Shown here piece after piece: positions 1 through 64,000 of a DNA stretch of 64,000 nucleotides. Where the stretch lies: the NCBI GenBank assembly GCA_022510505.1, contig JAFLTL010000001.1, positions 1-64,000 of the forward strand. Direction: 5' to 3'. This DNA comes from Muribaculaceae bacterium (GTDB lineage: Bacteria > Bacteroidota > Bacteroidia > Bacteroidales > Muribaculaceae). Numbering within the stretch: position 1 is the first letter of the stretch; the number at the start of each line of letters is the position of its first letter. A program made the translations under genes and the position numbers. Below the pieces are notes generated by a model. The model saw only the letters and a list, made by a program, of their open reading frames with translations. It was not told the DNA's origin and searched no databases.

Positions 1-50
1 TAACCTTCTGATCCGTAGTCAGATGCTCTATTCAGTTGAGCTAAGGAGCC
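1..50 (-). tRNA. tRNA-Arg (anticodon ACG), 3' part cut off
   Basis: Read on the minus strand, the first 50 bases give the 5' half of a tRNA: acceptor strand GGCTCCT, a D arm with GCTC/GAGC, an anticodon stem TCTGA/TCAGA and a seven-base loop CTACGGA with anticodon ACG, which decodes CGU-family arginine codons. The variable loop has just begun where the window ends, so the T arm and the acceptor 3' strand lie outside. The 5' end at base 50 lies about 17 bases downstream of the start site predicted from the promoter at 73-103. Confidence 0.93.
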
Positions 51-72
51 AAACTTGGTTCGAAAACCGATG

Positions 73-103
73 CAAAATTACTCTTATTTTTCGTTTTTAC
101 AAA
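73..103 (-). promoter_or_regulatory. Promoter for tRNA-Arg
   Basis: On the minus strand a -33 TTTG (103 to 100) is separated by 19 bp from a -7 TAATTTTG (80 to 73). This is a near-perfect Bacteroidetes sigma-70 type promoter. It predicts transcription starting near base 67, just ahead of the tRNA. Confidence 0.75.
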
Positions 104-330
104 ATTTTTAAAAATTTTATTTTATTTTTTTGTATGTCGGATAAAACGATCTCAGTTATTGTGTAACCACTACTTGGCGGGTAGGAGCATATTTCCATGT
201 AGATCAGTAACCATAAAGGCTAATTAGTCACTGTTACTGCCTGAAACACACCGGCTCAACGATATCAATGAAGACGAATCTATCGACAAAAGACTGAGTT
301 CCTCACCATTAATTCAGTAACTTAGCCATA
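104..330. other. Intergenic stretch with no recognised gene
   Basis: Between the tRNA-Arg promoter and the MFS transporter end there is no ORF with coding character and no RNA I recognise. The promoter-proximal part is very A/T rich. It separates two minus-strand transcription units. Confidence 0.6.
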
Positions 331-353
331 AGAAAGGCTCGATAAACGAGTCC
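331..353 (-). terminator. Likely terminator after the MFS gene
   Basis: On the minus strand GGACTCG, loop TTTAT, CGAGCC is followed by TTTCTT. The stem contains one bulged base and lies 5 bases past the MFS stop codon, so it is a modest intrinsic terminator for the decarboxylase/transporter cluster. Confidence 0.45.
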
Positions 354-357
354 TCTT

Positions 358-1749
358 TTAGTTTTCATAGTATTCTTTTCTGACACCAAACGCGAATCTC
401 CGTTGACAAATGAAAGCGAGAATAGCGAATCCTGCTGCGAGAATAAAGTTGAAAAGGAAGGGGAACGTTTCGGCGTGTCGGGCATGGAATATTGCTGCAG
501 CTCCATCAATTATGAAGGGTACAGCAACAATGGAAAGGTAATTGGCCGTCAAGACAAAGGCCAATGCCAAGGTAGCCTTTGCCGGGTTGTTAACCGTACG
601 ACTCGCTTTGTCATAGATTAAGGGTTGGAGTACACCGTAACCACCACCTGCCAAAATGGCTCCTAAGCAGAGCATGAAGGGATGATCAAAGAACGCGTAA
701 GCTCCTAAGCCGAGAGCCATCAAAATGGCACAAACCCAGAACGTTGTTGCCTTTAGACCTTTCACAATATAAGGAAGGAGAAATCCGGGCAAGAAAATAA
801 AGAGGAAGAACAATGAAGTGATTGTTCCGGTCAGCTCGGTGCTCCAGCCCTTTGATTGTACAAGATAGGAAACATAATAGTCTATAGCCATTGTCGAATA
901 GGAGATAAAGAAATAAACTCCAATAACGCTCCATATTCTTCCGATGAAAAAACCTTTGATAATCTTTGGGAGTTTTGTTGCCGGATGAGTAGATGCCTGG
1001 GGATTGATAGTTTTTTCTTGCAAAATATCAGTTTGACCAATACCCTCAGCTGCTCTTTTGGCCATTTCTTGGGCCTCTTGTGCAACTTTTTCAGCATCGG
1101 CAACAGCTTCATGGGCTATTTGTGGTGCTTCAGAATAGACTGTTGGATGGGATTTTGCCAAAAGATCGGCTGATGGGATTCCATGGAGCCCGAACGTCAT
1201 CAATAACGGAATAATTGCAACCAGGTAGACCAGGAAAGGTAGATGCCAGTGAAAGGTGTCTTTACACAACCATCCGACAATGAAAGTAGCTGCTACTACA
1301 GTCAGATTAGAAATACCGCTCTGGAGTCCCATTACCTTCATTCGGTACTTATTGGCAAAAACATCAGCAATAAATCCGGTAGAGAAAGGAATGATTAAAC
1401 CGGCTCCGCACCCCAAAAGACAGCTGATAATAATCAGATAGGTCATGCTGTTGGCAAACATATATAGGATGCCACAAGCGAAGAAGATTGCCAGACCCAG
1501 AACCACAGTCAGAATCTTATGGCGAGATAACGACAGTCGTCCTGACAGCAGAACAAAAGGAATAATCAGTAAGTTTGGAAGTACGGTTAGCAGTTGCTGT
1601 TCCGTTTCGGTAGTGTGAGGGAACACCTTGGATAATGTCCCCAACATTGGACTGATTGCAAGCCCTGGCAAATTAACCACGAGCGACAGCGAAAGAATCG
1701 CTGCCGCCGTGATAAATGTTACAGGCTGTTTTCCGGTCTGAATAGCCAT
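358..1749 (-). CDS. MFS transporter with alanine-rich central loop
   Basis: A 463-residue major facilitator superfamily carrier of the inner membrane. Six hydrophobic helices (about residues 12-190) and a second bundle (about 275-450) flank a cytoplasmic loop of about 80 residues, longer than usual. The loop holds an alanine/glutamate-rich helix (about 211-236, AEKVAQEAQEMAKRAAEG) that resembles the tail of the adjacent amino-acid exchanger. The gene starts 3 bases after the exchanger stop, so the two are surely co-transcribed, downstream of two PSD-like decarboxylases. The substrate cannot be read from sequence; import of an amino acid or export of an amine is an inference from the neighbours. 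Confidence 0.85.
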   Translation of the reverse strand: MAIQTGKQPVTFITAAAILSLSLVVNLPGLAISPMLGTLSKVFPHTTETEQQLLTVLPNLLIIPFVLLSGRLSLSRHKILTVVLGLAIFFACGILYMFANSMTYLIIISCLLGCGAGLIIPFSTGFIADVFANKYRMKVMGLQSGISNLTVVAATFIVGWLCKDTFHWHLPFLVYLVAIIPLLMTFGLHGIPSADLLAKSHPTVYSEAPQIAHEAVADAEKVAQEAQEMAKRAAEGIGQTDILQEKTINPQASTHPATKLPKIIKGFFIGRIWSVIGVYFFISYSTMAIDYYVSYLVQSKGWSTELTGTITSLFFLFIFLPGFLLPYIVKGLKATTFWVCAILMALGLGAYAFFDHPFMLCLGAILAGGGYGVLQPLIYDKASRTVNNPAKATLALAFVLTANYLSIVAVPFIIDGAAAIFHARHAETFPFLFNFILAAGFAILAFICQRRFAFGVRKEYYEN

Positions 1750-1752
1750 GAC

Positions 1753-3723
1753 TTACTTATTGTCGGAGTTTTTCAATCCTTCAATCTCGTCGGAAACTTT
1801 GCGGGCGTCCTCCATTGCTGCTCTTGCTTTGGCTTCGGCAGCTTCTACCTCATCAGCAGCTCGGGAGAGAATTTGAGCATCCTCAGCTTCCTTCGCAGCC
1901 TTATCGGCAAGTTCGGCAGCTTCTTTCGCTAGTTGTGCTGCTTCAACCGACACCTCTTGGGGCTGTTGATTATTTGAATCGACTGTTGTCGTTTGATTAG
2001 TAGTGCTCTGAGAAGTTCCGGCATCGGCCGGTGCCTGAGCAGGTTTCGACTGAGGTGCTGTCTGAGAAGTGACACTAATGGGTGCACTACCTGCCTGTGG
2101 CTGAATTTTCATGTTATCGATTTCAGAAATTGTTTTCAAAGAAACCGGACCTAATTCACCATCTTCCCATTCCATAGCGCGAGATATTTCTGCATCTGTC
2201 GGAACATAACCTTCAGGCCACTTCGAAATCTGATCGGGCTGACGTCCTTCGATTTCCCAGTTGAAAGGATAGAAATCGGTGTTTTTGTCGCGCCAAGAAG
2301 CCTTACGACGATCGTATACGATGAACGGAACTGCGAGTAGAACTGCACACCCTGCTACAAGTATTACGATATAGGTAATAGGATTTCCTGTGTTAATCTG
2401 TGACGGAGGGAAGAAACTTATGACAGTTGCCAACAAAGCTCCTGCTATACCAACCACACCGATGAGCCATTCAACGAATTTGCCACCTGGTACGCGGAAA
2501 CCTCTCTTGACATTGGGTTCGGTACGACGTAGACGAATGAATGCTGCGTAGATGACAATTGCCATAATCAGGTAAAGGATGGTCGACATCTGACTTAAAA
2601 TCTGATAGGCCGATTCCACACTGGGAAGGATGACCAACACAAGGGAAAGAATGGTGACGACTATACCCTGAATCCACAGCAGAGGAACCTGAATTCCATT
2701 CTTGTTTGTCCTTTGAAGGCTCTTGGGAAGGTAACCTGATTTACCGACAGCAAGAATACCTGTTGAAGGGCCTGCAATGATTACGCTAACTTGACCTATT
2801 ACACCGAATGTAATGAATACTGCCAGAACGTTGCCAAGCCAAGGTACTCCGAGATGAGCCCACAACTGATCGTAGGCATAGAGCAAACTTGCTAACAGAT
2901 TAATATCTTTGGCCGGTTCAACGAAACCGATGGCAAGAGTGCCTGCAATAAAGATGACTAGAATTATAATCACAGCGAGGAACACCGACTTAGGGAAAGT
3001 CTTGGCCGGGTTATTCATGTTGTTTACGTGAACCGCCTGCATTTCCATACCACCATAGAAAAGGAATATCGAAGCTGCTAGAACTATGGTCTGATAGTTT
3101 TTGAAGTCGGGCCAGAACGGTTGGCTACCGTTGATAAAATTATGACCACCTGTACAGATGTAGATTACACCAAGAATGATCAGAATTGCGCCGGGAATAA
3201 TAGTTCCAAATAAACCCCCGAGAGTGGAAAGCTTATTAGCTGATTTGATACCACGGAAGGTATTGAAAGTGCTAAGCCAGAAGACTCCCAGCAGGATACA
3301 AATAGTATAGATTTTATTAGCTGCCAGATGGGCATCGAAACTTTCGGGCCAGAAAACATAGGCTAAAGCTACCGATGCGAACATCAGTACGGCCGGGAAC
3401 CAGATGAGAACCACCATCCATTCCATGTACATGGCTGCCCATCCCCAGCGCGGACCGAATGCCTCGGCGCACCAACGGAACAAACCACCACTCTTGGTAT
3501 AAGTCGATGCAAGCTCGGCACAAACCAACGAGAAGGGAATCAAAAAAACGATAGCGGCAAGAATATACCAGAAGATGGATGTATAACCGAATTCGGCTTG
3601 GGAAGAAAGACCGCGAAGACTCAGTACCGTTGTGATGATGAGAATCGCCATTCCTACCATAGAGAGGGAACCTTTCTTCGATGCACCCGTCGAAGCTCCT
3701 TTCGGAGGATTGGAAGTTGCCAT
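1753..3723 (-). CDS. APC-family amino-acid exchanger (GadC-like) with coiled-coil tail
   Basis: A 656-residue amino acid-polyamine-organocation permease of the glutamate:GABA antiporter type, with about 12 membrane helices between residues 20 and 480. The start ATG at 3723 (MATSNPPKGAS) is chosen because the upstream reading frame has no family similarity. Beyond the transport domain is a cytoplasmic tail of about 170 residues: a GadC-like soluble stretch, then a Q/T/P-rich linker, then an Ala/Glu/Lys helix (about 591-656) of coiled-coil character. Family members usually end far earlier. Genes upstream are two pyruvoyl decarboxylases, so substrate/product exchange coupled to amino-acid decarboxylation is the likely role. 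The actual amino acid is unknown. Confidence 0.87.
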   Translation of the reverse strand: MATSNPPKGASTGASKKGSLSMVGMAILIITTVLSLRGLSSQAEFGYTSIFWYILAAIVFLIPFSLVCAELASTYTKSGGLFRWCAEAFGPRWGWAAMYMEWMVVLIWFPAVLMFASVALAYVFWPESFDAHLAANKIYTICILLGVFWLSTFNTFRGIKSANKLSTLGGLFGTIIPGAILIILGVIYICTGGHNFINGSQPFWPDFKNYQTIVLAASIFLFYGGMEMQAVHVNNMNNPAKTFPKSVFLAVIIILVIFIAGTLAIGFVEPAKDINLLASLLYAYDQLWAHLGVPWLGNVLAVFITFGVIGQVSVIIAGPSTGILAVGKSGYLPKSLQRTNKNGIQVPLLWIQGIVVTILSLVLVILPSVESAYQILSQMSTILYLIMAIVIYAAFIRLRRTEPNVKRGFRVPGGKFVEWLIGVVGIAGALLATVISFFPPSQINTGNPITYIVILVAGCAVLLAVPFIVYDRRKASWRDKNTDFYPFNWEIEGRQPDQISKWPEGYVPTDAEISRAMEWEDGELGPVSLKTISEIDNMKIQPQAGSAPISVTSQTAPQSKPAQAPADAGTSQSTTNQTTTVDSNNQQPQEVSVEAAQLAKEAAELADKAAKEAEDAQILSRAADEVEAAEAKARAAMEDARKVSDEIEGLKNSDNK

Positions 3724-3799
3724 AGTTATTCTTTTAGGGTTGTTATTGAGTTTCCTTAAAAAACCGGAAGGTTCAGCGTTTAGGGAGAAGAATCCGGTT

Positions 3800-3835
3800 A
3801 AAAGGAAGGGGAAAGTTTTATTTGAAACTCTCCCC
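3800..3835 (-). terminator. Hairpin between decarboxylase and exchanger genes
   Basis: On the minus strand GGGGAGAGTTT pairs with AAACTTTCCCC (one G-U), followed by TTCCTTTT. It lies about 50 bases past the decarboxylase stop and 75 bases before the exchanger start. It could be a full terminator or an attenuator that lowers transporter expression relative to the decarboxylases. Confidence 0.6.
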
Positions 3836-3883
3836 TTCAATATTAAATTTCTCTATTCAAGCGAAAAGTTGATAATTGTCTCA

Positions 3884-5032
3884 TTACTTTTTCCCAACTA
3901 CTGGGTAGGCCTGAGCGATACGTGTGCCAACTTTATAGTGAACACCGGGTTGCGCTGTGAAGCTAACGTTAGCCTTTTCCTGGAAGACCATTACATAGTC
4001 GGAACCACCGAACTGGAAGTAACTGATTTCTTCTCCTTTGTGGAGGGTACGGCCAACCTCGGCTGTCAAAACTACACTTGAGACGTTACTCATTCCGATT
4101 GGCAGTACTGCTACCAAACCAACTACCGGGTTGTCGATAATGATACATCCACGAGTTTGCATGAATTCATAACCTGCCATATCGGGAGCATAGATCTGTT
4201 CGCGTTTGATCTTGGTTTTACCAGGCTGTCCGGGAACAGGTTCAGCCGATATGTTAACGTAGGTAGTTCCTTGAATTACACGTGCTTCAACTACTTTGCC
4301 AGAAACTGGGGCATGTTGACGGTGATAGTCGTTGGTATTCAGGAAAGAGTGTGTCCACATTCCACCTTTGAAGGCATCCTTGTAAGCACTTCCTTCAAGA
4401 AGTTCCTCAATCTTCCAATAAAGACCCTTACATTCAACACCCGTGTTGGAGTTCACTTCCCATTGACCTGAGAAAGTTGCTTCAGCTGCTGCTACGATTA
4501 CAGTGTCGTCATCAATAGCTGCGATTGGGCGATAACCGGGTTTTGTGACGCGTGCAAAGAATTCATTGAATGATTTCCAGCCACCACGGGGTTCAACATA
4601 TTCATCAAGATTGTAGTTAGGAGCATCACGGAATGTCTGTAATGTCTCGGGAGTCAATGACTCGGGCTTGTCTAGGAATTCACCTTGGGCAATCATGTAT
4701 TTTTTAAGCCATGCGCTAAGCGGAGTCAAGGGCTGCTCTACATCGTGAGGAACTACTGCGTTCTGAAGTTCTTTGACAGGGCTCTGATCGAAAACGAAGA
4801 AGAACTTGCAAAGATATTCTAGGCAAAGATTACCCCAACGGTTCTCTTTCGGTATCCAGGTTACAAACATGTTAATCCAGTTCAGCCAGCTGTCGAGGTC
4901 TTTTACGTCCTCCATCCCTTCGATATTGTAGGATGCTGTCTTGGCAATTGCCTGTTTGAATTTGTCTTCCCATCCGTTTTGTTTGATGAGTTCAACAAGT
5001 TCCTGAACTATGGGTTGATATTGTGTAGCCAT
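3884..5032 (-). CDS. Phosphatidylserine decarboxylase-like pyruvoyl enzyme, copy 1
   Basis: A 382-residue protein with an N-terminal PSDC-like domain (about 1-150) and a C-terminal phosphatidylserine-decarboxylase domain. The proenzyme cleavage motif (LGST in classical Psd) is FGGSDY here, putting the pyruvoyl-forming serine at residue 344; the histidine motif YHRQHAP and FNEFFAR correspond to family catalytic blocks. There is no membrane segment, unlike a dedicated phospholipid Psd, and this PSDC-containing branch includes soluble amino-acid (tryptophan-type) decarboxylases. It follows a close paralogue 39 bases upstream and precedes an APC exchanger, which favours amino-acid decarboxylation with antiport over phospholipid synthesis. 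The substrate is not determinable here. Confidence 0.85.
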   Translation of the reverse strand: MATQYQPIVQELVELIKQNGWEDKFKQAIAKTASYNIEGMEDVKDLDSWLNWINMFVTWIPKENRWGNLCLEYLCKFFFVFDQSPVKELQNAVVPHDVEQPLTPLSAWLKKYMIAQGEFLDKPESLTPETLQTFRDAPNYNLDEYVEPRGGWKSFNEFFARVTKPGYRPIAAIDDDTVIVAAAEATFSGQWEVNSNTGVECKGLYWKIEELLEGSAYKDAFKGGMWTHSFLNTNDYHRQHAPVSGKVVEARVIQGTTYVNISAEPVPGQPGKTKIKREQIYAPDMAGYEFMQTRGCIIIDNPVVGLVAVLPIGMSNVSSVVLTAEVGRTLHKGEEISYFQFGGSDYVMVFQEKANVSFTAQPGVHYKVGTRIAQAYPVVGKK

Positions 5033-5071
5033 TTTCGTAGTTAGCTAATCGTTAATACTCTGTTGATTGAA

Positions 5072-6229
5072 TTAGAAACGACGTGGGTCGATTACCGGGA
5101 AAGCCTGTGCAATGCGTGTTCCAACTTTGTAGTGAACACCGGGCTGAGCTGTGAAGCTAACATTGGAAGCCTCCTGATATACTGTCACAATATCGGAACC
5201 ACCGAACTGGAAGTAACTGATTTCTTCACCTTTGTGAAGTGTGCGGCCTTCCTCAGCTGTAAGAACGATCGAAGAAACTTGAGCCATTCCCATAGGAAGA
5301 ACTGCAACCAAACCAATCGGGCTGTCTATTACAACGAGACCACGAGTCTGCATGAATTCATAACCGGGATCATCGGGCGCGTCAAAAGTTCTCTTCATAA
5401 CAAGTTGTTTACGGCCTTGAGCGTCACCTTCGATAGGTTCGGCAGTTACCTGGAGGTAACAAGTTCCCTGAATAACACGAGCTTCAACAACTTTACCCAT
5501 GATAGGAGCATGCTGACGGTGATAATCGTTAGTGTTCAGGAAAGAATGAGTCCATTGACCACCCTTGAATGCATCAGCATAGGGGCTTCCTTCGAGAAGT
5601 TCTTCAATTTTCCAATCCAATCCTTTTATTGAAACATGGGAATTGCTGTTGACTTCCCATTGTCCGTCAAATGTAGAGTCTGCCGGTGAAACGATAACAG
5701 TAGGGTCACCAATGGCTGCTATTGGACGATAACCGGGTTTTGTTCTGCGAGCAAACATTTGGTTGAATGATTTCCAACCACCGCGCGGACGGATATATTC
5801 TCCCATGTTATAGTTAGCTGCGGCGTAGAAAGTTGCTTCTGATTCCGGTGTTAATGAATCGGGCTGATCCATCCATTCGCCAAGAGCATTAACATACTCT
5901 CTCATCCATGCGCTAAGCGGGGTGAGGGGTTGCATTTTGTCGTGAGGTACGACTGCATTTTGAAGTTCCTTAACAGGGCTCTGGTCGAGAAGGAAGTAGA
6001 ACTTGCAAACGTGTTGATAAACGAGTTTGCCATAGTTGTTCTCAATGGGTACCCAGCTTAACTGAGCGTCACACCATTTCAAATAGTCGTCGAGAGTTTT
6101 TACGTCTTCCATACCGACTACGTTAAGAGCCTGCGCATTCTTGAGAGCCTGCTCGAACTTGTCTTGCCAGTTGTTTGTTCTGATCAAGTCAACCAGCTTT
6201 TGCACGATGGGATGATAAGTTTGTGCCAT
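5072..6229 (-). CDS. Phosphatidylserine decarboxylase-like pyruvoyl enzyme, copy 2
   Basis: A 385-residue paralogue of the next gene downstream, with the same architecture: N-terminal PSDC-like part, block WTHSFLNTNDYHRQHAP, and FGGSDI with predicted pyruvoyl serine 345. Long segments around the catalytic motifs are identical in the two proteins, while N-termini and the strand after YHRQHAP differ. They look like a tandem duplication kept for different substrates or as subunits of one heteromer. This copy is first in the cluster and must be read from a promoter in the 6230-6420 gap. As in copy 1, lack of a membrane anchor and the transporter neighbours argue for a small-molecule substrate. 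Confidence 0.85.
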   Translation of the reverse strand: MAQTYHPIVQKLVDLIRTNNWQDKFEQALKNAQALNVVGMEDVKTLDDYLKWCDAQLSWVPIENNYGKLVYQHVCKFYFLLDQSPVKELQNAVVPHDKMQPLTPLSAWMREYVNALGEWMDQPDSLTPESEATFYAAANYNMGEYIRPRGGWKSFNQMFARRTKPGYRPIAAIGDPTVIVSPADSTFDGQWEVNSNSHVSIKGLDWKIEELLEGSPYADAFKGGQWTHSFLNTNDYHRQHAPIMGKVVEARVIQGTCYLQVTAEPIEGDAQGRKQLVMKRTFDAPDDPGYEFMQTRGLVVIDSPIGLVAVLPMGMAQVSSIVLTAEEGRTLHKGEEISYFQFGGSDIVTVYQEASNVSFTAQPGVHYKVGTRIAQAFPVIDPRRF

Positions 6230-6336
6230 TGTTTTGATTTTTTTAGGGTTTTGTATTTAAGAGTTTTTTAGGTTTTGTTCGCTTTAGTTTCGCTTACATA
6301 ATTATAACCATCGAAAAAGCAAAAAGTTTTATGAAG

Positions 6337-6358
6337 TTTGTAATAAATTTGTAATAAA
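6337..6358. repeat. Perfect 11-bp tandem repeat in a divergent promoter region
   Basis: TTTGTAATAAA occurs twice in direct tandem (6337-6347 and 6348-6358), with a partial third copy TTTGTAATCAA at 6393-6403. It lies between the decarboxylase cluster and the divergent peptidase gene, where a regulator could bind. Confidence 0.7.
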
Positions 6359-6388
6359 ATTTATACGAATAATAATATGTTTTTGCAT

Positions 6389-6396
6389 TATATTTG
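6389..6396 (+). promoter_or_regulatory. Candidate -7 element for the S9 peptidase
   Basis: TATATTTG matches the Bacteroidetes -7 consensus TAnnTTTG and would start transcription about 24 bases before the ATG at 6426. No convincing -33 TTTG is found at the expected distance, so this is only moderately supported. Confidence 0.45.
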
Positions 6397-6425
6397 TAAT
6401 CAAGTAATTCCAAATTGATATATCA

Positions 6426-8678
6426 ATGATAAAATTTTTTTCTTTTTGTCTGATTTTCTCTTCTTGTGGTTTTTTATCTGCTCTTTCCCAAGGTACATTG
6501 GAGGATTATCAACGCGCATATTCGATAGGAAATACCTATAACTTTGGACGAGTCAACAATGCAAGAATTATACCCCATTGGATAGAGGGGACAAACAAAG
6601 TTTGGTTTATTTTAGACGGTGACAACGGAAAGGAATATACAGTACTCGATGCTGTATCATTAAAAACCTACCGAATGTTTGATCATTCGACAGTAGCCCG
6701 TAATTTATCGGAAATAATGGATTACCCTGTAGACAAGGATAATATCGAATTGACAGGTCTTAGAGTGAATGGAAAATGCGATACCATTTGGTTCATTCAT
6801 GATAATTACCGTTGGGTTTACCCATTAAAAGGTTCTAACAATCCTTCAAGAATGGAGCCGCTTCCCCAGCGATTACCCGAACCACATTGGATGGTAGTGG
6901 ATGAGGAAAAAAACGGGGGGCCAATAGTTTCATCCGACGGCAAAAGAACAGCTTTTGTTCAAGACAACAACGTATATGTAAGGGATAATATAACAGGTAA
7001 AGAATTTCAATTAAGCCTGGACGGAACTTTGGGCAACTATTATTCTACTTTCATCGAATGGTCACCCGACGGGAAGAAGTTGGCAGTCAATAAAATTAAA
7101 AGTGCGCCTAAAAGATTCGTATATTATGTAGAATCTTCCCCAGGAAAAGGATCACAGCCAATTCTCCACAAACAGGAGTATGCCAAGCCGGGCGACGAGT
7201 TAAGATTCAAAACCCCCGTTATTTTTAATGTGGAGACAGGCGAGCAACTGTCACCATCTACCGAGCTTTTTAACTGCCAATATGACCTTTACGGTCCATT
7301 CTGGAATGATGATTCAGATGGCATCGTGTTTGAATACAATGAGAGAGGACATAAGAACTATCGCGTGTTGGAGATGTCGGCAACAAATGGCAACGTCAGA
7401 AGCCTGATAGACGAGAGCCATGACAAATATGTCAATTATACCAGAATTTTCCGTCACTATCTGAAAGACGGCAAACGCATTATTTGGAGTAGCGAACGTG
7501 ACAATTACAATCATTTGTATATGTATTGCCGGGAAACCGGAGAGATTTCTCACCAGATAACTAAGGGGCCATGGTATGTACGCGAGGTTATTCACGTTGA
7601 TGAACCAGGTGAAAAGATTTATTTTTCTGCCAATGGTATGTGCCCCGATGAAGATCCATATTTTATAAGATATTATTCAATAAATTTCGACGGTAGCTGT
7701 CTGACAGATCTAACACCTTCACCGGGAACTCACACTGCATGGTTTTCTCCCGATTTCAAATACCTGGTCGATTCCTACTCGACAGTATACACTCCTCCTG
7801 TGACTGTTCTTAGGGATGCAAAGGATGGGAAGGTTTTAAAAACGATTGCTACAGCCGACATATCAAACCTAACGGCAGCAGGATGGAAAGCCCCGGAGGT
7901 TTTTATAGCGCCTGGTCGCGACGGTAAGACGCCGATGTGGGGTGTGATATATCGTCCGAGTAACTTTGACCCTGGAGAAACCTATCCAGTCATCGAATAT
8001 ATTTATCAGGGTCCTGGGGACCAGTATGTTCCCAAGGCATTTTATCCCTATCACCGTTATATAATGCCCCTTGCCGAATTGGGTTTCATTGTTGCGATGG
8101 TCGATGGGATGGGTACTTCCTTCCGTACACGGGAATTCGAGAATTTTTGTTATAAGAATCTTGTTGATGCCGGGTTACCCGATCATATTGCATGGCTCAA
8201 AGCGGCAGGGGAGAGGTATCCTTATATGGACCTAAACCGGGTTGGCATCTACGGAGGTTCTGCCGGAGGTCAAGAATCTATGACAGCGGTTCTGCATCAC
8301 CCCGATTTCTATAAAGCTGCTTATTCTGCATGCGGTTGTCATGACAACCGAATGGATAAAATCTGGTGGAATGAACAGTGGCTGGGATATCCCGTCGATT
8401 CATCCTATATCGAGGCATCGAATGTCGAGAATGCTCATTTGTTGACACGCCCACTGATGTTGGTGGTAGGAGAACTTGACGATAATGTAGATCCTGCCTC
8501 GACAATGCAGGTCGTTGACGCATTAATAAAGGCTAACAAGGATTTCGAACTGGTTTTTCTTCCTGGTGTCGGCCACACCTTGGGAGAAGAATATGGCGAA
8601 CACAAGAGATTTGATTTCTTTGTCAAAAATCTGCTTGGGGTCGATCCTCCCACGTGGAGCGAACTACATCAGGAGTAA
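6426..8678 (+). CDS. S9 family (DPP IV-like) exported serine peptidase
   Basis: A 750-residue prolyl-oligopeptidase-family enzyme. An N-terminal signal sequence of about 20 residues precedes a DPPIV N-terminal beta-propeller (about 80-490) and a C-terminal alpha/beta-hydrolase domain (about 520-745). The catalytic triad is visible: Ser612 in YGGSAGG, Asp685 in GELDDNV and His717 in GVGHT. It probably removes dipeptides from oligopeptides in the periplasm or at the cell surface, supplying amino acids; substrate preference (Xaa-Pro or other) cannot be assigned because the nucleophile motif GGSAGG differs from the classic GWSYGG. It is monocistronic and divergent from the amino-acid decarboxylase cluster. 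Confidence 0.9.
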   Translation: MIKFFSFCLIFSSCGFLSALSQGTLEDYQRAYSIGNTYNFGRVNNARIIPHWIEGTNKVWFILDGDNGKEYTVLDAVSLKTYRMFDHSTVARNLSEIMDYPVDKDNIELTGLRVNGKCDTIWFIHDNYRWVYPLKGSNNPSRMEPLPQRLPEPHWMVVDEEKNGGPIVSSDGKRTAFVQDNNVYVRDNITGKEFQLSLDGTLGNYYSTFIEWSPDGKKLAVNKIKSAPKRFVYYVESSPGKGSQPILHKQEYAKPGDELRFKTPVIFNVETGEQLSPSTELFNCQYDLYGPFWNDDSDGIVFEYNERGHKNYRVLEMSATNGNVRSLIDESHDKYVNYTRIFRHYLKDGKRIIWSSERDNYNHLYMYCRETGEISHQITKGPWYVREVIHVDEPGEKIYFSANGMCPDEDPYFIRYYSINFDGSCLTDLTPSPGTHTAWFSPDFKYLVDSYSTVYTPPVTVLRDAKDGKVLKTIATADISNLTAAGWKAPEVFIAPGRDGKTPMWGVIYRPSNFDPGETYPVIEYIYQGPGDQYVPKAFYPYHRYIMPLAELGFIVAMVDGMGTSFRTREFENFCYKNLVDAGLPDHIAWLKAAGERYPYMDLNRVGIYGGSAGGQESMTAVLHHPDFYKAAYSACGCHDNRMDKIWWNEQWLGYPVDSSYIEASNVENAHLLTRPLMLVVGELDDNVDPASTMQVVDALIKANKDFELVFLPGVGHTLGEEYGEHKRFDFFVKNLLGVDPPTWSELHQE

Positions 8679-8697
8679 ACAGGATTGAATTCCCTTA

Positions 8698-9444
8698 TTA
8701 TTTCGGATAGTCGGTAATGATATAGTCCACACCAAGTTCGAGAAGAGCCTGCATGTTCTCGGGTTTGTTAACCGTCCATGCAAAAGTTGTCAATCCCAAA
8801 TCTTTGGTTTTTGCAACATATTCTTTTCCTTCCTTTAGAAACTTGGCTTGATTGTATGCCATTCCCCAGTAACCTTTATCCTTCAGTTCTTCAGGAGTGT
8901 TGGTTCCGTTAAGATAGGCTACCCTAAAGCCCCGTTTCATGTTTATCAGGTGCTCACATTCCTCCGATTTGAAAGAGAAAAAGATAATCTAGTTGTCATA
9001 ATCAATGTTTTTCTCGTCCATTGCCTTTATGATCTCGCTCACCGGTGCACCTTTACATTCCACAACGAATGTAAAACCGAGTGTCGCATTAATCAGGTCG
9101 AGAAAATCGTTAAATTTAGTGATGCTATCAAGTTCATCGAGGTTTCTTTGCAGAACCACCAATGTTGTATCATGATTATAATAGGGATCATGACATAGAA
9201 CGAGGACACTGTAGCGGGTCATCCTAACATCGGTTTCGGCACCGAAACTCCCAGAGCGATAGTTTCCTTGTAGCTTTGCAAGTCATTTTGTGTACCACCT
9301 TCGCGATTCCAATAACCGCGATGGGCGACTACCTGATTCTTGGGTAAATTGTTGGAATTAACTTCGACAGGAGAATCAGCCAAAGAAATTTGTGTTGCAA
9401 CTATTGCAAGGAGGAAGAATAAGTTAATTATTTTCTTTTTTCAT
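8698..9444 (-). pseudogene. Glycerophosphodiester phosphodiesterase, broken
   Basis: On the minus strand, pieces of one GDPD-family protein lie in order in changing frames. An ATG at 9444 runs into a stop within six codons; removing one A of the following A6 tract opens a signal peptide and QVVAHRGYWNREGG, the family's substrate-binding HRG motif. The frame shifts again near 9230-9245 (ALG to FGAETDV), continuing to HDPYYNHDT and VVECKGAP. An in-frame TAG at 8989-8991 is followed by the remainder (MKRGFRVAYLNG to ITDYPK, ending at 8698). Three lesions suggest real decay, though indel-type sequencing errors could explain two. The intact enzyme would release glycerol-3-phosphate, matching porin and glp genes upstream. 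Confidence 0.85.
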
Positions 9445-9448
9445 GATT

Positions 9449-9817
9449 TTAAGCAGGTGAATTACCAAAGGGAAATAGAGCAAGTCGCATCAGTTTGAAA
9501 TGTTGCAGGCCAAACGGAATGCCAATTACAGTCAAGCAGAACAATACACCCCAGAAAAGGTGTGTTAAAGCGATTGCGAAGCCCCCGAGAAACCACCATA
9601 TGACATTCATGATTCCTGCCAAACATCCCGACGGCCAACCATTATCTACAATTTTAGTTCCGAAAGGCCATAGAGCGACTGACGCGAGCTTTATTGTTTG
9701 TAATCCGAATGGAATGCCGATGATTGTTATCATCATCAACACGCTAGAAACGACATATTCGATGGCAATCAAGATGCCGCCAAACAAAAGCCAGAGGATA
9801 TTCAACAAAATATTCAT
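9449..9817 (-). CDS. YccF-domain inner membrane protein
   Basis: A 122-residue membrane protein with two copies of a YccF-type unit: each has a hydrophobic helix followed by the motif GIPFGLQ (GIPFGLQTIKLA near residue 34 and GIPFGLQHFKLM near 100). The family is widespread but has no firmly established biochemical role. It lies 4 bases upstream of the broken phosphodiesterase and 11 bases after the porin stop, apparently in the same minus-strand unit as glpABC; a functional link to glycerol-3-phosphate is not shown by the sequence. Confidence 0.88.
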   Translation of the reverse strand: MNILLNILWLLFGGILIAIEYVVSSVLMMITIIGIPFGLQTIKLASVALWPFGTKIVDNGWPSGCLAGIMNVIWWFLGGFAIALTHLFWGVLFCLTVIGIPFGLQHFKLMRLALFPFGNSPA

Positions 9818-9828
9818 GAGCGTTTAAA

Positions 9829-10941
9829 TTAGAAAATGAACAGACCCATAATTAGCACTTCGCTGCTATAGCGATGTCCACTGTTGGTGGCATCTGCTGC
9901 CAATGAAGTGTAATGGGAAAGAAGATAATTGGCTTGTATCTTAAGATGATTTATAAGCTGAAAATTAAATCCGATCAAACCGCGTTCGCGATTGTCGGGT
10001 AGTGTCTTGTTTATTTTGTCACGATATGTGTCAAACCTGACAACTGGGCACCATTTCCCAATATTATAAGCAGCCAGCAAATAGAAGGCATCTTCCTTTA
10101 CCAGCTGGATTCCGGAATGACTGCTCGACAGGTGTCCGTATTCCGAACGGACCACAAGGCCGTCGGGGTCATTATACCACGCACCCACAATAACTCGATT
10201 GAGTGGCAGATATTTGTTTCCCTGAACCTGGTTCCAAGGATAGGTTTCATTATCGAGGTTTCCGCTAAAGGTGTCAGGTGTATATTCACCCCAGGTATAG
10301 GAGAGTTTTACATTGAACTTCTTAATGGGATAGAACGTCAATGCCGCCATTATGTCCTTCGATTTGTTATTGTCATTCACACTTGGTAAGTGACCGTTGG
10401 TGATGGCTACATTATAGGTCAAGTGATGAAAGTCCTCAGTCGAGGATTTAAAAAGACTTCCCAATGCCATAATTCCGAGGTCGCGACCAAAATCGACATA
10501 GTCATATCCGATTGCATTTCGGCATACCATACGAGTGCAAATGGGAGCATAGTCTATGGTTTGATTGTTGGCAGGATTGACTAGATAATTTTCGTATCCT
10601 GCTGGAGAATTGAATTGTCCCACCCTTACTTGCAGCGCATCGCTGAATTTATAAGCTCCATAGGCATCAATAACCTGAATCGTCTTTTGATTTTCCCATC
10701 GTCCGCCGGTGTTTAGCCCGTTGAAAAGTTCTACCTGGGCAAAAATATAAGCTTTGTCGACGATAGGTGCGTTCATTGAGATTCGAAACTTCTTTATCAT
10801 GAACGTACTCGTTCCCTCGCCAACAGAATTATAGCCATATCCTGCTTGCAGATAACCTGAAAATTTGGGAATCTCAAAAGCCATTCCGTCAAGAAATGCC
10901 GAAATAAAACAAGTAATCAGTAGGAGTTTGATTTTTATCAT
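9829..10941 (-). CDS. Outer-membrane porin (phosphate-selective OprO/P-like)
   Basis: A 370-residue beta-barrel protein. The start ATG at 10941 gives a clean signal peptide (MIKIKLLLITCFISAFLDGMA) ending before the mature FEIPKFSGYLQAGYGY; earlier in-frame codons overlap glpC and lack signal character. The mature part alternates amphipathic strands typical of OprP/O-like porins and ends with hydrophobic residues and a terminal Phe, the usual BAM recognition pattern. It begins 5 bases after glpC, so it is the fourth gene of a glpA-glpB-glpC-porin unit. Uptake of glycerol-3-phosphate, glycerophosphodiesters or phosphate is the natural inference, consistent with the decayed phosphodiesterase downstream. 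Confidence 0.85.
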   Translation of the reverse strand: MIKIKLLLITCFISAFLDGMAFEIPKFSGYLQAGYGYNSVGEGTSTFMIKKFRISMNAPIVDKAYIFAQVELFNGLNTGGRWENQKTIQVIDAYGAYKFSDALQVRVGQFNSPAGYENYLVNPANNQTIDYAPICTRMVCRNAIGYDYVDFGRDLGIMALGSLFKSSTEDFHHLTYNVAITNGHLPSVNDNNKSKDIMAALTFYPIKKFNVKLSYTWGEYTPDTFSGNLDNETYPWNQVQGNKYLPLNRVIVGAWYNDPDGLVVRSEYGHLSSSHSGIQLVKEDAFYLLAAYNIGKWCPVVRFDTYRDKINKTLPDNRERGLIGFNFQLINHLKIQANYLLSHYTSLAADATNSGHRYSSEVLIMGLFIF

Positions 10942-10945
10942 ATTG

Positions 10946-12193
10946 TCAATTGTTTTTGTTAGCCTCCCTTGTGGTTTCATAGTCAAGTGCTTCTGCAATT
11001 ATTGAAATGGGATTCTGCACTGTGTAGGATGTCGACATTTCAATCTGTCTTTTGCAAGACTCGCAGTCACAGGCCACAACATCCGGATCGCTTTTTTTTA
11101 TTCTGTCGAACAACAAAGTTCCTATTTCCTGTGCAAATTCATAATTTTCTTTCTTATACCCGAAGGTTCCGGCCATTCCGCAACAAGTGGAATCAAGCAT
11201 CGTTACTTTTGAACCGGGAATCATTGACAGCAGTTTATATGAAAAAATCGGCCATCCAAGTTTTTCCATATGACATGAAGTATGATAAACGATTCTCTTT
11301 TTAAAATCTTTTCTGAAAACCAACTTGATTTTGCCTTCATCCACTAGATTGTAGAGATAACGAGTGGCCATTATGACGTTTTCTCTGATATCTTCTGTAT
11401 CGAGGTTCAGGATATTGGCATATTCGTTACGAATTGTCATGGTGCAGCTTGGACTTGTAGTTAGCACGTCATAATTCTCGTCAACGACTTTCTTTATGAT
11501 ATTTATATTATTACGAGCATGCTCCAATGCTTTCTTCGTCAAGCCGTTCATAATCATAGGGAGTCCACAGCATTTTTCATCCTTTAGAAGGAAAACGCCA
11601 ATTCCCGACGCATTCAAAATCTTTATAAGATCCTCGCCCAATTGGGGATAGTTAAAATTGACATAACATCCATGGAAGTAATAAACTTTTGTTGTAAACT
11701 TGGACTGGGACTTCTCATAATTTTCTTTGTAGACCCTCTCGAAATCGTGAGATCCATAAAGAGGCATCATTCTACGGGAATCGATATGGAGAGTCAAGTC
11801 GAGAGCAGATTTAAACCATCTTGCCCTAAGAAGTCCATTAACCAAAGAAGAAGCTTTTGTCGATAATTTTCCAACCTTGTCGGTATTTGCAAGCAATTGA
11901 TCGCGCAAACTAACATTCTTGGGTGCATGTTTTAATCGGACAACCTGAATTATATCAGCAATCTTCACATTAGACGGACAAGCGACTTCACATCTCTTAC
12001 AATTGATGCAATATTTTAACGTTTCGTCGAAATATTTTATATCCTTCAGGCGATACCTTTCTCCATCGGGGCCCGCTTGTTTAGGACCGGGAAAGTCCTG
12101 GTTAACTGTAGTCACCGGACAATAGGCCGTGCAAACCGAACATTTCATACACTGCTCGAAATTGTCCTCACTATATTTAAAATAGTTTATCAT
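10946..12193 (-). CDS. glpC: Anaerobic glycerol-3-phosphate dehydrogenase subunit C
   Basis: A 415-residue iron-sulfur subunit. Two ferredoxin-like cysteine clusters near the N-terminus (CMKCSVCTAYCP about residue 16 and CINCKRCEVACP about 62) bind [4Fe-4S] centres, and two CCG-domain motifs follow (KCCGLP about 202 and TCCGMAG about 348). GlpC anchors the GlpAB dimer to the membrane and passes electrons to menaquinone. The start overlaps glpB by four bases, showing translational coupling. Length and motif order match the family. Confidence 0.95.
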   Translation of the reverse strand: MINYFKYSEDNFEQCMKCSVCTAYCPVTTVNQDFPGPKQAGPDGERYRLKDIKYFDETLKYCINCKRCEVACPSNVKIADIIQVVRLKHAPKNVSLRDQLLANTDKVGKLSTKASSLVNGLLRARWFKSALDLTLHIDSRRMMPLYGSHDFERVYKENYEKSQSKFTTKVYYFHGCYVNFNYPQLGEDLIKILNASGIGVFLLKDEKCCGLPMIMNGLTKKALEHARNNINIIKKVVDENYDVLTTSPSCTMTIRNEYANILNLDTEDIRENVIMATRYLYNLVDEGKIKLVFRKDFKKRIVYHTSCHMEKLGWPIFSYKLLSMIPGSKVTMLDSTCCGMAGTFGYKKENYEFAQEIGTLLFDRIKKSDPDVVACDCESCKRQIEMSTSYTVQNPISIIAEALDYETTREANKNN

Positions 12194-13443
12194 GACATTT
12201 TGTCTTTTAAATGTTCAGCCACATATACCGATGAAGCAAGAGTTACTCCTCCTCCTACGCCATCATACAACGGATCAAAGCTGCCTCCTAGAATACCACC
12301 TATTGCATAAACATTTTCCAATACCTGTCCTTCAAGATAACATTGGAAAGACTCGTTGGTTTTCAGGCCGAATTTCATGAATGGCTGTGAATCAAAAAAA
12401 TTACGGTCATACCATTCAGATCGATTGTCACTTGACGTCACATCCAAATTGAATATCGGCTCATAAACGTGGTAGTTGTTGGACTTGATTCCTCGGCTGA
12501 AGTAACTTCCAGTTGCCATTATATAATTTTCGGCACTGACTTTAGTGGTGCCAAGATTCGACGTGAAAATGTGACTCAATCGGTGTTCTACAAACTCTCC
12601 ATCGGTCACCGAGTCACCCATAAGATACCAACCACCAAGATCACTGAAATATTGCTGAAGAAGAATTTTTATCCTGATTCCCGGAACAGCCACAGGGATG
12701 GTTGTTACAGTGTAGACCTTACAGTCGACCTGGTTTCTCAGGTCCTTTATTTGCTGAGTATCGTTCAGTCCGACTACACCCGGTATGATAGCGATGTCGG
12801 CATCGCCGATATGGTTGTTTATGACTTGAGCATAGCGCCTCACCCCGTCGTCGGTTAAAGCCCGCGCTATGTTCGGTGCTCTCATTTCGGTTGGGTTGTT
12901 TCTTAAAATGTTGAATTCCTTTATGTTGACCGAAGATTTGTTTGTCGAAACACCCAATTTTTCGAATCCCTGTGCCAAGAAATTAGGGTAGAAGTCAAGA
13001 AAGCCGTCAATTCCAATAATCGCAACTTTCCTGAAAGGAATATTTTCCAACGAATCGAGAGTTAGGTGATCTTTTAAAGTTAGCCATGATGGAACAAAGA
13101 AACCGAAAGGGGTTAGTCGAAAATGATTTATATGGTGATCTCCTTTCAACTCAATACCAGCATCTTTCAATATCTGTTTTGCATCATCGAGAACAATTGA
13201 CAATGGCAATTGTTTCGAAATTTTCCGATAGGGGTGATCATTGGGCAAACGGTCGATAAATTGAAGAGGTTGCATGACTTCTTCGTTTCCAAATTTACTC
13301 ATCAAACCAAAAGCACCGGAACTGAAATGCAATGCGCTTTGACCTGAGGAAACTATTATGACACTTTTACCCGATTTAATAAGCTTTATCCCTGCAACAA
13401 GTGCTGCAAGTCCTCCACCTATTATTACTACATCGGCTTTCAT
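12190..13443 (-). CDS. glpB: Anaerobic glycerol-3-phosphate dehydrogenase subunit B
   Basis: A 417-residue flavoprotein subunit. The N-terminal dinucleotide-binding fold VVIIGGGLAALVAGIKL (residues 4-20) and the C-terminal GGILGGSFDP and GGGVTLAS segments are typical of GlpB. With GlpA it forms the catalytic dimer oxidising sn-glycerol-3-phosphate to dihydroxyacetone phosphate under anaerobic conditions. It overlaps both glpA and glpC by four bases. No truncation is seen. Confidence 0.94.
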   Translation of the reverse strand: MKADVVIIGGGLAALVAGIKLIKSGKSVIIVSSGQSALHFSSGAFGLMSKFGNEEVMQPLQFIDRLPNDHPYRKISKQLPLSIVLDDAKQILKDAGIELKGDHHINHFRLTPFGFFVPSWLTLKDHLTLDSLENIPFRKVAIIGIDGFLDFYPNFLAQGFEKLGVSTNKSSVNIKEFNILRNNPTEMRAPNIARALTDDGVRRYAQVINNHIGDADIAIIPGVVGLNDTQQIKDLRNQVDCKVYTVTTIPVAVPGIRIKILLQQYFSDLGGWYLMGDSVTDGEFVEHRLSHIFTSNLGTTKVSAENYIMATGSYFSRGIKSNNYHVYEPIFNLDVTSSDNRSEWYDRNFFDSQPFMKFGLKTNESFQCYLEGQVLENVYAIGGILGGSFDPLYDGVGGGVTLASSVYVAEHLKDKMS

Positions 13444-15062
13444 AGAATTCTTTTATCCACAGGAATATTCTCTTTGTGAACGTAGGAGTCAAGACCGCAA
13501 ACCCCATTGTATAACCAAGTTGTCAGTTCGACTTTCGATAGCGTGTCACCCCAGCCAATAGGAAAAACTCCTTGCCATCGTTCATTTAGAAATGATCCTA
13601 GATTGCCCAAGGGATCTTTTTGAATGTCACAATACTCACTTAATAATCCGGCAGAACGGCCCGAACACAACTGTCCTTGACAGGGCCCCATTCCCATTCG
13701 GGTTCTTCTTCGCAGATCGAATAGATTCGTAGCTTCCAGCGATTCAATGGCATATTTGATTTCAGCGGTCGAAACCTGTTCACACTCACAAACAAGAGCA
13801 TTGTCAAATTTATCTCCTTTTTTGATTGCATTACTCATGGAACCGTGGCGTCCTTTTACTGCCCTTTCCCGGAATGTCAGAAGTCCATCGATTTCCTCTA
13901 CATTATTCTCTGAACCTGGCAAAGGCTTTATGGCCGTCTGGCATGGCATGTAATTTCCAAGTTTCCTGCATACCATGTTTGTAACGGATTCAGCCATAAG
14001 TCGGTAAGTCATTAATTTGCCTCCAGTGATAGTTATGAATCCTTCTATACCATCACGTTGCTTATGATCGATGCAAACATAACCGCGGCTGATATCTCGT
14101 CCTGACGATCCTATTTCATTGGCAACCAGAGGTCTGACCCCCGAATAGGTCCTTATTATTCTTGTTGTAGCTACACGTGGTGACAATTTGGCCCCCTCTT
14201 TTAGTAGCAGATCTACTTCTTCAACGTTAACTCTCAAATTATCTATTTCATCGAAAGAAACATGTTGGGAAGTTGTGCCCAATATACTTATCGTGTCATT
14301 TGGAACAAGAATGTCAGCATCAGATGCTTTTCGACATCTGTTCAATACAACATTATTTATTCTATGACCGAAAATCAGCAGCGTGCCCTTCGAAGGGCAC
14401 ATTTTTATTTCTATTTCGGCGAGCCGGGCTATATTGTGACTCCAAATACCAGCCGCATTGACGATAGTTTTACCGTAATACTCTCTTTTCTCTCCCGTTT
14501 TAGTGTTTATTGTCTTGACACCCACTACCCTGACACCCGATAAAATCAATTCCGTTACTTGGGTATAAGTCTTGTAGTCGGCTCCATGGCGGCGAGCATC
14601 GATGACATTTGCGGTGGTCAATCTGAAAGGGTCAATAGAGGCGTCGGGAACTTTTACAGCCCCGATAATGTTTGGATTAGCGGCCCCCTCAAGCTTTAAA
14701 GCTTCTTTCGGATCGATAACCTCAACCGCGATTCCGGCTTTGCGGCATGATTCTACAAAGAGTTTTTGATAACTCAGATCATCTTCGGGAAGCGAGAGGA
14801 AAAGGCCTCCATGGTCTTCGATACAGTGACGCGCGATTCTTTTCAAAATAAGGTTTTCCTTCATACATTCAGCTGCGCCTTCAGTGTTTGCAACCGCATA
14901 TCTTGCGCCACTGTGAAGTAAACCATGGTTTCGACCGGTTGCACCGACCGAAAAATCAAAACGTTCCAGAAGCAAGGTCTTCAAGCCTCTCATTGAACAG
15001 TCGCGTGCTGTACCTGCTCCCGTTATGCCTCCTCCTATAATGATAACATCATAAGATTCCAT
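13440..15062 (-). CDS. glpA: Anaerobic glycerol-3-phosphate dehydrogenase subunit A
   Basis: A 540-residue FAD-dependent dehydrogenase. The FAD motif VIIIGGGITGAGTARDC begins at residue 6 and a C-terminal BFD-like [2Fe-2S] domain carries CECEQVS and the GPCQGQLC motif. The start is placed at ATG 15062 (MESYDV), because the in-frame ATG at 15083 overlaps the -7 promoter box. It catalyses glycerol-3-phosphate oxidation to dihydroxyacetone phosphate together with GlpB, with GlpC as electron acceptor. It is first in the operon glpABC-porin-yccF-(GDPD). Confidence 0.95.
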   Translation of the reverse strand: MESYDVIIIGGGITGAGTARDCSMRGLKTLLLERFDFSVGATGRNHGLLHSGARYAVANTEGAAECMKENLILKRIARHCIEDHGGLFLSLPEDDLSYQKLFVESCRKAGIAVEVIDPKEALKLEGAANPNIIGAVKVPDASIDPFRLTTANVIDARRHGADYKTYTQVTELILSGVRVVGVKTINTKTGEKREYYGKTIVNAAGIWSHNIARLAEIEIKMCPSKGTLLIFGHRINNVVLNRCRKASDADILVPNDTISILGTTSQHVSFDEIDNLRVNVEEVDLLLKEGAKLSPRVATTRIIRTYSGVRPLVANEIGSSGRDISRGYVCIDHKQRDGIEGFITITGGKLMTYRLMAESVTNMVCRKLGNYMPCQTAIKPLPGSENNVEEIDGLLTFRERAVKGRHGSMSNAIKKGDKFDNALVCECEQVSTAEIKYAIESLEATNLFDLRRRTRMGMGPCQGQLCSGRSAGLLSEYCDIQKDPLGNLGSFLNERWQGVFPIGWGDTLSKVELTTWLYNGVCGLDSYVHKENIPVDKRIL

Positions 15063-15082
15063 AAACGTCAAATTTGTCCCCA

Positions 15083-15090
15083 CAAAAATA
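15083..15090 (-). promoter_or_regulatory. -7 element of the glpABC operon
   Basis: On the minus strand TATTTTTG (15090 to 15083) fits TAnnTTTG. It predicts a start near 15077 and a 15-base leader before the ATG at 15062, which helps decide the glpA start. A possible TTG -33 lies 22 bp upstream, inside the terminator hairpin of the preceding gene. Confidence 0.6.
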
Positions 15091-15126
15091 GGAAAAGTTG
15101 ACCTCCTGAAAACAAGAGGTCAACTT
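15087..15126 (-). terminator. Intrinsic terminator of the EF-G2 gene
   Basis: AAGTTGACCTC and GAGGTCAACTT form a perfect 11-bp stem around a 10-base loop, followed on the minus strand by TTCCTATTTTT. It sits about 25 bases past the EF-G2 stop and overlaps the promoter region of glpA. Confidence 0.85.
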
Positions 15127-15149
15127 CCTTATTATAATTATAATACTCG

Positions 15150-17309
15150 TCAATCTTCGTCTTTCTGCTTCTCGGCATATTCCTTGAGTAGTTTCTCTTG
15201 GACATCCGACGGAACCAATTCATAGGAACTAAACTTCATGGTGAACGACGATCGTCCGCCGGTTATGGAGCTCAACGCTGTCGAATAACTCGACATTTCC
15301 TTCAATGGCACTTTTGCCGAAATCTTTTCGAAACCGCTGTCGCTTGACATTCCCATGATAATTGCTCTTCTACCTTGAAGATCGCTCATGACATCACCCA
15401 TTACATCTGATGGAACCATCACTTCCACATCATATACCGGTTCAAGTATCTTGGGATTGGCATTGCGGAACGCCTCGCTGAATGCATTACGACCCGCCAG
15501 ACGGAACGAAATTTCATTTGAATCAACCGGGTGCATCTTACCGTCATATATACAAACACGAACGTCGCGTGCGTAGCTGCCTGTTAAAGGACCCTGTTCC
15601 ATGCGGTCCATCAAACCTTTAACAATTGCCGGGATAAAGCGAGCGTCTATTGCTCCACCAACGATACAATTGTAAATAATCAGTTTTCCGCCCCATTCCA
15701 TTGGAATTTCCTGCTTGTCGCGAACACTCATTTTAAATTCCTGATTACCGAACTTGTAGGTGTCGGGCTCGGGCATTCCTTCAGTGTAGGGTTCCACAAT
15801 CAGGTGAACTTCACCGAACTGCCCTGCACCACCACTTTGTTTCTTATGGCGGTAATCGGCTCGTGAAGCTTTAGTGATTGTTTCGCGATATGGTATACGC
15901 GGTTCTTCAAACACGATTGGCAGTTTGTCGTTATTCTCGACTCTCCATTTTAATGTGCGAAGGTGGAATTCTCCCTGTCCTGAGAGGATGGTCTGTTTGA
16001 GTTCCTTTGACTGTTCGATCTCCCAAGTGGGATCCTCTTCGTGCATTCTTGATAGAATACCGCTAAGTTTTTCGGCATCACTCTCGGTAACAGGACGAAC
16101 CGCACGTGAGTATTTAGGAGCCGGATATTTGATAAAGTCGAATACATAATCACAACCTTTCTCATCAAGAGTGTTTCCGCGACGAACATCCTTCAGTTTT
16201 ACAGTAGCACCTATGTCACCAGCACATAATTTGTCGACACTTTCTCTAATTTGTCCACAAACACAATATAATTGAGCCAAACGCTCTTTAGTTCCACGGC
16301 TGACATTGTCAAGGTCGGCACCGGCCTGGAGAGTGCCCGACATAACTTTGAAGTATTGAACTTCACCGATGTGGGGCTCCACAGTAGTTTTGAACATAAA
16401 GATAGAAACCGGACCGTTGGGGTCGGGTTTTACCTTTACTCCTTCAGTTGTTTCGGGTGCCGGCATTTCATCAACAAAAGGCACCACATTACCAAGGAAC
16501 TCCATCATGCGACGAACGCCCATATCTTTTTGTGCTGAAATGCAGAAAACAGGCATGATTGAACGAGTTACAAGACCTTTTCTGATACCTTCGCGCATTT
16601 CGTCTTCGGAAAGGATTCCTTCTTCAAAGAATTTTTCCATCAGGGCTTCATCATTTTCAGCAGCAGCTTCTATCAACTGCTGGTTCATTTCCTCGGCTTT
16701 GGCTTTTTCAGAATCGGGGATATCCTCGATTTTAGGAGCACCTCCATCGGGGCCCCATGTAAGCTTCTTCATTAACAAAACGTCGATAACCGAGTTGAAA
16801 CCTGCGCCACATGCTAAAGGATATTGTACAGGCACAATTTTCGGGCCGAATGATTCGCGCATTTGTTCCATTACATTGTCGAAATCGGCTTTCTCTCCAT
16901 CGAGTTGGTTGATGGCAAACATTACCGGCTTGCCAACAGAATTTGCGGTTCTGAATATATTCTGTGTTCCGACCTCCACTCCATACTGGGCATTTACCAG
17001 AATGACAGCAGTGTCGGTTACATTAAGGGCAGTAACTGCGTTTCCCACGAAGTCATCGGCTCCAGGGCAGTCAATCACATTCAATTTTTTACCATTGAAT
17101 TCGGCATAGAAAATGGTCGAGAAAACCGACGAGCCATATTCTTTTTCTACTGGGAAATAATCGCTGACAGTATTTCCGGCTGCGATTGAACCTCTTCTTT
17201 TGATTACACCGGTCTCAAACAACATGGCTTCGGCCAAAGTCGTTTTACCGGAACCCTTGCTTCCAAGCAAAGATATGTTCTTGATTTCTTTTGTGTTATA
17301 AATTTTCAT
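15150..17309 (-). CDS. fusA2: Elongation factor G paralogue (EF-G2) lacking the catalytic GTPase histidine
   Basis: A 719-residue translational GTPase homologue with all EF-G domains. The P-loop GSKGSGKT (16-23) is intact, but G3 reads DCPGA (80-84) where housekeeping EF-G has DTPGH; the catalytic histidine is replaced by alanine. The switch I sequence ERGITI is also absent (KEYGSSVF around 56-63) and G4 is NQLD. Bacteroides species carry an EF-G2 of this type, reported in B. thetaiotaomicron to support slow translocation without GTP hydrolysis during carbon limitation and under control of the CRP-like regulator Cur. I infer the same role. The gene is monocistronic and diverges from lon. Confidence 0.9.
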   Translation of the reverse strand: MKIYNTKEIKNISLLGSKGSGKTTLAEAMLFETGVIKRRGSIAAGNTVSDYFPVEKEYGSSVFSTIFYAEFNGKKLNVIDCPGADDFVGNAVTALNVTDTAVILVNAQYGVEVGTQNIFRTANSVGKPVMFAINQLDGEKADFDNVMEQMRESFGPKIVPVQYPLACGAGFNSVIDVLLMKKLTWGPDGGAPKIEDIPDSEKAKAEEMNQQLIEAAAENDEALMEKFFEEGILSEDEMREGIRKGLVTRSIMPVFCISAQKDMGVRRMMEFLGNVVPFVDEMPAPETTEGVKVKPDPNGPVSIFMFKTTVEPHIGEVQYFKVMSGTLQAGADLDNVSRGTKERLAQLYCVCGQIRESVDKLCAGDIGATVKLKDVRRGNTLDEKGCDYVFDFIKYPAPKYSRAVRPVTESDAEKLSGILSRMHEEDPTWEIEQSKELKQTILSGQGEFHLRTLKWRVENNDKLPIVFEEPRIPYRETITKASRADYRHKKQSGGAGQFGEVHLIVEPYTEGMPEPDTYKFGNQEFKMSVRDKQEIPMEWGGKLIIYNCIVGGAIDARFIPAIVKGLMDRMEQGPLTGSYARDVRVCIYDGKMHPVDSNEISFRLAGRNAFSEAFRNANPKILEPVYDVEVMVPSDVMGDVMSDLQGRRAIIMGMSSDSGFEKISAKVPLKEMSSYSTALSSITGGRSSFTMKFSSYELVPSDVQEKLLKEYAEKQKDED

Positions 17310-17415
17310 TTGATTGGTAAATTATATGTTTTTCATTGGTTTCAATCCAGAAGGGTTTCTTCCCTAAAATCGGAGCATAAAAGTATAACATTTAGAATAA
17401 TAAAGGACAAGATGT

Positions 17416-17437
17416 AAATATGTTTCAAAACATATTT
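17416..17437. promoter_or_regulatory. Perfect palindrome, candidate operator between EF-G2 and lon
   Basis: AAATATGTTT, a two-base CA spacer and AAACATATTT form a perfect 10-bp inverted repeat. It lies 47 bp before the lon ATG and about 107 bp before the EF-G2 ATG. No T-tract follows, so it looks like a dimeric transcription-factor site; a Cur-like or other regulator is a guess. Confidence 0.6.
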
Positions 17438-17470
17438 CGCGACGAGCACATTTCTTTATAAAAAAAGATA

Positions 17471-17478
17471 TAATTTTG
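17471..17478 (+). promoter_or_regulatory. Candidate -7 element of lon
   Basis: TAATTTTG matches TAnnTTTG exactly but lies only 5 bases before the lon ATG, so transcription would begin at or next to the start codon. A -33 TTTG is not evident, only TTTC at 17451. Either lon is leaderless or this match is fortuitous. Confidence 0.4.
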
Positions 17479-17483
17479 TATCT

Positions 17484-19946
17484 ATGTTTGATGATCTTGA
17501 TAATTCAGGCCCATTCGTGACAATAACGCGCATCGACGGGAAGACTAAAGATGACAAGCCTTTACAACCTGAGAATCCTCAGGATATACCGGTGTTGCCA
17601 ACAAGAAATCTAATTTTGTTCCCCGACGTGACGGCGCCGATTAGCTTGTCACGTGAATCCAGCAAAGCTATTGCTCAAGCTGCTCATAAACGAAACGTTC
17701 TGATTGGAATTGTTTGTCAAAAAGATCCCATAATAGAGAACCCTGAACTAGAAGACCTGGTAAAATATGGTGTTTTGGCACGAGTCTTAAATGTCATAAA
17801 GTTACCCAATGGCTCGGATACTGCTATTGTTCAGGCTGTTGAAAAATTTCGCATTGTAGGACGTGGTCTTGGACAAGCAATTCCCGAAGCGCCCATTTCG
17901 GCTTCGGTAAAGATGAAATTTGACCGTTTGCCCTCTGGAAATGACAAACGTTATGCTGCTCTAGCGTCCACACTTAAGGAAACAGCTGTCAAGTTGACCG
18001 AACATAGAGGAGAGGTTTCGGGAGTGGAATTGTCAATGAATTTAAGAAACCTTGACGATCCATTGATGCTGGTTAACACTGTGGCATCAATGTTTCCACT
18101 TGACCAGAATTTCAAGCTTCATTTGCTATCTTTGGATTCTTTGAGAAGCAGGACCGAGCAACTCCTTGAGGAGCTTTTACGAAGGGAATATTTCAACGAA
18201 CTTTCCGACTCAATCAGAGATAAGGCTCGGAAAGGAATGGAAGGACACCAGCGCGATGCTTATCTTCATGAGCAGCTCGAGGCAATCAGGGAGGAACTCT
18301 ACGGTGAAGATAATGAAGATATAGAAAAAATACTTGAGTCGATGCCCCCTGAAGGTCTGCCGGAACATGTCAAAAAGATTTTTGATAAAGAGGTGGAAAA
18401 ACTCAGGAGGATGAGTCAACAACACCCTGAGTATTCCGTACAAATAAATTATCTGGAATATCTTGTGTCGTTGCCATGGAGTAAAGAATCAAAATCTAAA
18501 AGTAGTCTGCCTGAAGCAAAAAAGATTCTTGACAAGGACCACTTCGGACTAGAAAAAGTAAAGCAACGTATAATAGAACAGCTTGCAGTTATTCTTAATA
18601 ATCCTGATGTCAAGTCACCTATAATTTGTTTCGTTGGACCTCCCGGAGTGGGTAAGACATCATTAGGAAAATCAATCGCCAGAGCTTTGAACAGGAACTA
18701 TCAACGGGTTGCCCTTGGTGGAGTTCACGATGAAGCTGAAATAAGAGGCCATCGTCGAACTTATATTGGTTCTTTGCCGGGTCGAATCATAGATGCAGTC
18801 AAGAGAGCTGACACGCGAAATCCGGTTCTTTTACTTGATGAAATCGACAAATTGGGTCATGATTTCAAAGGAGATCCGTCATCGGCTCTCCTGGAGGTTT
18901 TGGATCCGGAACAAAATTATCGGTTCCATGATAATTATGTTGATGTCGACTTTGATTTATCGAAAGTGTTCTTTATAGCCACAGCCAACACTTTATCCTC
19001 CATTCCCCAACCATTGATTGATCGTATGGAAATCATTGAACTTTCGGGTTATCTTGAGGAAGAAAAGGTCGAGATTGCCAAGAAATATCTTGTGCCTAAA
19101 AACATCAATGAACTTGGAATGACCAACTATAAACCAAGAATCACTGATAATGCTATTCGTGAGGTGATACGTTCATATACGTCGGAAAGTGGTGTCCGTC
19201 AGCTGGAAAAGAATCTCGCATCTTTAATGAGAAAATATCTTGTCAAGCGATTGAATGATGAACCGGTGCCAAAGACAATAGGCTCCGATAATGTGAAAGA
19301 GATGCTGGGCGTACCGGTCTATAGTCGTGACCGATATGAGAATAATGATTTTGCTGGTGTTGTGACCGGACTGGCATGGACAGCTGCCGGTGGTGAAATC
19401 CTTTATATTGAAACATCCCTGATTCCGGGCAAAGGTGACAAGCTTTCGGTAACCGGAAATCTTGGAGATGTTATGAAAGAATCAGCTACTCTTGCGTTGC
19501 AGTACGTCAAGAGTCATCATAAAAGCCTTGAAATCGACAGTTCTTTGTTCGAAAGATTCAACATCCACATTCATGTTCCCGAAGGTGCTATACCCAAAGA
19601 CGGTCCTTCGGCCGGTATCACTATGGTGACTTCCATAGTGTCGGCTTTGAAGCAGGTGAGAGTTCGCAACAATCTGGCTATGACAGGCGAGATAACTCTT
19701 CGTGGGAAGGTGTTGCCTGTTGGTGGAATAAAGGAAAAAATCCTAGCGGCAAAAAGAGCTGGAATCAACACTATTATTCTATGCAAGGAGAATCGAAAGA
19801 ACGTCGAGGATATTCCTGAGAAATATGTCGAAGGACTTAAATTTCATTATTTTGATAAAATATCTGAAGTATTGGAATTTGCCTTGACTGATGAGAAACC
19901 TGTTGATGCAATTGATTTGTTAAGCACTGATGCAATTTCTAAATGA
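17484..19946 (+). CDS. lon: ATP-dependent protease Lon
   Basis: An 820-residue AAA+ serine protease that degrades damaged and regulatory proteins in the cytoplasm. In order: N-terminal substrate domain starting at [12 protein letters not shown] (about 32), a helical region, the AAA+ module with Walker A GPPGVGKT (385-392) and Walker B LLLDEIDK, and the C-terminal protease domain. The catalytic dyad is Ser709 in PKDGPSAG and Lys752 in [10 protein letters not shown], with the usual 43-residue spacing. Length is normal. The final 17 bases overlap the next gene, an alpha/beta hydrolase. Confidence 0.97.
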
Positions 19947-20703
19947 ACGATATGAATATGACGGTGGCATTCTATGCTACGAAATAGCGGGAGAGGGAAA
20001 TCCTCTACTGCTTATGCACGGGTGGGGTTGTGACCGTTCAACTGTGAGGTCAATTGCAGAAACAGCCGTTAAAAACGGTTATCGGGTGTTTAATATCGAT
20101 TTCCCGGGTTTTGGAGAGTCAACAGAACCGTCTGAGGTTTGGGGAGTAGATGAATACACGTCCTTGATAGAACAATTTATTAAGGATAAAGATCTGAAGG
20201 ATATAACTTTGATAGGTCATTCTTTTGGGGGACGCGTGGGAATTCTATATTCATCGAGGAATAAAGTCAGAAAGCTTGTATTAGTCGATGCTGCGGGTAT
20301 CAAACCTAAAAGGAAACTGAAATATTATTATAAAGTTTACAGTTTCAAAGCACTTAAAAGACTTTATAAACTATTATATGGAAAAGAAAAGGCCGAGATA
20401 AAAGCTGATGAACTTAGAAAAAAAAGAGGTTCTAGTGATTATGCAAATTCTTCCCCAATGATGCAGAGAATCTTGAGTAGAGTCGTCAACGAAGATTTAA
20501 AGAATGAACTGAAAAAGATTAAGACGCCAACACTTCTTATGTGGGGGACAAACGATAAAGCCACTCCAATCGATGATGCCAGAATCATGGAGAAGCTTAT
20601 ACCTGATGCAGGTCTTGTTTCTTTCGAAGGATGCGGGCATTATTCTTTTCTTGATGCAAGACCTCATTTCAATATAGTTCTGTCTAAATTTCTATCTCAT
20701 TAA
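19930..20703 (+). CDS. Alpha/beta hydrolase linked to a MurF-like ligase
   Basis: A 257-residue alpha/beta-hydrolase-fold enzyme. The nucleophile elbow GHSFGG places Ser98, with Asp209 (GTNDKA) and His237 (GCGHYS) completing the triad; the oxyanion HGWG motif is near residue 31. It starts within the last codons of lon and is 6 bases upstream of a membrane MurF-like ligase and then a D-Ala-D-Ala-type ligase. No signal peptide is seen, so it should act in the cytosol. The substrate is unknown; position suggests an ester or peptide connected with D-alanyl-D-alanine or lipid-linked cell-wall intermediates. Confidence 0.82.
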   Translation: MQFLNERYEYDGGILCYEIAGEGNPLLLMHGWGCDRSTVRSIAETAVKNGYRVFNIDFPGFGESTEPSEVWGVDEYTSLIEQFIKDKDLKDITLIGHSFGGRVGILYSSRNKVRKLVLVDAAGIKPKRKLKYYYKVYSFKALKRLYKLLYGKEKAEIKADELRKKRGSSDYANSSPMMQRILSRVVNEDLKNELKKIKTPTLLMWGTNDKATPIDDARIMEKLIPDAGLVSFEGCGHYSFLDARPHFNIVLSKFLSH

Positions 20704-20709
20704 ATTACG

Positions 20710-22299
20710 ATGTTGTTTCCACGCCTGCTATTACCGGTTCTGATAGTTCTTGCAACAATTATTTTTCTTGATTTCTTTGCAGTTTTCAAGAGAGATTTAA
20801 TGATGCTTCAACTGAATTCCTATCGAAATAGCCGTTATGTAAATTGGTTCAACCAGAGTGGAGAAAGTACAGCGCCATGGAGATTGGGTGCTTGCGTAGC
20901 TCTTTTTTTGATTTTGGTCGAGAAATTCCCATTGTTCCTAACGGCACTTATTGCAGCCCTTATCCTGATAGCCAATTTCTTTGCCTATAAAAAGAAGAAA
21001 TATAAAAAACCGTTGGTGTTTACTAATCGTGCCAAGAGGATCTACATTGTAATGCTTATACTGGCTTTGGCGACTCCGGTTACTTTAGGGCTGGTACTTC
21101 ACAATCTTCTATTGGCTTGTAAAATTGGTATTCTTGAGATAATCATTTCTCCTGCATTTCTCTTGATAGCTAATCTTCTTCTTGTCCCGGTAGAAAAGTC
21201 GGTAAACAGGAAATTCATTGAAGAAGCAACATCTATCCTCAACGCAAATAAGGGATTAAAAGTAATTGGAATAACGGGAAGCTACGGGAAAACCAGCTCT
21301 AAACATTTTCTTTATCATATTTTATCACAAAAATATGAGACTGTGATGACTCCCGGAAGTTATAATACTTTGCTGGGTGTAGTTAGGACTATAAGGGAAT
21401 TACTAAAACCTTACAGTGAAGTATTCATAGTAGAGATGGGTGCAAAGCAACCGAACGACATAAAGGAGATTTGCAATCTTGTTCATCCGTCAATAGGACT
21501 CCTGACATCAGTGGGCGAACAACATTTAGAAACTTTCAAGACTGTCGAGAATATTGCCAAGACAAAACTGGAACTGATTGATTCTCTTCCATCCGATGGG
21601 TTAGGAGTTGTAAATACTACCAATCCTATTGTTCTAGATAAACTTCCAACCGATAAGCAATTGTCCTTATATCCATCAAAGGGGAAAGACGGATATTACA
21701 TAACAGATGTCGAATATGTTGACAAAGGCACAAATTTCGTTATTAACGGCCCCGATGGATTTTGTCTTGAGTTATTTACCCCTTTGGTCGGAAAAGGTAA
21801 TCTTGAGAATATACTAGGTGCTGTTATTGTGTCGAGATACCTCGAGGTTGATGAGAAAACAATCATTCACGCTGTTTCCACTATGCCTCAAGTTGAACAT
21901 CGCTTGAGCATGACGCATACGAAAGGTGGATTCATAATTCTTGATGATGCGTTCAATTCCAATCCAGCAGGTTCGTCAATGGCACTTGGTGTACTCTCTA
22001 AGATAAAAGTTCCGGGAAAAAGAATTATCATTACTCCTGGAATGATAGAACTTGGTCCTCTTCAGGAAGAGGCAAACAAGGAATTCGGAAAAGGAATTGC
22101 CAAAAGTGCCGATGTCGCCATTATTGTTGGAGAGTATAACCGCTATCCCATTTTGGAAGGCATGAACGAAGGTGGGATGAATAGTAAGAATATTTATCCT
22201 GTCGCATCTTTCGAAGAGGCACAAAAACTATTCCTGACTATAGTGAATAAAGGTGACATAGTACTATATGAAAACGATTTACCCGACACATTTAAATAA
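20710..22299 (+). CDS. Membrane-embedded Mur ligase (MurF-like)
   Basis: A 529-residue protein with about five hydrophobic helices in residues 1-165 followed by a Mur-ligase catalytic and C-terminal domain. The ATP-binding motif is GITGSYGKTSSK (about 190), and the MurF-type DDAFNSNP motif lies near residue 417. Classical MurF is soluble and 430-470 residues long; here the usual N-terminal UDP-binding domain is replaced by the membrane region. The next gene, six bases on, encodes a D-Ala-D-Ala-type ligase, so addition of a dipeptide to a membrane-bound acceptor is a reasonable inference. It is not within a division/cell-wall cluster, so it is probably a second copy with a special role. Confidence 0.85.
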   Translation: MLFPRLLLPVLIVLATIIFLDFFAVFKRDLMMLQLNSYRNSRYVNWFNQSGESTAPWRLGACVALFLILVEKFPLFLTALIAALILIANFFAYKKKKYKKPLVFTNRAKRIYIVMLILALATPVTLGLVLHNLLLACKIGILEIIISPAFLLIANLLLVPVEKSVNRKFIEEATSILNANKGLKVIGITGSYGKTSSKHFLYHILSQKYETVMTPGSYNTLLGVVRTIRELLKPYSEVFIVEMGAKQPNDIKEICNLVHPSIGLLTSVGEQHLETFKTVENIAKTKLELIDSLPSDGLGVVNTTNPIVLDKLPTDKQLSLYPSKGKDGYYITDVEYVDKGTNFVINGPDGFCLELFTPLVGKGNLENILGAVIVSRYLEVDEKTIIHAVSTMPQVEHRLSMTHTKGGFIILDDAFNSNPAGSSMALGVLSKIKVPGKRIIITPGMIELGPLQEEANKEFGKGIAKSADVAIIVGEYNRYPILEGMNEGGMNSKNIYPVASFEEAQKLFLTIVNKGDIVLYENDLPDTFK

Positions 22300-22305
22300 A
22301 GAACA

Positions 22306-23502
22306 ATGAAAACCAAAGTTGGAGTTTTTTTTGGCGGACGCTCGACTGAGCATGAAATATCGGTTATTTCGGCAAATCAGGCAATTAATGCTTTGGACGC
22401 CGATCAGTATGAAATCGTGCCTGTGTATATAACTAAGGAAGGTAAATGGTTTTCAGGAGAAGCTCTGCTGAAACTTGAAGAGTATAAAAATATTCCTCAG
22501 TTACTATCGAAATGTGAACCGGTATACATGAAAGCTATCTATGGTGATTTTAAACTATATAGCGAAAAGAGAAAAGGATTTCTTAAAAAAGAAGTCGTGA
22601 TTGCCTCTTTGGATGTTGTAATTCCGGTTCTTCACGGTTCTAATGGTGAAGACGGTACTTTCCAAGGTGTTATGGAATCGATAGGTATTCCTTATGTGGG
22701 TTGTGATGTTCTTTCATCTGCCAATGGGATGGATAAGATCTACATGAAGATGATACTAAAAGCTAATGACATACCGGTAGTTCCATACTATTGGTTTACT
22801 GTTAAAAACTGGATAAAGAACGAAAATATAATTCTTGATGAAATAGAAAAAAACATAGGTTATCCAGTAATTGTAAAACCTGCGAACCTTGGCTCCAGCG
22901 TTGGTATCGGTCGTGCAATTGACCGCAAGGCTCTTAAAGAAAAGATAACCGATGCCTCCAAATACTCTAGCCGCATAATAGTGGAGCACATGATTGAAGA
23001 TCTGCAAGAGATTAACTGTTCAGTACTGGGTGACTGTGACGATTATATGACTTCAGTACTTGAAGAACCGATAAAATCGGGTGAGATTCTTTCCTATGAA
23101 GATAAGTATATGGGTGGTTCAAAGGGAGCAAAAGGAATGCAGGCATCACTAAAACGAATACCGGCCGATTTACCCGAGGACGTCACCAAAACTATTCAAA
23201 AATATGCAGGTTTGACTTTCAGTGTTCTATCATGTAGTGGAGTAAGTAGGGTAGACCTTATTATCGACCGTACAAATAACAACATTTATGTCAATGAAAT
23301 CAACACAATTCCAGGTTCTCTTTCTTTCTATCTTTGGGAAGCCACTGGTATTAGCTTTACCGAACTTATGAATCGTCTTGTAAGAATCGCAATATCGCGA
23401 AAACGAGAACATGATTCTAAGATTGTAAGTTACGATCAGAATATCTTCAACATGGGGTCTTTCTCAGGTAAGAATTCTATGAAATCGACCAAATTGAAAT
23501 AA
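22306..23502 (+). CDS. D-alanine--D-alanine ligase family protein
   Basis: A 398-residue ATP-grasp ligase. Family residues are present: the N-terminal FFGGRSTEHEIS (Glu about 16), NLGSSVGIG, the loop SYEDKY equivalent to the Ddl tyrosine loop, SRVDLIID, and EINTIPGS with metal-binding Glu and Asn. It is longer than the approximately 310-340 residues of standard Ddl, partly through a polar C-terminal tail. The motif NTIPGSLSFYLWEA is, as I recall, common in Clostridia-type Ddl enzymes near MurF-like genes, so lateral transfer is possible. It probably makes D-Ala-D-Ala or a related D-Ala dipeptide for the adjacent ligase; the acceptor amino acid is not certain. Confidence 0.87.
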   Translation: MKTKVGVFFGGRSTEHEISVISANQAINALDADQYEIVPVYITKEGKWFSGEALLKLEEYKNIPQLLSKCEPVYMKAIYGDFKLYSEKRKGFLKKEVVIASLDVVIPVLHGSNGEDGTFQGVMESIGIPYVGCDVLSSANGMDKIYMKMILKANDIPVVPYYWFTVKNWIKNENIILDEIEKNIGYPVIVKPANLGSSVGIGRAIDRKALKEKITDASKYSSRIIVEHMIEDLQEINCSVLGDCDDYMTSVLEEPIKSGEILSYEDKYMGGSKGAKGMQASLKRIPADLPEDVTKTIQKYAGLTFSVLSCSGVSRVDLIIDRTNNNIYVNEINTIPGSLSFYLWEATGISFTELMNRLVRIAISRKREHDSKIVSYDQNIFNMGSFSGKNSMKSTKLK

Positions 23503-23508
23503 TTAAAT

Positions 23509-23516
23509 TATCTTTG
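23509..23516 (+). promoter_or_regulatory. -7 element of the ileS operon
   Basis: TATCTTTG matches the Bacteroidetes -7 consensus and predicts a start near 23522, giving a leader of about 15 bases before the ileS ATG. It lies just past the ligase stop codon and therefore defines a new transcription unit. Confidence 0.65.
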
Positions 23517-23536
23517 CTTGTTAACACTTCAAAATT

Positions 23537-26500
23537 ATGTCAAAAAGATTTCCAGAATATAAATCTCTCAATCTCCCTCAAGTCAATCGTGAGATGTTGG
23601 AACTTTGGGAGAAAGAAGACCTTTTCAACAAAACATTAAAAGAAAGGGAAGGTTATCCTGAGTATATTTTCTATGAAGGTCCTCCGTCAGCTAACGGTAT
23701 GCCAGGCATACATCACGTGATGGGTAGAACTATCAAGGATATTTTCAATCGTTTCAAAGCCATGAAAGGTTTCCATGTAAACCGTAAGGCTGGATGGGAC
23801 ACCCATGGACTTCCGGTTGAGCTTGCTGTTGAAAAATCCCTTGGCATCACTAAGGAGGATATAGGAAAAAAAATAAGTGTCGACGATTATAATTCAGCAT
23901 GTCGTCGCGAGGTGATGAAGTATACTCATGAATGGGAAATGCTTACCCGTTCAATGGGTTATTGGGTGGATACTACCAATCCCTACATAACTTACGACAA
24001 CAGGTATATCGAATCAATTTGGTGGCTTCTGTCCCAATTATATAAAAAAGGGTATCTCTATAAAGGATATACTATTCAACCCTATTCGCCAGCTGCAGGA
24101 ACCGGTTTGAGTACACACGAGTTGAATCAACCGGGTTGCTACCGTGATGTCAAGGATACCACCTGCATCGCCGAATTTGAAATAAAAAATCCATCTCCTG
24201 AATTCCAAGGTTGGGGTAAAGCTTGTTTCCTGGCATGGACTACAACACCTTGGACTCTTCCATCAAACACTGCACTTGCAGTAGGTCCTTCGATTACATA
24301 CGCAATAGTCAGGACTTTCAATCCTTACTCGGGTTCACCTTTGACTGCTGTAGTGGCTGAGGCCCTTCTCGACAGTGTCTTCAATCCTAAAGGAAAAGAT
24401 GTCGAACTTTCAGAATACAAACCTGGAGATAAGGTCGTTCCTTGGAAGGTTGAGAAGATTGTCACAGGAAAGGATCTCGAAGGAATAGAATACATTCAGC
24501 TGATCCCGTGGGTGAATCCGGGAGAAGGAGCTTTCAAGGTTATACCAGGAGACTTTGTCTCGACTGAAGATGGAACAGGTATTGTTCATATAGCGGGAAC
24601 TTTTGGTGCTGATGATGCAAGAGTTTCTAAACAGAACGGTGTTCCTCCTTTGCATCTAACTGATAGAAACGGAAATATACGTCCAATGGTGGATCCTACA
24701 GGTAAATTTTACCTTATTGAGGATCTTGACCCTAATTTTGTAAAAGAGAGGGTCTATGTGGAATGTTACACTCCTTGGCAAGGCAAATTTGTGAAGAATG
24801 CCTTTGATCCTTCTAAGAAAGATGGTGGTGAAACTCTTGATGTCGAAATCTGTCTTTGGCTAAAGAAGGAAGATAAGGTGTTCAAGATTGAGAAACATAC
24901 CCACAGTTATCCCCATTGTTGGAGAACCGACAAACCGGTATTATATTATCCTCTTGACAGCTGGTTTATAAGAACTACTGGTGCCAAGGATAAGCTGATG
25001 GAACTAAATGAGACAATCGATTGGAAGCCTAAATCAACCGGGTCGGGCCGTTTTGGGAAGTGGCTGGAGAATCTTCAGGACTGGAATTTGTCAAGAAGTC
25101 GCTATTGGGGAACTCCTTTGCCAATTTGGCGCACTGAGGAAGGTGATGAGGAAATGGCCGTGGAAAGTGTTGCCATGTTGTATGATGAAATTGAGAAATC
25201 GGTAGATGCCGGTTTTATGAAGAGTAATCCACTAAAGGAAAAAGGGTTCGTTGCGGGAGATTATTCAAAGGAAAACTACGAAAAGATAGATCTTCATCGT
25301 CCCTATGTTGATAAAATAATATTGGTTTCGCCAAAATCAGGTAAACCTATGATGCGTGAAACCGATCTGATTGACGTTTGGTTCGATTCAGGGGCGATGC
25401 CGTTCGCTCAAATGCATTATCCATTTGAGAATAAGGAACTTGTTGATGAAGGTAAGGTATATCCAGCCGATTTCATTGCCGAAGGTGTAGACCAGACTCG
25501 TGGCTGGTTCTTTACGCTGCATGCCATTTCTGGTATGATTAAAGACAATGTGGCTTTTAAATCGGTTATTTCTAACGGACTGGTTCTTGACAAGGATGGA
25601 AATAAAATGTCAAAACGTCTAGGAAATGCGATAGATCCGTTTAAAGCAATTGAAGAGCATGGTTCCGACCCTCTTCGATGGTATATGATTGCGAATTCCT
25701 CTCCCTGGGATAATCTTAAATTCGATCCCGAAGGAGTTAGAGAAACTTCTCGAAAACTCTTTGCAACACTATATAATACCTATAGCTTCTTTGCTCTTTA
25801 TGCCAATGTTGATGGTTTTATTCCTGATACAACCCAAATACCTGTTTCTGAGAGGTCAGAAACGGACCGTTGGATTTTGTCATCACTAAATTCGTTGATA
25901 AAGGAGGTAGAGGGTGACTTCGAGGAGCATGAACCAACCAAAGCAGCACGCGCTATCAACGATTTTGTGATTGACAATCTAAGCAATTGGTATGTTAGAC
26001 TTAATCGTAAGAGATTCTGGGGTGGGGAAATGACCCAAGACAAATTGTCGGCCTATCAAACGCTCTATACATGTTTGTTGACTATCAGTAAGTTAATGGC
26101 TCCAATAGCTCCGTTCTTCTCGGACCGTTTATATAGGGATTTAACAGATGGAACTAAATCTGTTCATAGTGCCGATTTTCCGGTTTATGATCCCCAATTA
26201 ATAGACAAGTCCCTCGAGGATAGAATGCAGCTTGCCCAGTCAATCACTTCAATGGCATTGGCTCTAAGAAGAAAAGTAAACATCAAGGTTAGACAGCCGC
26301 TTGCAACCTTAATTGTTCCGGTTCTCGATGAAGCCCAGAAAGATGCCTTGAAGAAGGTCGAAAATATCATCTCAAGTGAAATTAATGTAAAAGCCATCAA
26401 GGCTATCGAGGACACAGAAGGGGTTCTTGTAAAGAAAGTTAAACCTGATTTCAAAAAACTCGGGCCAAAACATGGCAAGAGAATGAAAGAGGTTGCCACC

Positions 26501-26962
26501 GTAGTAGCAGGACTTTCTCAACATCAAATCAGCTGCCTTGAACGTAACGGATGCTTGGATCTTGCCTTTAATGACGGAATCCCGTTCAAACTTGAGACTG
26601 ACGATGTTGAAATTTTCTCGGAGGATATTCCGGGATGGTTGGTGGCAAACGAAGGTCCACTAACAATAGCTCTCGATGTCAATGTCTCCGATGAACTAAG
26701 AGAAGAAGGAATTGCTCGTGAATTGGTTAATCGAATTCAGAACATTCGAAAAAATCGTTCCTATGATATTACCGACCGCATTCGTCTTGTAATTAAACCT
26801 GATGAATTCGTTAATAATGCTGTAAAGAACTTTGGGGAATATATCGCAAAACAAGTTCTGGCTAAAGAGATTCTTCTTGACATTCCCAACGTAATTGAAG
26901 AAGATTGCGTTTTGGATATAGATGGAAATATAGTAAATGTAGAAATATCTAAAATAAATTGA
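23537..26962 (+). CDS. ileS: Isoleucyl-tRNA synthetase
   Basis: A 1141-residue class I aminoacyl-tRNA synthetase. The HIGH-type motif appears as PGIHHVMG (about 57), the editing domain contains WTTTPWTLPSN (about 235), and the KMSKS-type loop is GNKMSKRLG (about 693). A long C-terminal anticodon-binding region follows, as in the longer IleRS clade that includes eukaryotic and some Bacteroidetes enzymes. It charges tRNA-Ile. It starts a tightly packed plus-strand operon that continues with a DksA-like protein, lspA and others. Confidence 0.97.
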   Translation: MSKRFPEYKSLNLPQVNREMLELWEKEDLFNKTLKEREGYPEYIFYEGPPSANGMPGIHHVMGRTIKDIFNRFKAMKGFHVNRKAGWDTHGLPVELAVEKSLGITKEDIGKKISVDDYNSACRREVMKYTHEWEMLTRSMGYWVDTTNPYITYDNRYIESIWWLLSQLYKKGYLYKGYTIQPYSPAAGTGLSTHELNQPGCYRDVKDTTCIAEFEIKNPSPEFQGWGKACFLAWTTTPWTLPSNTALAVGPSITYAIVRTFNPYSGSPLTAVVAEALLDSVFNPKGKDVELSEYKPGDKVVPWKVEKIVTGKDLEGIEYIQLIPWVNPGEGAFKVIPGDFVSTEDGTGIVHIAGTFGADDARVSKQNGVPPLHLTDRNGNIRPMVDPTGKFYLIEDLDPNFVKERVYVECYTPWQGKFVKNAFDPSKKDGGETLDVEICLWLKKEDKVFKIEKHTHSYPHCWRTDKPVLYYPLDSWFIRTTGAKDKLMELNETIDWKPKSTGSGRFGKWLENLQDWNLSRSRYWGTPLPIWRTEEGDEEMAVESVAMLYDEIEKSVDAGFMKSNPLKEKGFVAGDYSKENYEKIDLHRPYVDKIILVSPKSGKPMMRETDLIDVWFDSGAMPFAQMHYPFENKELVDEGKVYPADFIAEGVDQTRGWFFTLHAISGMIKDNVAFKSVISNGLVLDKDGNKMSKRLGNAIDPFKAIEEHGSDPLRWYMIANSSPWDNLKFDPEGVRETSRKLFATLYNTYSFFALYANVDGFIPDTTQIPVSERSETDRWILSSLNSLIKEVEGDFEEHEPTKAARAINDFVIDNLSNWYVRLNRKRFWGGEMTQDKLSAYQTLYTCLLTISKLMAPIAPFFSDRLYRDLTDGTKSVHSADFPVYDPQLIDKSLEDRMQLAQSITSMALALRRKVNIKVRQPLATLIVPVLDEAQKDALKKVENIISSEINVKAIKAIEDTEGVLVKKVKPDFKKLGPKHGKRMKEVATVVAGLSQHQISCLERNGCLDLAFNDGIPFKLETDDVEIFSEDIPGWLVANEGPLTIALDVNVSDELREEGIARELVNRIQNIRKNRSYDITDRIRLVIKPDEFVNNAVKNFGEYIAKQVLAKEILLDIPNVIEEDCVLDIDGNIVNVEISKIN

Positions 26963-26964
26963 TA

Positions 26965-27342
26965 ATGGCTGAAAAAACAAGATATAGCGATGAAGAGCTT
27001 CAAGAATTCAAAGAACTGATTCTTGGTAAGCTTGAAAAGGCCAAGCATGATTATGATCTCTTGAGAGCCCAGTTGTTAAATACAGAAGGAAATGACATCG
27101 CCGACACTTCTCCAACTTTTAAGGTTCTTGAGGAAGGCGCCTCGGTCTTAGGAAAAGAAGAGGCTGGTCGTTTAGCTCAGAGGCAGGCTAAATTTATCAA
27201 CAGTCTGCAGGCTGCTCTTGTCAGAATTGAGAATAAAACCTACGGAATTGACCGTGTCACGGGGAAATTGATTCCGAAGGAACGTCTCAGGGCAGTTCCT
27301 CATGCTACTTTAGGTATAGAACAGAAATTGGGTAATAAGTGA
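26965..27342 (+). CDS. TraR/DksA-family protein without zinc cysteines
   Basis: A 125-residue DksA/TraR-type protein; the ATG at 26965 (MAEKTRYS) is chosen over an upstream TTG that overlaps the ileS stop. An N-terminal coiled coil (about 9-40 and 55-85) carries at its tip NDIADTS, keeping two aspartates (44 and 47) equivalent to the catalytic tip of E. coli DksA. The C-terminal region follows zinc-finger spacing (YGIDRVTGKLIPKERL) but all four cysteines are replaced. DksA proteins enter the RNA polymerase secondary channel with ppGpp. It is between ileS (2-bp gap) and lspA (4-bp overlap). Confidence 0.87.
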   Translation: MAEKTRYSDEELQEFKELILGKLEKAKHDYDLLRAQLLNTEGNDIADTSPTFKVLEEGASVLGKEEAGRLAQRQAKFINSLQAALVRIENKTYGIDRVTGKLIPKERLRAVPHATLGIEQKLGNK

Positions 27343-27986
27343 CTTCAAAGCCAATCATTACCGGGAACAGAGGATGGCTAGCGGTTATCGTCATCCTTCT
27401 AGTCATCGTGTCCGACCAGATTCTTAAAATTTGGATTAAAACCCATTTTTATCTGGGAGAGGAGTATAAAATAACTGAATGGTTCCGTTTGTTGTTCATT
27501 GAAAACAATGGTATGGCTTTCGGTATGGAGATAGGCAGTAAACTGGTATTGACATTGCTTAGAATCGCACTGGTTGCAGCTTTGATATGGTATGTTGTAT
27601 TGATAAGGAATTTCAAGGCAGTCAGGACGGGTTATATTGTATGTCTTTCTCTTATAATTGCTGGAGCCGCAGGAAACATAATTGATTGTGTTTTTTACGG
27701 TGTAATCTTCAATGATCCGATGCCCCCAGCAATAGCTCAACTTTTTCCTCCCGGTGGTGGATATGGTACATGGATGCTTGGAAAAGTAGTGGATATGCTT
27801 TATTTTCCATTGTTTGAGTTCAATTGGCCCACCTGGATACCGGGTATAGGGGGAGAACATTTTCTATTCTTTCAGCCGGTTTTCAATCTTGCCGACTCGG
27901 CAATTACCGTAGGAATAATTGTTCTTATTCTTTTCTATTCAGCTCAGATAGCTTCTCCATCATCCTATAGGAATAAAGAGGCATGA
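27339..27986 (+). CDS. lspA: Lipoprotein signal peptidase (signal peptidase II)
   Basis: A 215-residue inner-membrane aspartyl peptidase that cleaves prolipoproteins before the lipidated cysteine. It starts with GTG at 27339, overlapping the previous stop by four bases. Four membrane helices are visible. The catalytic aspartates lie in GNIIDCVFYG (about 109) and FNLADSAI (about 193). Between them is an enlarged periplasmic insert containing GTWMLGKVVDM, typical of Bacteroidetes LspA. It fits a genome in which many lipoproteins are made, as seen elsewhere in the window. Confidence 0.95.
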   Translation: MTSKPIITGNRGWLAVIVILLVIVSDQILKIWIKTHFYLGEEYKITEWFRLLFIENNGMAFGMEIGSKLVLTLLRIALVAALIWYVVLIRNFKAVRTGYIVCLSLIIAGAAGNIIDCVFYGVIFNDPMPPAIAQLFPPGGGYGTWMLGKVVDMLYFPLFEFNWPTWIPGIGGEHFLFFQPVFNLADSAITVGIIVLILFYSAQIASPSSYRNKEA

Positions 27987-28804
27987 GAAGGCTTTTTATA
28001 ATATCGTTTATTGTATTATCGTTTCTGATACTTTTTCAAGGGTGTAGGAAGACTCCTTCTTATGTTATTCCGGAAGATGAAATGGCAGCTCTTCTAGCCG
28101 ATATTCATCGCGGTCAGGGAGTAGTGGATCTTAATAGAAGGGAATGGCGCAGCGACTCTTCTCAGTATGCTCTGCGTGAAGCGATTTATCTTCATCATGG
28201 AGTTACAGCGGAGGAGGTAGACACTTCACTGGATTGGTATGGCCATCATCTCGACGAATATATGAAGGTTTATGACAAAACGATTGAAATTCTTGAAAAG
28301 GAAATCAGTGAGACCGATGCGGTGGTTTCTAATCTACAAATGGCTGTAGCCGGAGATTCTGCTCAGGTGTGGCCTTCTGCACCTCGTTACATCCTCAGTG
28401 GAATTATGCCCGAACCGACTTTGAAATTCATTCTGGAGCGTGATGAAAACTGGGAAAATGGCGATGAATACACATGGAGTCTTTATACTATGAATTCCCG
28501 ACAACCCTTTCAGTGGACAATGGTTGCCGAATATGAAGACGGGATGGTGGAGTGGCGTCAGGAGAATGTTACCGACAATGGAAAGGCAATACTAAATTTT
28601 TTGACCGATTCCACGCGCGTGCTTAAAAATATTTATGGATATCTTGACCTCATCCCCGATGAAAATGAAATAATTTTTGTCGATAGTCTATCTCTTGTAA
28701 GAACCCGAGTTAATCGTACAAACTACCATAAACGTTTCTCACAACGTAAATTGATGCCTAAAAAATCTATAACTACTCTACAATCCGACACTTTAAAATT
28801 ATGA
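27983..28804 (+). CDS. DUF4296 lipoprotein
   Basis: A 273-residue predicted lipoprotein. A hydrophobic signal segment ends in LFQGC (Cys21), and the following region YVIPEDEMAALLADIHRGQGVVD is the recognisable DUF4296 start, with a helical core to about residue 110. The remaining 160 residues have beta character and end in a basic tail. It overlaps lspA by four bases, as is typical in Bacteroidales. The function is unknown; conserved linkage to lspA hints at a role in envelope lipoprotein handling but nothing in the sequence proves this. Confidence 0.82.
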   Translation: MRRLFIISFIVLSFLILFQGCRKTPSYVIPEDEMAALLADIHRGQGVVDLNRREWRSDSSQYALREAIYLHHGVTAEEVDTSLDWYGHHLDEYMKVYDKTIEILEKEISETDAVVSNLQMAVAGDSAQVWPSAPRYILSGIMPEPTLKFILERDENWENGDEYTWSLYTMNSRQPFQWTMVAEYEDGMVEWRQENVTDNGKAILNFLTDSTRVLKNIYGYLDLIPDENEIIFVDSLSLVRTRVNRTNYHKRFSQRKLMPKKSITTLQSDTLKL

Positions 28805-29121
28805 CAGCTGAGGAAAAACTTGCTATAGAGGAAAAATGTGTCATACTTCTGAAAACGGTTTTCGATCCTGAGATACCGGTTGATATTTACTCTCTTGGAT
28901 TGATATACAAAATTGAAGTAACCGATGAAGGAGTTCTTAACGTCGATATGACATTAACCGCACCAAACTGTCCGGCGGCCGATTTTATCGTGGAAGATGC
29001 AAAATACAAGCTTCAGAGTATAGAAGGCATCAATGAGGTGAACATCAACATCGTGTTTGAACCTGAGTGGACTAAAGACATGATGAGTGAAGAAGCTAAA
29101 CTAGAACTTGGATTCTTGTGA
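28801..29121 (+). CDS. DUF59/MIP18-family iron-sulfur assembly protein
   Basis: A 106-residue cytoplasmic protein of the MIP18/DUF59 family (SufT-like, PaaD-like). Motifs are DPEIPVDIYSLGLIY (about 21-35) and MTLTAPNCPAADFI (about 53-66) with the conserved cysteine at the fold's reactive loop. Members help mature Fe-S proteins. It overlaps its neighbours by four bases on either side and has standard length. Confidence 0.9.
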   Translation: MTAEEKLAIEEKCVILLKTVFDPEIPVDIYSLGLIYKIEVTDEGVLNVDMTLTAPNCPAADFIVEDAKYKLQSIEGINEVNINIVFEPEWTKDMMSEEAKLELGFL

Positions 29122-29867
29122 GCAGAGACCTGACATATTTTGTCTCGGATTTGCATCTGGGAGCTTCTTATATTCCCAACAATCGAGAACATGAGCTACT
29201 TGTTGTCTCTTGGCTAAAGGAGATAAGTCCCAACTGTCGTGAACTGTATCTTGTTGGCGATATTCTGGACTATTGGTTCGAATATCGAAACGTCGTTCCA
29301 AGAGGATTTACTCGATTTTTCGGTCAGTTAGCTTCGATGGCCGACGAGGGAATAAAAATTACTTGGCTTATAGGTAATCACGATATATGGATTTTCGATT
29401 ATCTCCCTGCAGAGCTGGGTATAGAAGTAGTAGACGGAGCAATATTAAGATCTATTGATGGTAAAAATTTCTATATAACTCATGGGGATGCTATCGGAAG
29501 TCTTAAACCGGGATTTCGTTTCATCAGGTCTTTCTTTCGAAACCCAATCTGTCAAAAGCTCTATTCAGGTATACATCCTCGTTGGACAATACCATTTGCT
29601 CATGCATGGTCATCTTCGAGCCGAAAGGGTTATAAACAGGAATACAATTCATTACTTCCCGACGATAAGGATCCTTATCTAATGTGGGCTAAAGACTATA
29701 TTGCTCAACATCCGTCCCTCGATTTTATCATTCTTGGACACCGACATATTATGGCGGATAAGATTATCGGTGAACATTGCCACCTGATTGTTTTAGGAGA
29801 CTGGATCAGAAATTTTTCTTTCGCCGTTTATGACGGAAAAGATGTGATTCTAAAAAAATATCATTAA
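29118..29867 (+). CDS. lpxH: LpxH-like UDP-2,3-diacylglucosamine diphosphatase
   Basis: A 249-residue calcineurin-fold metallophosphoesterase. Metal-binding motifs are visible: SDLHLGA (about residue 10), [10 protein letters not shown] (about 47), GNHD (about 84), HGDA (about 115) and GHRH (about 212). The GDxxDxW pattern and overall length match LpxH, which hydrolyses UDP-2,3-diacylglucosamine to lipid X in lipid A synthesis. It is the last gene of the ileS unit, with the pgk promoter overlapping its 3' end. Other Bacteroidetes metallophosphoesterases are similar, so LpxH activity is likely rather than proven. Confidence 0.86.
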
Positions 29868-29872
29868 CTTTG
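29865..29872 (+). promoter_or_regulatory. -7 element of pgk
   Basis: TAACTTTG matches TAnnTTTG and begins within the stop codon of the preceding gene. It predicts a start near 29878 and a leader of about 19 bases before the ATG at 29897, excluding the earlier in-frame TTG at 29870 as start. Confidence 0.7.
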
Positions 29873-29896
29873 CGTAAGGATAAAATATATCATATC

Positions 29897-31144
29897 ATGA
29901 CAATAGACAATTACAAATTCAATGGAAAGAAGGCAATTGTTCGTGTTGATTTCAATGTGCCTTTGGGTGAAAACGGTAAAGTTACCGACGATACCAGAAT
30001 TCGTGGTGCCCTTCCAACTCTTAAGAAAATTCTTGAAGACGGAGGTAGCCTGATTATCATGTCCCATATGGGTAAACCAAAGGGCAAATTCAATCCTAAA
30101 TATTCCCTCGAACAAATCAAGGACGATGTTGCAAAAGCTTTAGGTCGTGATGTGAAATTCGCCAAGGATTGTGCCGATGCTTCTGAAGCTGCTGCAAACC
30201 TTAAACCGGGCGAGGTGCTTTTGCTTGAGAACCTTCGTTTCTATCCCGAAGAAGAAGGAAAACCCGTTGGAATTGAGAAGGATGATCCCAAATATGAGGA
30301 AGCAAAGAAAGAAATGAAGGAGCGCCAGAAGGAGTTCGCTAAAAAATTGGCATCTTATGCCGATGTTTATGTGAATGACGCATTCGGTACAGCTCACAGA
30401 AAACATGCATCCACAGCTGTTATTGCTGATAGTTTCGACGCTGATAACAAGATGCTCGGATATCTCATGGAAAAAGAGGTTCAGGCAGTGGATAACATCC
30501 TGAGCGATATCAAAAGACCTTTCACTGCAATAATGGGAGGCTCGAAGGTTTCCACCAAGATCGGAATTATAGAAAATCTTATGGATAAGGTAGATAATCT
30601 TATTCTTTGTGGCGGCATGACCTATACCTTTGCAAAGGCCCAGGGTGGAAAAGTTGGTAATTCTATCTGTGAGAATGATAAACTTGATCTAGCTCTGGAC
30701 ATCATTAAGAAAGCTAAGGAAAAAGGGGTGAACCTTGTTCTTGGTACCGATTGTATTGCAGCCGATTCCTTCAGCAACGATGCCAAGACTATGGTGGTTT
30801 CTTGCATGGATATACCTGATGGTTGGGAAGGTCTCGATGCCGGTCCTGAAACACGCAAAGCTTTCGCCAATGCTATTAAGGGTGCAAAGACTATTTTATG
30901 GAACGGTCCTGCCGGTGTGTTTGAATTCGATAACTTTACAGCTGGTTCACGGGCTATCGCCGAAGCAATCGTAGAAGCTACCAACAATGGCGCATTTTCG
31001 CTCGTTGGTGGAGGTGATTCCGTAGCATGTGTAAATAAATTTGAAATGGCCGATCAGGTAAGTTATGTCTCAACCGGAGGGGGTGCTCTCCTCGAGGCTA
31101 TCGAAGGTAAGATTCTCCCTGGAATCGCAGCAATAAAGAAATAA
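29897..31144 (+). CDS. pgk: Phosphoglycerate kinase
   Basis: A 415-residue glycolytic enzyme that converts 1,3-bisphosphoglycerate and ADP to 3-phosphoglycerate and ATP. The start is ATG 29897 (MTIDNYKF). Family motifs are [10 protein letters not shown] (about 19), the substrate-binding SHMGKPKG (about 60), [11 protein letters not shown], and the nucleotide-binding GGGDSVA near the C-terminus. It is monocistronic, bracketed by its own promoter and a terminator. Confidence 0.97.
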
Positions 31145-31167
31145 ATATTTCCAGAGTTAATGTATTT

Positions 31168-31203
31168 AAGGGATGTGTCTTTGTGCATATCCCTTATTTT
31201 TAT
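31168..31203 (+). terminator. Terminator of pgk
   Basis: AAGGGATGTG, an eight-base loop and CATATCCCTT (one G-U) form a 10-bp hairpin followed by ATTTTTAT. It ends pgk transcription and also shows that an upstream in-frame ATG at 31173 cannot be the start of the following gene. Confidence 0.8.
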
Positions 31204-31217
31204 CTCAATTTATCATT

Positions 31218-32417
31218 TTGACTAAACAAGAGATACTGGATTGGGCTCAAAAACATCTTGAGGATGATCCCGATAAGCTAAGATTCCGATATCATGGATC
31301 AGCCAACTATGATTGCATTGAAATGGCAATTTCTCATATAGAGTCTTTAAGAAAATCGTCGGCTAAATTTAGGGCAGAGGATATATCCTTGAAGCCTGAG
31401 CTCTTATATCCTCCAATTGCTGTTGAGCAAAGCACATCAGCAGCATTGGCTATGCTGCATCGAAATCTATTTGTGCATCATTTAAAAGGAAAAGGTTCCT
31501 TTCTTGACTTGACTTGTGGCTTAGGTATCGATAGTCGAGCCATGGCATTGACAGGATGTGATGTGACGTCGCTTGAAATTGATCAGGTTAAGTATGATGT
31601 TGCTGAATTCAACTTCAGAAATTTCGAGAATGTTAACATTTTCAATATAGACTGTCGTGAATTTCTGAACTTGACTGAGCTACATTTTGATATAATCTAC
31701 ATTGATCCTTCGCGCCGGTCGAATGATTTAAAACGTGTTTATGGTATCAGTGACTGTAGGCCCGATGTTTTGGAAATGATACCCATTTTGAAGCAACATG
31801 CCTCAACTGTTTTCGTGAAACTGTCTCCTATGATTGACATCTCTCAAACTCTAAGAGACTTTGACAAAGCTACTAATATCTATGTTCTAGGTTATCGGAA
31901 AGAATGTAAAGAACTCCTTGTGGAGATAGATTTTGATAATCTTATGTGTCACTCTGATGTTCCGATAATTGTCTACGAATCACCTCTTTCTCAGCCTATT
32001 GTTTTTAATCAGTCTGAGATATGCAATGTGGTTAAAGAGTACTATGATGTCGATGCCGGTGAATATGTTTATGTTCCCTCTGCAGTTATGTCCAAGGCAG
32101 GTTGTTATGGCAGTTTGGCAACAAGGTTCAATCTGGATATAGTGTCAGCGAATACTCATCTTTTACATGGGCACGAATGTTATCTTCAGTTCCCTGGGAA
32201 TATTTATAGAGTTAATGAAATTAGGGATTGGTCTTCAAGAAATATTAAATTTCTGAAGAAAAAGAAAGTTTCTGCCAATATAATTGCCCGAAATTTCGAT
32301 CAGACTCCTGATAATCTGAGAAAACTTCTCAATGTGAAAGATTCCGATGAAACAACCTTAATTTTTTATCGAAATAATGAGAATGAAAAGAAGATTCTCA
32401 TTACATCAAGAGTTTAA
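31218..32417 (+). CDS. THUMP-like/class I SAM methyltransferase-fold protein
   Basis: A protein of about 399 residues. I place the start at TTG 31218 (MTKQEILDWAQKHL), since earlier codons fall inside the pgk terminator; this start is uncertain. A class I SAM fold is evident: FLDLTCGLGIDSRAMALTG (motif I), SLEID (end of beta 2) and FDIIYIDPSRR (catalytic DPSRR-type motif). This pattern occurs in Bacteroidetes proteins annotated as THUMP-like or RNA methyltransferases, and DPSRR suggests nucleic-acid base methylation. The substrate is unknown. The 3' end overlaps the convergent uvrA by 12 bases. Confidence 0.82.
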   Translation: MTKQEILDWAQKHLEDDPDKLRFRYHGSANYDCIEMAISHIESLRKSSAKFRAEDISLKPELLYPPIAVEQSTSAALAMLHRNLFVHHLKGKGSFLDLTCGLGIDSRAMALTGCDVTSLEIDQVKYDVAEFNFRNFENVNIFNIDCREFLNLTELHFDIIYIDPSRRSNDLKRVYGISDCRPDVLEMIPILKQHASTVFVKLSPMIDISQTLRDFDKATNIYVLGYRKECKELLVEIDFDNLMCHSDVPIIVYESPLSQPIVFNQSEICNVVKEYYDVDAGEYVYVPSAVMSKAGCYGSLATRFNLDIVSANTHLLHGHECYLQFPGNIYRVNEIRDWSSRNIKFLKKKKVSANIIARNFDQTPDNLRKLLNVKDSDETTLIFYRNNENEKKILITSRV

Positions 32418-35213
32418 CTTATCTTTCAGGTATTTTCCAGTGTGACTGGTTTCACATGCGGCGATCTTCTCGGGTGTTCCTGTCGCTACTACATAGCCAC
32501 CGAGATCCCCTCCTTCAGGTCCCATGTCGATGACATGGTCGGCCATCTTGATGATATCAAGATTATGTTCAATGATAACTATTGTATGACCAAGGTTAAT
32601 CAAACGATCAAACGCATCCATCAGTTTCTTTATGTCATGGAAATGTAAACCGGTTGTAGGTTCGTCAAAAATGAACAGACTCGGGTTTTGACGTTCCTGG
32701 GAAAGGAAATAGGCCAATTTTACACGCTGATTCTCTCCACCCGACAATGTCGACGATGATTGCCCCAGTTTTATATATCCCAGCCCCACTTCTTGCAAGG
32801 GTCGAAGCCTTTTGACAATCTTACGCTCGGTAGTCCCTTTTGTCTCGCTGAAGAATTCGATTGCCTCGTCAACTGTCATCTCCAGGATTTCATAGATATT
32901 CTTTCCATGATATTCCACATCCAGAATATCTTTCTTAAAACGTCTACCATGACATGATTCACATGTCATTGAAATATCAGCCATAAACTGCATCTCTATT
33001 GTGACGGATCCGTCACCTTTACATTCCTCGCAACGTCCTCCTTCGGTATTAAATGAGAAATAGGCCGGAGAGAAGCCTAACTGTTTGGCAAGTTGCTGTT
33101 CTGACATTAATTGTCGAATCTCATCATAGGCTTTAAGATAAGTCGCAGCGTTACTGCGGGTCGATTTCCCTATGGGGTTCTGATCGATGAACTCCACATG
33201 TTTTATTCTGTCGACATCACCTTCCAGCCCACTGAATCTTCCCGGTGCATCGGATGCTTCTCCAAGATGTCTAAGTATCCCTTTATATAGAATTTCTCTT
33301 ACCAGTGATGATTTGCCTGATCCACTCACTCCACTTACAACAGTCAGAATACCTAAAGGGATGTCAACATCCACTTTTTTTAAGTTGTTTTCAGTCGCTC
33401 CTTTGATCTTTATGCTGTCACGCCATTTCCTACGATTAGATGGAATCTTCAGATCTTCCCGATGAGATAGAAAATCGGCAGTATAACTGCCGGTGGCCTT
33501 TTCAAGTTTGTCATGGTCTCCCTGGAAGATGATAGTGCCCCCGTTGCTACCCGCATCTTTACCAACATCAATCAGATAATCGGCCGATCTCATGATTTCT
33601 TCATCGTGTTCAACTATAACTACGGTATTCCCAAGGTCTCGAAGTTTTTTCAACACTCCGATTAGCCTGTCAGTATCTCGGCTGTGAAGTCCAATGCTGG
33701 GCTCATCCAAAATGTATAACGAACCGACAAGACTGCTTCCAAGCGAAGTCGCAAGATTTATTCGTTGACTTTCGCCGCCCGACAATGTGGAGGAAAGACG
33801 GTCAAGGGTCAAATATCCTAATCCGACATTTGACAAATATCCTAACCGATTGATAATCTCTTTCAAAAGACGTTCAGTTATTTTTTTTTCGTTTTCTTCC
33901 AGCTCTAAAGATCTGAACCATTCCAAAAGATCTTTTACCGACATTCTCACAAGATCGGTGATTGTTTTGCCACCAATTTTTATGTATTCAGTTTCTTTTC
34001 TTAGTCGGGAACCGTGACAGTCGGGACATATAGTCTTACCACGATACCGAGCTTTCAGCACGCGGTATTGAATCTTATATTGATTCTCATCTACCATTTT
34101 GAAGAATCCGTCAATACCCGTGAATGATCCTTTTCCATGCCAAAGAATCTCTTTCTCCTCATGAGTTAATTGGGAATAGGGTCGATGAATAGGAAATTTC
34201 AGTGAAGAACTCAGAGATATTAGCCAACGCTTCCACTCGCTCATCTTTTCACCTTTCCAGCACGCCACAGCATCATCATAGACTGAAAGTTCCATGTTTG
34301 GTATCACAAGTTTTTCATCGATTCCTATAATTTTTCCATAGCCCTCACAAGTTTTGCATGCTCCGAAAGGATTGTTGAAATTGAACAACAAATCGTTGGG
34401 TTCGAGGAATTCTATACCATCAGCTTCAAATCGGTTAGAGAAAGTTAGAGAGATTATATCGTTTTTTCCTTTTGGCCATACAATCAGCCGACATTCTCCT
34501 TTTCCTTCATAAAAAGCTGTTTCTACCGACTCTGCAAAACGACTTAATTCATCACCCTCATGACGAACCATCAGTCGGTCAATCAAAAGTTCGGCATTAT
34601 TAAGGTCAATCTCAGTTTCTCCGTTCAGAATTTCTTCAATAGCAATAATATCACCGGATTCTGTAACCAAACGAGTATAACCCTCTTTTAACAGAATATC
34701 CAAATGTTTATGAGGTTCCCTGTTGTTTGGAATAATTAATGGGGCCCCGAGAATAGCTTTGGATCCTTCTGGAAATTTCTTTATTGAAGCTATAACATCC
34801 TCAACAGTGTGTTTTTTTACAATTTCACCACTGACGGGAGAAATTGTTTTTCCAATCCTTCCGAATAAAAGCCTAAGATAATCATAAATTTCAGTAGCTG
34901 TACCGACGGTCGATCTGGGATTTCTTGTGTTAACCTTTTGTTCAACGGCAATAGCAGGCGGAAGCCCTTTGATAAAATCAACGTTAGGTTTAGGCATTCT
35001 TCCCAGAAACTGACGGGCGTAAGATGAAAGACTCTCAACGTAACGACGTTGACCTTCAGCATATAATGTGTCAAATGCCAAAGAGGATTTCCCCGACCCC
35101 GATACGCCTGTAACCACCACAAGTTTGTTGCGGGGTATCAGCACATCCACATTCTTAAGATTGTTGACTTTTGCTCCCTTTATTTCTATATTTTCAAAAT
35201 CTTTTTTACCCAT
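32406..35213 (-). CDS. uvrA: Excinuclease ABC subunit A
   Basis: A 935-residue ABC-type ATPase that finds DNA lesions in nucleotide excision repair. It has two ABC modules, each with Walker [10 protein letters not shown] (about 36 and about 635) and LSGGE signatures ([10 protein letters not shown] and [10 protein letters not shown]). Zinc-binding cysteines are visible in [15 protein letters not shown] and [16 protein letters not shown]. Length is normal. It is monocistronic and convergent with the methyltransferase gene. Confidence 0.97.
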
Positions 35214-35260
35214 GGATAATTTCTTCTTTTTATGGCCTAAAACGGCTAAAAATCGAACTA

Positions 35261-35268
35261 CAAAGATA
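35261..35268 (-). promoter_or_regulatory. -7 element of uvrA
   Basis: On the minus strand TATCTTTG (35268 to 35261) matches the consensus, giving a start near 35255 and a leader of about 42 bases before the uvrA ATG. Confidence 0.65.
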
Positions 35269-35289
35269 AGAAAATTTAAGCAAAAATTC

Positions 35290-35297
35290 TAATTTTG
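35290..35297 (+). promoter_or_regulatory. -7 element of pyrK-pyrD
   Basis: TAATTTTG on the plus strand predicts a start near 35303, 22 bases before the GTG start of pyrK. It lies back to back with the uvrA promoter. Confidence 0.65.
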
Positions 35298-35324
35298 CAA
35301 CAACCATCATCAACATAAATAACA

Positions 35325-36095
35325 GTGAAGAAACTCGTCAACATGGAGATTTTAGAGAATGTCTCCATTTCTCCTTCAGTGAACCTTCTCTCGATGCGAC
35401 CTCTTGAGAATGGTTTGCTCCCTTTGATGCAACCGGGACAGTTTGCAAACATTGAAATTGATTGTAAGGATGTTTTTTTAAGGCGTCCTATTTCGATATG
35501 TGACTATATACCCGCAAGAAACATCGTAAAATTCGCAGTCCGCAGGGCAGGAAAAGGGACTGAATTTTTAGCTTCTTCAAAAGTCGGGTCGATTTTGAAT
35601 ATACTTTTGCCATTAGGTAACGGATTCACATTACCTGGTGAAAGTGGTTGCAATATCCTTCTGATTGGTGGGGGAGTGGGTTCAGCTCCGCTTCTTTTGC
35701 TTGCAAAGTGGCTTAAGTCACTTGACGTCAGTTTTGAAATTCTCCTTGGTGCCAAAACGGCTGATGAAGTAATTCTTAAAGATGAATTTGATGCTCTGGC
35801 ACATGTACATGTTTCGACCGACGACGGGTCGTTGGGTTCGCAGGGGTATGTTCACTTCAATCCAGTTCTTCAAAACGGAGAATGGAACCAACTATATGTT
35901 TGTGGCCCTATGCCTATGATGAGGGCTGTTTCACAATTAGCCCGAGAGAAAAATATAGCCTGCCAGGTGTCCCTTGAAAACAAGATGGCTTGTGGAATGG
36001 GAGCATGCTTGTGTTGCGTTGAAGACACTATTAAAGGAAATCGTTGCACTTGTGTTGATGGTCCGGTGTTTGATATAAATTCGTTGAAATGGTGA
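35325..36095 (+). CDS. pyrK: Dihydroorotate dehydrogenase electron-transfer subunit
   Basis: A 256-residue flavin and iron-sulfur subunit. It probably starts with GTG 35325 ([13 protein letters not shown]), with ATG 35343 as an alternative. The FAD-binding motif is [11 protein letters not shown] (about 50), the NAD domain has [12 protein letters not shown], and the C-terminal [2Fe-2S] ligands are CGMGACLCC and RCTC. PyrK passes electrons from PyrD to NAD+ during pyrimidine synthesis. The last seven bases overlap pyrD. Confidence 0.94.
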
Positions 36096-37003
36096 AGCAA
36101 GAAATAAAATTTGCATGTGGTTTGACCTTTAAGAATCCTGTTCTAACAGCTTCGGGAACCTTTGGTTATGGCCATGAGTTTGAAGATTTAATTGATTTGA
36201 ACCGTCTTGGAGGTATAATAGTCAAAGGTACGACGCTTGAACCTCGAGAAGGGAATCCTTACCCACGCATGGCCGAGACACCTTCGGGAATGTTGAATGC
36301 CGTAGGTCTTCAGAACAAAGGTGTCGACTACTTTATAGATTCAATCTACCCAACAATTAAAGATCTCAAAACTGCCTTGATTGTTAATGTTTCGGGTCGT
36401 AGCATCGATGATTATGTGGGTGTGACTGAGAAATTGACGGATCTTGATAAAATTGTCGCAATAGAAGTCAACATTTCGTGCCCAAACGTAAAGCAGGGTG
36501 GGATGTCATTTGGGACAACTTGTGAAGGAGCATCAGAAATAACACGAGAAATCAGAAGGAAATGGGACCGTGCAATGATAGTGAAACTGACACCCAATGT
36601 AACCGATATTGTTTCTATAGCAAAGGCAGTTGAAACTGAGGGAGCAGATGCAGTTTCAATGGTCAACACTTTCCTTGGAATGGCTATCGATGTTGAACGT
36701 CAGGAACCTTTGCTTTCGACGATTACAGGTGGATTGTCAGGACCAGCCATCAGACCGATTGCAGTTAGAATGGTTTGGCAGACGGCCAAGGCAATTTCAA
36801 TACCGGTTATTGGCCTTGGCGGTATCATGAACGGACGCGATGCGCTGGAGTTTATCCTTGCCGGTGCTTCAGCCATTCAGGTAGGAACGGCTAACTTCGT
36901 CAACCCTCATGTCACAATGGAGATTGTCGACTATATAGAAGACTATTGCCGTAGAAAGGGTGTCTCAGACATCACTCAACTTGTCGGCGCGATAAATCAT
37001 TGA
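36089..37003 (+). CDS. pyrD: Dihydroorotate dehydrogenase, class 1B catalytic subunit
   Basis: A 304-residue FMN-dependent TIM-barrel enzyme that oxidises dihydroorotate to orotate. The catalytic base is Cys131 in NISCPN, diagnostic of class 1, and coupling with pyrK makes it the NAD-linked 1B type. FMN-binding motifs VNVSGRS (about 91) and GLGGIMNG (about 243) are present. The 3' end overlaps the convergent tcdA gene by 32 bases. Confidence 0.96.
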
Positions 37004-37781
37004 TGACAAGACCAGACAACGTTAACCCGAAAATAGCTGTGATGTGCATTAGCGAACCGTTAATCTGAGCTTTTGAGCTACACCATTCATGATTGATCAA
37101 AGCCGAGTCGCCCGGACCGCTGTTGGACTTTGGACACATGCACCTGTCTGTTCCACAACTCGCGTTCTTCCCCTTGTTGTCCAATAACTCTTCACTGTAG
37201 ACACAGAGGAATTTCCTTTTTGGGAAACACTTTGTTCTTTTGAATTTCTGTCGCAATGCCCGAGCCAAGGGACACCCTTTGACATTCCAGAACTCATCAA
37301 CCTTAATCCGCATTGGATCAAGTTTTAACGCTGCACCCATTGAGGAATAAAATCTTTTCTTCGTTGCGGTTGCGCGTTCAATCAATAACGCTTTATCCTT
37401 CAACGAATCTATACAATCTATTATATAGTCATAATCTTCCAGACAATATGAATCGGCGCTGTTCTCATCATATATTTTCTGTAAGGCCACAATTTCAGCT
37501 GTAGGATTAATTTCAAGCAACCGGTTCTTCAATGCTTCAACTTTCACTTGACCAACTGTCTTTACTGTTGCCTGAAGCTGTCGGTTAATATTCGTTATGC
37601 AAACCCTGTCGCTATCAACTATTGTTAGTTTCCTTAGTCCAGACCGGATCAATCCCTCGGCACACCATGAACCAACTCCCCCCACTCCAAAAAGAATTAC
37701 CGAGGCTTCAGCAATCTTTTCCATCGTCAGAGGGCCAACTAAAAGTTCGGTTCTATTAAAAGCCGCTTTTTCTATTCCCAT
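36972..37781 (-). CDS. tcdA: tRNA threonylcarbamoyladenosine dehydratase
   Basis: A 269-residue E1-like (ThiF/MoeB fold) enzyme that uses ATP to cyclise t6A37 to ct6A in tRNA. Evidence: ATP motif [13 protein letters not shown] (about 33), [25 protein letters not shown] and the C-terminal hydrophobic helix [15 protein letters not shown], typical of TcdA/CsdL rather than MoeB. The start ATG at 37781 is the first in the frame. It is read convergently with pyrD, with a 32-base overlap. Confidence 0.92.
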
Positions 37782-37821
37782 ATTTTGAAATTCGTAGTAA
37801 CAAACTTACAAAACTTTTCCT

Positions 37822-37829
37822 TATTTTTG
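37822..37829 (+). promoter_or_regulatory. -7 element of the SGNH hydrolase gene
   Basis: TATTTTTG predicts transcription from about 37835, a 17-base leader before ATG 37852. No clear -33 is visible. Confidence 0.55.
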
Positions 37830-37851
37830 TATTACATCTAAATCCAATACT

Positions 37852-38964
37852 ATGAAAAAATCAGTTCTTTTACTTTTTTCTGCTATTCTGTTTAACTCTT
37901 TAAATCTTTTTGCTCAATCGGAAGAAGAACCTTGGAACTATGTTGATGCCAAGGATTTGAGAATAATTAATAAAGGATGGGAAAATACGGCCCGCACATA
38001 TACACGATTACCAGCTCATCTTGAGGAGTTGGCACGCCCCGATCTATGGAATCGTTCGGAATGTTCATCGGGTATTGCAGTTCGTTTTGCCACCGATTCA
38101 AAAAGAATAGGGGTGAAATATGAACTCCTTTGGAATACCCATATGATTCATATGGCCGATACCGGACTCAAAGGGACCGATCTATATATCTGGGAAGGTG
38201 ATTCGGTTTGGCGTCACGTAAACACTAATCGACCCTACATCAAAAAAGACACCGAAAAGGAAGTCGAGTCAACCTACGTTTCCAATCTCGACGGGGAAAT
38301 GCATGAATACATGATTTATCTTCCACTCTACGATGGTATTAATGAACTGTGGGTTAAGGTTGATAGTGGAGCGGTAATCACCCAGGGATCTATGGATTTG
38401 ATTGAGGATGGCAAAAGAATTGTAGCCTACGGAACCAGTATACTCCAAGGAGGCTGTGCTTCTCGAACAGGTATGGCTTCTACGAATATTCTCTCTCGAG
38501 AACTTAACTGTGAAGTGGTTAACCTTGGTTTCAGCGGAGAAGGGAAGATGGATAACTTCATGGCGGAGGCAATGGCAACCATCCCCGATGTTGATGTTTT
38601 TCTGATCGATCCGGTGCCTAATTGCACAGAATTGATGTGTGACACATTGACTTATGGCTTTATAAAGACTCTTCGCGAGCTTCGTCCCGAAGTGCCGATA
38701 GTAATGCTCGAAGGTCCTATCTATCCTTACGCTCGTTATGATTCCTTTTTCCACGATTATCTTCCAGCCAAGAACCGTGCTTATAGAAAGAACTACGAAC
38801 TTCTAAAAGCTGAAAACCCTGACAATCTGTACTATCTGGACTCAGTAGATCTGGATGGCGTTGAGGATGATGGAACAGTAGATGGTATTCACTTGACCGA
38901 TCTCGGCTTCAGGCATTATGCCAATAAGGTAAAGCCCATTCTTCAGCAACTTCTTGAAAAGTAG
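37852..38964 (+). CDS. Exported SGNH/GDSL hydrolase
   Basis: A 370-residue exported esterase-type protein. An N-terminal signal peptide ends near FAQ (residue 22). The first half (about 25-180) resembles the beta-sandwich domain found before SGNH domains in Bacteroidetes. The hydrolase domain has block I AYGTSILQGG (nucleophile Ser about 196), GFSGEG (block II), VPN (block III-like) and DGIHLTDLG with the catalytic Asp/His. Such proteins deacylate polysaccharides or glycans in the periplasm. It is monocistronic with its own promoter; the substrate is not identifiable. Confidence 0.87.
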   Translation: MKKSVLLLFSAILFNSLNLFAQSEEEPWNYVDAKDLRIINKGWENTARTYTRLPAHLEELARPDLWNRSECSSGIAVRFATDSKRIGVKYELLWNTHMIHMADTGLKGTDLYIWEGDSVWRHVNTNRPYIKKDTEKEVESTYVSNLDGEMHEYMIYLPLYDGINELWVKVDSGAVITQGSMDLIEDGKRIVAYGTSILQGGCASRTGMASTNILSRELNCEVVNLGFSGEGKMDNFMAEAMATIPDVDVFLIDPVPNCTELMCDTLTYGFIKTLRELRPEVPIVMLEGPIYPYARYDSFFHDYLPAKNRAYRKNYELLKAENPDNLYYLDSVDLDGVEDDGTVDGIHLTDLGFRHYANKVKPILQQLLEK

Positions 38965-38979
38965 AGAATAATAAGTTTG

Positions 38980-39040
38980 CTATTTACAGTTAATAGTTAG
39001 ACTAACTGCTATAGTACATAAGTTAACTGCTACGAGCTAA
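38980..39040. repeat. Degenerate TAACTG-type intergenic repeats
   Basis: This spacer is built from imperfect copies of words such as ACAGTTAA, TAGTTAG, CTAACTGC, GTTAACTGC and GAGCTAA. Similar word arrays occur at 43333-43372 and 53791-53850. No coding potential is visible. Confidence 0.55.
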
Positions 39041-39047
39041 TATCTTA

Positions 39048-39368
39048 GTGAAAATAATTTATAATAAAATTATTCCTTTTGGTAAAAAGTACTACGCCAT
39101 AAATCTTTTTGGAATCCTTTTTGCCAAAGGGCCTTGTGGCCGGGAAACTATAAATCATGAATTGATCCATTCGTCACAGATAAAGGAGTATCTCTATATT
39201 TTTTTCTACCTATTTTATCTTCTTGAATGGTTTTTCAGAATTCTACAATTTCGGAACTGCTATAAGGCCTATCGCAACATAAGTTTCGAACGGGAAGCTT
39301 ACTCTAACTCTGACAACTTAAACTACCTCGAAACTCGTCGCCGCTTCTCTAACTTCCGCTATTTTTAA
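39048..39368 (+). CDS. Small membrane protein with HExxH motif
   Basis: A 106-residue protein starting with GTG 39048. It has a hydrophobic segment, then ETINHELIHSSQ containing HExxH (His-Glu about 44-48), a strong membrane helix (about 53-75), and a basic tail with FEREAYSN that could supply a third zinc ligand (Glu). This arrangement resembles a minimal membrane-associated zincin, but no protease is proven and the family is unfamiliar to me. It is isolated between the SGNH hydrolase and the convergent mutarotase. Confidence 0.65.
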   Translation: MKIIYNKIIPFGKKYYAINLFGILFAKGPCGRETINHELIHSSQIKEYLYIFFYLFYLLEWFFRILQFRNCYKAYRNISFEREAYSNSDNLNYLETRRRFSNFRYF

Positions 39369-39383
39369 AATAAATAGCGGAAG
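39353..39383. terminator. Perfect inverted repeat at convergent gene ends
   Basis: CTTCCGCTATTT and AAATAGCGGAAG form a perfect 12-bp stem around a seven-base loop containing the stop codon of the plus-strand gene. Neither side carries a long T-tract, so it may be a weak bidirectional terminator or an mRNA-stabilising hairpin. Confidence 0.5.
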
Positions 39384-39395
39384 AGTTATGGTAGT

Positions 39396-39725
39396 TCATA
39401 GTGAGAAAACCCTTTCCATTAACTTCCATTTCTCCTCGGAGGTGTCACCGGGACTACATTCCTGAAACTGCCCGACAAATTCTTCCCATTCGGTTTGATG
39501 AGGGAGAGTCGCCAACTTGTTCATTGCTGTCTTAATATCCAAATCATCCGGTGTCTCCATTATCATTACCGCTAGATTCCCGAAGAGATAGATCTCCATA
39601 GAAATGATTCCAACCGAACGAATACCTTTAACTATCTCAGGCCATATTTCATCATGAGCCTTCCTATAAGCGGTTATAGCTTCAGGTGAGTCAACCAATT
39701 TTAGAGTTTTAACAAGCCGTCTCAT
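39396..39725 (-). CDS. rhaM: L-rhamnose mutarotase
   Basis: A 109-residue protein of the RhaM/DUF718 family; start ATG at 39725 (MRRLVKTL), because an upstream TTG gives only three extra residues. Family motifs include YRKAHDEIWPEI (about 20) and IYLFGNLAVMIMET. RhaM converts alpha- and beta-L-rhamnose; close relatives act on L-fucose. No rhamnose catabolic genes accompany it here, so it appears as an orphan gene. Length is typical. Confidence 0.88.
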   Translation of the reverse strand: MRRLVKTLKLVDSPEAITAYRKAHDEIWPEIVKGIRSVGIISMEIYLFGNLAVMIMETPDDLDIKTAMNKLATLPHQTEWEEFVGQFQECSPGDTSEEKWKLMERVFSL

Positions 39726-40319
39726 ATAATTCAATGTTATGTTTTGATTTCAGGGTTACTATGTGAATCATGATAAATGCAGTCGATTATTTAGTCTGTA
39801 TACCTGTAGGATGGTATTATCCAAAAATAGAAGAATATGAAATTTCTATTTTCAATATCTTATCAAAATAGTATTTTGAGGTTCCAATTTGTTGGATAAC
39901 ATTATTTCTGTAATCACAAATTTATAATATTTTGTCAAAATAGTTTACATGGAAGTATATAATAGGTCAGGCGAAAATGTTTTAGTTTGAATTTAATTAA
40001 GATTTTACGATGTGTGGGTATGTATTTTGCCACACCCTCTTTTGTTTTTGCAATGTCAATGTCTCCTGCACGCAAGCGTATGGGTTACCAAAATGAAAAC
40101 CCTTACAGGGTTTTAGAGATGTTGTCAAGTTATTATATTGTTGAATTGTAGGGACATTCAGTGCCATGTATGATGGGGCGGTAGAGATATAACAACGCTT
40201 TGTCCAACATTGCAGAGTGATGTTATGTACCTAACACATTGCTTTAGATGTGGAACTTAAGATGTACACCTATCCTCCAAAGTGCCACCGACAATACACT
40301 ATAGCTTAAGAACACATCA
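39726..40319. other. Non-coding stretch, possible mobile-element remnant
   Basis: About 600 bases with no credible ORF. It contains GTGTGG/CCACAC around 40014-40038 followed by a T-rich run, with the string TTTTGCCACACCCTC that resembles ends of some Bacteroidales insertion sequences, and a perfect hairpin AAAACCCT/AGGGTTTT at 40096-40114. No matching second terminal repeat or transposase piece was found, so the origin is uncertain. Confidence 0.5.
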
Positions 40320-40349
40320 TTGTGGATTATTAATTTTTTCATACATTTG
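40320..40349 (+). promoter_or_regulatory. Promoter of the CotH/collagen-like gene or an RNA
   Basis: A -33 TTG (40320-40322), a 19-bp spacer and -7 TACATTTG (40342-40349) make one of the best promoter matches in the window. Transcription would begin near 40356, leaving about 290 untranslated bases before the next ATG. Confidence 0.65.
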
Positions 40350-40355
40350 CAGTAT

Positions 40356-40645
40356 AATCAATTGAACGACATAGATGTCGTAGAGGCGACACAAATCATA
40401 TTAGCGTTTGCTATTTGTTCAACCGACATAAAATCTGGACAATTTTATTTGGAATGAGATGAACAAGTGGTAAATGTTCGCTACATGCGAGCATTTAACC
40501 TTGCTTCATTCCGGGCAGTCCAGGGCCTTATGTTGAGCAGCATATTAAGGTTATTGCTCGCATACTTGCTTTGGTATTTTTGCTCGATGAATGGCATTCG
40601 CAGGTTGTGAAACTAGCAATGTCATTTAACCAAACATAAATATTA
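40356..40645 (+). ncRNA. Long structured leader or small RNA of unknown type
   Basis: This untranslated region can form several hairpins. ACGACAT/ATGTCGT sits within a pairing of TTGAAC with GTTCAA. A long arm has GGAATGA pairing with TCATTCC (about 40451-40520), enclosing AAATGTTCGC/GCGAGCATTT with a five-base loop TACAT. A further hairpin CCTTA/TAAGG follows near 40528-40552. I do not recognise an Rfam family; motifs of RNase P, SRP and tmRNA are absent. It may be a regulatory leader of the downstream lipoprotein or an independent RNA. Confidence 0.5.
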
Positions 40646-43246
40646 ATGAAACTGAAATCATTTTTTATTTTCTCGACAATTCTTTTATTGGGCGCTTGTT
40701 CTACTGACCTCGACCCAATTAACAGTCGAATTGATGGAATTGAAACGGAGTTGTCACAAGTACAGGAGGAGATTTCCAAACTCCGTCAGGCATGGGAGAA
40801 TTCCAAAACTGTAGCCGATGTTGTGCCCATCAATCCCACCAATAATTCAGTAGGAGGATGGTTACTCACTTTCACCGACGGCTCGAGTATTTCACTTTAT
40901 AATGGTGCCGACGGTGCCGATGGAAAAGACGGCATCAATGGAACTGATGGTAAGGACGGTGCCGATGGCAAAGACGGCATCAATGGAACTGATGGTAAGG
41001 ATGGTGCCGATGGTAAAGACGGTGTCAATGGAACTGATGGTAAGGATGGTGCCGATGGTAAAGACGGCGTCAATGGAACTGATGGTAAGGATGGTGCAAA
41101 TGGTTTGACACCATATCTGCGCATAGATGCAGAAGGGTATTGGATGGTTACCTATAACGGTACCGACTACGAATATATCCTTGACCAAAACGGGAACAAG
41201 GTATGTGCCATTGGTAAGGATGGTGTCGACGGTAAGGACGGTGCTAACGGCAAGGATGGTGCTAATGGAAAAGATGGTGTTGACGGCAAAGATGGTGTAG
41301 ATGGTAAAGATGGCGCCGACGGCAAAGATGGTGCTGACGGCAAAGACGGTGTAGACGGAAAAGATGGCGTTGACGGTAAAGACGGACTAAACGGTGCCGA
41401 TGGAGAGAAAGGAGCCGATGGTCAGGATGGCATTGATGGTGCTGATGGAAATGACGGTTTACACATTCGTGTGACTGTTAATAGTAATGGATACTATGTT
41501 TTTGAAATCTATCATCCTTCTGATCCTGAAAATGCGTTGCAAACGGTTGCAACTCCCTACAGCTCAGATGCCTCGACTGCTATTCAAAGTATAGTTCGCG
41601 ATGACCAGTCGGGGAAAATCACTTTCACTATGGGTGACGGTTCAGTATTCGAATTCAATTTGCAAAAGATTGTTCCAACGGCTATTATAATCCTCGTGGA
41701 TGAAGCAATTTCTTTCTCTACATCGGGCGAAGAGCTGAAGTTTGATTTCCGCGTCAATCCTTCAAACGTCACATTCGATTATAATATTTCGAATAGCTCT
41801 TGTGCTATCAAACTCAACTATATAAAGGGAACCGAAGCCTGCAATAATGGTTCCTATCCTGTCAATGTCAAAAATATCGCTCCTTCAAAAGATTCGAGTG
41901 GCAATATAATTGACGGTCAATACACTGTCACACTTGCCGATAAAGGTTCAAATATTTTCACCTATAAGGAGGGTGTTTATTTGACTCTTACCTATACCGA
42001 CCCCAATGGTGACAATGTCTTGATTACTTCCAACGTCTTCACTCTTAAATTTGATGCGAACCTTCCAATTATTACCCGAACAGGTTTACCTGTAGTGGTC
42101 ATTAATATTCCCGGAAATGCTGAGATAACTTCCAAAGACGTTTGGACCGAGAAAATAAATATTACTATTTACAATGAAAAAGGAGAAGTAGATTACACCG
42201 ATAAAAAACTCCAAATGAAGGGACGCGGCAACACTACCTGGGGGCAAGTTAAGAAACCATATGCCCTTAAACTAGATAGTAAATCGAAAGTCCTTGGAAT
42301 GCCAAAACATAAAAGATGGGTATTGCTGGCTAATTATTTTGATAAGTCCAATCTGAGAACTGATGTTGCTTTTGAAATGGGTAATTGGAGTGAAGATCTT
42401 CATTATACACCTCGCACAAAATTTGTTAATTTGATATTTAATAATTCCGATAAAGGATTATATATCTTGACAGAACAACTTAAAATTGATGAAAATCGCG
42501 TTAGTTTCGGTGAGGAAAATTCTGAAGATGGATTCCTTATGGAAATTGATGCGCGCGCTGGTCAAGACCCAGAGGATATCTATTTCCGAGTAGGGCATAT
42601 ACCACAACCTATAGTGATAAAAGATCCTGATGTAATCCAAGGTGATGATAACTACAATTATTTGGTAGATTTTATTCAGAAAGCCGATGCCGCTCTTTTC
42701 TCAAATAGCTGGTTGGACGAGGAACAAGGATATAAGAAATATATTGAAATCGGTTCTTTTGTGGACTGGTATCTGATTAATGAAATAACAAAAAATAATG
42801 ATGCTATCTTTTTTACCAGTTGTTATATGAATCTGGGGCGAGATGGGATGTTGAAAATGGGTCCACTATGGGATTTTGATTTAGCGATATCAAATTATCC
42901 TGCAAGTTGGAGCACCAATTCTACTTTTGTTAATCAAGCCCAAGGTTTCTATATAAAAAATGTTGCATGGATTGCCCGAATGTTTGCTGACCCTGCATTT
43001 GTTACAAAAGTCAAGGAAAGATTTAAGTTCTATTATGATAAGAGAGAGGATATTTACGATTTAATTAATACCCAAAGAGATTATATTTCCGATGGTTTGC
43101 TTGATAATGACAATATTTGGCATTTCTACAGTTCTGTTTATGACCCGACTGCAATCCTTAATTCACATAAAACTGAGTGTGAAGCTATGATTGACTGGCT
43201 TGAACAACGATTTGAGTGGTTAAACGGTGAATTTTCAGCTATGTAA
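40646..43246 (+). CDS. Surface lipoprotein with collagen-like repeats and CotH kinase domain
   Basis: An 866-residue lipoprotein. Its lipobox is LLGAC (Cys18). A heptad coiled coil follows (about 25-52), then a small beta module (NSVGGWLLTFTDGSS), 67 residues of Gly-X-Y triplets (87-153), a second beta module (TPYLRIDAEGYW), and 82 residues of Gly-X-Y (190-271). After an Ig-like region (about 350-470) comes a CotH domain (about 485-860) with QMKGRGNTTWG, the SFVDWYLINEI block and GPLWDFDLA, the acidic DFD motif of atypical CotH kinases. The N-terminal part matches the PL29 N-terminal/DUF4988 style. Coiled coil plus collagen suggests a trimeric stalk displaying the domain outside the cell. The target is unknown. 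Confidence 0.85.
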   Translation: MKLKSFFIFSTILLLGACSTDLDPINSRIDGIETELSQVQEEISKLRQAWENSKTVADVVPINPTNNSVGGWLLTFTDGSSISLYNGADGADGKDGINGTDGKDGADGKDGINGTDGKDGADGKDGVNGTDGKDGADGKDGVNGTDGKDGANGLTPYLRIDAEGYWMVTYNGTDYEYILDQNGNKVCAIGKDGVDGKDGANGKDGANGKDGVDGKDGVDGKDGADGKDGADGKDGVDGKDGVDGKDGLNGADGEKGADGQDGIDGADGNDGLHIRVTVNSNGYYVFEIYHPSDPENALQTVATPYSSDASTAIQSIVRDDQSGKITFTMGDGSVFEFNLQKIVPTAIIILVDEAISFSTSGEELKFDFRVNPSNVTFDYNISNSSCAIKLNYIKGTEACNNGSYPVNVKNIAPSKDSSGNIIDGQYTVTLADKGSNIFTYKEGVYLTLTYTDPNGDNVLITSNVFTLKFDANLPIITRTGLPVVVINIPGNAEITSKDVWTEKINITIYNEKGEVDYTDKKLQMKGRGNTTWGQVKKPYALKLDSKSKVLGMPKHKRWVLLANYFDKSNLRTDVAFEMGNWSEDLHYTPRTKFVNLIFNNSDKGLYILTEQLKIDENRVSFGEENSEDGFLMEIDARAGQDPEDIYFRVGHIPQPIVIKDPDVIQGDDNYNYLVDFIQKADAALFSNSWLDEEQGYKKYIEIGSFVDWYLINEITKNNDAIFFTSCYMNLGRDGMLKMGPLWDFDLAISNYPASWSTNSTFVNQAQGFYIKNVAWIARMFADPAFVTKVKERFKFYYDKREDIYDLINTQRDYISDGLLDNDNIWHFYSSVYDPTAILNSHKTECEAMIDWLEQRFEWLNGEFSAM
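40904..41104 (+). repeat. 45-bp tandem repeats encoding the first collagen-like array
   Basis: Four nearly identical 45-bp units (40913-41092) encode GADGKDGxNGTDGKD, where x is Ile or Val, flanked by partial triplets. Differences are mostly synonymous third-base changes, which fits recent expansion by recombination or slippage. Confidence 0.85.
41213..41458 (+). repeat. 18-bp tandem repeats encoding the second collagen-like array
   Basis: Units of 18 bp encode GxDGKD (x = Val, Ala; sometimes GANGKD) repeated, then decay to GADGEKGADGQDGIDGADGND. Glycine occupies every third codon throughout, so any in-frame unit change keeps the reading frame and the triple-helix register. Confidence 0.85.
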
Positions 43247-43268
43247 CTATACTTATATCTATATCAAA

Positions 43269-43310
43269 AACGAGGAAATTCTGCTTTCACGGCAGGATTT
43301 CCTCGTTTAT
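43269..43310 (+). terminator. Terminator of the CotH/collagen-like gene
   Basis: AACGAGGAAATTCTGC, loop TTTCACG and GCAGGATTTCCTCGTT form a 16-bp hairpin with one G-U pair, followed by a short TTATAAA. It lies about 20 bases after the stop codon. Confidence 0.8.
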
Positions 43311-43332
43311 AAACTCCACGGCACTCTCTGTT

Positions 43333-43372
43333 GTTAAGCTAATCACTATACGGTTAAAAGCTAACGGCTATT
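43333..43372. repeat. Degenerate GCTAAC-type intergenic repeats
   Basis: Words GTTAAGCTAATCAC, GGTTAAAAGC and CTAACGGCTA recur here, resembling arrays at 38980-39040 and 53791-53850. They precede the efp promoter and contain no ORF. Confidence 0.5.
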
Positions 43373-43405
43373 TCGCTATTTCATTGTCTTTTTAAGGAAA
43401 TTCAT

Positions 43406-43413
43406 TAACTTTG
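43406..43413 (+). promoter_or_regulatory. -7 element of efp
   Basis: TAACTTTG matches the -7 consensus; an upstream TTG at 43385-43387 is about 18 bp away, giving a plausible -33. The predicted start near 43419 leaves a leader of about 33 bases. Confidence 0.7.
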
Positions 43414-43451
43414 CAGTTGATTGACAAAAAGAACATTAAAAATATATTAGA

Positions 43452-44018
43452 ATGGCAACAACAGCTGATTTCAAAAACGGAATGTGTCTCGATATCGACG
43501 GTAACTATTTCTTTATCGTTGAATTCCTGCATGTTAAGCCAGGTAAGGGGCCGGCTTTCGTTAGAACCAAACTTAAAAACGTTAAGACAGGACGCGTAAT
43601 TGATAAAACCTGGAACTCAGGGGTGAAAGTTGAAGAAGTGAGAATTGAGCGTCGTCCCTATCAGTATCTCTATAAAGATGATATGGGATATAACTTCATG
43701 CACACTGAAACTTTCGAACAGGTTGCACTTCCCGGTGAAAGCATAGAAGGGGTGCAGTTCCTGAAAGAAGGTGACATTTGCGAAGCAATGGTCCATGCTG
43801 CAACCGATACAATCTTGACTTGTGAAATGCCAACTTCAGTTGTTCTTGAAGTGACATACACAGAACCGGGTATAAAGGGCGACACGGCAACCAACACGTT
43901 GAAGCCCGCAACCGTTGAAACCGGAGCAGAAGTGAGAGTTCCTCTTTTCATCAACATCGGCGACAAAGTGAGAATTGATACCCGTGACGGTTCCTATGTT
44001 GAACGTGTGAAAGCATGA
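43452..44018 (+). CDS. efp: Elongation factor P
   Basis: A 188-residue three-domain translation factor that rescues ribosomes stalled at polyproline. The domain I tip is [10 protein letters not shown] with Lys32 at the modification position. Domains II and III follow normally, ending in [18 protein letters not shown]. Bacteroidetes EF-P with a lysine tip may be modified by EpmA-like systems or not at all; no modification gene lies nearby. It has its own promoter and terminator. Confidence 0.97.
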
Positions 44019-44034
44019 AACAAATAGATAATAA

Positions 44035-44068
44035 TAAAAAAGGTCCTGTAAAACAGGACCTTTTTTTA
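44035..44068. terminator. Bidirectional terminator between efp and trkA
   Basis: AGGTCCTGT and ACAGGACCT form a perfect 9-bp stem with an AAA loop, with A-rich sequence on one side and T7 on the other. The symmetric tracts allow termination of efp and of the convergent trkH-trkA operon. Confidence 0.9.
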
Positions 44069-44761
44069 TTCCTCCGAGATAGTCTTATAGAAATTTCTGA
44101 AGTCATCGATTGCTCCATAGAAGACGAGCTCATCATCTTTTTCTACAGTAATACCCGGTTCATCTAAGTCGACAACCTCGTCGACCTTCTCTTTCATTCC
44201 TATCATGTTTCTCACCTCCTGCGGGCGAGTAACTGCAATCAATCTAAGATTATAAGCATTCTTTATAGAAATTTCTGAATAGAAGGTTCCTATAAAAATT
44301 TTGGGGGCCTTGAATTTTAGAACATAATGTTGCTGGTCAACTGCGAACGAGCTCACATTCAATCCTAACGACATCTCGTTAACCAGTGCCATTGCTCCGT
44401 CCTTCTCTGGAGTCAATATTCGCTCAATATCCATTCCTTGCAATATAGCCTCATGTATTGGATCGATTGCCCTTACAAACAATCGTTTCAGTCCAGATTT
44501 CTTAAGTAAGGCCGTAGTTTTTATGCTCCCTCCGAAATTATCTCCAATAGCTACGATCGCCACGTCGATATTGTTTAATGGAAGTACACTGATGGCATTC
44601 TCATCGGTTGTATCAAGAATATAAGCAGTCGAGATGTAATCCTTGATTGCATCCACCGCTTCTGCTCGGTTGTCTACTCCAATCACCTCATTCCCTATAT
44701 CAGAGAGATCGGTGGCTAAATTACGGCCATATACACCAAGGCCAATTATCAGATATTTCAT
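44066..44761 (-). CDS. trkA: Potassium uptake regulatory protein (TrkA/KtrA type)
   Basis: A 231-residue RCK protein. The N-terminal Rossmann motif GLGVYGRNLATDL (about 7-19) followed by the acidic VDNRAEAV binds NAD(H) or ATP, and the C-terminal RCK_C domain is from about 135. Length and single-domain architecture fit KtrA-like gating subunits, which form an octameric ring on TrkH/KtrB channels. The start codon overlaps the last base of trkH. Confidence 0.92.
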   Translation of the reverse strand: MKYLIIGLGVYGRNLATDLSDIGNEVIGVDNRAEAVDAIKDYISTAYILDTTDENAISVLPLNNIDVAIVAIGDNFGGSIKTTALLKKSGLKRLFVRAIDPIHEAILQGMDIERILTPEKDGAMALVNEMSLGLNVSSFAVDQQHYVLKFKAPKIFIGTFYSEISIKNAYNLRLIAVTRPQEVRNMIGMKEKVDEVVDLDEPGITVEKDDELVFYGAIDDFRNFYKTISEE

Positions 44762-46614
44762 CAGTTGATTATTATATTGTCATAAGGATAAATCAGTTTG
44801 TTGGTTCCGGGAGAATGGAAGAATCCCATCAGTAGTGATAAAATGCCAACTCTTCCAATAAACATTGCCGTGCAGAGCAATATCTTTGAGGCATTACATA
44901 GATCGGACGTTATACCTAGAGATGATCCAACAGTGAAGATTGCCGAAGCTGTTTCGAACAAGACATCCCGTACCGACAATTCAGGTTCAAGAGCTACGAG
45001 CGTTAGTCCATATAAAGCAAAAGATATTATCGAAAGAGTGACAACGGCATTTGCACGCCGAATTGATCCTTCTGATATCGTGCGATGATAGGCCGTTACC
45101 CGGTCACGACCTTTCAGGACAGCCCGCATGTTCAGGAAAATTGCTGCAAAAGTGTTCACTTTTATACCTCCGGCAGTCGACTGGGATGCACCTCCTATCC
45201 ACATTAGAATCATCATCAACAATACGGTGATGTTCAGAAAACCGGCAGGATTTACAGAAGAAAATCCCGAACTTCGCGGCACAAAGGCATTGAAAAAAGC
45301 CTGAATTAATTTTTTCCCGAAACTCATGCCGCTGAGGGTATTGTTCCATTCGAATAAAAGGAAGAGAATGATGGTTGTGACCGTCAATATCAGACTTGTG
45401 ACTAACACAATCTTAGTGTTAATGTCATAAATGTGAATGACTCGATGGTCGTTTCTCCGTCGTTTCATTATCCGTGCCCAAACTCTCTTTACATAATTAC
45501 CCAATGCAGTTTTGAAATTCACGAGGATTGGGAACCCAATTCCTCCAAGAAACACAAGCATTCCGACTACAATGTAAATCATTTGGTTCGACTCCATTAA
45601 CGAAGCATTGCTCATTCCGTTCTCCAACCAAGTGAAGCCGGCATTACAGAATGCCGACATTGATTGGAAACAACTGAATAAGATTCGATGTTCCAGAGTA
45701 GGAATGGGGAAATCCCCGGGAAGAGTAAAAAAGATAGCGATAGCTCCCAGCGCCTCAATAGACAGTGTAAACAGGAAAACATAGAGCAATGTCGGTAAGA
45801 GGGCATCGGCATTCTTGCTGTAGATCATGTCTCTAACCATCAATTGGCTGTAAATGGAATTGTTTCCGCTGAAAAACAGGGCAAAAAAACTGGTGAATGT
45901 CAAAACACCCAGAGCTCCTATTTGTATAAGACATGAAAGAATCAGTATGCCGAAAGGAGTGAAAACTTCAGCGATGTCGACCGGACACAGTCCGGTTATA
46001 CTGACGGCACTCGTCGATATAAACAACGCATCGACGAACGAAATCCCGTTCGTTGAACAACGTGGAAGCATTAAGACCAAAGTTCCGATGAAAATAAAGA
46101 ACAGAAAACTCCCGGCTAGAAGTAATGAAGGATTGGTGCGTCGTCCAAGTAGTCTTAGTATGCCAAAACTAATTTCCAGGACAGAATAGACACCGACTAC
46201 TGTAAAAAGAAACCAGTGGCTATAAAGAATTCTCTCCAGAATGGGAATCCAAGGATTCAAGGGATGAGGATAAAGCATAGGCAAAACGGACATCAAAACC
46301 GCAATATCCATTATCCATTTAAGGAGTTTGTTGCCCCTGACCGTCTCTTTAAAGAGAAATATGATGTTATAAAGGATGTTGACTGCGAAAACGACCTGGC
46401 ACAACCTGATGACGTTCAACAATATTTGCTTGTTCGTCTCGGAATGATAGAATCCACCATAGAGAATCAGAGAAGCCAAGCAAACGATTGAAAATACAAA
46501 AGAAATCCACATGCCGGTCGTACGAATCCGTTTCAGCGGACCGATAAACCGATTGCAAATCCGGTAATAGCCCTGAACAAATCGGTTTCGTAAAGAACGT
46601 AACGACTGATTCAT
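44761..46614 (-). CDS. trkH: TrkH-family potassium transporter
   Basis: A 617-residue membrane protein, longer than typical KtrB or TrkH (440-490). An N-terminal extension of about 160 residues contains four or five membrane helices and precedes the four M1-P-M2 repeats; selectivity-loop glycines appear in SAVSITGLCP (about 206), SAFCNAGFTW (about 325), GGASQSTAGGIK (about 460) and TVGSSLGITSD (about 563). The extension is seen in Bacteroidetes TrkH. It probably pairs with the TrkA protein encoded next. It takes up K+ and is the seventh gene in the operon. Confidence 0.9.
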   Translation of the reverse strand: MNQSLRSLRNRFVQGYYRICNRFIGPLKRIRTTGMWISFVFSIVCLASLILYGGFYHSETNKQILLNVIRLCQVVFAVNILYNIIFLFKETVRGNKLLKWIMDIAVLMSVLPMLYPHPLNPWIPILERILYSHWFLFTVVGVYSVLEISFGILRLLGRRTNPSLLLAGSFLFFIFIGTLVLMLPRCSTNGISFVDALFISTSAVSITGLCPVDIAEVFTPFGILILSCLIQIGALGVLTFTSFFALFFSGNNSIYSQLMVRDMIYSKNADALLPTLLYVFLFTLSIEALGAIAIFFTLPGDFPIPTLEHRILFSCFQSMSAFCNAGFTWLENGMSNASLMESNQMIYIVVGMLVFLGGIGFPILVNFKTALGNYVKRVWARIMKRRRNDHRVIHIYDINTKIVLVTSLILTVTTIILFLLFEWNNTLSGMSFGKKLIQAFFNAFVPRSSGFSSVNPAGFLNITVLLMMILMWIGGASQSTAGGIKVNTFAAIFLNMRAVLKGRDRVTAYHRTISEGSIRRANAVVTLSIISFALYGLTLVALEPELSVRDVLFETASAIFTVGSSLGITSDLCNASKILLCTAMFIGRVGILSLLMGFFHSPGTNKLIYPYDNIIIN

Positions 46615-46625
46615 TTTAAGAGCGA

Positions 46626-47204
46626 TTATTCCTGCATTAATTCTGCTATTAAACTTTCAATCCTAGGCAAAAGGGGAGTTCCGGGTTCGTTTATAATGAC
46701 ATGGCAACGTTCAAAGGAATAATTGTTCTGAGAGTTACTGCGGCGATCAAACTCTTGTTCATCAATACCCCGAAATTTTCGCAAACGCTCCTTTCTGATA
46801 TATTCAGGTGAATGTACTACCCAAATTTCATCGACCATAAGGTCAATCTCGCTCTCCTTCAAAATTGCGGTCTCGATGAATACAAGTCGTGAGTCGATAC
46901 TTCGGATTTTCATCCATCTCATTATATCGTCTCTTACGTGGGAATGAACTATACGATTGAGATCAGTAAGTTTAGTAGGATTACTGAAAACAATGCTTGA
47001 CAACTTATTTCGATTTAACTTGCCATTTTCAATGACATCGGTGGAGATCCTCTTGGCAATCTCGGCTAAGATTCCAGGATTGTTATCCATTATAGCCTTT
47101 GCACGGCTGTCGCAATCATAGACCGGATAGCCCATACATTCGACAACGCGGCAGACAACTGATTTCCCGCTTCCAATTCCTCCAGTTACGGCAATTGAAA
47201 TCAT
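46626..47204 (-). CDS. coaE: Dephospho-CoA kinase
   Basis: A 192-residue P-loop kinase performing the last step of coenzyme A synthesis. The ATP-binding GGIGSGKS lies at residues 8-15 and the family motif YPVYDCDSRAK at about 27-37. The start overlaps the YbbR gene by four bases and the end lies 11 bases before trkH. Confidence 0.95.
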   Translation of the reverse strand: MISIAVTGGIGSGKSVVCRVVECMGYPVYDCDSRAKAIMDNNPGILAEIAKRISTDVIENGKLNRNKLSSIVFSNPTKLTDLNRIVHSHVRDDIMRWMKIRSIDSRLVFIETAILKESEIDLMVDEIWVVHSPEYIRKERLRKFRGIDEQEFDRRSNSQNNYSFERCHVIINEPGTPLLPRIESLIAELMQE

Positions 47205-48163
47205 TTATGTTCCACTACATATTCTACACTATCGGTTGCAAAATCAACATTCCTGTAAACGCTTGGTAAGATTGATAGATGTACAGGAAGTTTCTTTAGA
47301 TTTGGCTCATATTGGGCATAGGCCTTAACAATATAATCGTCATTATTGTAGACGCTTATGGGAACGAGATAGCTGATTTCTATTGAGGAAGGGAACAAAA
47401 GTATCTTGCTGTCAACCGGTGCATTCATGATTTCGACCGGAATCGCGCGTTTCTTAGCTATCAACGGTTCTACCGGAATTATTGCTTTAACTGTTGAAGG
47501 AATTGCTTTTGTCCCATCGGGGGCCATGACACCTACCTCTACTGTTGTCGAATCGGTCAGACCACTAAGGATCAAAGAATCGGTTGATATTTTCAACGAC
47601 GATGAAATTTTATTCATAGAATATATCGTGACGCTGTCAGGTATCAGCCTAATCTCTCCGCTGATGATGTGTTGGGGTGAAGCCGTAGCTTCTATCGTCG
47701 AGTAAACCCGCTTCATGACTCCTGGTTGCGTGGTGTAATATAGCGACAGGGAGTCAGGCTTAAGATCTATAACTGTAGCTGTCGGACCCAAAAAGGACCT
47801 GACCATGCCCGAGAACTGTGAACCTCCTAACGTAATATGTCTGTTATCTTTCTGGAAGTCGCTGAATTTCACGTCAAGTTGAGGTATTTTTCCCCATTGA
47901 TATCTAAGCAATGATGTCCCTTTGTCCTTCACGCTTACACTGACCGTCGACGGAATATTTGTTATAACTGTCGTGTTATCGGGTATTCCTGTCAAATTCA
48001 ACGGAATCTCAAACTCGGCTTGTGTCTCGTTGTTTAGTGCAAGGATAAACCAGAAAGCTGTGGATATAAGCAAAAAGACGAAAAACGTCAATACGTTTCG
48101 CCCCCGCCGAGAAGTTGCGAGGGCGCGAAGTTTTTCTTTCGATTCTTTTAACCTTTCGTTCAT
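47201..48163 (-). CDS. YbbR-like (CdaR-family) membrane-anchored protein
   Basis: A 320-residue protein with a basic N-terminal stretch (about 1-22), one membrane helix (VLTFFVFLLISTAFWFILAL, about 24-43) and a periplasmic region of YbbR-type repeats. In Firmicutes CdaR regulates the diadenylate cyclase CdaA, but no cyclase gene is adjacent here. The gene sits between yajC and coaE with four-base overlaps on both sides, a conserved Bacteroidales layout. The function in this phylum is not established. Confidence 0.85.
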   Translation of the reverse strand: MNERLKESKEKLRALATSRRGRNVLTFFVFLLISTAFWFILALNNETQAEFEIPLNLTGIPDNTTVITNIPSTVSVSVKDKGTSLLRYQWGKIPQLDVKFSDFQKDNRHITLGGSQFSGMVRSFLGPTATVIDLKPDSLSLYYTTQPGVMKRVYSTIEATASPQHIISGEIRLIPDSVTIYSMNKISSSLKISTDSLILSGLTDSTTVEVGVMAPDGTKAIPSTVKAIIPVEPLIAKKRAIPVEIMNAPVDSKILLFPSSIEISYLVPISVYNNDDYIVKAYAQYEPNLKKLPVHLSILPSVYRNVDFATDSVEYVVEHK

Positions 48164-48492
48164 TTGCCGGTGTTCTGGGCTGCTGCCTGCTGCTCGCTTG
48201 CATTAGGATAGACCGATCCTTTGTCAACTTTGATCTCTATGCCATTGGCTATTGAAATTACAAAATGGTCATCCTTGACACCTGCAATCTTTCCATGGAT
48301 GCCACCAGCAGTAATTACCTTGTCACCAACCTGAAGTCCTTCACGGAATTTCTTGATTTCTTTCTGTTTCTTTTGCTGGGGGCGGACCATCATAAAATAG
48401 AAAATTGCAATGATGGCCACAATCATGAAAATGCTAGAAAAGCCTCCGCCCGCTTCGGGACCGGCTTGAAGAAGAATTGTCGATGTTAGCAT
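48160..48492 (-). CDS. yajC: Preprotein translocase subunit YajC
   Basis: A 110-residue protein with one hydrophobic helix near the N-terminus (FSSIFMIVAIIAIFYFMM) followed by MVRPQQKKQKE and GDKVITAGGIHGKI, the YajC signature. It associates with SecDF during protein export. secDF is not adjacent. Overlap with ybbR is four bases; it lies seven bases after nusB. Confidence 0.95.
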   Translation of the reverse strand: MLTSTILLQAGPEAGGGFSSIFMIVAIIAIFYFMMVRPQQKKQKEIKKFREGLQVGDKVITAGGIHGKIAGVKDDHFVISIANGIEIKVDKGSVYPNASEQQAAAQNTGK

Positions 48493-48499
48493 GATTTTA

Positions 48500-49441
48500 T
48501 TATTTAAGAATTATTTTTTCTTGTTTTAATTTTTCAGCAACCGAGAAAAGTAAACCGTTGACAAATTGACTGCTTTTACTTCCTGAATAATCGGCAGCAA
48601 TTTCGGTGTATTCGTTCATTGTTACCGGTAGCGGAATTTGTGGAAACTTAATCAACTCGGCTATTGCTGCTATCATTATGATAACGTCCATGAAAGCCAA
48701 TCTTTCGGGATCCCACGTCTTTTTGACGAATCCATCGATATAGCCTCTATATTTTTCACGGTTTTCCAAAGCGTTCATGAAAAGTGCCGGCCCGAATTCC
48801 TTGTCCTCCTCGTCTTTATAGACCGGCAGCAATTTCAATTCGGGGTGTGATTTTTCATTCGATATCGATTTTATGGTCTTTATGACGAAAGTGCCCATTA
48901 TTCTAAGGTCGTCGTTCCAGTAGACGCTGTTATTCTCCAGATTCTCGGCTAAGGTGTCGGATGTAAAAATTACATCCTTGAACAGCTTCCTCCAAAATTC
49001 GCAGTCTTCTTTGAACGAGGGTTTCTCCAATGTCATATATTCCCGGTAGATATCGGATGACATGATTTCATCGAGTAATTTTCTGAGAAAGGTTTGATCA
49101 GTATCCCAGTCAAATGGATTTTCTTTTTTATAAGCCTCCATCTCTCTACTTTTTCTGACCAACTCGACAAATTTATTATCGATGAAATTAGTCTTGGGAT
49201 TCAAATCATCAGCGGTCGGTAAATATTTGTGTCTACCCTCGTCGAGCTGTCGGTCTCTGAGTCGCGTCAACTCTACCGGGAGCTCTAACAGGGAGGCATA
49301 AAGTTCATAGGCTTTTGCTAATGCTTTGTCAAGAGTTTTTCTAGCCTGCAAGCGACTGACTTCATTGATATCCTCACGAGAAATCAACGAGGCATATAGA
49401 AGTTGAACTACTTTTAACCTTATTAAAGTGCGATTAATCAT
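48500..49441 (-). CDS. nusB: Transcription antitermination factor NusB (long Bacteroidetes form)
   Basis: A 313-residue protein. Only the C-terminal 140 or so residues and the short N-terminal block INRTLIRLKVVQLLYA resemble classical NusB (about 140 residues); the intervening portion is a lineage-specific helical expansion common in Bacteroidales. The C-terminal motif YTEIAADYSGSKSSQFVNGLL is diagnostic. It supports rRNA antitermination with NusE/S10. It overlaps adk by four bases. Confidence 0.93.
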   Translation of the reverse strand: MINRTLIRLKVVQLLYASLISREDINEVSRLQARKTLDKALAKAYELYASLLELPVELTRLRDRQLDEGRHKYLPTADDLNPKTNFIDNKFVELVRKSREMEAYKKENPFDWDTDQTFLRKLLDEIMSSDIYREYMTLEKPSFKEDCEFWRKLFKDVIFTSDTLAENLENNSVYWNDDLRIMGTFVIKTIKSISNEKSHPELKLLPVYKDEEDKEFGPALFMNALENREKYRGYIDGFVKKTWDPERLAFMDVIIMIAAIAELIKFPQIPLPVTMNEYTEIAADYSGSKSSQFVNGLLFSVAEKLKQEKIILK

Positions 49442-50019
49442 TTCTTTACAATAGGATCAACATGCGACGATATCTCGTTGAAGATTTCGTTTACCGAACC
49501 GGACCCTTTAATTTTGCGGTAATGACCCGATTTTGTGTAATATTCTTTCAAGGGTTGAGTTGACGAATGATAAACGTCGAGGCGCTTCCTGATAGTTTCC
49601 GGGTTGTCGTCGCTACGTCCTGAATCAATACCACGTTTGATCAGTCGCTCCATCAGTTCGTCGTCCTCCACTTCCAAACCTATGACTGCATGAATCTCCG
49701 AACTGAAATCTTCCATCATGTTCTTTAATGCTTCGGCTTGAGGTATGGTTCTCGGGAATCCGTCGAAAATCACACCGTTCTTGGCTTCAGGGTGACTTTC
49801 AATGTGATGCCTAAGGATGTCAACCATCAATTCGTCGGGAATCAGTTGGCCTGCCGAAATATATTTATCGGCAATCTTGCCAAGTTCTGTTCCCTCTGCA
49901 ATTTGTTTTCTCAGTACATCACCGGTTGATATATGGAACAAACCGTATTTGTCAATGAGTTTTTCACTTTGTGTTCCCTTTCCGCTTCCGGGAGGGCCGA
50001 AGAGAATCAAATTTATCAT
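49438..50019 (-). CDS. adk: Adenylate kinase
   Basis: A 193-residue P-loop kinase: ATP-binding GPPGSGKGTQ at residues 8-17, DGFPRT (about 84-89) and RLIKRG in the short LID. The protein lacks the long zinc-binding LID and so belongs to the short class. It interconverts AMP, ADP and ATP. It is the second gene of the operon, overlapping hpt and nusB by four bases each. Confidence 0.96.
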   Translation of the reverse strand: MINLILFGPPGSGKGTQSEKLIDKYGLFHISTGDVLRKQIAEGTELGKIADKYISAGQLIPDELMVDILRHHIESHPEAKNGVIFDGFPRTIPQAEALKNMMEDFSSEIHAVIGLEVEDDELMERLIKRGIDSGRSDDNPETIRKRLDVYHSSTQPLKEYYTKSGHYRKIKGSGSVNEIFNEISSHVDPIVKK

Positions 50020-50576
50020 GACTTGGAATTTTGATTGTTTTGATCCTTAAGTATATATATATCGGGAAGATTGCGTGCTAATCCATCCAGATCCAATCCG
50101 TAACCGACAATGAATTTGTTGGGAATTTCGAAACCCACATAATCGGGTTTGACAGGTTTCTTCAAAGCATCGGGTTTGAAAAGCAACGTGGCCACTTTTA
50201 TTTTCGAAGGATTCTTCTTCTTCAAATCCTCCAGGAGACTATGAATTGTGTTGCCGGTGTCTATAATATCCTCAATAATAATAACGTTACGATTAGTCAA
50301 GTCATCGGTCAATCCTATCATTTGCTTGACATTTCCCGTCGTTCCGGTTCCTTCGTAACTTTTCAGTTTGACAAATGAAATTTCGGCGTCGAGATTTATC
50401 GACCGGAACAAGTCGGATGCAAAAGGAAATGCTCCGCTAAGGACACAAATGAAGAGTGGAGTAGAACCGTCAAATTCGCTCTCAATTTGTCGAGCGATCT
50501 CGTTCACTCGTTTTTCAATATCCTCTTTGGTGATATAGGGCTCGAAAGTGAGGCCCTGGTAGGTCACTTCTTTCAT
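50016..50576 (-). CDS. hpt: Hypoxanthine phosphoribosyltransferase
   Basis: A 186-residue type I phosphoribosyltransferase with the PRPP-binding signature VIIIEDIIDTGNTIHSLL (about 95-112) and the substrate-loop FVKLKSYEGTGTTG. It salvages hypoxanthine and perhaps guanine to nucleotides. It is the first gene of the eight-gene minus-strand operon with a -7 element 20 bases upstream. Confidence 0.94.
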   Translation of the reverse strand: MKEVTYQGLTFEPYITKEDIEKRVNEIARQIESEFDGSTPLFICVLSGAFPFASDLFRSINLDAEISFVKLKSYEGTGTTGNVKQMIGLTDDLTNRNVIIIEDIIDTGNTIHSLLEDLKKKNPSKIKVATLLFKPDALKKPVKPDYVGFEIPNKFIVGYGLDLDGLARNLPDIYILKDQNNQNSKS

Positions 50577-50596
50577 TGGAATGGGTTAATATTCTA

Positions 50597-50604
50597 CAAA
50601 ATTA
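50597..50604 (-). promoter_or_regulatory. -7 element of the hpt operon
   Basis: On the minus strand TAATTTTG (50604 to 50597) gives a start near 50591 and a 15-base leader before the hpt ATG. A -33 match is weak. Confidence 0.6.
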
Positions 50605-50716
50605 GAAATTTATTTTGAAACTAGGGCAGGCTATAACATTTAACATTTAGATTTAAACTTAACTCGCTGTAGTTTGTTTTATTGAAGAGAGAAACATGCA
50701 AATGATTTAAGAATTT

Positions 50717-51061
50717 ATGATAACACAGGATGTAATCAAGGAGATATACAAAAAATATTCTAAAAGGCCTTCCAGTATAGACGACCTTAACATGCCTCCT
50801 TTATTCGAATCAGTTCATCCTGCCCATGGCATTTCAATCGATGATGACCGTATGGTCATCAGAAGTTTGCCACAAAATTCCATTTTTCATTCAATTCCTC
50901 TTAAGAACATCAATGCCATAGTGGAATTTGAAGATGTAGTAGCAATAGTTCTTCATTCGTCCATTATTTTTCTGAATAAGGAAGATAATCGTAGTTTCGT
51001 GCATTTCAAACCTCTCGAACCTTCAATCTGGGACAAGCTGAAATCAAAGGTCAACCTCTGA
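50717..51061 (+). CDS. Conserved hypothetical protein, 114 residues
   Basis: A small soluble protein with no family I recognise. It begins MITQDVIKEIYKKYSKRP, has no signal sequence or membrane helix, and predicted beta strands (about 37-110) alternating hydrophobic residues, including FHSIPLKNINAIVEFEDVVAI-like strands and a Trp near the end. It is separated by 72 bases from nrdJ, where the sequence contains TGGAAA/TTTCCA as a small hairpin. Coding character (ATG start, codon use like the neighbours) supports it as real; function unknown. Confidence 0.65.
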   Translation: MITQDVIKEIYKKYSKRPSSIDDLNMPPLFESVHPAHGISIDDDRMVIRSLPQNSIFHSIPLKNINAIVEFEDVVAIVLHSSIIFLNKEDNRSFVHFKPLEPSIWDKLKSKVNL

Positions 51062-51133
51062 GTGTAGAAAACTTTATTTTGATTATGTGAATTAATTGAC
51101 GAAATTTGTGGAAACTATAAGCTTTCCATAAAT

Positions 51134-53758
51134 ATGCAAAAGTCATTTGATTTTGAGGATATTGAAGCCGAAGAGATAGCAGAATCTATCCCGGCAGCCA
51201 ACGAACCCGAAACTCCGATAGTTTATTCAAATGAGGAGGCTTTCCAGGCATCCAAAGAATATTTCGACGGTGATGAACTTGCGGCAAGGGTGTGGACGAC
51301 CAAATACGCACTGAAGGATTCTTTCGGGAATCTTTATGAAAAGACCCCTGATGATATGCATCATCGAATCGCATCGGAGATAGCTCGTGTAGAGGCGCGT
51401 TATCCCAATCCCATGACAGCCGATGAAATCTATGGTTATTTGAAGGATTTCAAATATATAGTCCCCCAGGGAAGTCCGATGTCAGGTATAGGAAATACTT
51501 TCCAGATCGGTTCTCTATCCAACTGTTTTGTTGTAGGACTTGAAGGTTCTCCTGATTCCTATGGCGGCGTGATCAGAATCGATGAGGAACAGGTTCAGCT
51601 TATGAAACGTAGAGGTGGTGTTGGCCACGACCTTTCCCACATCCGACCCAAAGGAACTCCTGTCAAGAATTCAGCTTTGACGTCTACAGGTATTGTGCCT
51701 TTCATGGAAAGGTATTCTAATTCCACGCGTGAGGTTGCTCAGGATGGTCGTAGAGGAGCACTTATGCTATCGGTTTCCATTAAACATCCCGACAGTGAAT
51801 CGTTCATCGATGCGAAGATGACTCCCGGCAGAATCACAGGTGCAAATGTATCGGTAAAAATCGACGACGACTTCATGAAAGCTGCGACCGATGAAAACAA
51901 TAATGCTTATGTACAGCAATATCCAGTTGATTCTGCAGATCCCTTCATTAAAAAAAACATCGACGCCAAGCAGCTTTGGAACAAAATAATTCATAATGCA
52001 TGGCAGTCGGCCGAACCGGGAGTGCTGTTCTGGGACACTATCAAGCGTGAATCGTTGCCCGACTGTTATGCCGACCGCGGTTTCGGAACAGTTTCTACAA
52101 ACCCATGCGGCGAAATTCCGCTATGCCCCTACGATAGCTGTCGTTTACTGGCTATAAATCTTTTCTCATATGTAAAGAATCCGTTCACACCACAGGCCGA
52201 ATTCGATTTCGACCTTTTTGCAAAACATGTAGCCAAGGCCCAGAGGATTATGGATGATATCATTGATCTGGAGGCGGAAAAAGTTGATATGATTCTTTCT
52301 AAAATTAACGATGATCCTGAAGTTGAGGAGGTGAAATCAACTGAGCGACATCTATGGGAAAAGATCCGTGAAAAGACTTTGCAGGGTCGTCGAACAGGAG
52401 TTGGGACAACAGCCGAAGGTGACATGCTGGCGGCACTCGGATACAAATATGGCACCCCCGAGGCTACTGACTTCTCAGAAAAGGTCCATAAGGCGTTGGC
52501 CCTGGCAGCCTATAATTCATCGGTTGACATGGCGGCTGAGCGCGGTGCTTTCCAAATATACGACACTGAAAAGGAAAAGAATAATCCTTTCTTGATACGA
52601 TTGATAGAGGCCGATCCTCAGCTCTATGAGAAAATGAAGAAGTTCGGTCGAAGAAACATCGCATGTTTGACAATTGCACCAACCGGAACCACCTCGTTGA
52701 TGACCCGTACATCGTCGGGTATAGAACCGGTTTTCATGCCGGTCTATAAACGTCGTCGTAAAATTAACCCTGGGGATGTGGATGCCCGAGTTGATTTCGT
52801 CGACGAGAGTGGAGATGCTTTTGAGGAATATGTTGTTTACCATCCTAAATTTCTTGAATGGATGAAGGTCAAAGGTATAGAGCCCAAGACAAACTATACC
52901 GATGAGGAAATTGCCGAACTGGTGTCTCAATCACCTTATGCCGGAGCGACGGCTAATGATGTCGATTGGATTGAAAAGGTTAGAATGCAGGGCAGAATTC
53001 AAAAGTGGGTTGATCATTCTATTTCGGTTACTATTAATCTGCCCTCTGACGTATCGGAGGAGATGGTTGGTGAACTATATGTCCAAGCTTGGAAAAACGG
53101 TTGCAAGGGTTGTACAGTATACCGTGAAGGATCAAGAACAGGTGTGTTGATATCTTTGGATAAGAAAAAGAAAGAGTTGCCGCAACCAACTGTTGTTGAA
53201 GAGAAGCCAATCGTTACCAAGCGTCCTATCGAGCTAGATGCTGATGTGGTTCGTTTCCAGAATAATAAGGAAAAATGGATTGCTTTTGTCGGGCTCCTTG
53301 ACGGTAAGCCTTATGAAATTTTCACCGGACTTAACGATGATGATGATGGTATTTTCTGTCCTAAGTCGGTTACACATGGTAAAATTATCAAGGCTATGGA
53401 TGAAAATGGCAATAAGCGTTATGACTTTCAATTTGTCAACAAGCGAGGATATAAAACTACTATTGAGGGACTTTCGGAGAAATTCAATCCAGAGTATTGG
53501 AATTATGCAAAACTGATTTCCGGAGTTCTTCGTTATGGTATGCCAATTGACCAGGTTTTGAAACTTGTCGGTGGATTGGAGCTTGATAGCCAATCAATCA
53601 ACTCTTGGAAGATGGGTGTTGAAAGGGCTTTGAAGAAATATCTGCCTAATGGAACAAAAGCTAATGGTCAAAAATGTCCCAACTGCGGGAATGAATCACT
53701 AGTCTATCAGGAGGGTTGCCTAATTTGCACCTCCTGCGGCTCTTCCCGTTGCGGATAA
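51134..53758 (+). CDS. nrdJ: Vitamin B12-dependent ribonucleotide reductase (class II)
   Basis: An 874-residue adenosylcobalamin-dependent reductase making deoxyribonucleotides. Active-site residues visible are Cys131 (LSNCFVV) of the redox pair, Cys325 and Glu327 in NPCGEIPL, and the radical-region block APTGTTSLM. A C-terminal cysteine-rich tail CPNCGNES...CTSCGSSRCG suggests a zinc ribbon plus redox shuttle. The gene is monocistronic and no cobalamin riboswitch is seen in the 72-base upstream gap. Oxygen-independent chemistry fits an anaerobe. Confidence 0.95.
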   Translation: MQKSFDFEDIEAEEIAESIPAANEPETPIVYSNEEAFQASKEYFDGDELAARVWTTKYALKDSFGNLYEKTPDDMHHRIASEIARVEARYPNPMTADEIYGYLKDFKYIVPQGSPMSGIGNTFQIGSLSNCFVVGLEGSPDSYGGVIRIDEEQVQLMKRRGGVGHDLSHIRPKGTPVKNSALTSTGIVPFMERYSNSTREVAQDGRRGALMLSVSIKHPDSESFIDAKMTPGRITGANVSVKIDDDFMKAATDENNNAYVQQYPVDSADPFIKKNIDAKQLWNKIIHNAWQSAEPGVLFWDTIKRESLPDCYADRGFGTVSTNPCGEIPLCPYDSCRLLAINLFSYVKNPFTPQAEFDFDLFAKHVAKAQRIMDDIIDLEAEKVDMILSKINDDPEVEEVKSTERHLWEKIREKTLQGRRTGVGTTAEGDMLAALGYKYGTPEATDFSEKVHKALALAAYNSSVDMAAERGAFQIYDTEKEKNNPFLIRLIEADPQLYEKMKKFGRRNIACLTIAPTGTTSLMTRTSSGIEPVFMPVYKRRRKINPGDVDARVDFVDESGDAFEEYVVYHPKFLEWMKVKGIEPKTNYTDEEIAELVSQSPYAGATANDVDWIEKVRMQGRIQKWVDHSISVTINLPSDVSEEMVGELYVQAWKNGCKGCTVYREGSRTGVLISLDKKKKELPQPTVVEEKPIVTKRPIELDADVVRFQNNKEKWIAFVGLLDGKPYEIFTGLNDDDDGIFCPKSVTHGKIIKAMDENGNKRYDFQFVNKRGYKTTIEGLSEKFNPEYWNYAKLISGVLRYGMPIDQVLKLVGGLELDSQSINSWKMGVERALKKYLPNGTKANGQKCPNCGNESLVYQEGCLICTSCGSSRCG

Positions 53759-53790
53759 AAGTTCCTATCGTCTAGTTCTTAGGTAATTAT

Positions 53791-53850
53791 CTTTTACTTC
53801 TAACGACTATAAACTAAAGGCTAACATCAACTGTAAATTGTAAACTATAC
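53791..53850. repeat. Degenerate TAAACTG/GCTAAC intergenic repeats
   Basis: Imperfect words CTAACGACTATAAACTAA, GGCTAACATCAACTG, TAAATTG and TAAACTATAC recur up to the ATG of the next gene, matching the style of the arrays near 39000 and 43350. No promoter is evident here. Confidence 0.5.
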
Positions 53851-54282
53851 ATGAGCTGGTTTGAATGTAAAGTTCGATATGAACGTACAACAGAAAACGG
53901 TGCTGCCAAAAAAGTCAATGAACCTTATCTCGTTGACGCCCTTACTTTCACTGAGGCGGAGGCACGAATAATTGAAGAACTGACACCTTTTATTTCGGGT
54001 GATTTTTCCATAACTTCAGTCAAAAGAACGAAAATATCCGAAATCTTCTGGGATGATTCAGCCGATAAGTGGTATCTAGCTAAGGTTGCTTTCATAACCC
54101 TTGATGAAAGGACGGCAATTGAAAAGAAGTCGGTATCCCAAATGTTGGTGGCGGCCAAAGATTTCAAGAACGCCTATGACAATTTTATGGAAGGTATGAA
54201 ATCCACTTTGGCCGATTATGAAATTGTTTCGATCAACGAAACACCAATAATGGATGTTTATCGCTTGAATCTGTCCAAATAA
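53851..54282 (+). CDS. DUF4494 protein
   Basis: A 143-residue cytosolic protein of the Bacteroidetes-specific DUF4494 family. Typical segments are WFECKVRYE at the start, VDALTFTEAEARI near 29-41 and ITSVKRTKISEIF near 55-67. No catalytic motif is known. The stop codon overlaps the start of the YggS gene by one base (TAATG), so they are translationally coupled; this pairing is common in the phylum but unexplained. Confidence 0.87.
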   Translation: MSWFECKVRYERTTENGAAKKVNEPYLVDALTFTEAEARIIEELTPFISGDFSITSVKRTKISEIFWDDSADKWYLAKVAFITLDERTAIEKKSVSQMLVAAKDFKNAYDNFMEGMKSTLADYEIVSINETPIMDVYRLNLSK

Positions 54283-54959
54283 TGGACATTCCCCGGTCAC
54301 TGAAAGAAATTCTAACTACTTTGCCATCTGATGGGAAGGTGACACTTGTAGCAGTGTCTAAGTTCCATCCTGCAGAATCGGTTATAGCGGCCTATGATGC
54401 CGGTCAACGCGTGTTCGGAGAAAGCAGAGTACAGGAACTTGTAGCTAAAGCAGCCGAGTTGCCAGATGATATTCAGTGGCATTATATAGGTCATTTACAA
54501 ACCAACAAGGTGAGCCAGTTATTGAAGGTCAGTAATCTTTCATTAATAGAGAGTGTCGACTCTTTTAAACTACTTGATGTTTTGGAAACTACAGCTCAAA
54601 AATTGAGCCGTAGGATTGATATTCTTCTTGAAATTCATGTGGCACGTGAAGAAACAAAGAGTGGTTTCAATACGGCAGAATTGATTTCCTGGTACAAGAA
54701 CGGCGGACCATCCAACCTGAAATTCCTTCGGATTCGAGGTCTGATGGGGATGGCTACCAACACTGATGACGAAACGGAAATAAGGAAAGATTTTCAGTCA
54801 ATAACTACTTGTTTCAACAAAATAAAAGAATTATCTTCAACCCCTGAAGATTTCGACATCCTTAGTATGGGTATGAGCGGTGACTACCAGATTGCCATAG
54901 GTGAGGGTTCGAACATGGTTAGGATCGGATCGTCGATATTCGGTGAACGTTCCTATTGA
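54282..54959 (+). CDS. YggS-family PLP-binding protein
   Basis: A 225-residue pyridoxal-phosphate homeostasis protein of the YggS/PROSC family. The PLP lysine is in LVAVSKFHP (about residue 26), and GESRVQE, WHYIGHLQTNK and MGMSGDY are characteristic. It buffers PLP and affects amino-acid pools. Encoded with DUF4494. Confidence 0.92.
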   Translation: MDIPRSLKEILTTLPSDGKVTLVAVSKFHPAESVIAAYDAGQRVFGESRVQELVAKAAELPDDIQWHYIGHLQTNKVSQLLKVSNLSLIESVDSFKLLDVLETTAQKLSRRIDILLEIHVAREETKSGFNTAELISWYKNGGPSNLKFLRIRGLMGMATNTDDETEIRKDFQSITTCFNKIKELSSTPEDFDILSMGMSGDYQIAIGEGSNMVRIGSSIFGERSY

Positions 54960-55002
54960 ACATGCATATATTTCAAACTAAAAGAAATTAAACCCAAGTA
55001 TC

Positions 55003-57798
55003 ATGAAAATTAAAAAAATTGTTTCTATAGCGGCAGTGTTCTCGTTCTTCGGGGTAAATGCTCAGGTGACCTCGTCGCCGTCTCCATTGCAAATTGATTC
55101 GGAGGACATTGTAGTATATTTTCATGCAAATCAGGGGAACAAGCAGTTGGCAAATCTCCCGGCCACTACAGAAATTTATGCCCATACGGGGGTTATTACC
55201 AATAATAGCAAGTCGGATACAGACTGGCAATATGCACCTTCGTGGCTCGATAATTCCGATAAATATCGTCTGGAATATGTAGAAGATAATTTATGGTCTC
55301 TTTACATTGGCGACATCCGCTCTTATTACGGAATTACCAATCTAAATGAGAAGGTCGAGAAACTTGCCTTTGTTTTTCGTAATGCCGGTGGTACGTTGGA
55401 AGGAAAGACATCAACAGGTGGAGACATATTCCTAGATGTAGTAGATTCAGGTCTTCAAGTCATCATCGAAGCTTCCAACACCAACGAGATAATAACGTCG
55501 GCTGATCCCACAGTAGAATTCACTGTTTCGACGACTATTCCGGCCAATATTATGATGTGGGTTGATAACCTTTTAGTCGCCGAGGAAAGCAACACGACAG
55601 TTCTCAATACTACGTATACTTTTGAGGAGCCCGGAAATTATATAGTTGATGTGGTTGCGTTCAATGATGACGAGCGCGTCACTGCATCGCGCAAATATTG
55701 TTATGTAGGTCAGTCGGTCTATGAACCTTATCCCGGTGTTCCCGCAGGTGAGGCACCTCCAATGGGGCCCGTTGCAAATCCTGATGGGACAGTCACCTTC
55801 TGTTTCGCAGCGCCAGAGAAAGCAAACATGATGATTGTAGGTGCATGGAACAATTATGCCCTAGATTATAATCAGGTCATGAACTACACAGTCGATGAAA
55901 ACGGATTCAAGTACTTTTGGTGGACAAGTGAAGAACTTGACCCGTCGACGATGTATGGCTACTTCTTCATCGTAGATGAGAGCATCAAAGTTGCTGATCC
56001 CTATGCACGGCTTGTGCTTGATCCGTGGAATGACAAATATCTTGACACCAGTGCGTTTGTTGGTTTGCCTCCATATCCTGAAAACAGCATTCAAAACACG
56101 CCCTTGTCAATCTATCAGATGAATATCAACGAGTATGACTGGCAGGTTACTGATTTCAAGGTGGTCGATCCTTCCAATCTGATAATCTATGAACTCCTTT
56201 TCCGTGATTTCACAGGAACTGAAGGAAAGTCGCTCGGTAACGGCACGGTGCAGCAAGCTATAGAAAAATTGCCCTATCTTAAAACGTTGGGTGTAAATGC
56301 TATCGAAGTTTTACCAATCATGGAATTTACGGGAAACATATCATGGGGATATAATCCGAATTTCTATTTCGCGGTTGACAAAGCCTACGGAACGCCCGAT
56401 GACTATAAAGAATTCATTGACCTGTGTCATCAGAACGGTATAGCTGTAATCCTCGACATGGTGTTCAACCAAAGTGACGGTCTTCATCCGTGGTATCAAA
56501 TGTACTCGGCAAGTGAGAACCCATTCTATAACATTCCCGACGCTCCTCACGCTTATAGTGTACTGAATGACTGGAACCAAGGATTTCCTCTAGTTCAGCA
56601 ACAATGGGCCGATGTTATCAAGTATTGGATGACAGAATATAAATTTGATGGTTTTCGCTTTGATCTCGTTAAAGGTTTGGGTGACAATGATTCCTATGCC
56701 AATGATGGTATGGCGGCAACTGATGCCTATAATCAGTCGCGAATCGACCGCATGATTGGTTTTAATGAGTTGGTGAAGAGTATTAACCCAAATGCTTATG
56801 TCATAAACGAAGACCTCGCGACTGCTCGTGAAGAGAATGCTATGGCCGAATATGGTCTTCTAAACTGGGCCAATATCAACGATCCGGCCTGTCAGTTTGC
56901 AATGGGGTATAGCTCAGGTTCCGACATGAATCGTCTATATGCTCCTCTTGACTCCAGGATATGGGGTTCAACAGTATCCTATCTTGAAAGTCACGATGAA
57001 CAACGTCTTGCTTATAAACAGAATCAATGGGGGTTCAGTGGTGTGAAGGGTAATGTTGTCAACAGCATGCATCGTCTTGGATCGGCTGCTGCTCAAATGA
57101 TACTTTCACCGGGAGCTCACATGATTTGGCAGTTCTCAGAGATGGGTAATGCCGAGAATACCAAGACCGACATCGGCAATAACGTAGATCCTAAGAAAGT
57201 AGACTGGGCGTTACTGGATGAACCAAATCATAAGGGTCTTTATGATAATTACTGTGAGTTAATTGCGTTACGCAATAAAAATCAGGAACTTTTTACTCAG
57301 GAAGGAAACACTTTCACGATGGAATGTAATTCCAACAACTGGGGGGGAGGTCGTTATCTTTACTCGGCCAACAGTGACAGCACCAAGGTTCTCATTACTG
57401 TGATAAACCCCAACACGACTGGTGTCACTACTTTCTCTAATGTTCGTTTCCCTTCAAACGTGAAAGCCGACTATTATATCGCATCGAAATCCTATAACTC
57501 GTCTCCATCGTTTGATGTTTCTGCAGGCACCGTCACCGTAGAAGCTAACTGCTACGTTACAATAGCAACAGAAAATGTGGCTGAAATCCGGGATATTTTC
57601 AGCGAAAATTCTAATCGACTGATTATCAATTCTGCTCATGGAGAATTATCGGTAGAAAGCGCAGATGGCCAGGTTTCGATCTTTACAATCGACGGATCCC
57701 TTGTCGCCATGTTAAGTGTCAATGAAAGAATCTCGGTTAGCCCGGGTATCTATATTGCTCGCGATTCAAAAAATTCGCTTAAAGTTTTGGTAAAATAA
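55003..57798 (+). CDS. Secreted GH13 alpha-amylase with T9SS-like C-terminal domain
   Basis: A 931-residue exported glycoside hydrolase. A signal peptide (cut near VNAQ, residue 21) is followed by N-terminal beta domains (about 30-240) and an E-set-like module (about 260-330; MMIVGAWNNYAL). The GH13 barrel contains DMVFNQ (about 484), nucleophile Asp554 in FRFDLVKG, acid/base Glu603 in NEDLA and Asp665 in ESHDEQ. The last 60 residues (QVSIFTIDGSLV, PGIYIAR, KVLVK) resemble a type A T9SS sorting domain, or its relic. It probably degrades alpha-glucans, but no Sus-type outer-membrane genes are adjacent. It is first in an operon with three small genes. Confidence 0.9.
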   Translation: MKIKKIVSIAAVFSFFGVNAQVTSSPSPLQIDSEDIVVYFHANQGNKQLANLPATTEIYAHTGVITNNSKSDTDWQYAPSWLDNSDKYRLEYVEDNLWSLYIGDIRSYYGITNLNEKVEKLAFVFRNAGGTLEGKTSTGGDIFLDVVDSGLQVIIEASNTNEIITSADPTVEFTVSTTIPANIMMWVDNLLVAEESNTTVLNTTYTFEEPGNYIVDVVAFNDDERVTASRKYCYVGQSVYEPYPGVPAGEAPPMGPVANPDGTVTFCFAAPEKANMMIVGAWNNYALDYNQVMNYTVDENGFKYFWWTSEELDPSTMYGYFFIVDESIKVADPYARLVLDPWNDKYLDTSAFVGLPPYPENSIQNTPLSIYQMNINEYDWQVTDFKVVDPSNLIIYELLFRDFTGTEGKSLGNGTVQQAIEKLPYLKTLGVNAIEVLPIMEFTGNISWGYNPNFYFAVDKAYGTPDDYKEFIDLCHQNGIAVILDMVFNQSDGLHPWYQMYSASENPFYNIPDAPHAYSVLNDWNQGFPLVQQQWADVIKYWMTEYKFDGFRFDLVKGLGDNDSYANDGMAATDAYNQSRIDRMIGFNELVKSINPNAYVINEDLATAREENAMAEYGLLNWANINDPACQFAMGYSSGSDMNRLYAPLDSRIWGSTVSYLESHDEQRLAYKQNQWGFSGVKGNVVNSMHRLGSAAAQMILSPGAHMIWQFSEMGNAENTKTDIGNNVDPKKVDWALLDEPNHKGLYDNYCELIALRNKNQELFTQEGNTFTMECNSNNWGGGRYLYSANSDSTKVLITVINPNTTGVTTFSNVRFPSNVKADYYIASKSYNSSPSFDVSAGTVTVEANCYVTIATENVAEIRDIFSENSNRLIINSAHGELSVESADGQVSIFTIDGSLVAMLSVNERISVSPGIYIARDSKNSLKVLVK

Positions 57799-57808
57799 AA
57801 TATTATAA

Positions 57809-58300
57809 ATGAATTGCATTAAGCAACTTGCTAAATTCTGTGTCGTTGTTTTTTTGACACTTTCGGTTTTACAATGTCGTAGAACCGGAGTGGACGATGC
57901 TTTGAATGTCATAGACCAAATGATTTCGGCCAATGAATATGAAGCGGCTCAGAGTTTATGTGACGAGTTATTGGAAAATGTCAGGAATGACAATTCAACT
58001 GTCATGACTCCCAGCCGTCTATGCCGTCTTGCGGTAGATTTCATGACCCTTTCCGAGCAAAATCCGAATGCAACGGAATCAGACGAAAACATTACGACTG
58101 CCGTAGCCCTATTCACTGAAGCTAAAGTTATTTCGGAAGATTCAGTTCTTACATTCATTTCCCAGGCAATCAATGAACAGTCGGCTAATGCCGAAGTTTT
58201 ATTTCAGCTTACAAAAGCAGCCGACCGTTTCCAAGGGGATGACGTTGAAATAATTTTTGAGGAACCCGATTCCATAGTTGCGATAGATGAAAACAAATGA
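57809..58300 (+). CDS. Hypothetical lipoprotein with helical repeats
   Basis: A 163-residue protein. A hydrophobic signal ends in SVLQC (Cys23), an imperfect lipobox with Gln before Cys. The mature part consists of helix pairs resembling TPR units (ALNVIDQMISANEYEAAQSL, and LTFISQAINEQSANAEVL). It begins 11 bases after the amylase and overlaps the SUI1 gene by 14 bases. A role in envelope protein contact is possible, but I do not recognise the family. Confidence 0.75.
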   Translation: MNCIKQLAKFCVVVFLTLSVLQCRRTGVDDALNVIDQMISANEYEAAQSLCDELLENVRNDNSTVMTPSRLCRLAVDFMTLSEQNPNATESDENITTAVALFTEAKVISEDSVLTFISQAINEQSANAEVLFQLTKAADRFQGDDVEIIFEEPDSIVAIDENK

Positions 58301-58631
58301 TTTGCAGGCCGGCTTGAAAGTGTTCCTTGAGAACAATCCCGGGTTAGTTAACGACCTTGATAAAATCGTGGAGGAGAAAACCTCGGTGGACACTCGTTTT
58401 AAAACCGCTCTCCATGTCTCAGTAGAGAAAAAGGGGAGATCCGGAAAAATTGCGACTTTCATAGACGGATTGGAGGAATGGACACCTCAGCAGGTTGAAG
58501 AGCTCGCGGCTGAAATGAAAAAGAAATTAGGAACAGGGGGGTCCTGTCGCGAAAATGAAATATTGATTCAGGGAAATCGTCGAGACGATGTTGTCTCATT
58601 CCTCAAAAGCAAAGGATTCAAGACAAGATGA
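58287..58631 (+). CDS. SUI1/eIF1-like (YciH) translation factor
   Basis: A 114-residue protein of the SUI1/YciH family: VEKKGRSGKIATFIDGLE (about 45-62), LGTGGSCRENEILIQGNRR (about 81-99) and the terminal FLKSKGFKTR. The short N-terminal helix region replaces the disordered tail of eIF1. Bacterial YciH modulates start-codon discrimination. It overlaps the lipoprotein gene before it by 14 bases and folA by four, so all are one operon. Confidence 0.88.
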   Translation: MKTNDLQAGLKVFLENNPGLVNDLDKIVEEKTSVDTRFKTALHVSVEKKGRSGKIATFIDGLEEWTPQQVEELAAEMKKKLGTGGSCRENEILIQGNRRDDVVSFLKSKGFKTR

Positions 58632-59119
58632 GTTCGATTATCGTTGCCGTTACAAATGATAATGCGATTGGTTTGAAAGGAGAATTGCTTTACCGTGTTG
58701 GTGCGGACATGAAGCATTTCAGGTCGATTACGATGGGTCACCCAATAGTCATGGGTCGCAAGACTTTCGAGTCGTTTCCAAACGGTCCCCTTCCAGGCAG
58801 AAGGAACATAGTTGTTTCTCGAAATCCCGGCTTTAAGGCCGACGGAATAGAGTTATATGACAATCTGATGGATGCGCTTAGGGCAGCTGGGGATGAAGCA
58901 TTTGTGATAGGTGGTGCTGAAATTTATCGTCAGGCCATTGATTGGGTTGATACTTTATATTTGACTCGTTTTGATGTGAGTCGACCCGATGCCGACACAT
59001 TCTTTCCCGAAATAAATCAGGAGCATTGGATTATTGTTGATGCATCGCCCAGTTTCCATGATGACAAAAACGGTATAGATTATAAATTCGTTGAATTAAA
59101 ACGTAAAAAAAACGGATGA
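58628..59119 (+). CDS. folA: Dihydrofolate reductase
   Basis: A 163-residue reductase. Motifs are VAVTNDNAIGLKGEL (about 6-20), MGRKTFESFP (about 42-51) and FVIGGAEIYRQA (about 91-102). It makes tetrahydrofolate using NADPH and is the trimethoprim target. It is last in the amylase operon and is followed by a terminator. thyA is not adjacent. Confidence 0.95.
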   Translation: MSSIIVAVTNDNAIGLKGELLYRVGADMKHFRSITMGHPIVMGRKTFESFPNGPLPGRRNIVVSRNPGFKADGIELYDNLMDALRAAGDEAFVIGGAEIYRQAIDWVDTLYLTRFDVSRPDADTFFPEINQEHWIIVDASPSFHDDKNGIDYKFVELKRKKNG

Positions 59120-59143
59120 CCATTCTCAGACATCCGTTTTTGG
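59109..59143 (+). terminator. Terminator of the amylase-folA operon
   Basis: AAAACGGATG and CATCCGTTTT form a perfect 10-bp stem with a 12-base loop, followed by T. It overlaps the folA stop and faces the convergent DUF362 gene. Confidence 0.85.
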
Positions 59144-59157
59144 TGTTTATTTCTTAG

Positions 59158-60192
59158 TTATTCTTTAGGGTCAAGAATTACGATAGTGTAGTTTTGAGTA
59201 CCCAGTCCTATTTGTTCGGCATATTCTACAGTGTGAGTGCCGTGAAGTTTGTTAATTCTTTCCTTCAGAGATTCGGCCGTATCACCTTCGCTGGGTTCAT
59301 GATTGAATACCATATCAAGGCATGCGCGGTCGAGAGCTACCGGATCGGTTGATGCGAGAATGCCCATATCCTTCAGTTCGGGAGCGTGAGGATTACCGTC
59401 GCAGTCACAGTCAATCGACATATTGTTCATGACGTTGATGTAGACGATGTCTTTTCCTTCCTGCTTGAAGTAGTCATGCACTGCCTGTGCCGATGCGGCC
59501 ATTGATTCTAGGAAACCGTCTTGATTGTCGACATGTTCCCAAAGATGTTCGGGGGTGTCAACCACACCTGCAGAATGAATATAAGCCTTGCCGTCGGCAG
59601 AAGCCACACCGATACTGGCGTTTTTAAGTACTCCTCCGAAACCTCCCATTGCATGTCCCTTGAAGTGGGCAAGATTTATCATGAAATCATAGTTGGGAAG
59701 ATGAGAACCGACCATGTCATATTTTATCCAAGTTGTATCTCTAACAGGGATGTTGATTGAACCGTCGGCATCCAGAATATCCACATCTGCTATATCAAGA
59801 TAGCCTCTTTCGGCTATAGCTTTCAAATGGTCTTCGGTTTTAGACCTGTTTCCTCCGTAGGCGGTGTTACATTCAACTAGAGTTCCATCGACTTTCTGCA
59901 CCAGATTTTTAATCAATTCGGGGCTTAGATTGTTTGATTTGCTAGATTCTCCGGTCGAAATCTTCACAGCAACACGTCCCGACGGTTTAACTCCGAGCGC
60001 GTCATAGATAGCAACCAAACTCTCGGGTGAGATTTCTTGAGTGAAATAAACGGTTGCAGGTTCTTTTTCAGTTTGTTCGGTTGCATTTGCCTCTTCGTTT
60101 TGTGCCTTATTTTTTGCGCCACAAGAAGTGATTACACAAAGAAATAAAAATGCAACCAAAGTGCTTAGTGCAGGCCTAAGGTGTTTTTTCAT
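59158..60192 (-). CDS. DUF362-domain lipoprotein
   Basis: A 344-residue predicted lipoprotein with lipobox ITSC (Cys24), an E/T-rich linker, and a DUF362 domain (about 60-340). Conserved segments include NTAYGGNRSKTEDH, AHFKGHAMGGFGG and CDCDGNPHAPELKDMGILAS with a CxC pair. Many DUF362 proteins carry ferredoxin domains; none is present here. Location at the periplasm or surface is inferred. The enzymatic role is unknown. Its own promoter lies upstream. Confidence 0.87.
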   Translation of the reverse strand: MKKHLRPALSTLVAFLFLCVITSCGAKNKAQNEEANATEQTEKEPATVYFTQEISPESLVAIYDALGVKPSGRVAVKISTGESSKSNNLSPELIKNLVQKVDGTLVECNTAYGGNRSKTEDHLKAIAERGYLDIADVDILDADGSINIPVRDTTWIKYDMVGSHLPNYDFMINLAHFKGHAMGGFGGVLKNASIGVASADGKAYIHSAGVVDTPEHLWEHVDNQDGFLESMAASAQAVHDYFKQEGKDIVYINVMNNMSIDCDCDGNPHAPELKDMGILASTDPVALDRACLDMVFNHEPSEGDTAESLKERINKLHGTHTVEYAEQIGLGTQNYTIVILDPKE

Positions 60193-60241
60193 AAAAGGTG
60201 GATTAAAGCAATATTTTGGTTAATGAATTTGTTTTGTGTTA

Positions 60242-60273
60242 CAAAAATAATATAAAAATGTGACCTATCCAAA
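60242..60273 (-). promoter_or_regulatory. Promoter of the DUF362 gene
   Basis: On the minus strand TTTG (60273 to 60270), a 20-bp spacer and TATTTTTG (60249 to 60242) form a complete Bacteroidetes promoter. The start near 60236 gives a leader of about 44 bases. Confidence 0.75.
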
Positions 60274-60288
60274 TCTTTAACATTTCAT

Positions 60289-61296
60289 TTATTTTTCAAA
60301 ACTTGATTTTTTAGGTACAATTGTTTCAAAAGCTTGTATAATTGACTCCATTGTTTCCTCGTAGTTTTTTATGTGAATATTATCATTCAAGCAAATAAGA
60401 GAATAACTTTGATTTTTGATCGCCTCGACTGCCTGTTTCGGTTTTACCATTAAAGGAAACATTTTTGTGTCGGTATAGGTGTTGTAAGGTTCAAACCGGC
60501 TTCTACAAATTTGCCACATCCTAAAGAGTTCCGGAGTCAGATCGTCCAATGCTCTGAATCGGTTGATTGAAGTGGCGGTGAGTTCTTTGTCAGCGATCTG
60601 CCACACTTCTTCAAAAGTCGACTTCAAATAGGGCTGGGCATTGTGAGGTGTTCGCAGGGTAATGAATTTCGAATATGGTAGCAGGAGGTAATTCATCATT
60701 CTTTTTGAACCGTAACTTTGATGAAACCATTTGTCTTTGTCTTTTTTCAGTGTCTCCTTCTTGTTGAAATGTCGGTTAATAATTTTGACATTGTTTTTAA
60801 TTCTAACATACCATTGTGACCAAGAGGGGTTATATTGAAACACCGCAATGTCGCGAGGCAAACCATTCAAGAAGAAGCGCTCCTTGTCTATAGGTCGAAT
60901 GATATAGAAGTCGTCGTTGAAGTAGACGAAATGGTTAGAAAGATCTTCTATTTTGTGAATATATCGCTCGATGACTACTGAATTGTAAGTTGGAAGGAAT
61001 TCCGATGGAATAAAGTCTTTATGATCAACAAGATGAATTTTCGGGTTGCCAGTGTCTAGCCATTCAGGACGTTGTCCACTGGTGATAAAATGTATTCGGT
61101 TGACCCATGGAGCGAACTTTTCTACACACCTGAACCAATATTTCAACATTCCGTAGTCTCTGAAACGAGCTTTTGAAACACCGTTCTTCGTGTTTTTTTT
61201 CTCACCCGAATATTTATTGAATTCTTTCTGCCATTCAGGGTCGTTCATGTCAACCCAAGTAACAACGAAATCTATAGGATAATTTTCTTGGAACAT
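60289..61296 (-). CDS. Stealth-family capsular polysaccharide phosphotransferase
   Basis: A 335-residue cytosolic protein with the Stealth conserved regions in order: CR1 IDFVVTWVDMNDPEW (about 8), CR2 RFRDYGMLKYWFRCVEKFAP (about 44) through NHFVYFNDDFYII (about 117), CR3 RTPHNAQPYL and a CR4-like tail. Stealth proteins transfer sugar 1-phosphates during capsule or exopolysaccharide synthesis. The glycosyltransferase gene is 128 bases upstream in the same direction, so they may build one glycan. No other capsule genes are in view. Confidence 0.9.
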   Translation of the reverse strand: MFQENYPIDFVVTWVDMNDPEWQKEFNKYSGEKKNTKNGVSKARFRDYGMLKYWFRCVEKFAPWVNRIHFITSGQRPEWLDTGNPKIHLVDHKDFIPSEFLPTYNSVVIERYIHKIEDLSNHFVYFNDDFYIIRPIDKERFFLNGLPRDIAVFQYNPSWSQWYVRIKNNVKIINRHFNKKETLKKDKDKWFHQSYGSKRMMNYLLLPYSKFITLRTPHNAQPYLKSTFEEVWQIADKELTATSINRFRALDDLTPELFRMWQICRSRFEPYNTYTDTKMFPLMVKPKQAVEAIKNQSYSLICLNDNIHIKNYEETMESIIQAFETIVPKKSSFEK

Positions 61297-61424
61297 GCTA
61301 CTTAAATCATTTGCACCATCTTTTATGGCTCCAAAGCCACAACCTAAAGTTTTAACATTATCGTCTTTTCATATTCTTTCCAGAAACTGCTTTTTCAGCA
61401 TCCTTATTAGCGACAATCGGTAGG

Positions 61425-62207
61425 TCATTTTCCCAGGTTAAGTTTCAACATCAGATCATTGAAATGATTCAGGATATTATTTAATGCTGCCGAGTTGCGG
61501 TCAATTCCGCCCTTAAAGTTTATCGTTTTCAGAGACAATGATTTTGGTTTGCCCAGACTTTTCGGTTTATTATATCCGAATGGAACGGGAAGAATCTCAG
61601 TATCATTGGCAGTAGCGGCAGCCCAGAACCAGATATCGTCAGTTGTGGGAGCCAACTCCCGGAACAAATTTGGGTCGAGCATATCCTTTCTCAATGAGTT
61701 AGGAGGGTAGAGTACACCCGCGCAGCCGGTTGGAATGTTCAATTGTCCGTGGCGCCACTTCTTTGTCAGGAAGTGATACCACCGGTATTTCTTCCATTTC
61801 TTATAAGGTTTTCCCAAGGCGATTTTCTTGGCTCGATGGGCTAGAATCGCTTCTGGTTGTTCCGCATGGGCCTCCAGTAACTTTTGAATCATTCGAGGGT
61901 GATAGTAGACATCATCATCGACTGTTATAATGACATCATCGGGGAAGTCATGAAGAGCAGGAATAAGTTTACGGTAGGAGCGGATGTCGAGCGGATAGTC
62001 GCGAATTTCAAAGACAGAGTTATTCCTTTCGAGTTCAAGCAACTGATTGGGAAGTCGTCCGTTCTCAAACTGACTGAGTGTGACATATAGGACTATCTTG
62101 TCGGGAATTACCTTTCCATTCAGCAATGACTTAATTGCTCCGGTGGCAAAATCAATAGCTGCAGGGAAAGAAGTCAGAGATACTATGATTTTACGATGTT
62201 TTTTCAT
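61425..62207 (-). CDS. Glycosyltransferase (GT-A fold)
   Basis: A 260-residue protein starting at ATG 62207 (MKKHRKIIVSLTSFP). An earlier in-frame ATG is rejected because the intervening part lacks family similarity and overlaps the -7 box. It has SLTSFPAA, the acceptor/UDP segment RKLIPALHDFPDDVIITVDDDVYY with a DDD metal motif, NIPTGCAGVLYPP, and TTDDIWFWAAA. The pattern resembles Bacteroidetes glycosyltransferases near Stealth genes. The donor sugar is unknown. Confidence 0.82.
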   Translation of the reverse strand: MKKHRKIIVSLTSFPAAIDFATGAIKSLLNGKVIPDKIVLYVTLSQFENGRLPNQLLELERNNSVFEIRDYPLDIRSYRKLIPALHDFPDDVIITVDDDVYYHPRMIQKLLEAHAEQPEAILAHRAKKIALGKPYKKWKKYRWYHFLTKKWRHGQLNIPTGCAGVLYPPNSLRKDMLDPNLFRELAPTTDDIWFWAAATANDTEILPVPFGYNKPKSLGKPKSLSLKTINFKGGIDRNSAALNNILNHFNDLMLKLNLGK

Positions 62208-62214
62208 TCTTGTA

Positions 62215-62222
62215 CAAATATA
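62215..62222 (-). promoter_or_regulatory. -7 element of the glycosyltransferase gene
   Basis: On the minus strand TATATTTG (62222 to 62215) would start transcription near 62209, only 2-3 bases before the ATG at 62207. A -33 match is not visible. Confidence 0.5.
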
Positions 62223-62293
62223 GAAAAAACGGAATAATTGAGAGCGGATTAATCCTGACCGGAAAGGAAAAATGGAATGCTTTTTTAAATCAG

Positions 62294-62324
62294 TTGGTAG
62301 ATATTCCAAAAAAACTTATCTTTG
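62294..62324 (+). promoter_or_regulatory. Promoter of tRNA-Ser
   Basis: TTG (62294-62296), a 20-bp spacer and TATCTTTG (62317-62324) match the consensus. The start near 62330 is 15 bases before the tRNA. Confidence 0.75.
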
Positions 62325-62344
62325 CACCGTCAAAATGACTGAAA

Positions 62345-62432
62345 GGAAAGATGCCGGAGTGGTCGATCGGGGCGGTCTCGAAAACCGTTGTACCCTTTTC
62401 GGGTACCCAGGGTTCGAATCCCTGTCTTTCCG
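62345..62432 (+). tRNA. tRNA-Ser (anticodon CGA)
   Basis: An 88-base type II tRNA. Acceptor GGAAAGA pairs with TCTTTCC, discriminator G; the anticodon stem GCGGT/ACCGT encloses loop CTCGAAA with anticodon CGA (codon UCG). The long variable arm (GTACCC/GGGTAC) and the T arm with GGTTCGAATCC confirm the serine identity. CCA is not encoded; the sequence after the discriminator is CAAAA. Confidence 0.97.
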
Positions 62433-62462
62433 CAAAAAAGCGAAGTTCATCTTCGCTTTTTT
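62433..62462 (+). terminator. Terminator of tRNA-Ser
   Basis: Stem GCGAAG/CTTCGC with a TTCAT loop is flanked by A6 and T7. A classic intrinsic terminator directly after the tRNA. Confidence 0.88.
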
Positions 62463-62572
62463 TGTTAAAGGGATGGCAATTACAGTTTACAATTTTAGTT
62501 AAAGGAGAGAAGCTTATATTTTTAGAATTAGGATTTTTTGTGTATTTTAGAGGCAAATAAATTAATAGTTAT

Positions 62573-63703
62573 ATGAAACGAGCTTTATTATTCTGTTTTT
62601 TGCCAATTATGCTGATGGGATGTATGAAGAAAGAGGAGTCGAAATTGAGGATGGTTGTTGGTACCTACACCAACAGCGATTCGAAAGGGGTTTATTCCTA
62701 TAGTGTAAGTGAAGATTTCAGTGAGTTTAAACTTTTAGATACCTGTAGAATTGATAATCCTTCTTATCTGACTCTCTCGGAAGATGGGAGCAGAATTTAC
62801 GCAGTCAGTGAGATGTCGGATTCGAGCGCTTCTGTGTATGCAATAGCATTTGACGCATCGAACGGTAAGTTTAAGGTTTTAAACAATCAGATGACCGAGG
62901 GTACTGACCCATGTTATGTTTCGACAAATGGTTCGGTTGTCGTGACTGCAAATTACGGTGGTTCATTGAGCGTTTTTCCTATACAACCGGATGGTAGTTT
63001 AAAACCTATGTCCCAGTTTTTTGAAGGGAGTATAGGTGGCCCTGACACTTTAAGACAGATAAAGCCTCATGTACATTGCGTTGCATTCTCGCGAGACAAC
63101 AGTAAACTATGGGTCAGTGATTTCAGTGCTGACCGTTTAATAGCATTTGATATTGTCGGAGAGGGTGATAGTATAATTCCTGTTGTTGCCGATGATGGAG
63201 AGCATTGGGCGGTTGTTGTAGGAGAGGACGATGGCCCTCGACATATTGTTTTTTCCAATGACGGTAAATTCGCTTATTCTATCGGAGAGCTGTCGGGTGC
63301 AGTAACAGTTTATGATGTTAATGATGGTTTACTCTCTGTAATTCAGAGAATTCAGGCCGATGAACACAATGCGAGAGCATCGGCCGACATCAAAATTTCA
63401 AAGGATGGTAGTACTCTATATGCGTCAGTCAGACGTAAGAACGACGGCATTGCAGTATTCCGGATTGACGAATCGACGGGACTCTTGTCTAAATTAGATT
63501 ATACCATGACGGGTGAACATCCCCGAAACTTCAATATCAGTCCCGATGGAAAATATTTGCTATGCGCATGTCGTGACTCTGATGTTATAGAAGTTTTTGA
63601 AATAGAACAGAATGGAAATATGAAGGGAACCTTGAAGTCTACAGGAATAAAGCTCAACGTTCCGCGTCCTGTTTGTATTGTTTTTACGGAGGATGGAGAA
63701 TAA
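62573..63703 (+). CDS. Lactonase-family (6-phosphogluconolactonase-like) lipoprotein
   Basis: A 376-residue seven-bladed beta-propeller lactonase (PF10282 type). Blade segments include VGTYTNSDSKGVYSY, SYLTLSEDG, VTANYGGSLSVFP, and HCVAFSRDNSKLWVSDF. The N-terminus is a lipoprotein signal with lipobox LMGC (Cys17), followed by MKKEES, an acidic stretch like the Bacteroidetes lipoprotein export signal, so it may be surface exposed. That argues against a cytosolic pentose-phosphate role; cleavage of a lactone or sugar derivative outside is likelier. Its stop overlaps the following kinase gene by 11 bases. Confidence 0.85.
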   Translation: MKRALLFCFLPIMLMGCMKKEESKLRMVVGTYTNSDSKGVYSYSVSEDFSEFKLLDTCRIDNPSYLTLSEDGSRIYAVSEMSDSSASVYAIAFDASNGKFKVLNNQMTEGTDPCYVSTNGSVVVTANYGGSLSVFPIQPDGSLKPMSQFFEGSIGGPDTLRQIKPHVHCVAFSRDNSKLWVSDFSADRLIAFDIVGEGDSIIPVVADDGEHWAVVVGEDDGPRHIVFSNDGKFAYSIGELSGAVTVYDVNDGLLSVIQRIQADEHNARASADIKISKDGSTLYASVRRKNDGIAVFRIDESTGLLSKLDYTMTGEHPRNFNISPDGKYLLCACRDSDVIEVFEIEQNGNMKGTLKSTGIKLNVPRPVCIVFTEDGE

Positions 63704-64000
63704 TTTGATCAATATTGTCAATAAATTTTCAATTGAAGAGACTCCTTTATTCGTTGAGTCTCATGGCAATGGAAACATAAACGAGACTTATAAAGTCTTG
63801 ACGAATGTTCAAGACCGTTCCTATATACTTCAACGGAAGAACGCTTTGATCTTCAAGAATATTCCTCGAATGATGCAGAATATTAAGAGTGTCACTGAGC
63901 ATATTCTGGATAAAAGTGAGAACGACGCAGTATTTCCTATTGATAATCTGAAGATTTATGATTGTAGAGATGGGAAGCCATTCGTTATGGATAATGGTGA
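63693..64000 (+). CDS. APH-fold sugar/aminoglycoside-type kinase, 5' part only
   Basis: Starts with ATG 63693 (MENNLINIVNKFSIEE), preceded by the ribosome-binding-like ACGGAGG, and runs off the window after about 102 residues. GNGNINETYKVLTN (about 29-42) and SYILQRKN (about 48-55) match the N-lobe of the aminoglycoside-phosphotransferase/N-acetylhexosamine 1-kinase fold, with the glycine-rich loop and the ATP-binding QRxN segment. In Bacteroidales such kinases often phosphorylate sugars rather than antibiotics. The catalytic lobe is outside the window, so the substrate cannot be judged. Confidence 0.82.
   Translation, partial: MENNLINIVNKFSIEETPLFVESHGNGNINETYKVLTNVQDRSYILQRKNALIFKNIPRMMQNIKSVTEHILDKSENDAVFPIDNLKIYDCRDGKPFVMDNG

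Follow-up and report, generated by a model that had tools for sequence, protein, structure and literature searches.

The 64,000-nucleotide stretch of Muribaculaceae DNA analyzed here (the window) carries a cassette whose best explanation as a whole, with a probability of roughly 70%, is an amino-acid decarboxylase/antiporter system containing an enzyme of the phosphatidylserine decarboxylase (PSD) fold that joined, and often replaced, an unrelated PLP enzyme. The cassette is real, conserved, and functionally coherent, and both the class of its enzymes and their partnership with an exchanger are well supported. The finding suggests that mouse-gut-type Muribaculaceae have a known kind of amine-producing, acid-relieving system in a chemical version that is new.

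Gene organization of the cassette

Four genes run along the minus strand from position 6229 to 358, in the order PSD-like, PSD-like, GadC-like exchanger, and MFS carrier (Table 1), with intergenic gaps of 39, 160, and 3 bp from 5′ to 3′ and no internal stops. The first-pass annotation had described this layout, and its open reading frames, strand, and domains were confirmed, as were its predicted pyruvoyl serines: Ser345 of the first paralogue and Ser344 of the second are the last residues of the GGS motif. Its treatment of the paired paralogues and of the MFS carrier as features of the system has to be relaxed, because both are optional: in many relatives a single enzyme occurs without an MFS gene.

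The two paralogues share 67% identity, and the MFS carrier is 46–48% identical to those of glutamate decarboxylase operons in related species. As called, the exchanger reading frame spans 1753–3840 on the minus strand, with a TTG start at 3840; this codon is probably unused, since the ATG at 3723 gives a protein of 656 residues, consistent with relatives. Promoter and terminator scans returned nothing relevant to the operon above shuffled sequence.

Table 1. Genes of the cassette in the window, listed from 5′ to 3′.
Feature	Position	Strand	Length	Basis and features
PSD-fold pyruvoyl decarboxylase, paralogue 1	5072..6229	-	385 aa	PF02666 6.6e-45; predicted self-cleavage Gly344-Ser345; Asp184, as in E. 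coli PSD
PSD-fold pyruvoyl decarboxylase, paralogue 2	3884..5032	-	382 aa	PF02666 1e-42; predicted pyruvoyl Ser344; Glu replaces Asp184, as in PsiD and the Aspergillus arginine decarboxylase
GadC-like APC amino-acid/amine exchanger	1753..3723	-	656 aa from ATG 3723	TIGR03813 599.8 bits; 4dji (E. coli GadC) 3.6e-65; pocket Y93/Q304/I308/A382; variable Ala/Glu-rich C-terminal tail
MFS carrier, accessory	358..1749	-		PF07690 (MFS_1) 1.2e-30

Several features of the surroundings were also recorded. The first decarboxylase gene is separated by 196 bp from a divergent plus-strand gene for an S9/DPP IV-like peptidase (6426–8678). Immediately beyond the 3′ end of the MFS gene, at about positions 1–50 on the minus strand, lies a tRNA-like sequence, probably tRNA-Arg, that is truncated by the contig end and for which ARAGORN made no call. 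Ala/Glu-rich, coil-like stretches are encoded on the minus strand in the exchanger C-terminal tail (1753–2250) and in the central loop of the MFS carrier (985–1130). Their length and sequence vary strongly among relatives, and a role for either as a conserved partner interface was rejected, given tails that vary widely and have no conserved motif.

Linkage of enzyme and exchanger

A scan of named genomes yielded 34 loci, almost all assigned by their labels to Muribaculaceae or elsewhere in Bacteroidales, and when 397 genomes from the family of the window were surveyed, 63 (16%) had a PSD-like gene; together these gave 69 distinct loci. In 59 of these 69 Muribaculaceae loci, the exchanger gene lies directly 3′ of the PSD-like gene on the same strand, and the two genes are thus conserved together, as in a decarboxylase/antiporter system. 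Ten loci have no GadC gene in the tested position; two of them have a divergent GadC, and two others belong to genomes that carry a second, complete cassette. An MFS gene is present at 30 of the 69 loci and an outer-membrane porin gene at 26 (PF02530 in two examples tested). Besides these, the commonest other neighbor occurs at only 5 loci, from which it follows that the exchanger linkage outlasts rearrangement of the surroundings.

Named relatives include the cultured Duncaniella muris DSM 103720 (locus L044). A Muribaculaceae-type cassette is also present in a record of 2.6 Mb (L047) whose label, Staphylococcus sp. (NALB_7821b_12), is probably wrong.

Fold and identity of the decarboxylases

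In Pfam scans of the cassette enzymes, PF02666 alone passed (E = 7e-45 and 1e-42 for paralogues 1 and 2), with no match to the pyruvoyl histidine or arginine decarboxylase families. Both window enzymes have the hallmarks of the PF02666 superfamily, a Gly-Ser motif at which self-cleavage is predicted and a conserved histidine; GGSD, G343/G344/S345, K202, and H237 are invariant in 83 of 83 family copies. The best NCBIfam PSD models give 91–93 bits against equivalog cut-offs of 307–371, and TIGR00163 gives 68–72 bits for the window pair against a cut-off of 112.

Profile comparison matched almost the whole chain (residues 9–347) to PsiD (1.2e-47) and residues 7–348 to a protein deposited as an Aspergillus oryzae arginine decarboxylase (1.4e-45); E. 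coli PSD was matched by the C-terminal part only (residues 132–346; 6.9e-33). Foldseek ranked an AlphaFold2 model of paralogue 1 (pLDDT 84.5, pTM 0.80) closest to PsiD, then to the arginine decarboxylase, then to PSD. VIA-align Z scores were 23.2 for PsiD (model residues 3–343), 22.2 for the Aspergillus enzyme (5–343), and 15.4 for E. coli PSD, which aligned only from about residue 80–110 onward. The model thus has the architecture of PsiD and the arginine decarboxylase, an N-terminal helical domain and a catalytic domain across the full chain. Taken together, the full-chain matches indicate that the cassette enzymes are built like PSD-fold amino-acid decarboxylases. In a catalytic-domain tree they form a clade of their own, outside both the PsiD/arginine decarboxylase branch and the PSDs; the reference branches in this tree are long.

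The cassette enzymes are not phosphatidylserine decarboxylases. The genome that contains the window (2.14 Mb, 92% complete) has a canonical PSD elsewhere, far from the cassette (G000:C1:110856; L003), so that a cassette enzyme would not be its sole PSD, and the neighbors of the cassette enzymes are transporters. Action on phosphatidylserine or another phospholipid head group beside chance transporter neighbors, which PF02666 membership would allow, is highly improbable in view of scores far under every PSD equivalog cut-off, the canonical PSD elsewhere, the PsiD-type N-terminal domain, and the exchanger adjacent at 59 of 69 loci.

The first-pass annotation had likewise favored an amino-acid decarboxylase with an exchanger over phospholipid synthesis, and this preference is borne out by the separate canonical PSD, the full-chain fold match, and the exchanger linkage. 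The structural comparison it proposed with PsiD-like tryptophan decarboxylases and Psd found PsiD nearest and PSD weaker, and the survey of Bacteroidales that it also proposed, in which paralogues always apart from the transporters were to count against it, found the exchanger adjacent at most loci. One of its arguments, that the enzymes have no membrane segments, is non-discriminating, because bacterial PSDs do not require such segments.

Relatives of the cassette enzymes occur in other settings. Some members of their sister group have lipoprotein- or signal-like N termini (L062:10163–11449 and L064:9881–11176), as if exported to the periplasm. Distant PSD-fold relatives from other Bacteroidales (L069:10982–12247 and L066:2822–4087) group in the tree with PsiD and with the arginine decarboxylase of Aspergillus (support 100/98) and adjoin PAD_porph genes of the agmatine/peptidyl-arginine deiminase family, a context that would fit a bacterial PSD-fold arginine decarboxylase. 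An agmatine context for the cassette itself was rejected; PAD_porph lies beside the distant relatives only.

Substrate pocket of the exchanger

The window exchanger is nearest to the TIGR03813 GadC model, with a score slightly under the cut-off of 650 (Table 1). Pocket residues were assigned in E. coli GadC numbering by sequence alignment to E. coli GadC. GadC proteins linked to glutamate decarboxylase (GAD) in the same family have W308, T374, and Y382 in 12 of 12 cases, with G or E at position 304. PSD-linked GadC proteins have Q304 in 58 of 58, W308 and Y382 in none, and T374 in one, the shifts being E/G304 to Q, W308 to I/L/V, and Y382 to V/C/A. The window exchanger, with Y93, Q304, I308, S374, and A382, differs accordingly from the Glu/GABA-exchanger set. 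PSD-linked and GAD-linked proteins form separate clades in the exchanger tree, and the nearest exchangers outside the cassette, from Polymorphobacter (55% identity) and Plesiomonas (49%), share Y93, Q304, and I308.

Positions 308 and 382 presumably line the substrate pocket of APC exchangers, and small aliphatic residues there should admit a larger, uncharged side chain. Judged from the aligned residues, the changes speak against glutamate and favor a side chain that is neutral and bulkier, whether aromatic, branched, or sulphur-containing, and the substrate is probably a bulky neutral amino acid.

The same evidence makes it unlikely that the cassette is a pyruvoyl glutamate system, in which the enzymes would convert Glu to GABA and the exchanger would be a true Glu(Gln)/GABA antiporter. 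Such a system would agree with the proximity of the exchanger to TIGR03813, with the resemblance of the operon to GadB-GlsA-GadC-MFS, and with a window genome that has no GadB (no match to the PLP decarboxylase family PF00282 in the 92%-complete genome, and none in the operon). PSD-like and GadB genes also occur together in somewhat fewer genomes than expected (6 versus 9.8), although this deficit is weak and not significant, and strict mutual exclusion of the two was rejected. Against a glutamate system stand the uniform pocket differences, the separate clades of the two GadC groups, a cassette without glutaminase, and the retention of both systems in those six genomes.

Partner swapping around the exchanger

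The Polymorphobacter and Plesiomonas exchangers are paired with a PLP decarboxylase of about 585 residues that none of the curated NCBIfam models claims. A Muribaculaceae PLP decarboxylase of about 584 residues (PLP-X) is 54–58% identical to it. At five Muribaculaceae loci (L108, L110, L111, L113, and L114), the PSD-like gene has PLP-X as its immediate 5′ neighbor, and at three more (L139–L141), PLP-X accompanies the exchanger without a PSD-like gene. Within one exchanger subclade, the partner is thus PLP-X alone (three loci), PLP-X together with a PSD-like enzyme (five), or a PSD-like enzyme alone (most), and the three arrangements are interleaved among the 23 rows of this subclade in the exchanger tree. 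Two of the exchangers with PLP-X only (L139 and L140) are identical at the 22 listed pocket sites to the five rows with both enzymes. PSD-like and PLP-X genes co-occur in 5 cases where 1.6 are expected (p = 0.011, with relatedness ignored).

Most simply, a module of PLP-X and exchanger would have acquired a PSD-fold enzyme, which later took the place of PLP-X; the tree fits either order of gain and loss. Displacement around a common exchanger suggests that PLP-X and the PSD-like enzymes probably have substrates of one amino-acid class, although they could handle different amino acids, a common partner being no proof of a common substrate. The nearest solved relatives of PLP-X are weak matches with tyrosine decarboxylases among them, a possible lead to neutral aromatic substrates.

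The PLP-X/GadC pair is also found on plasmids of Escherichia albertii (L136:5968–9198), Plesiomonas (L091:4115–8947), and Sphingomonas (L137:5941–9295). The E. albertii plasmid is conjugative, and on it a KUP potassium transporter gene follows the pair.

Proposed mechanism and role

On the best explanation, the cassette would be a "virtual proton pump." The exchanger would import an amino acid, and a pyruvoyl enzyme in the cytoplasm, which has the PSD/PsiD fold and would mature through self-cleavage at Gly-Ser345, would remove its carboxyl group, using up a proton; the amine would then be exported through the exchanger. Decarboxylation of a free amino acid in this way would relieve acid and might contribute to acid resistance. 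The MFS carrier and, in relatives, the outer-membrane porin would serve as accessory carriers. In Muribaculaceae, the PSD-fold enzyme would have joined a module of PLP enzyme and exchanger, and the PLP enzyme would have been lost in most lineages by non-orthologous displacement.

Alternatively, the amine could be a useful product, or decarboxylation and antiport could yield energy independently of pH. A biosynthetic or energetic role of this kind, which we consider rather unlikely, would accord with the nearest characterized enzymes, biosynthetic PsiD or an arginine decarboxylase, and with a porin and MFS carrier that suggest trafficking of a compound. The gene panB is a neighbor at a few PSD-like loci, but it also flanks GAD loci, and its linkage is for that reason probably local geography rather than a functional clue. 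Of 35 cassette genomes, 33 encode PanD, which makes a role in beta-alanine supply unnecessary; replacement of PanD by the cassette was rejected on this count.

Two paralogues and one exchanger

Among relatives, enzyme copies number one to three, in tandem. Paralogue 2 of the window and seven relatives form a clade of eight (support 97/99), and these eight are the only ones among 83 copies to have Glu at position 184, where the remaining 75 have Asp; E. coli PSD has Asp at this position, and PsiD and the Aspergillus enzyme have Glu. Both paralogues are under strong purifying selection (dN 0.10–0.16 relative to relatives, with dS saturated). That paralogue 2 has been kept and differs at the conserved position 184 suggests another, related substrate that would use the same exchanger, and two related substrates for the paralogues are plausible.

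A three-component system, in which two enzymes with different substrates share one exchanger, would be compatible with the decarboxylase/antiporter reading and can be proposed tentatively. It agrees with the old paralogue split retained in several species and with the Asp/Glu difference at position 184, and three-component systems for Arg/His and Lys/Orn provide a precedent (PMC8465708); most relatives, however, have a single enzyme with the same type of exchanger. It is similarly possible, if somewhat doubtful, that the PSD-fold pyruvoyl enzyme displaced the PLP decarboxylase through a two-enzyme stage and that its duplicates have come to handle two amino acids with a single exchanger. If this is true, the cassette would be the first decarboxylase/antiporter pump on the phosphatidylserine decarboxylase fold.

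Implications for decarboxylase inventories

We found no description of a PSD-fold bacterial amino-acid decarboxylase or of a Muribaculaceae amine cassette in the open-access literature. An inventory of amino-acid decarboxylases in the gut, published in 2025, has HisDC, Asp-1-DC, and ArgDC as its only pyruvoyl entries, and neither "phosphatidylserine" nor "PF02666" occurs in its text (PMC12484125); the word pyruvoyl is absent from a review of the same year on aromatic amino-acid decarboxylases of the microbiota. The likely amine product is hidden because the family name makes the genes look like phosphatidylserine decarboxylases. If the decarboxylase/antiporter reading holds, a major gut family would gain an amine-producing route that current inventories miss, and one cofactor chemistry would have been swapped for another around a constant exchanger.

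Comparison with known systems

Like GadB/GadC, the glutamate-dependent acid resistance system that occurs with GlsA in enterobacteria and Bacteroidales, the cassette has a decarboxylase gene followed by that of a GadC-family exchanger, and an MFS carrier is common to the cassette and to GAD operons of the same bacterial family, whose classical GadB-GlsA-GadC-MFS operons the cassette parallels. GAD operons of some Muribaculaceae (L079–L082) adjoin a porin and a second MFS gene, accessory types also seen with the pyruvoyl cassette. In contrast to GadB, a PLP enzyme, the cassette enzymes are PSD-fold pyruvoyl enzymes; the cassette encodes no glutaminase, and its exchanger belongs to a separate clade with an altered substrate pocket. 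Tyrosine decarboxylase/TyrP also combines a decarboxylase with an APC exchanger for a bulky neutral amino acid, and Staphylococcus TyrP has Q304 as well, but the enzyme is PLP dependent, and TyrP retains W308 and Y382 and is 23% identical to the window exchanger.

The L-tryptophan decarboxylase PsiD of Psilocybe and the PSD-fold arginine decarboxylase of A. oryzae share the full-chain fold, N-terminal domain, and GGS motif of the cassette enzymes; these are fungal proteins, however, with about 20% identity to them, and we know of no exchanger encoded with either. HdcA/HdcP (histidine) and AaxB/AaxC (arginine) both pair a pyruvoyl enzyme with an APC exchanger, but their enzymes belong to other families (PF02329 for HdcA), whereas the cassette enzymes are PsiD-like members of PF02666. 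Pyruvoyl HdcA with gadC/aaxC-type antiporters, AaxB/AaxC, and two-enzyme clusters have already been described (PMC8465708), and the first-pass annotation's contrast between pyruvoyl and PLP systems was therefore too sharp. The novelty of the cassette is the PSD/PsiD fold in a decarboxylase/antiporter role, not pyruvoyl chemistry alone, and if the reading holds, it would add a further, unrelated pyruvoyl enzyme fold to these systems.
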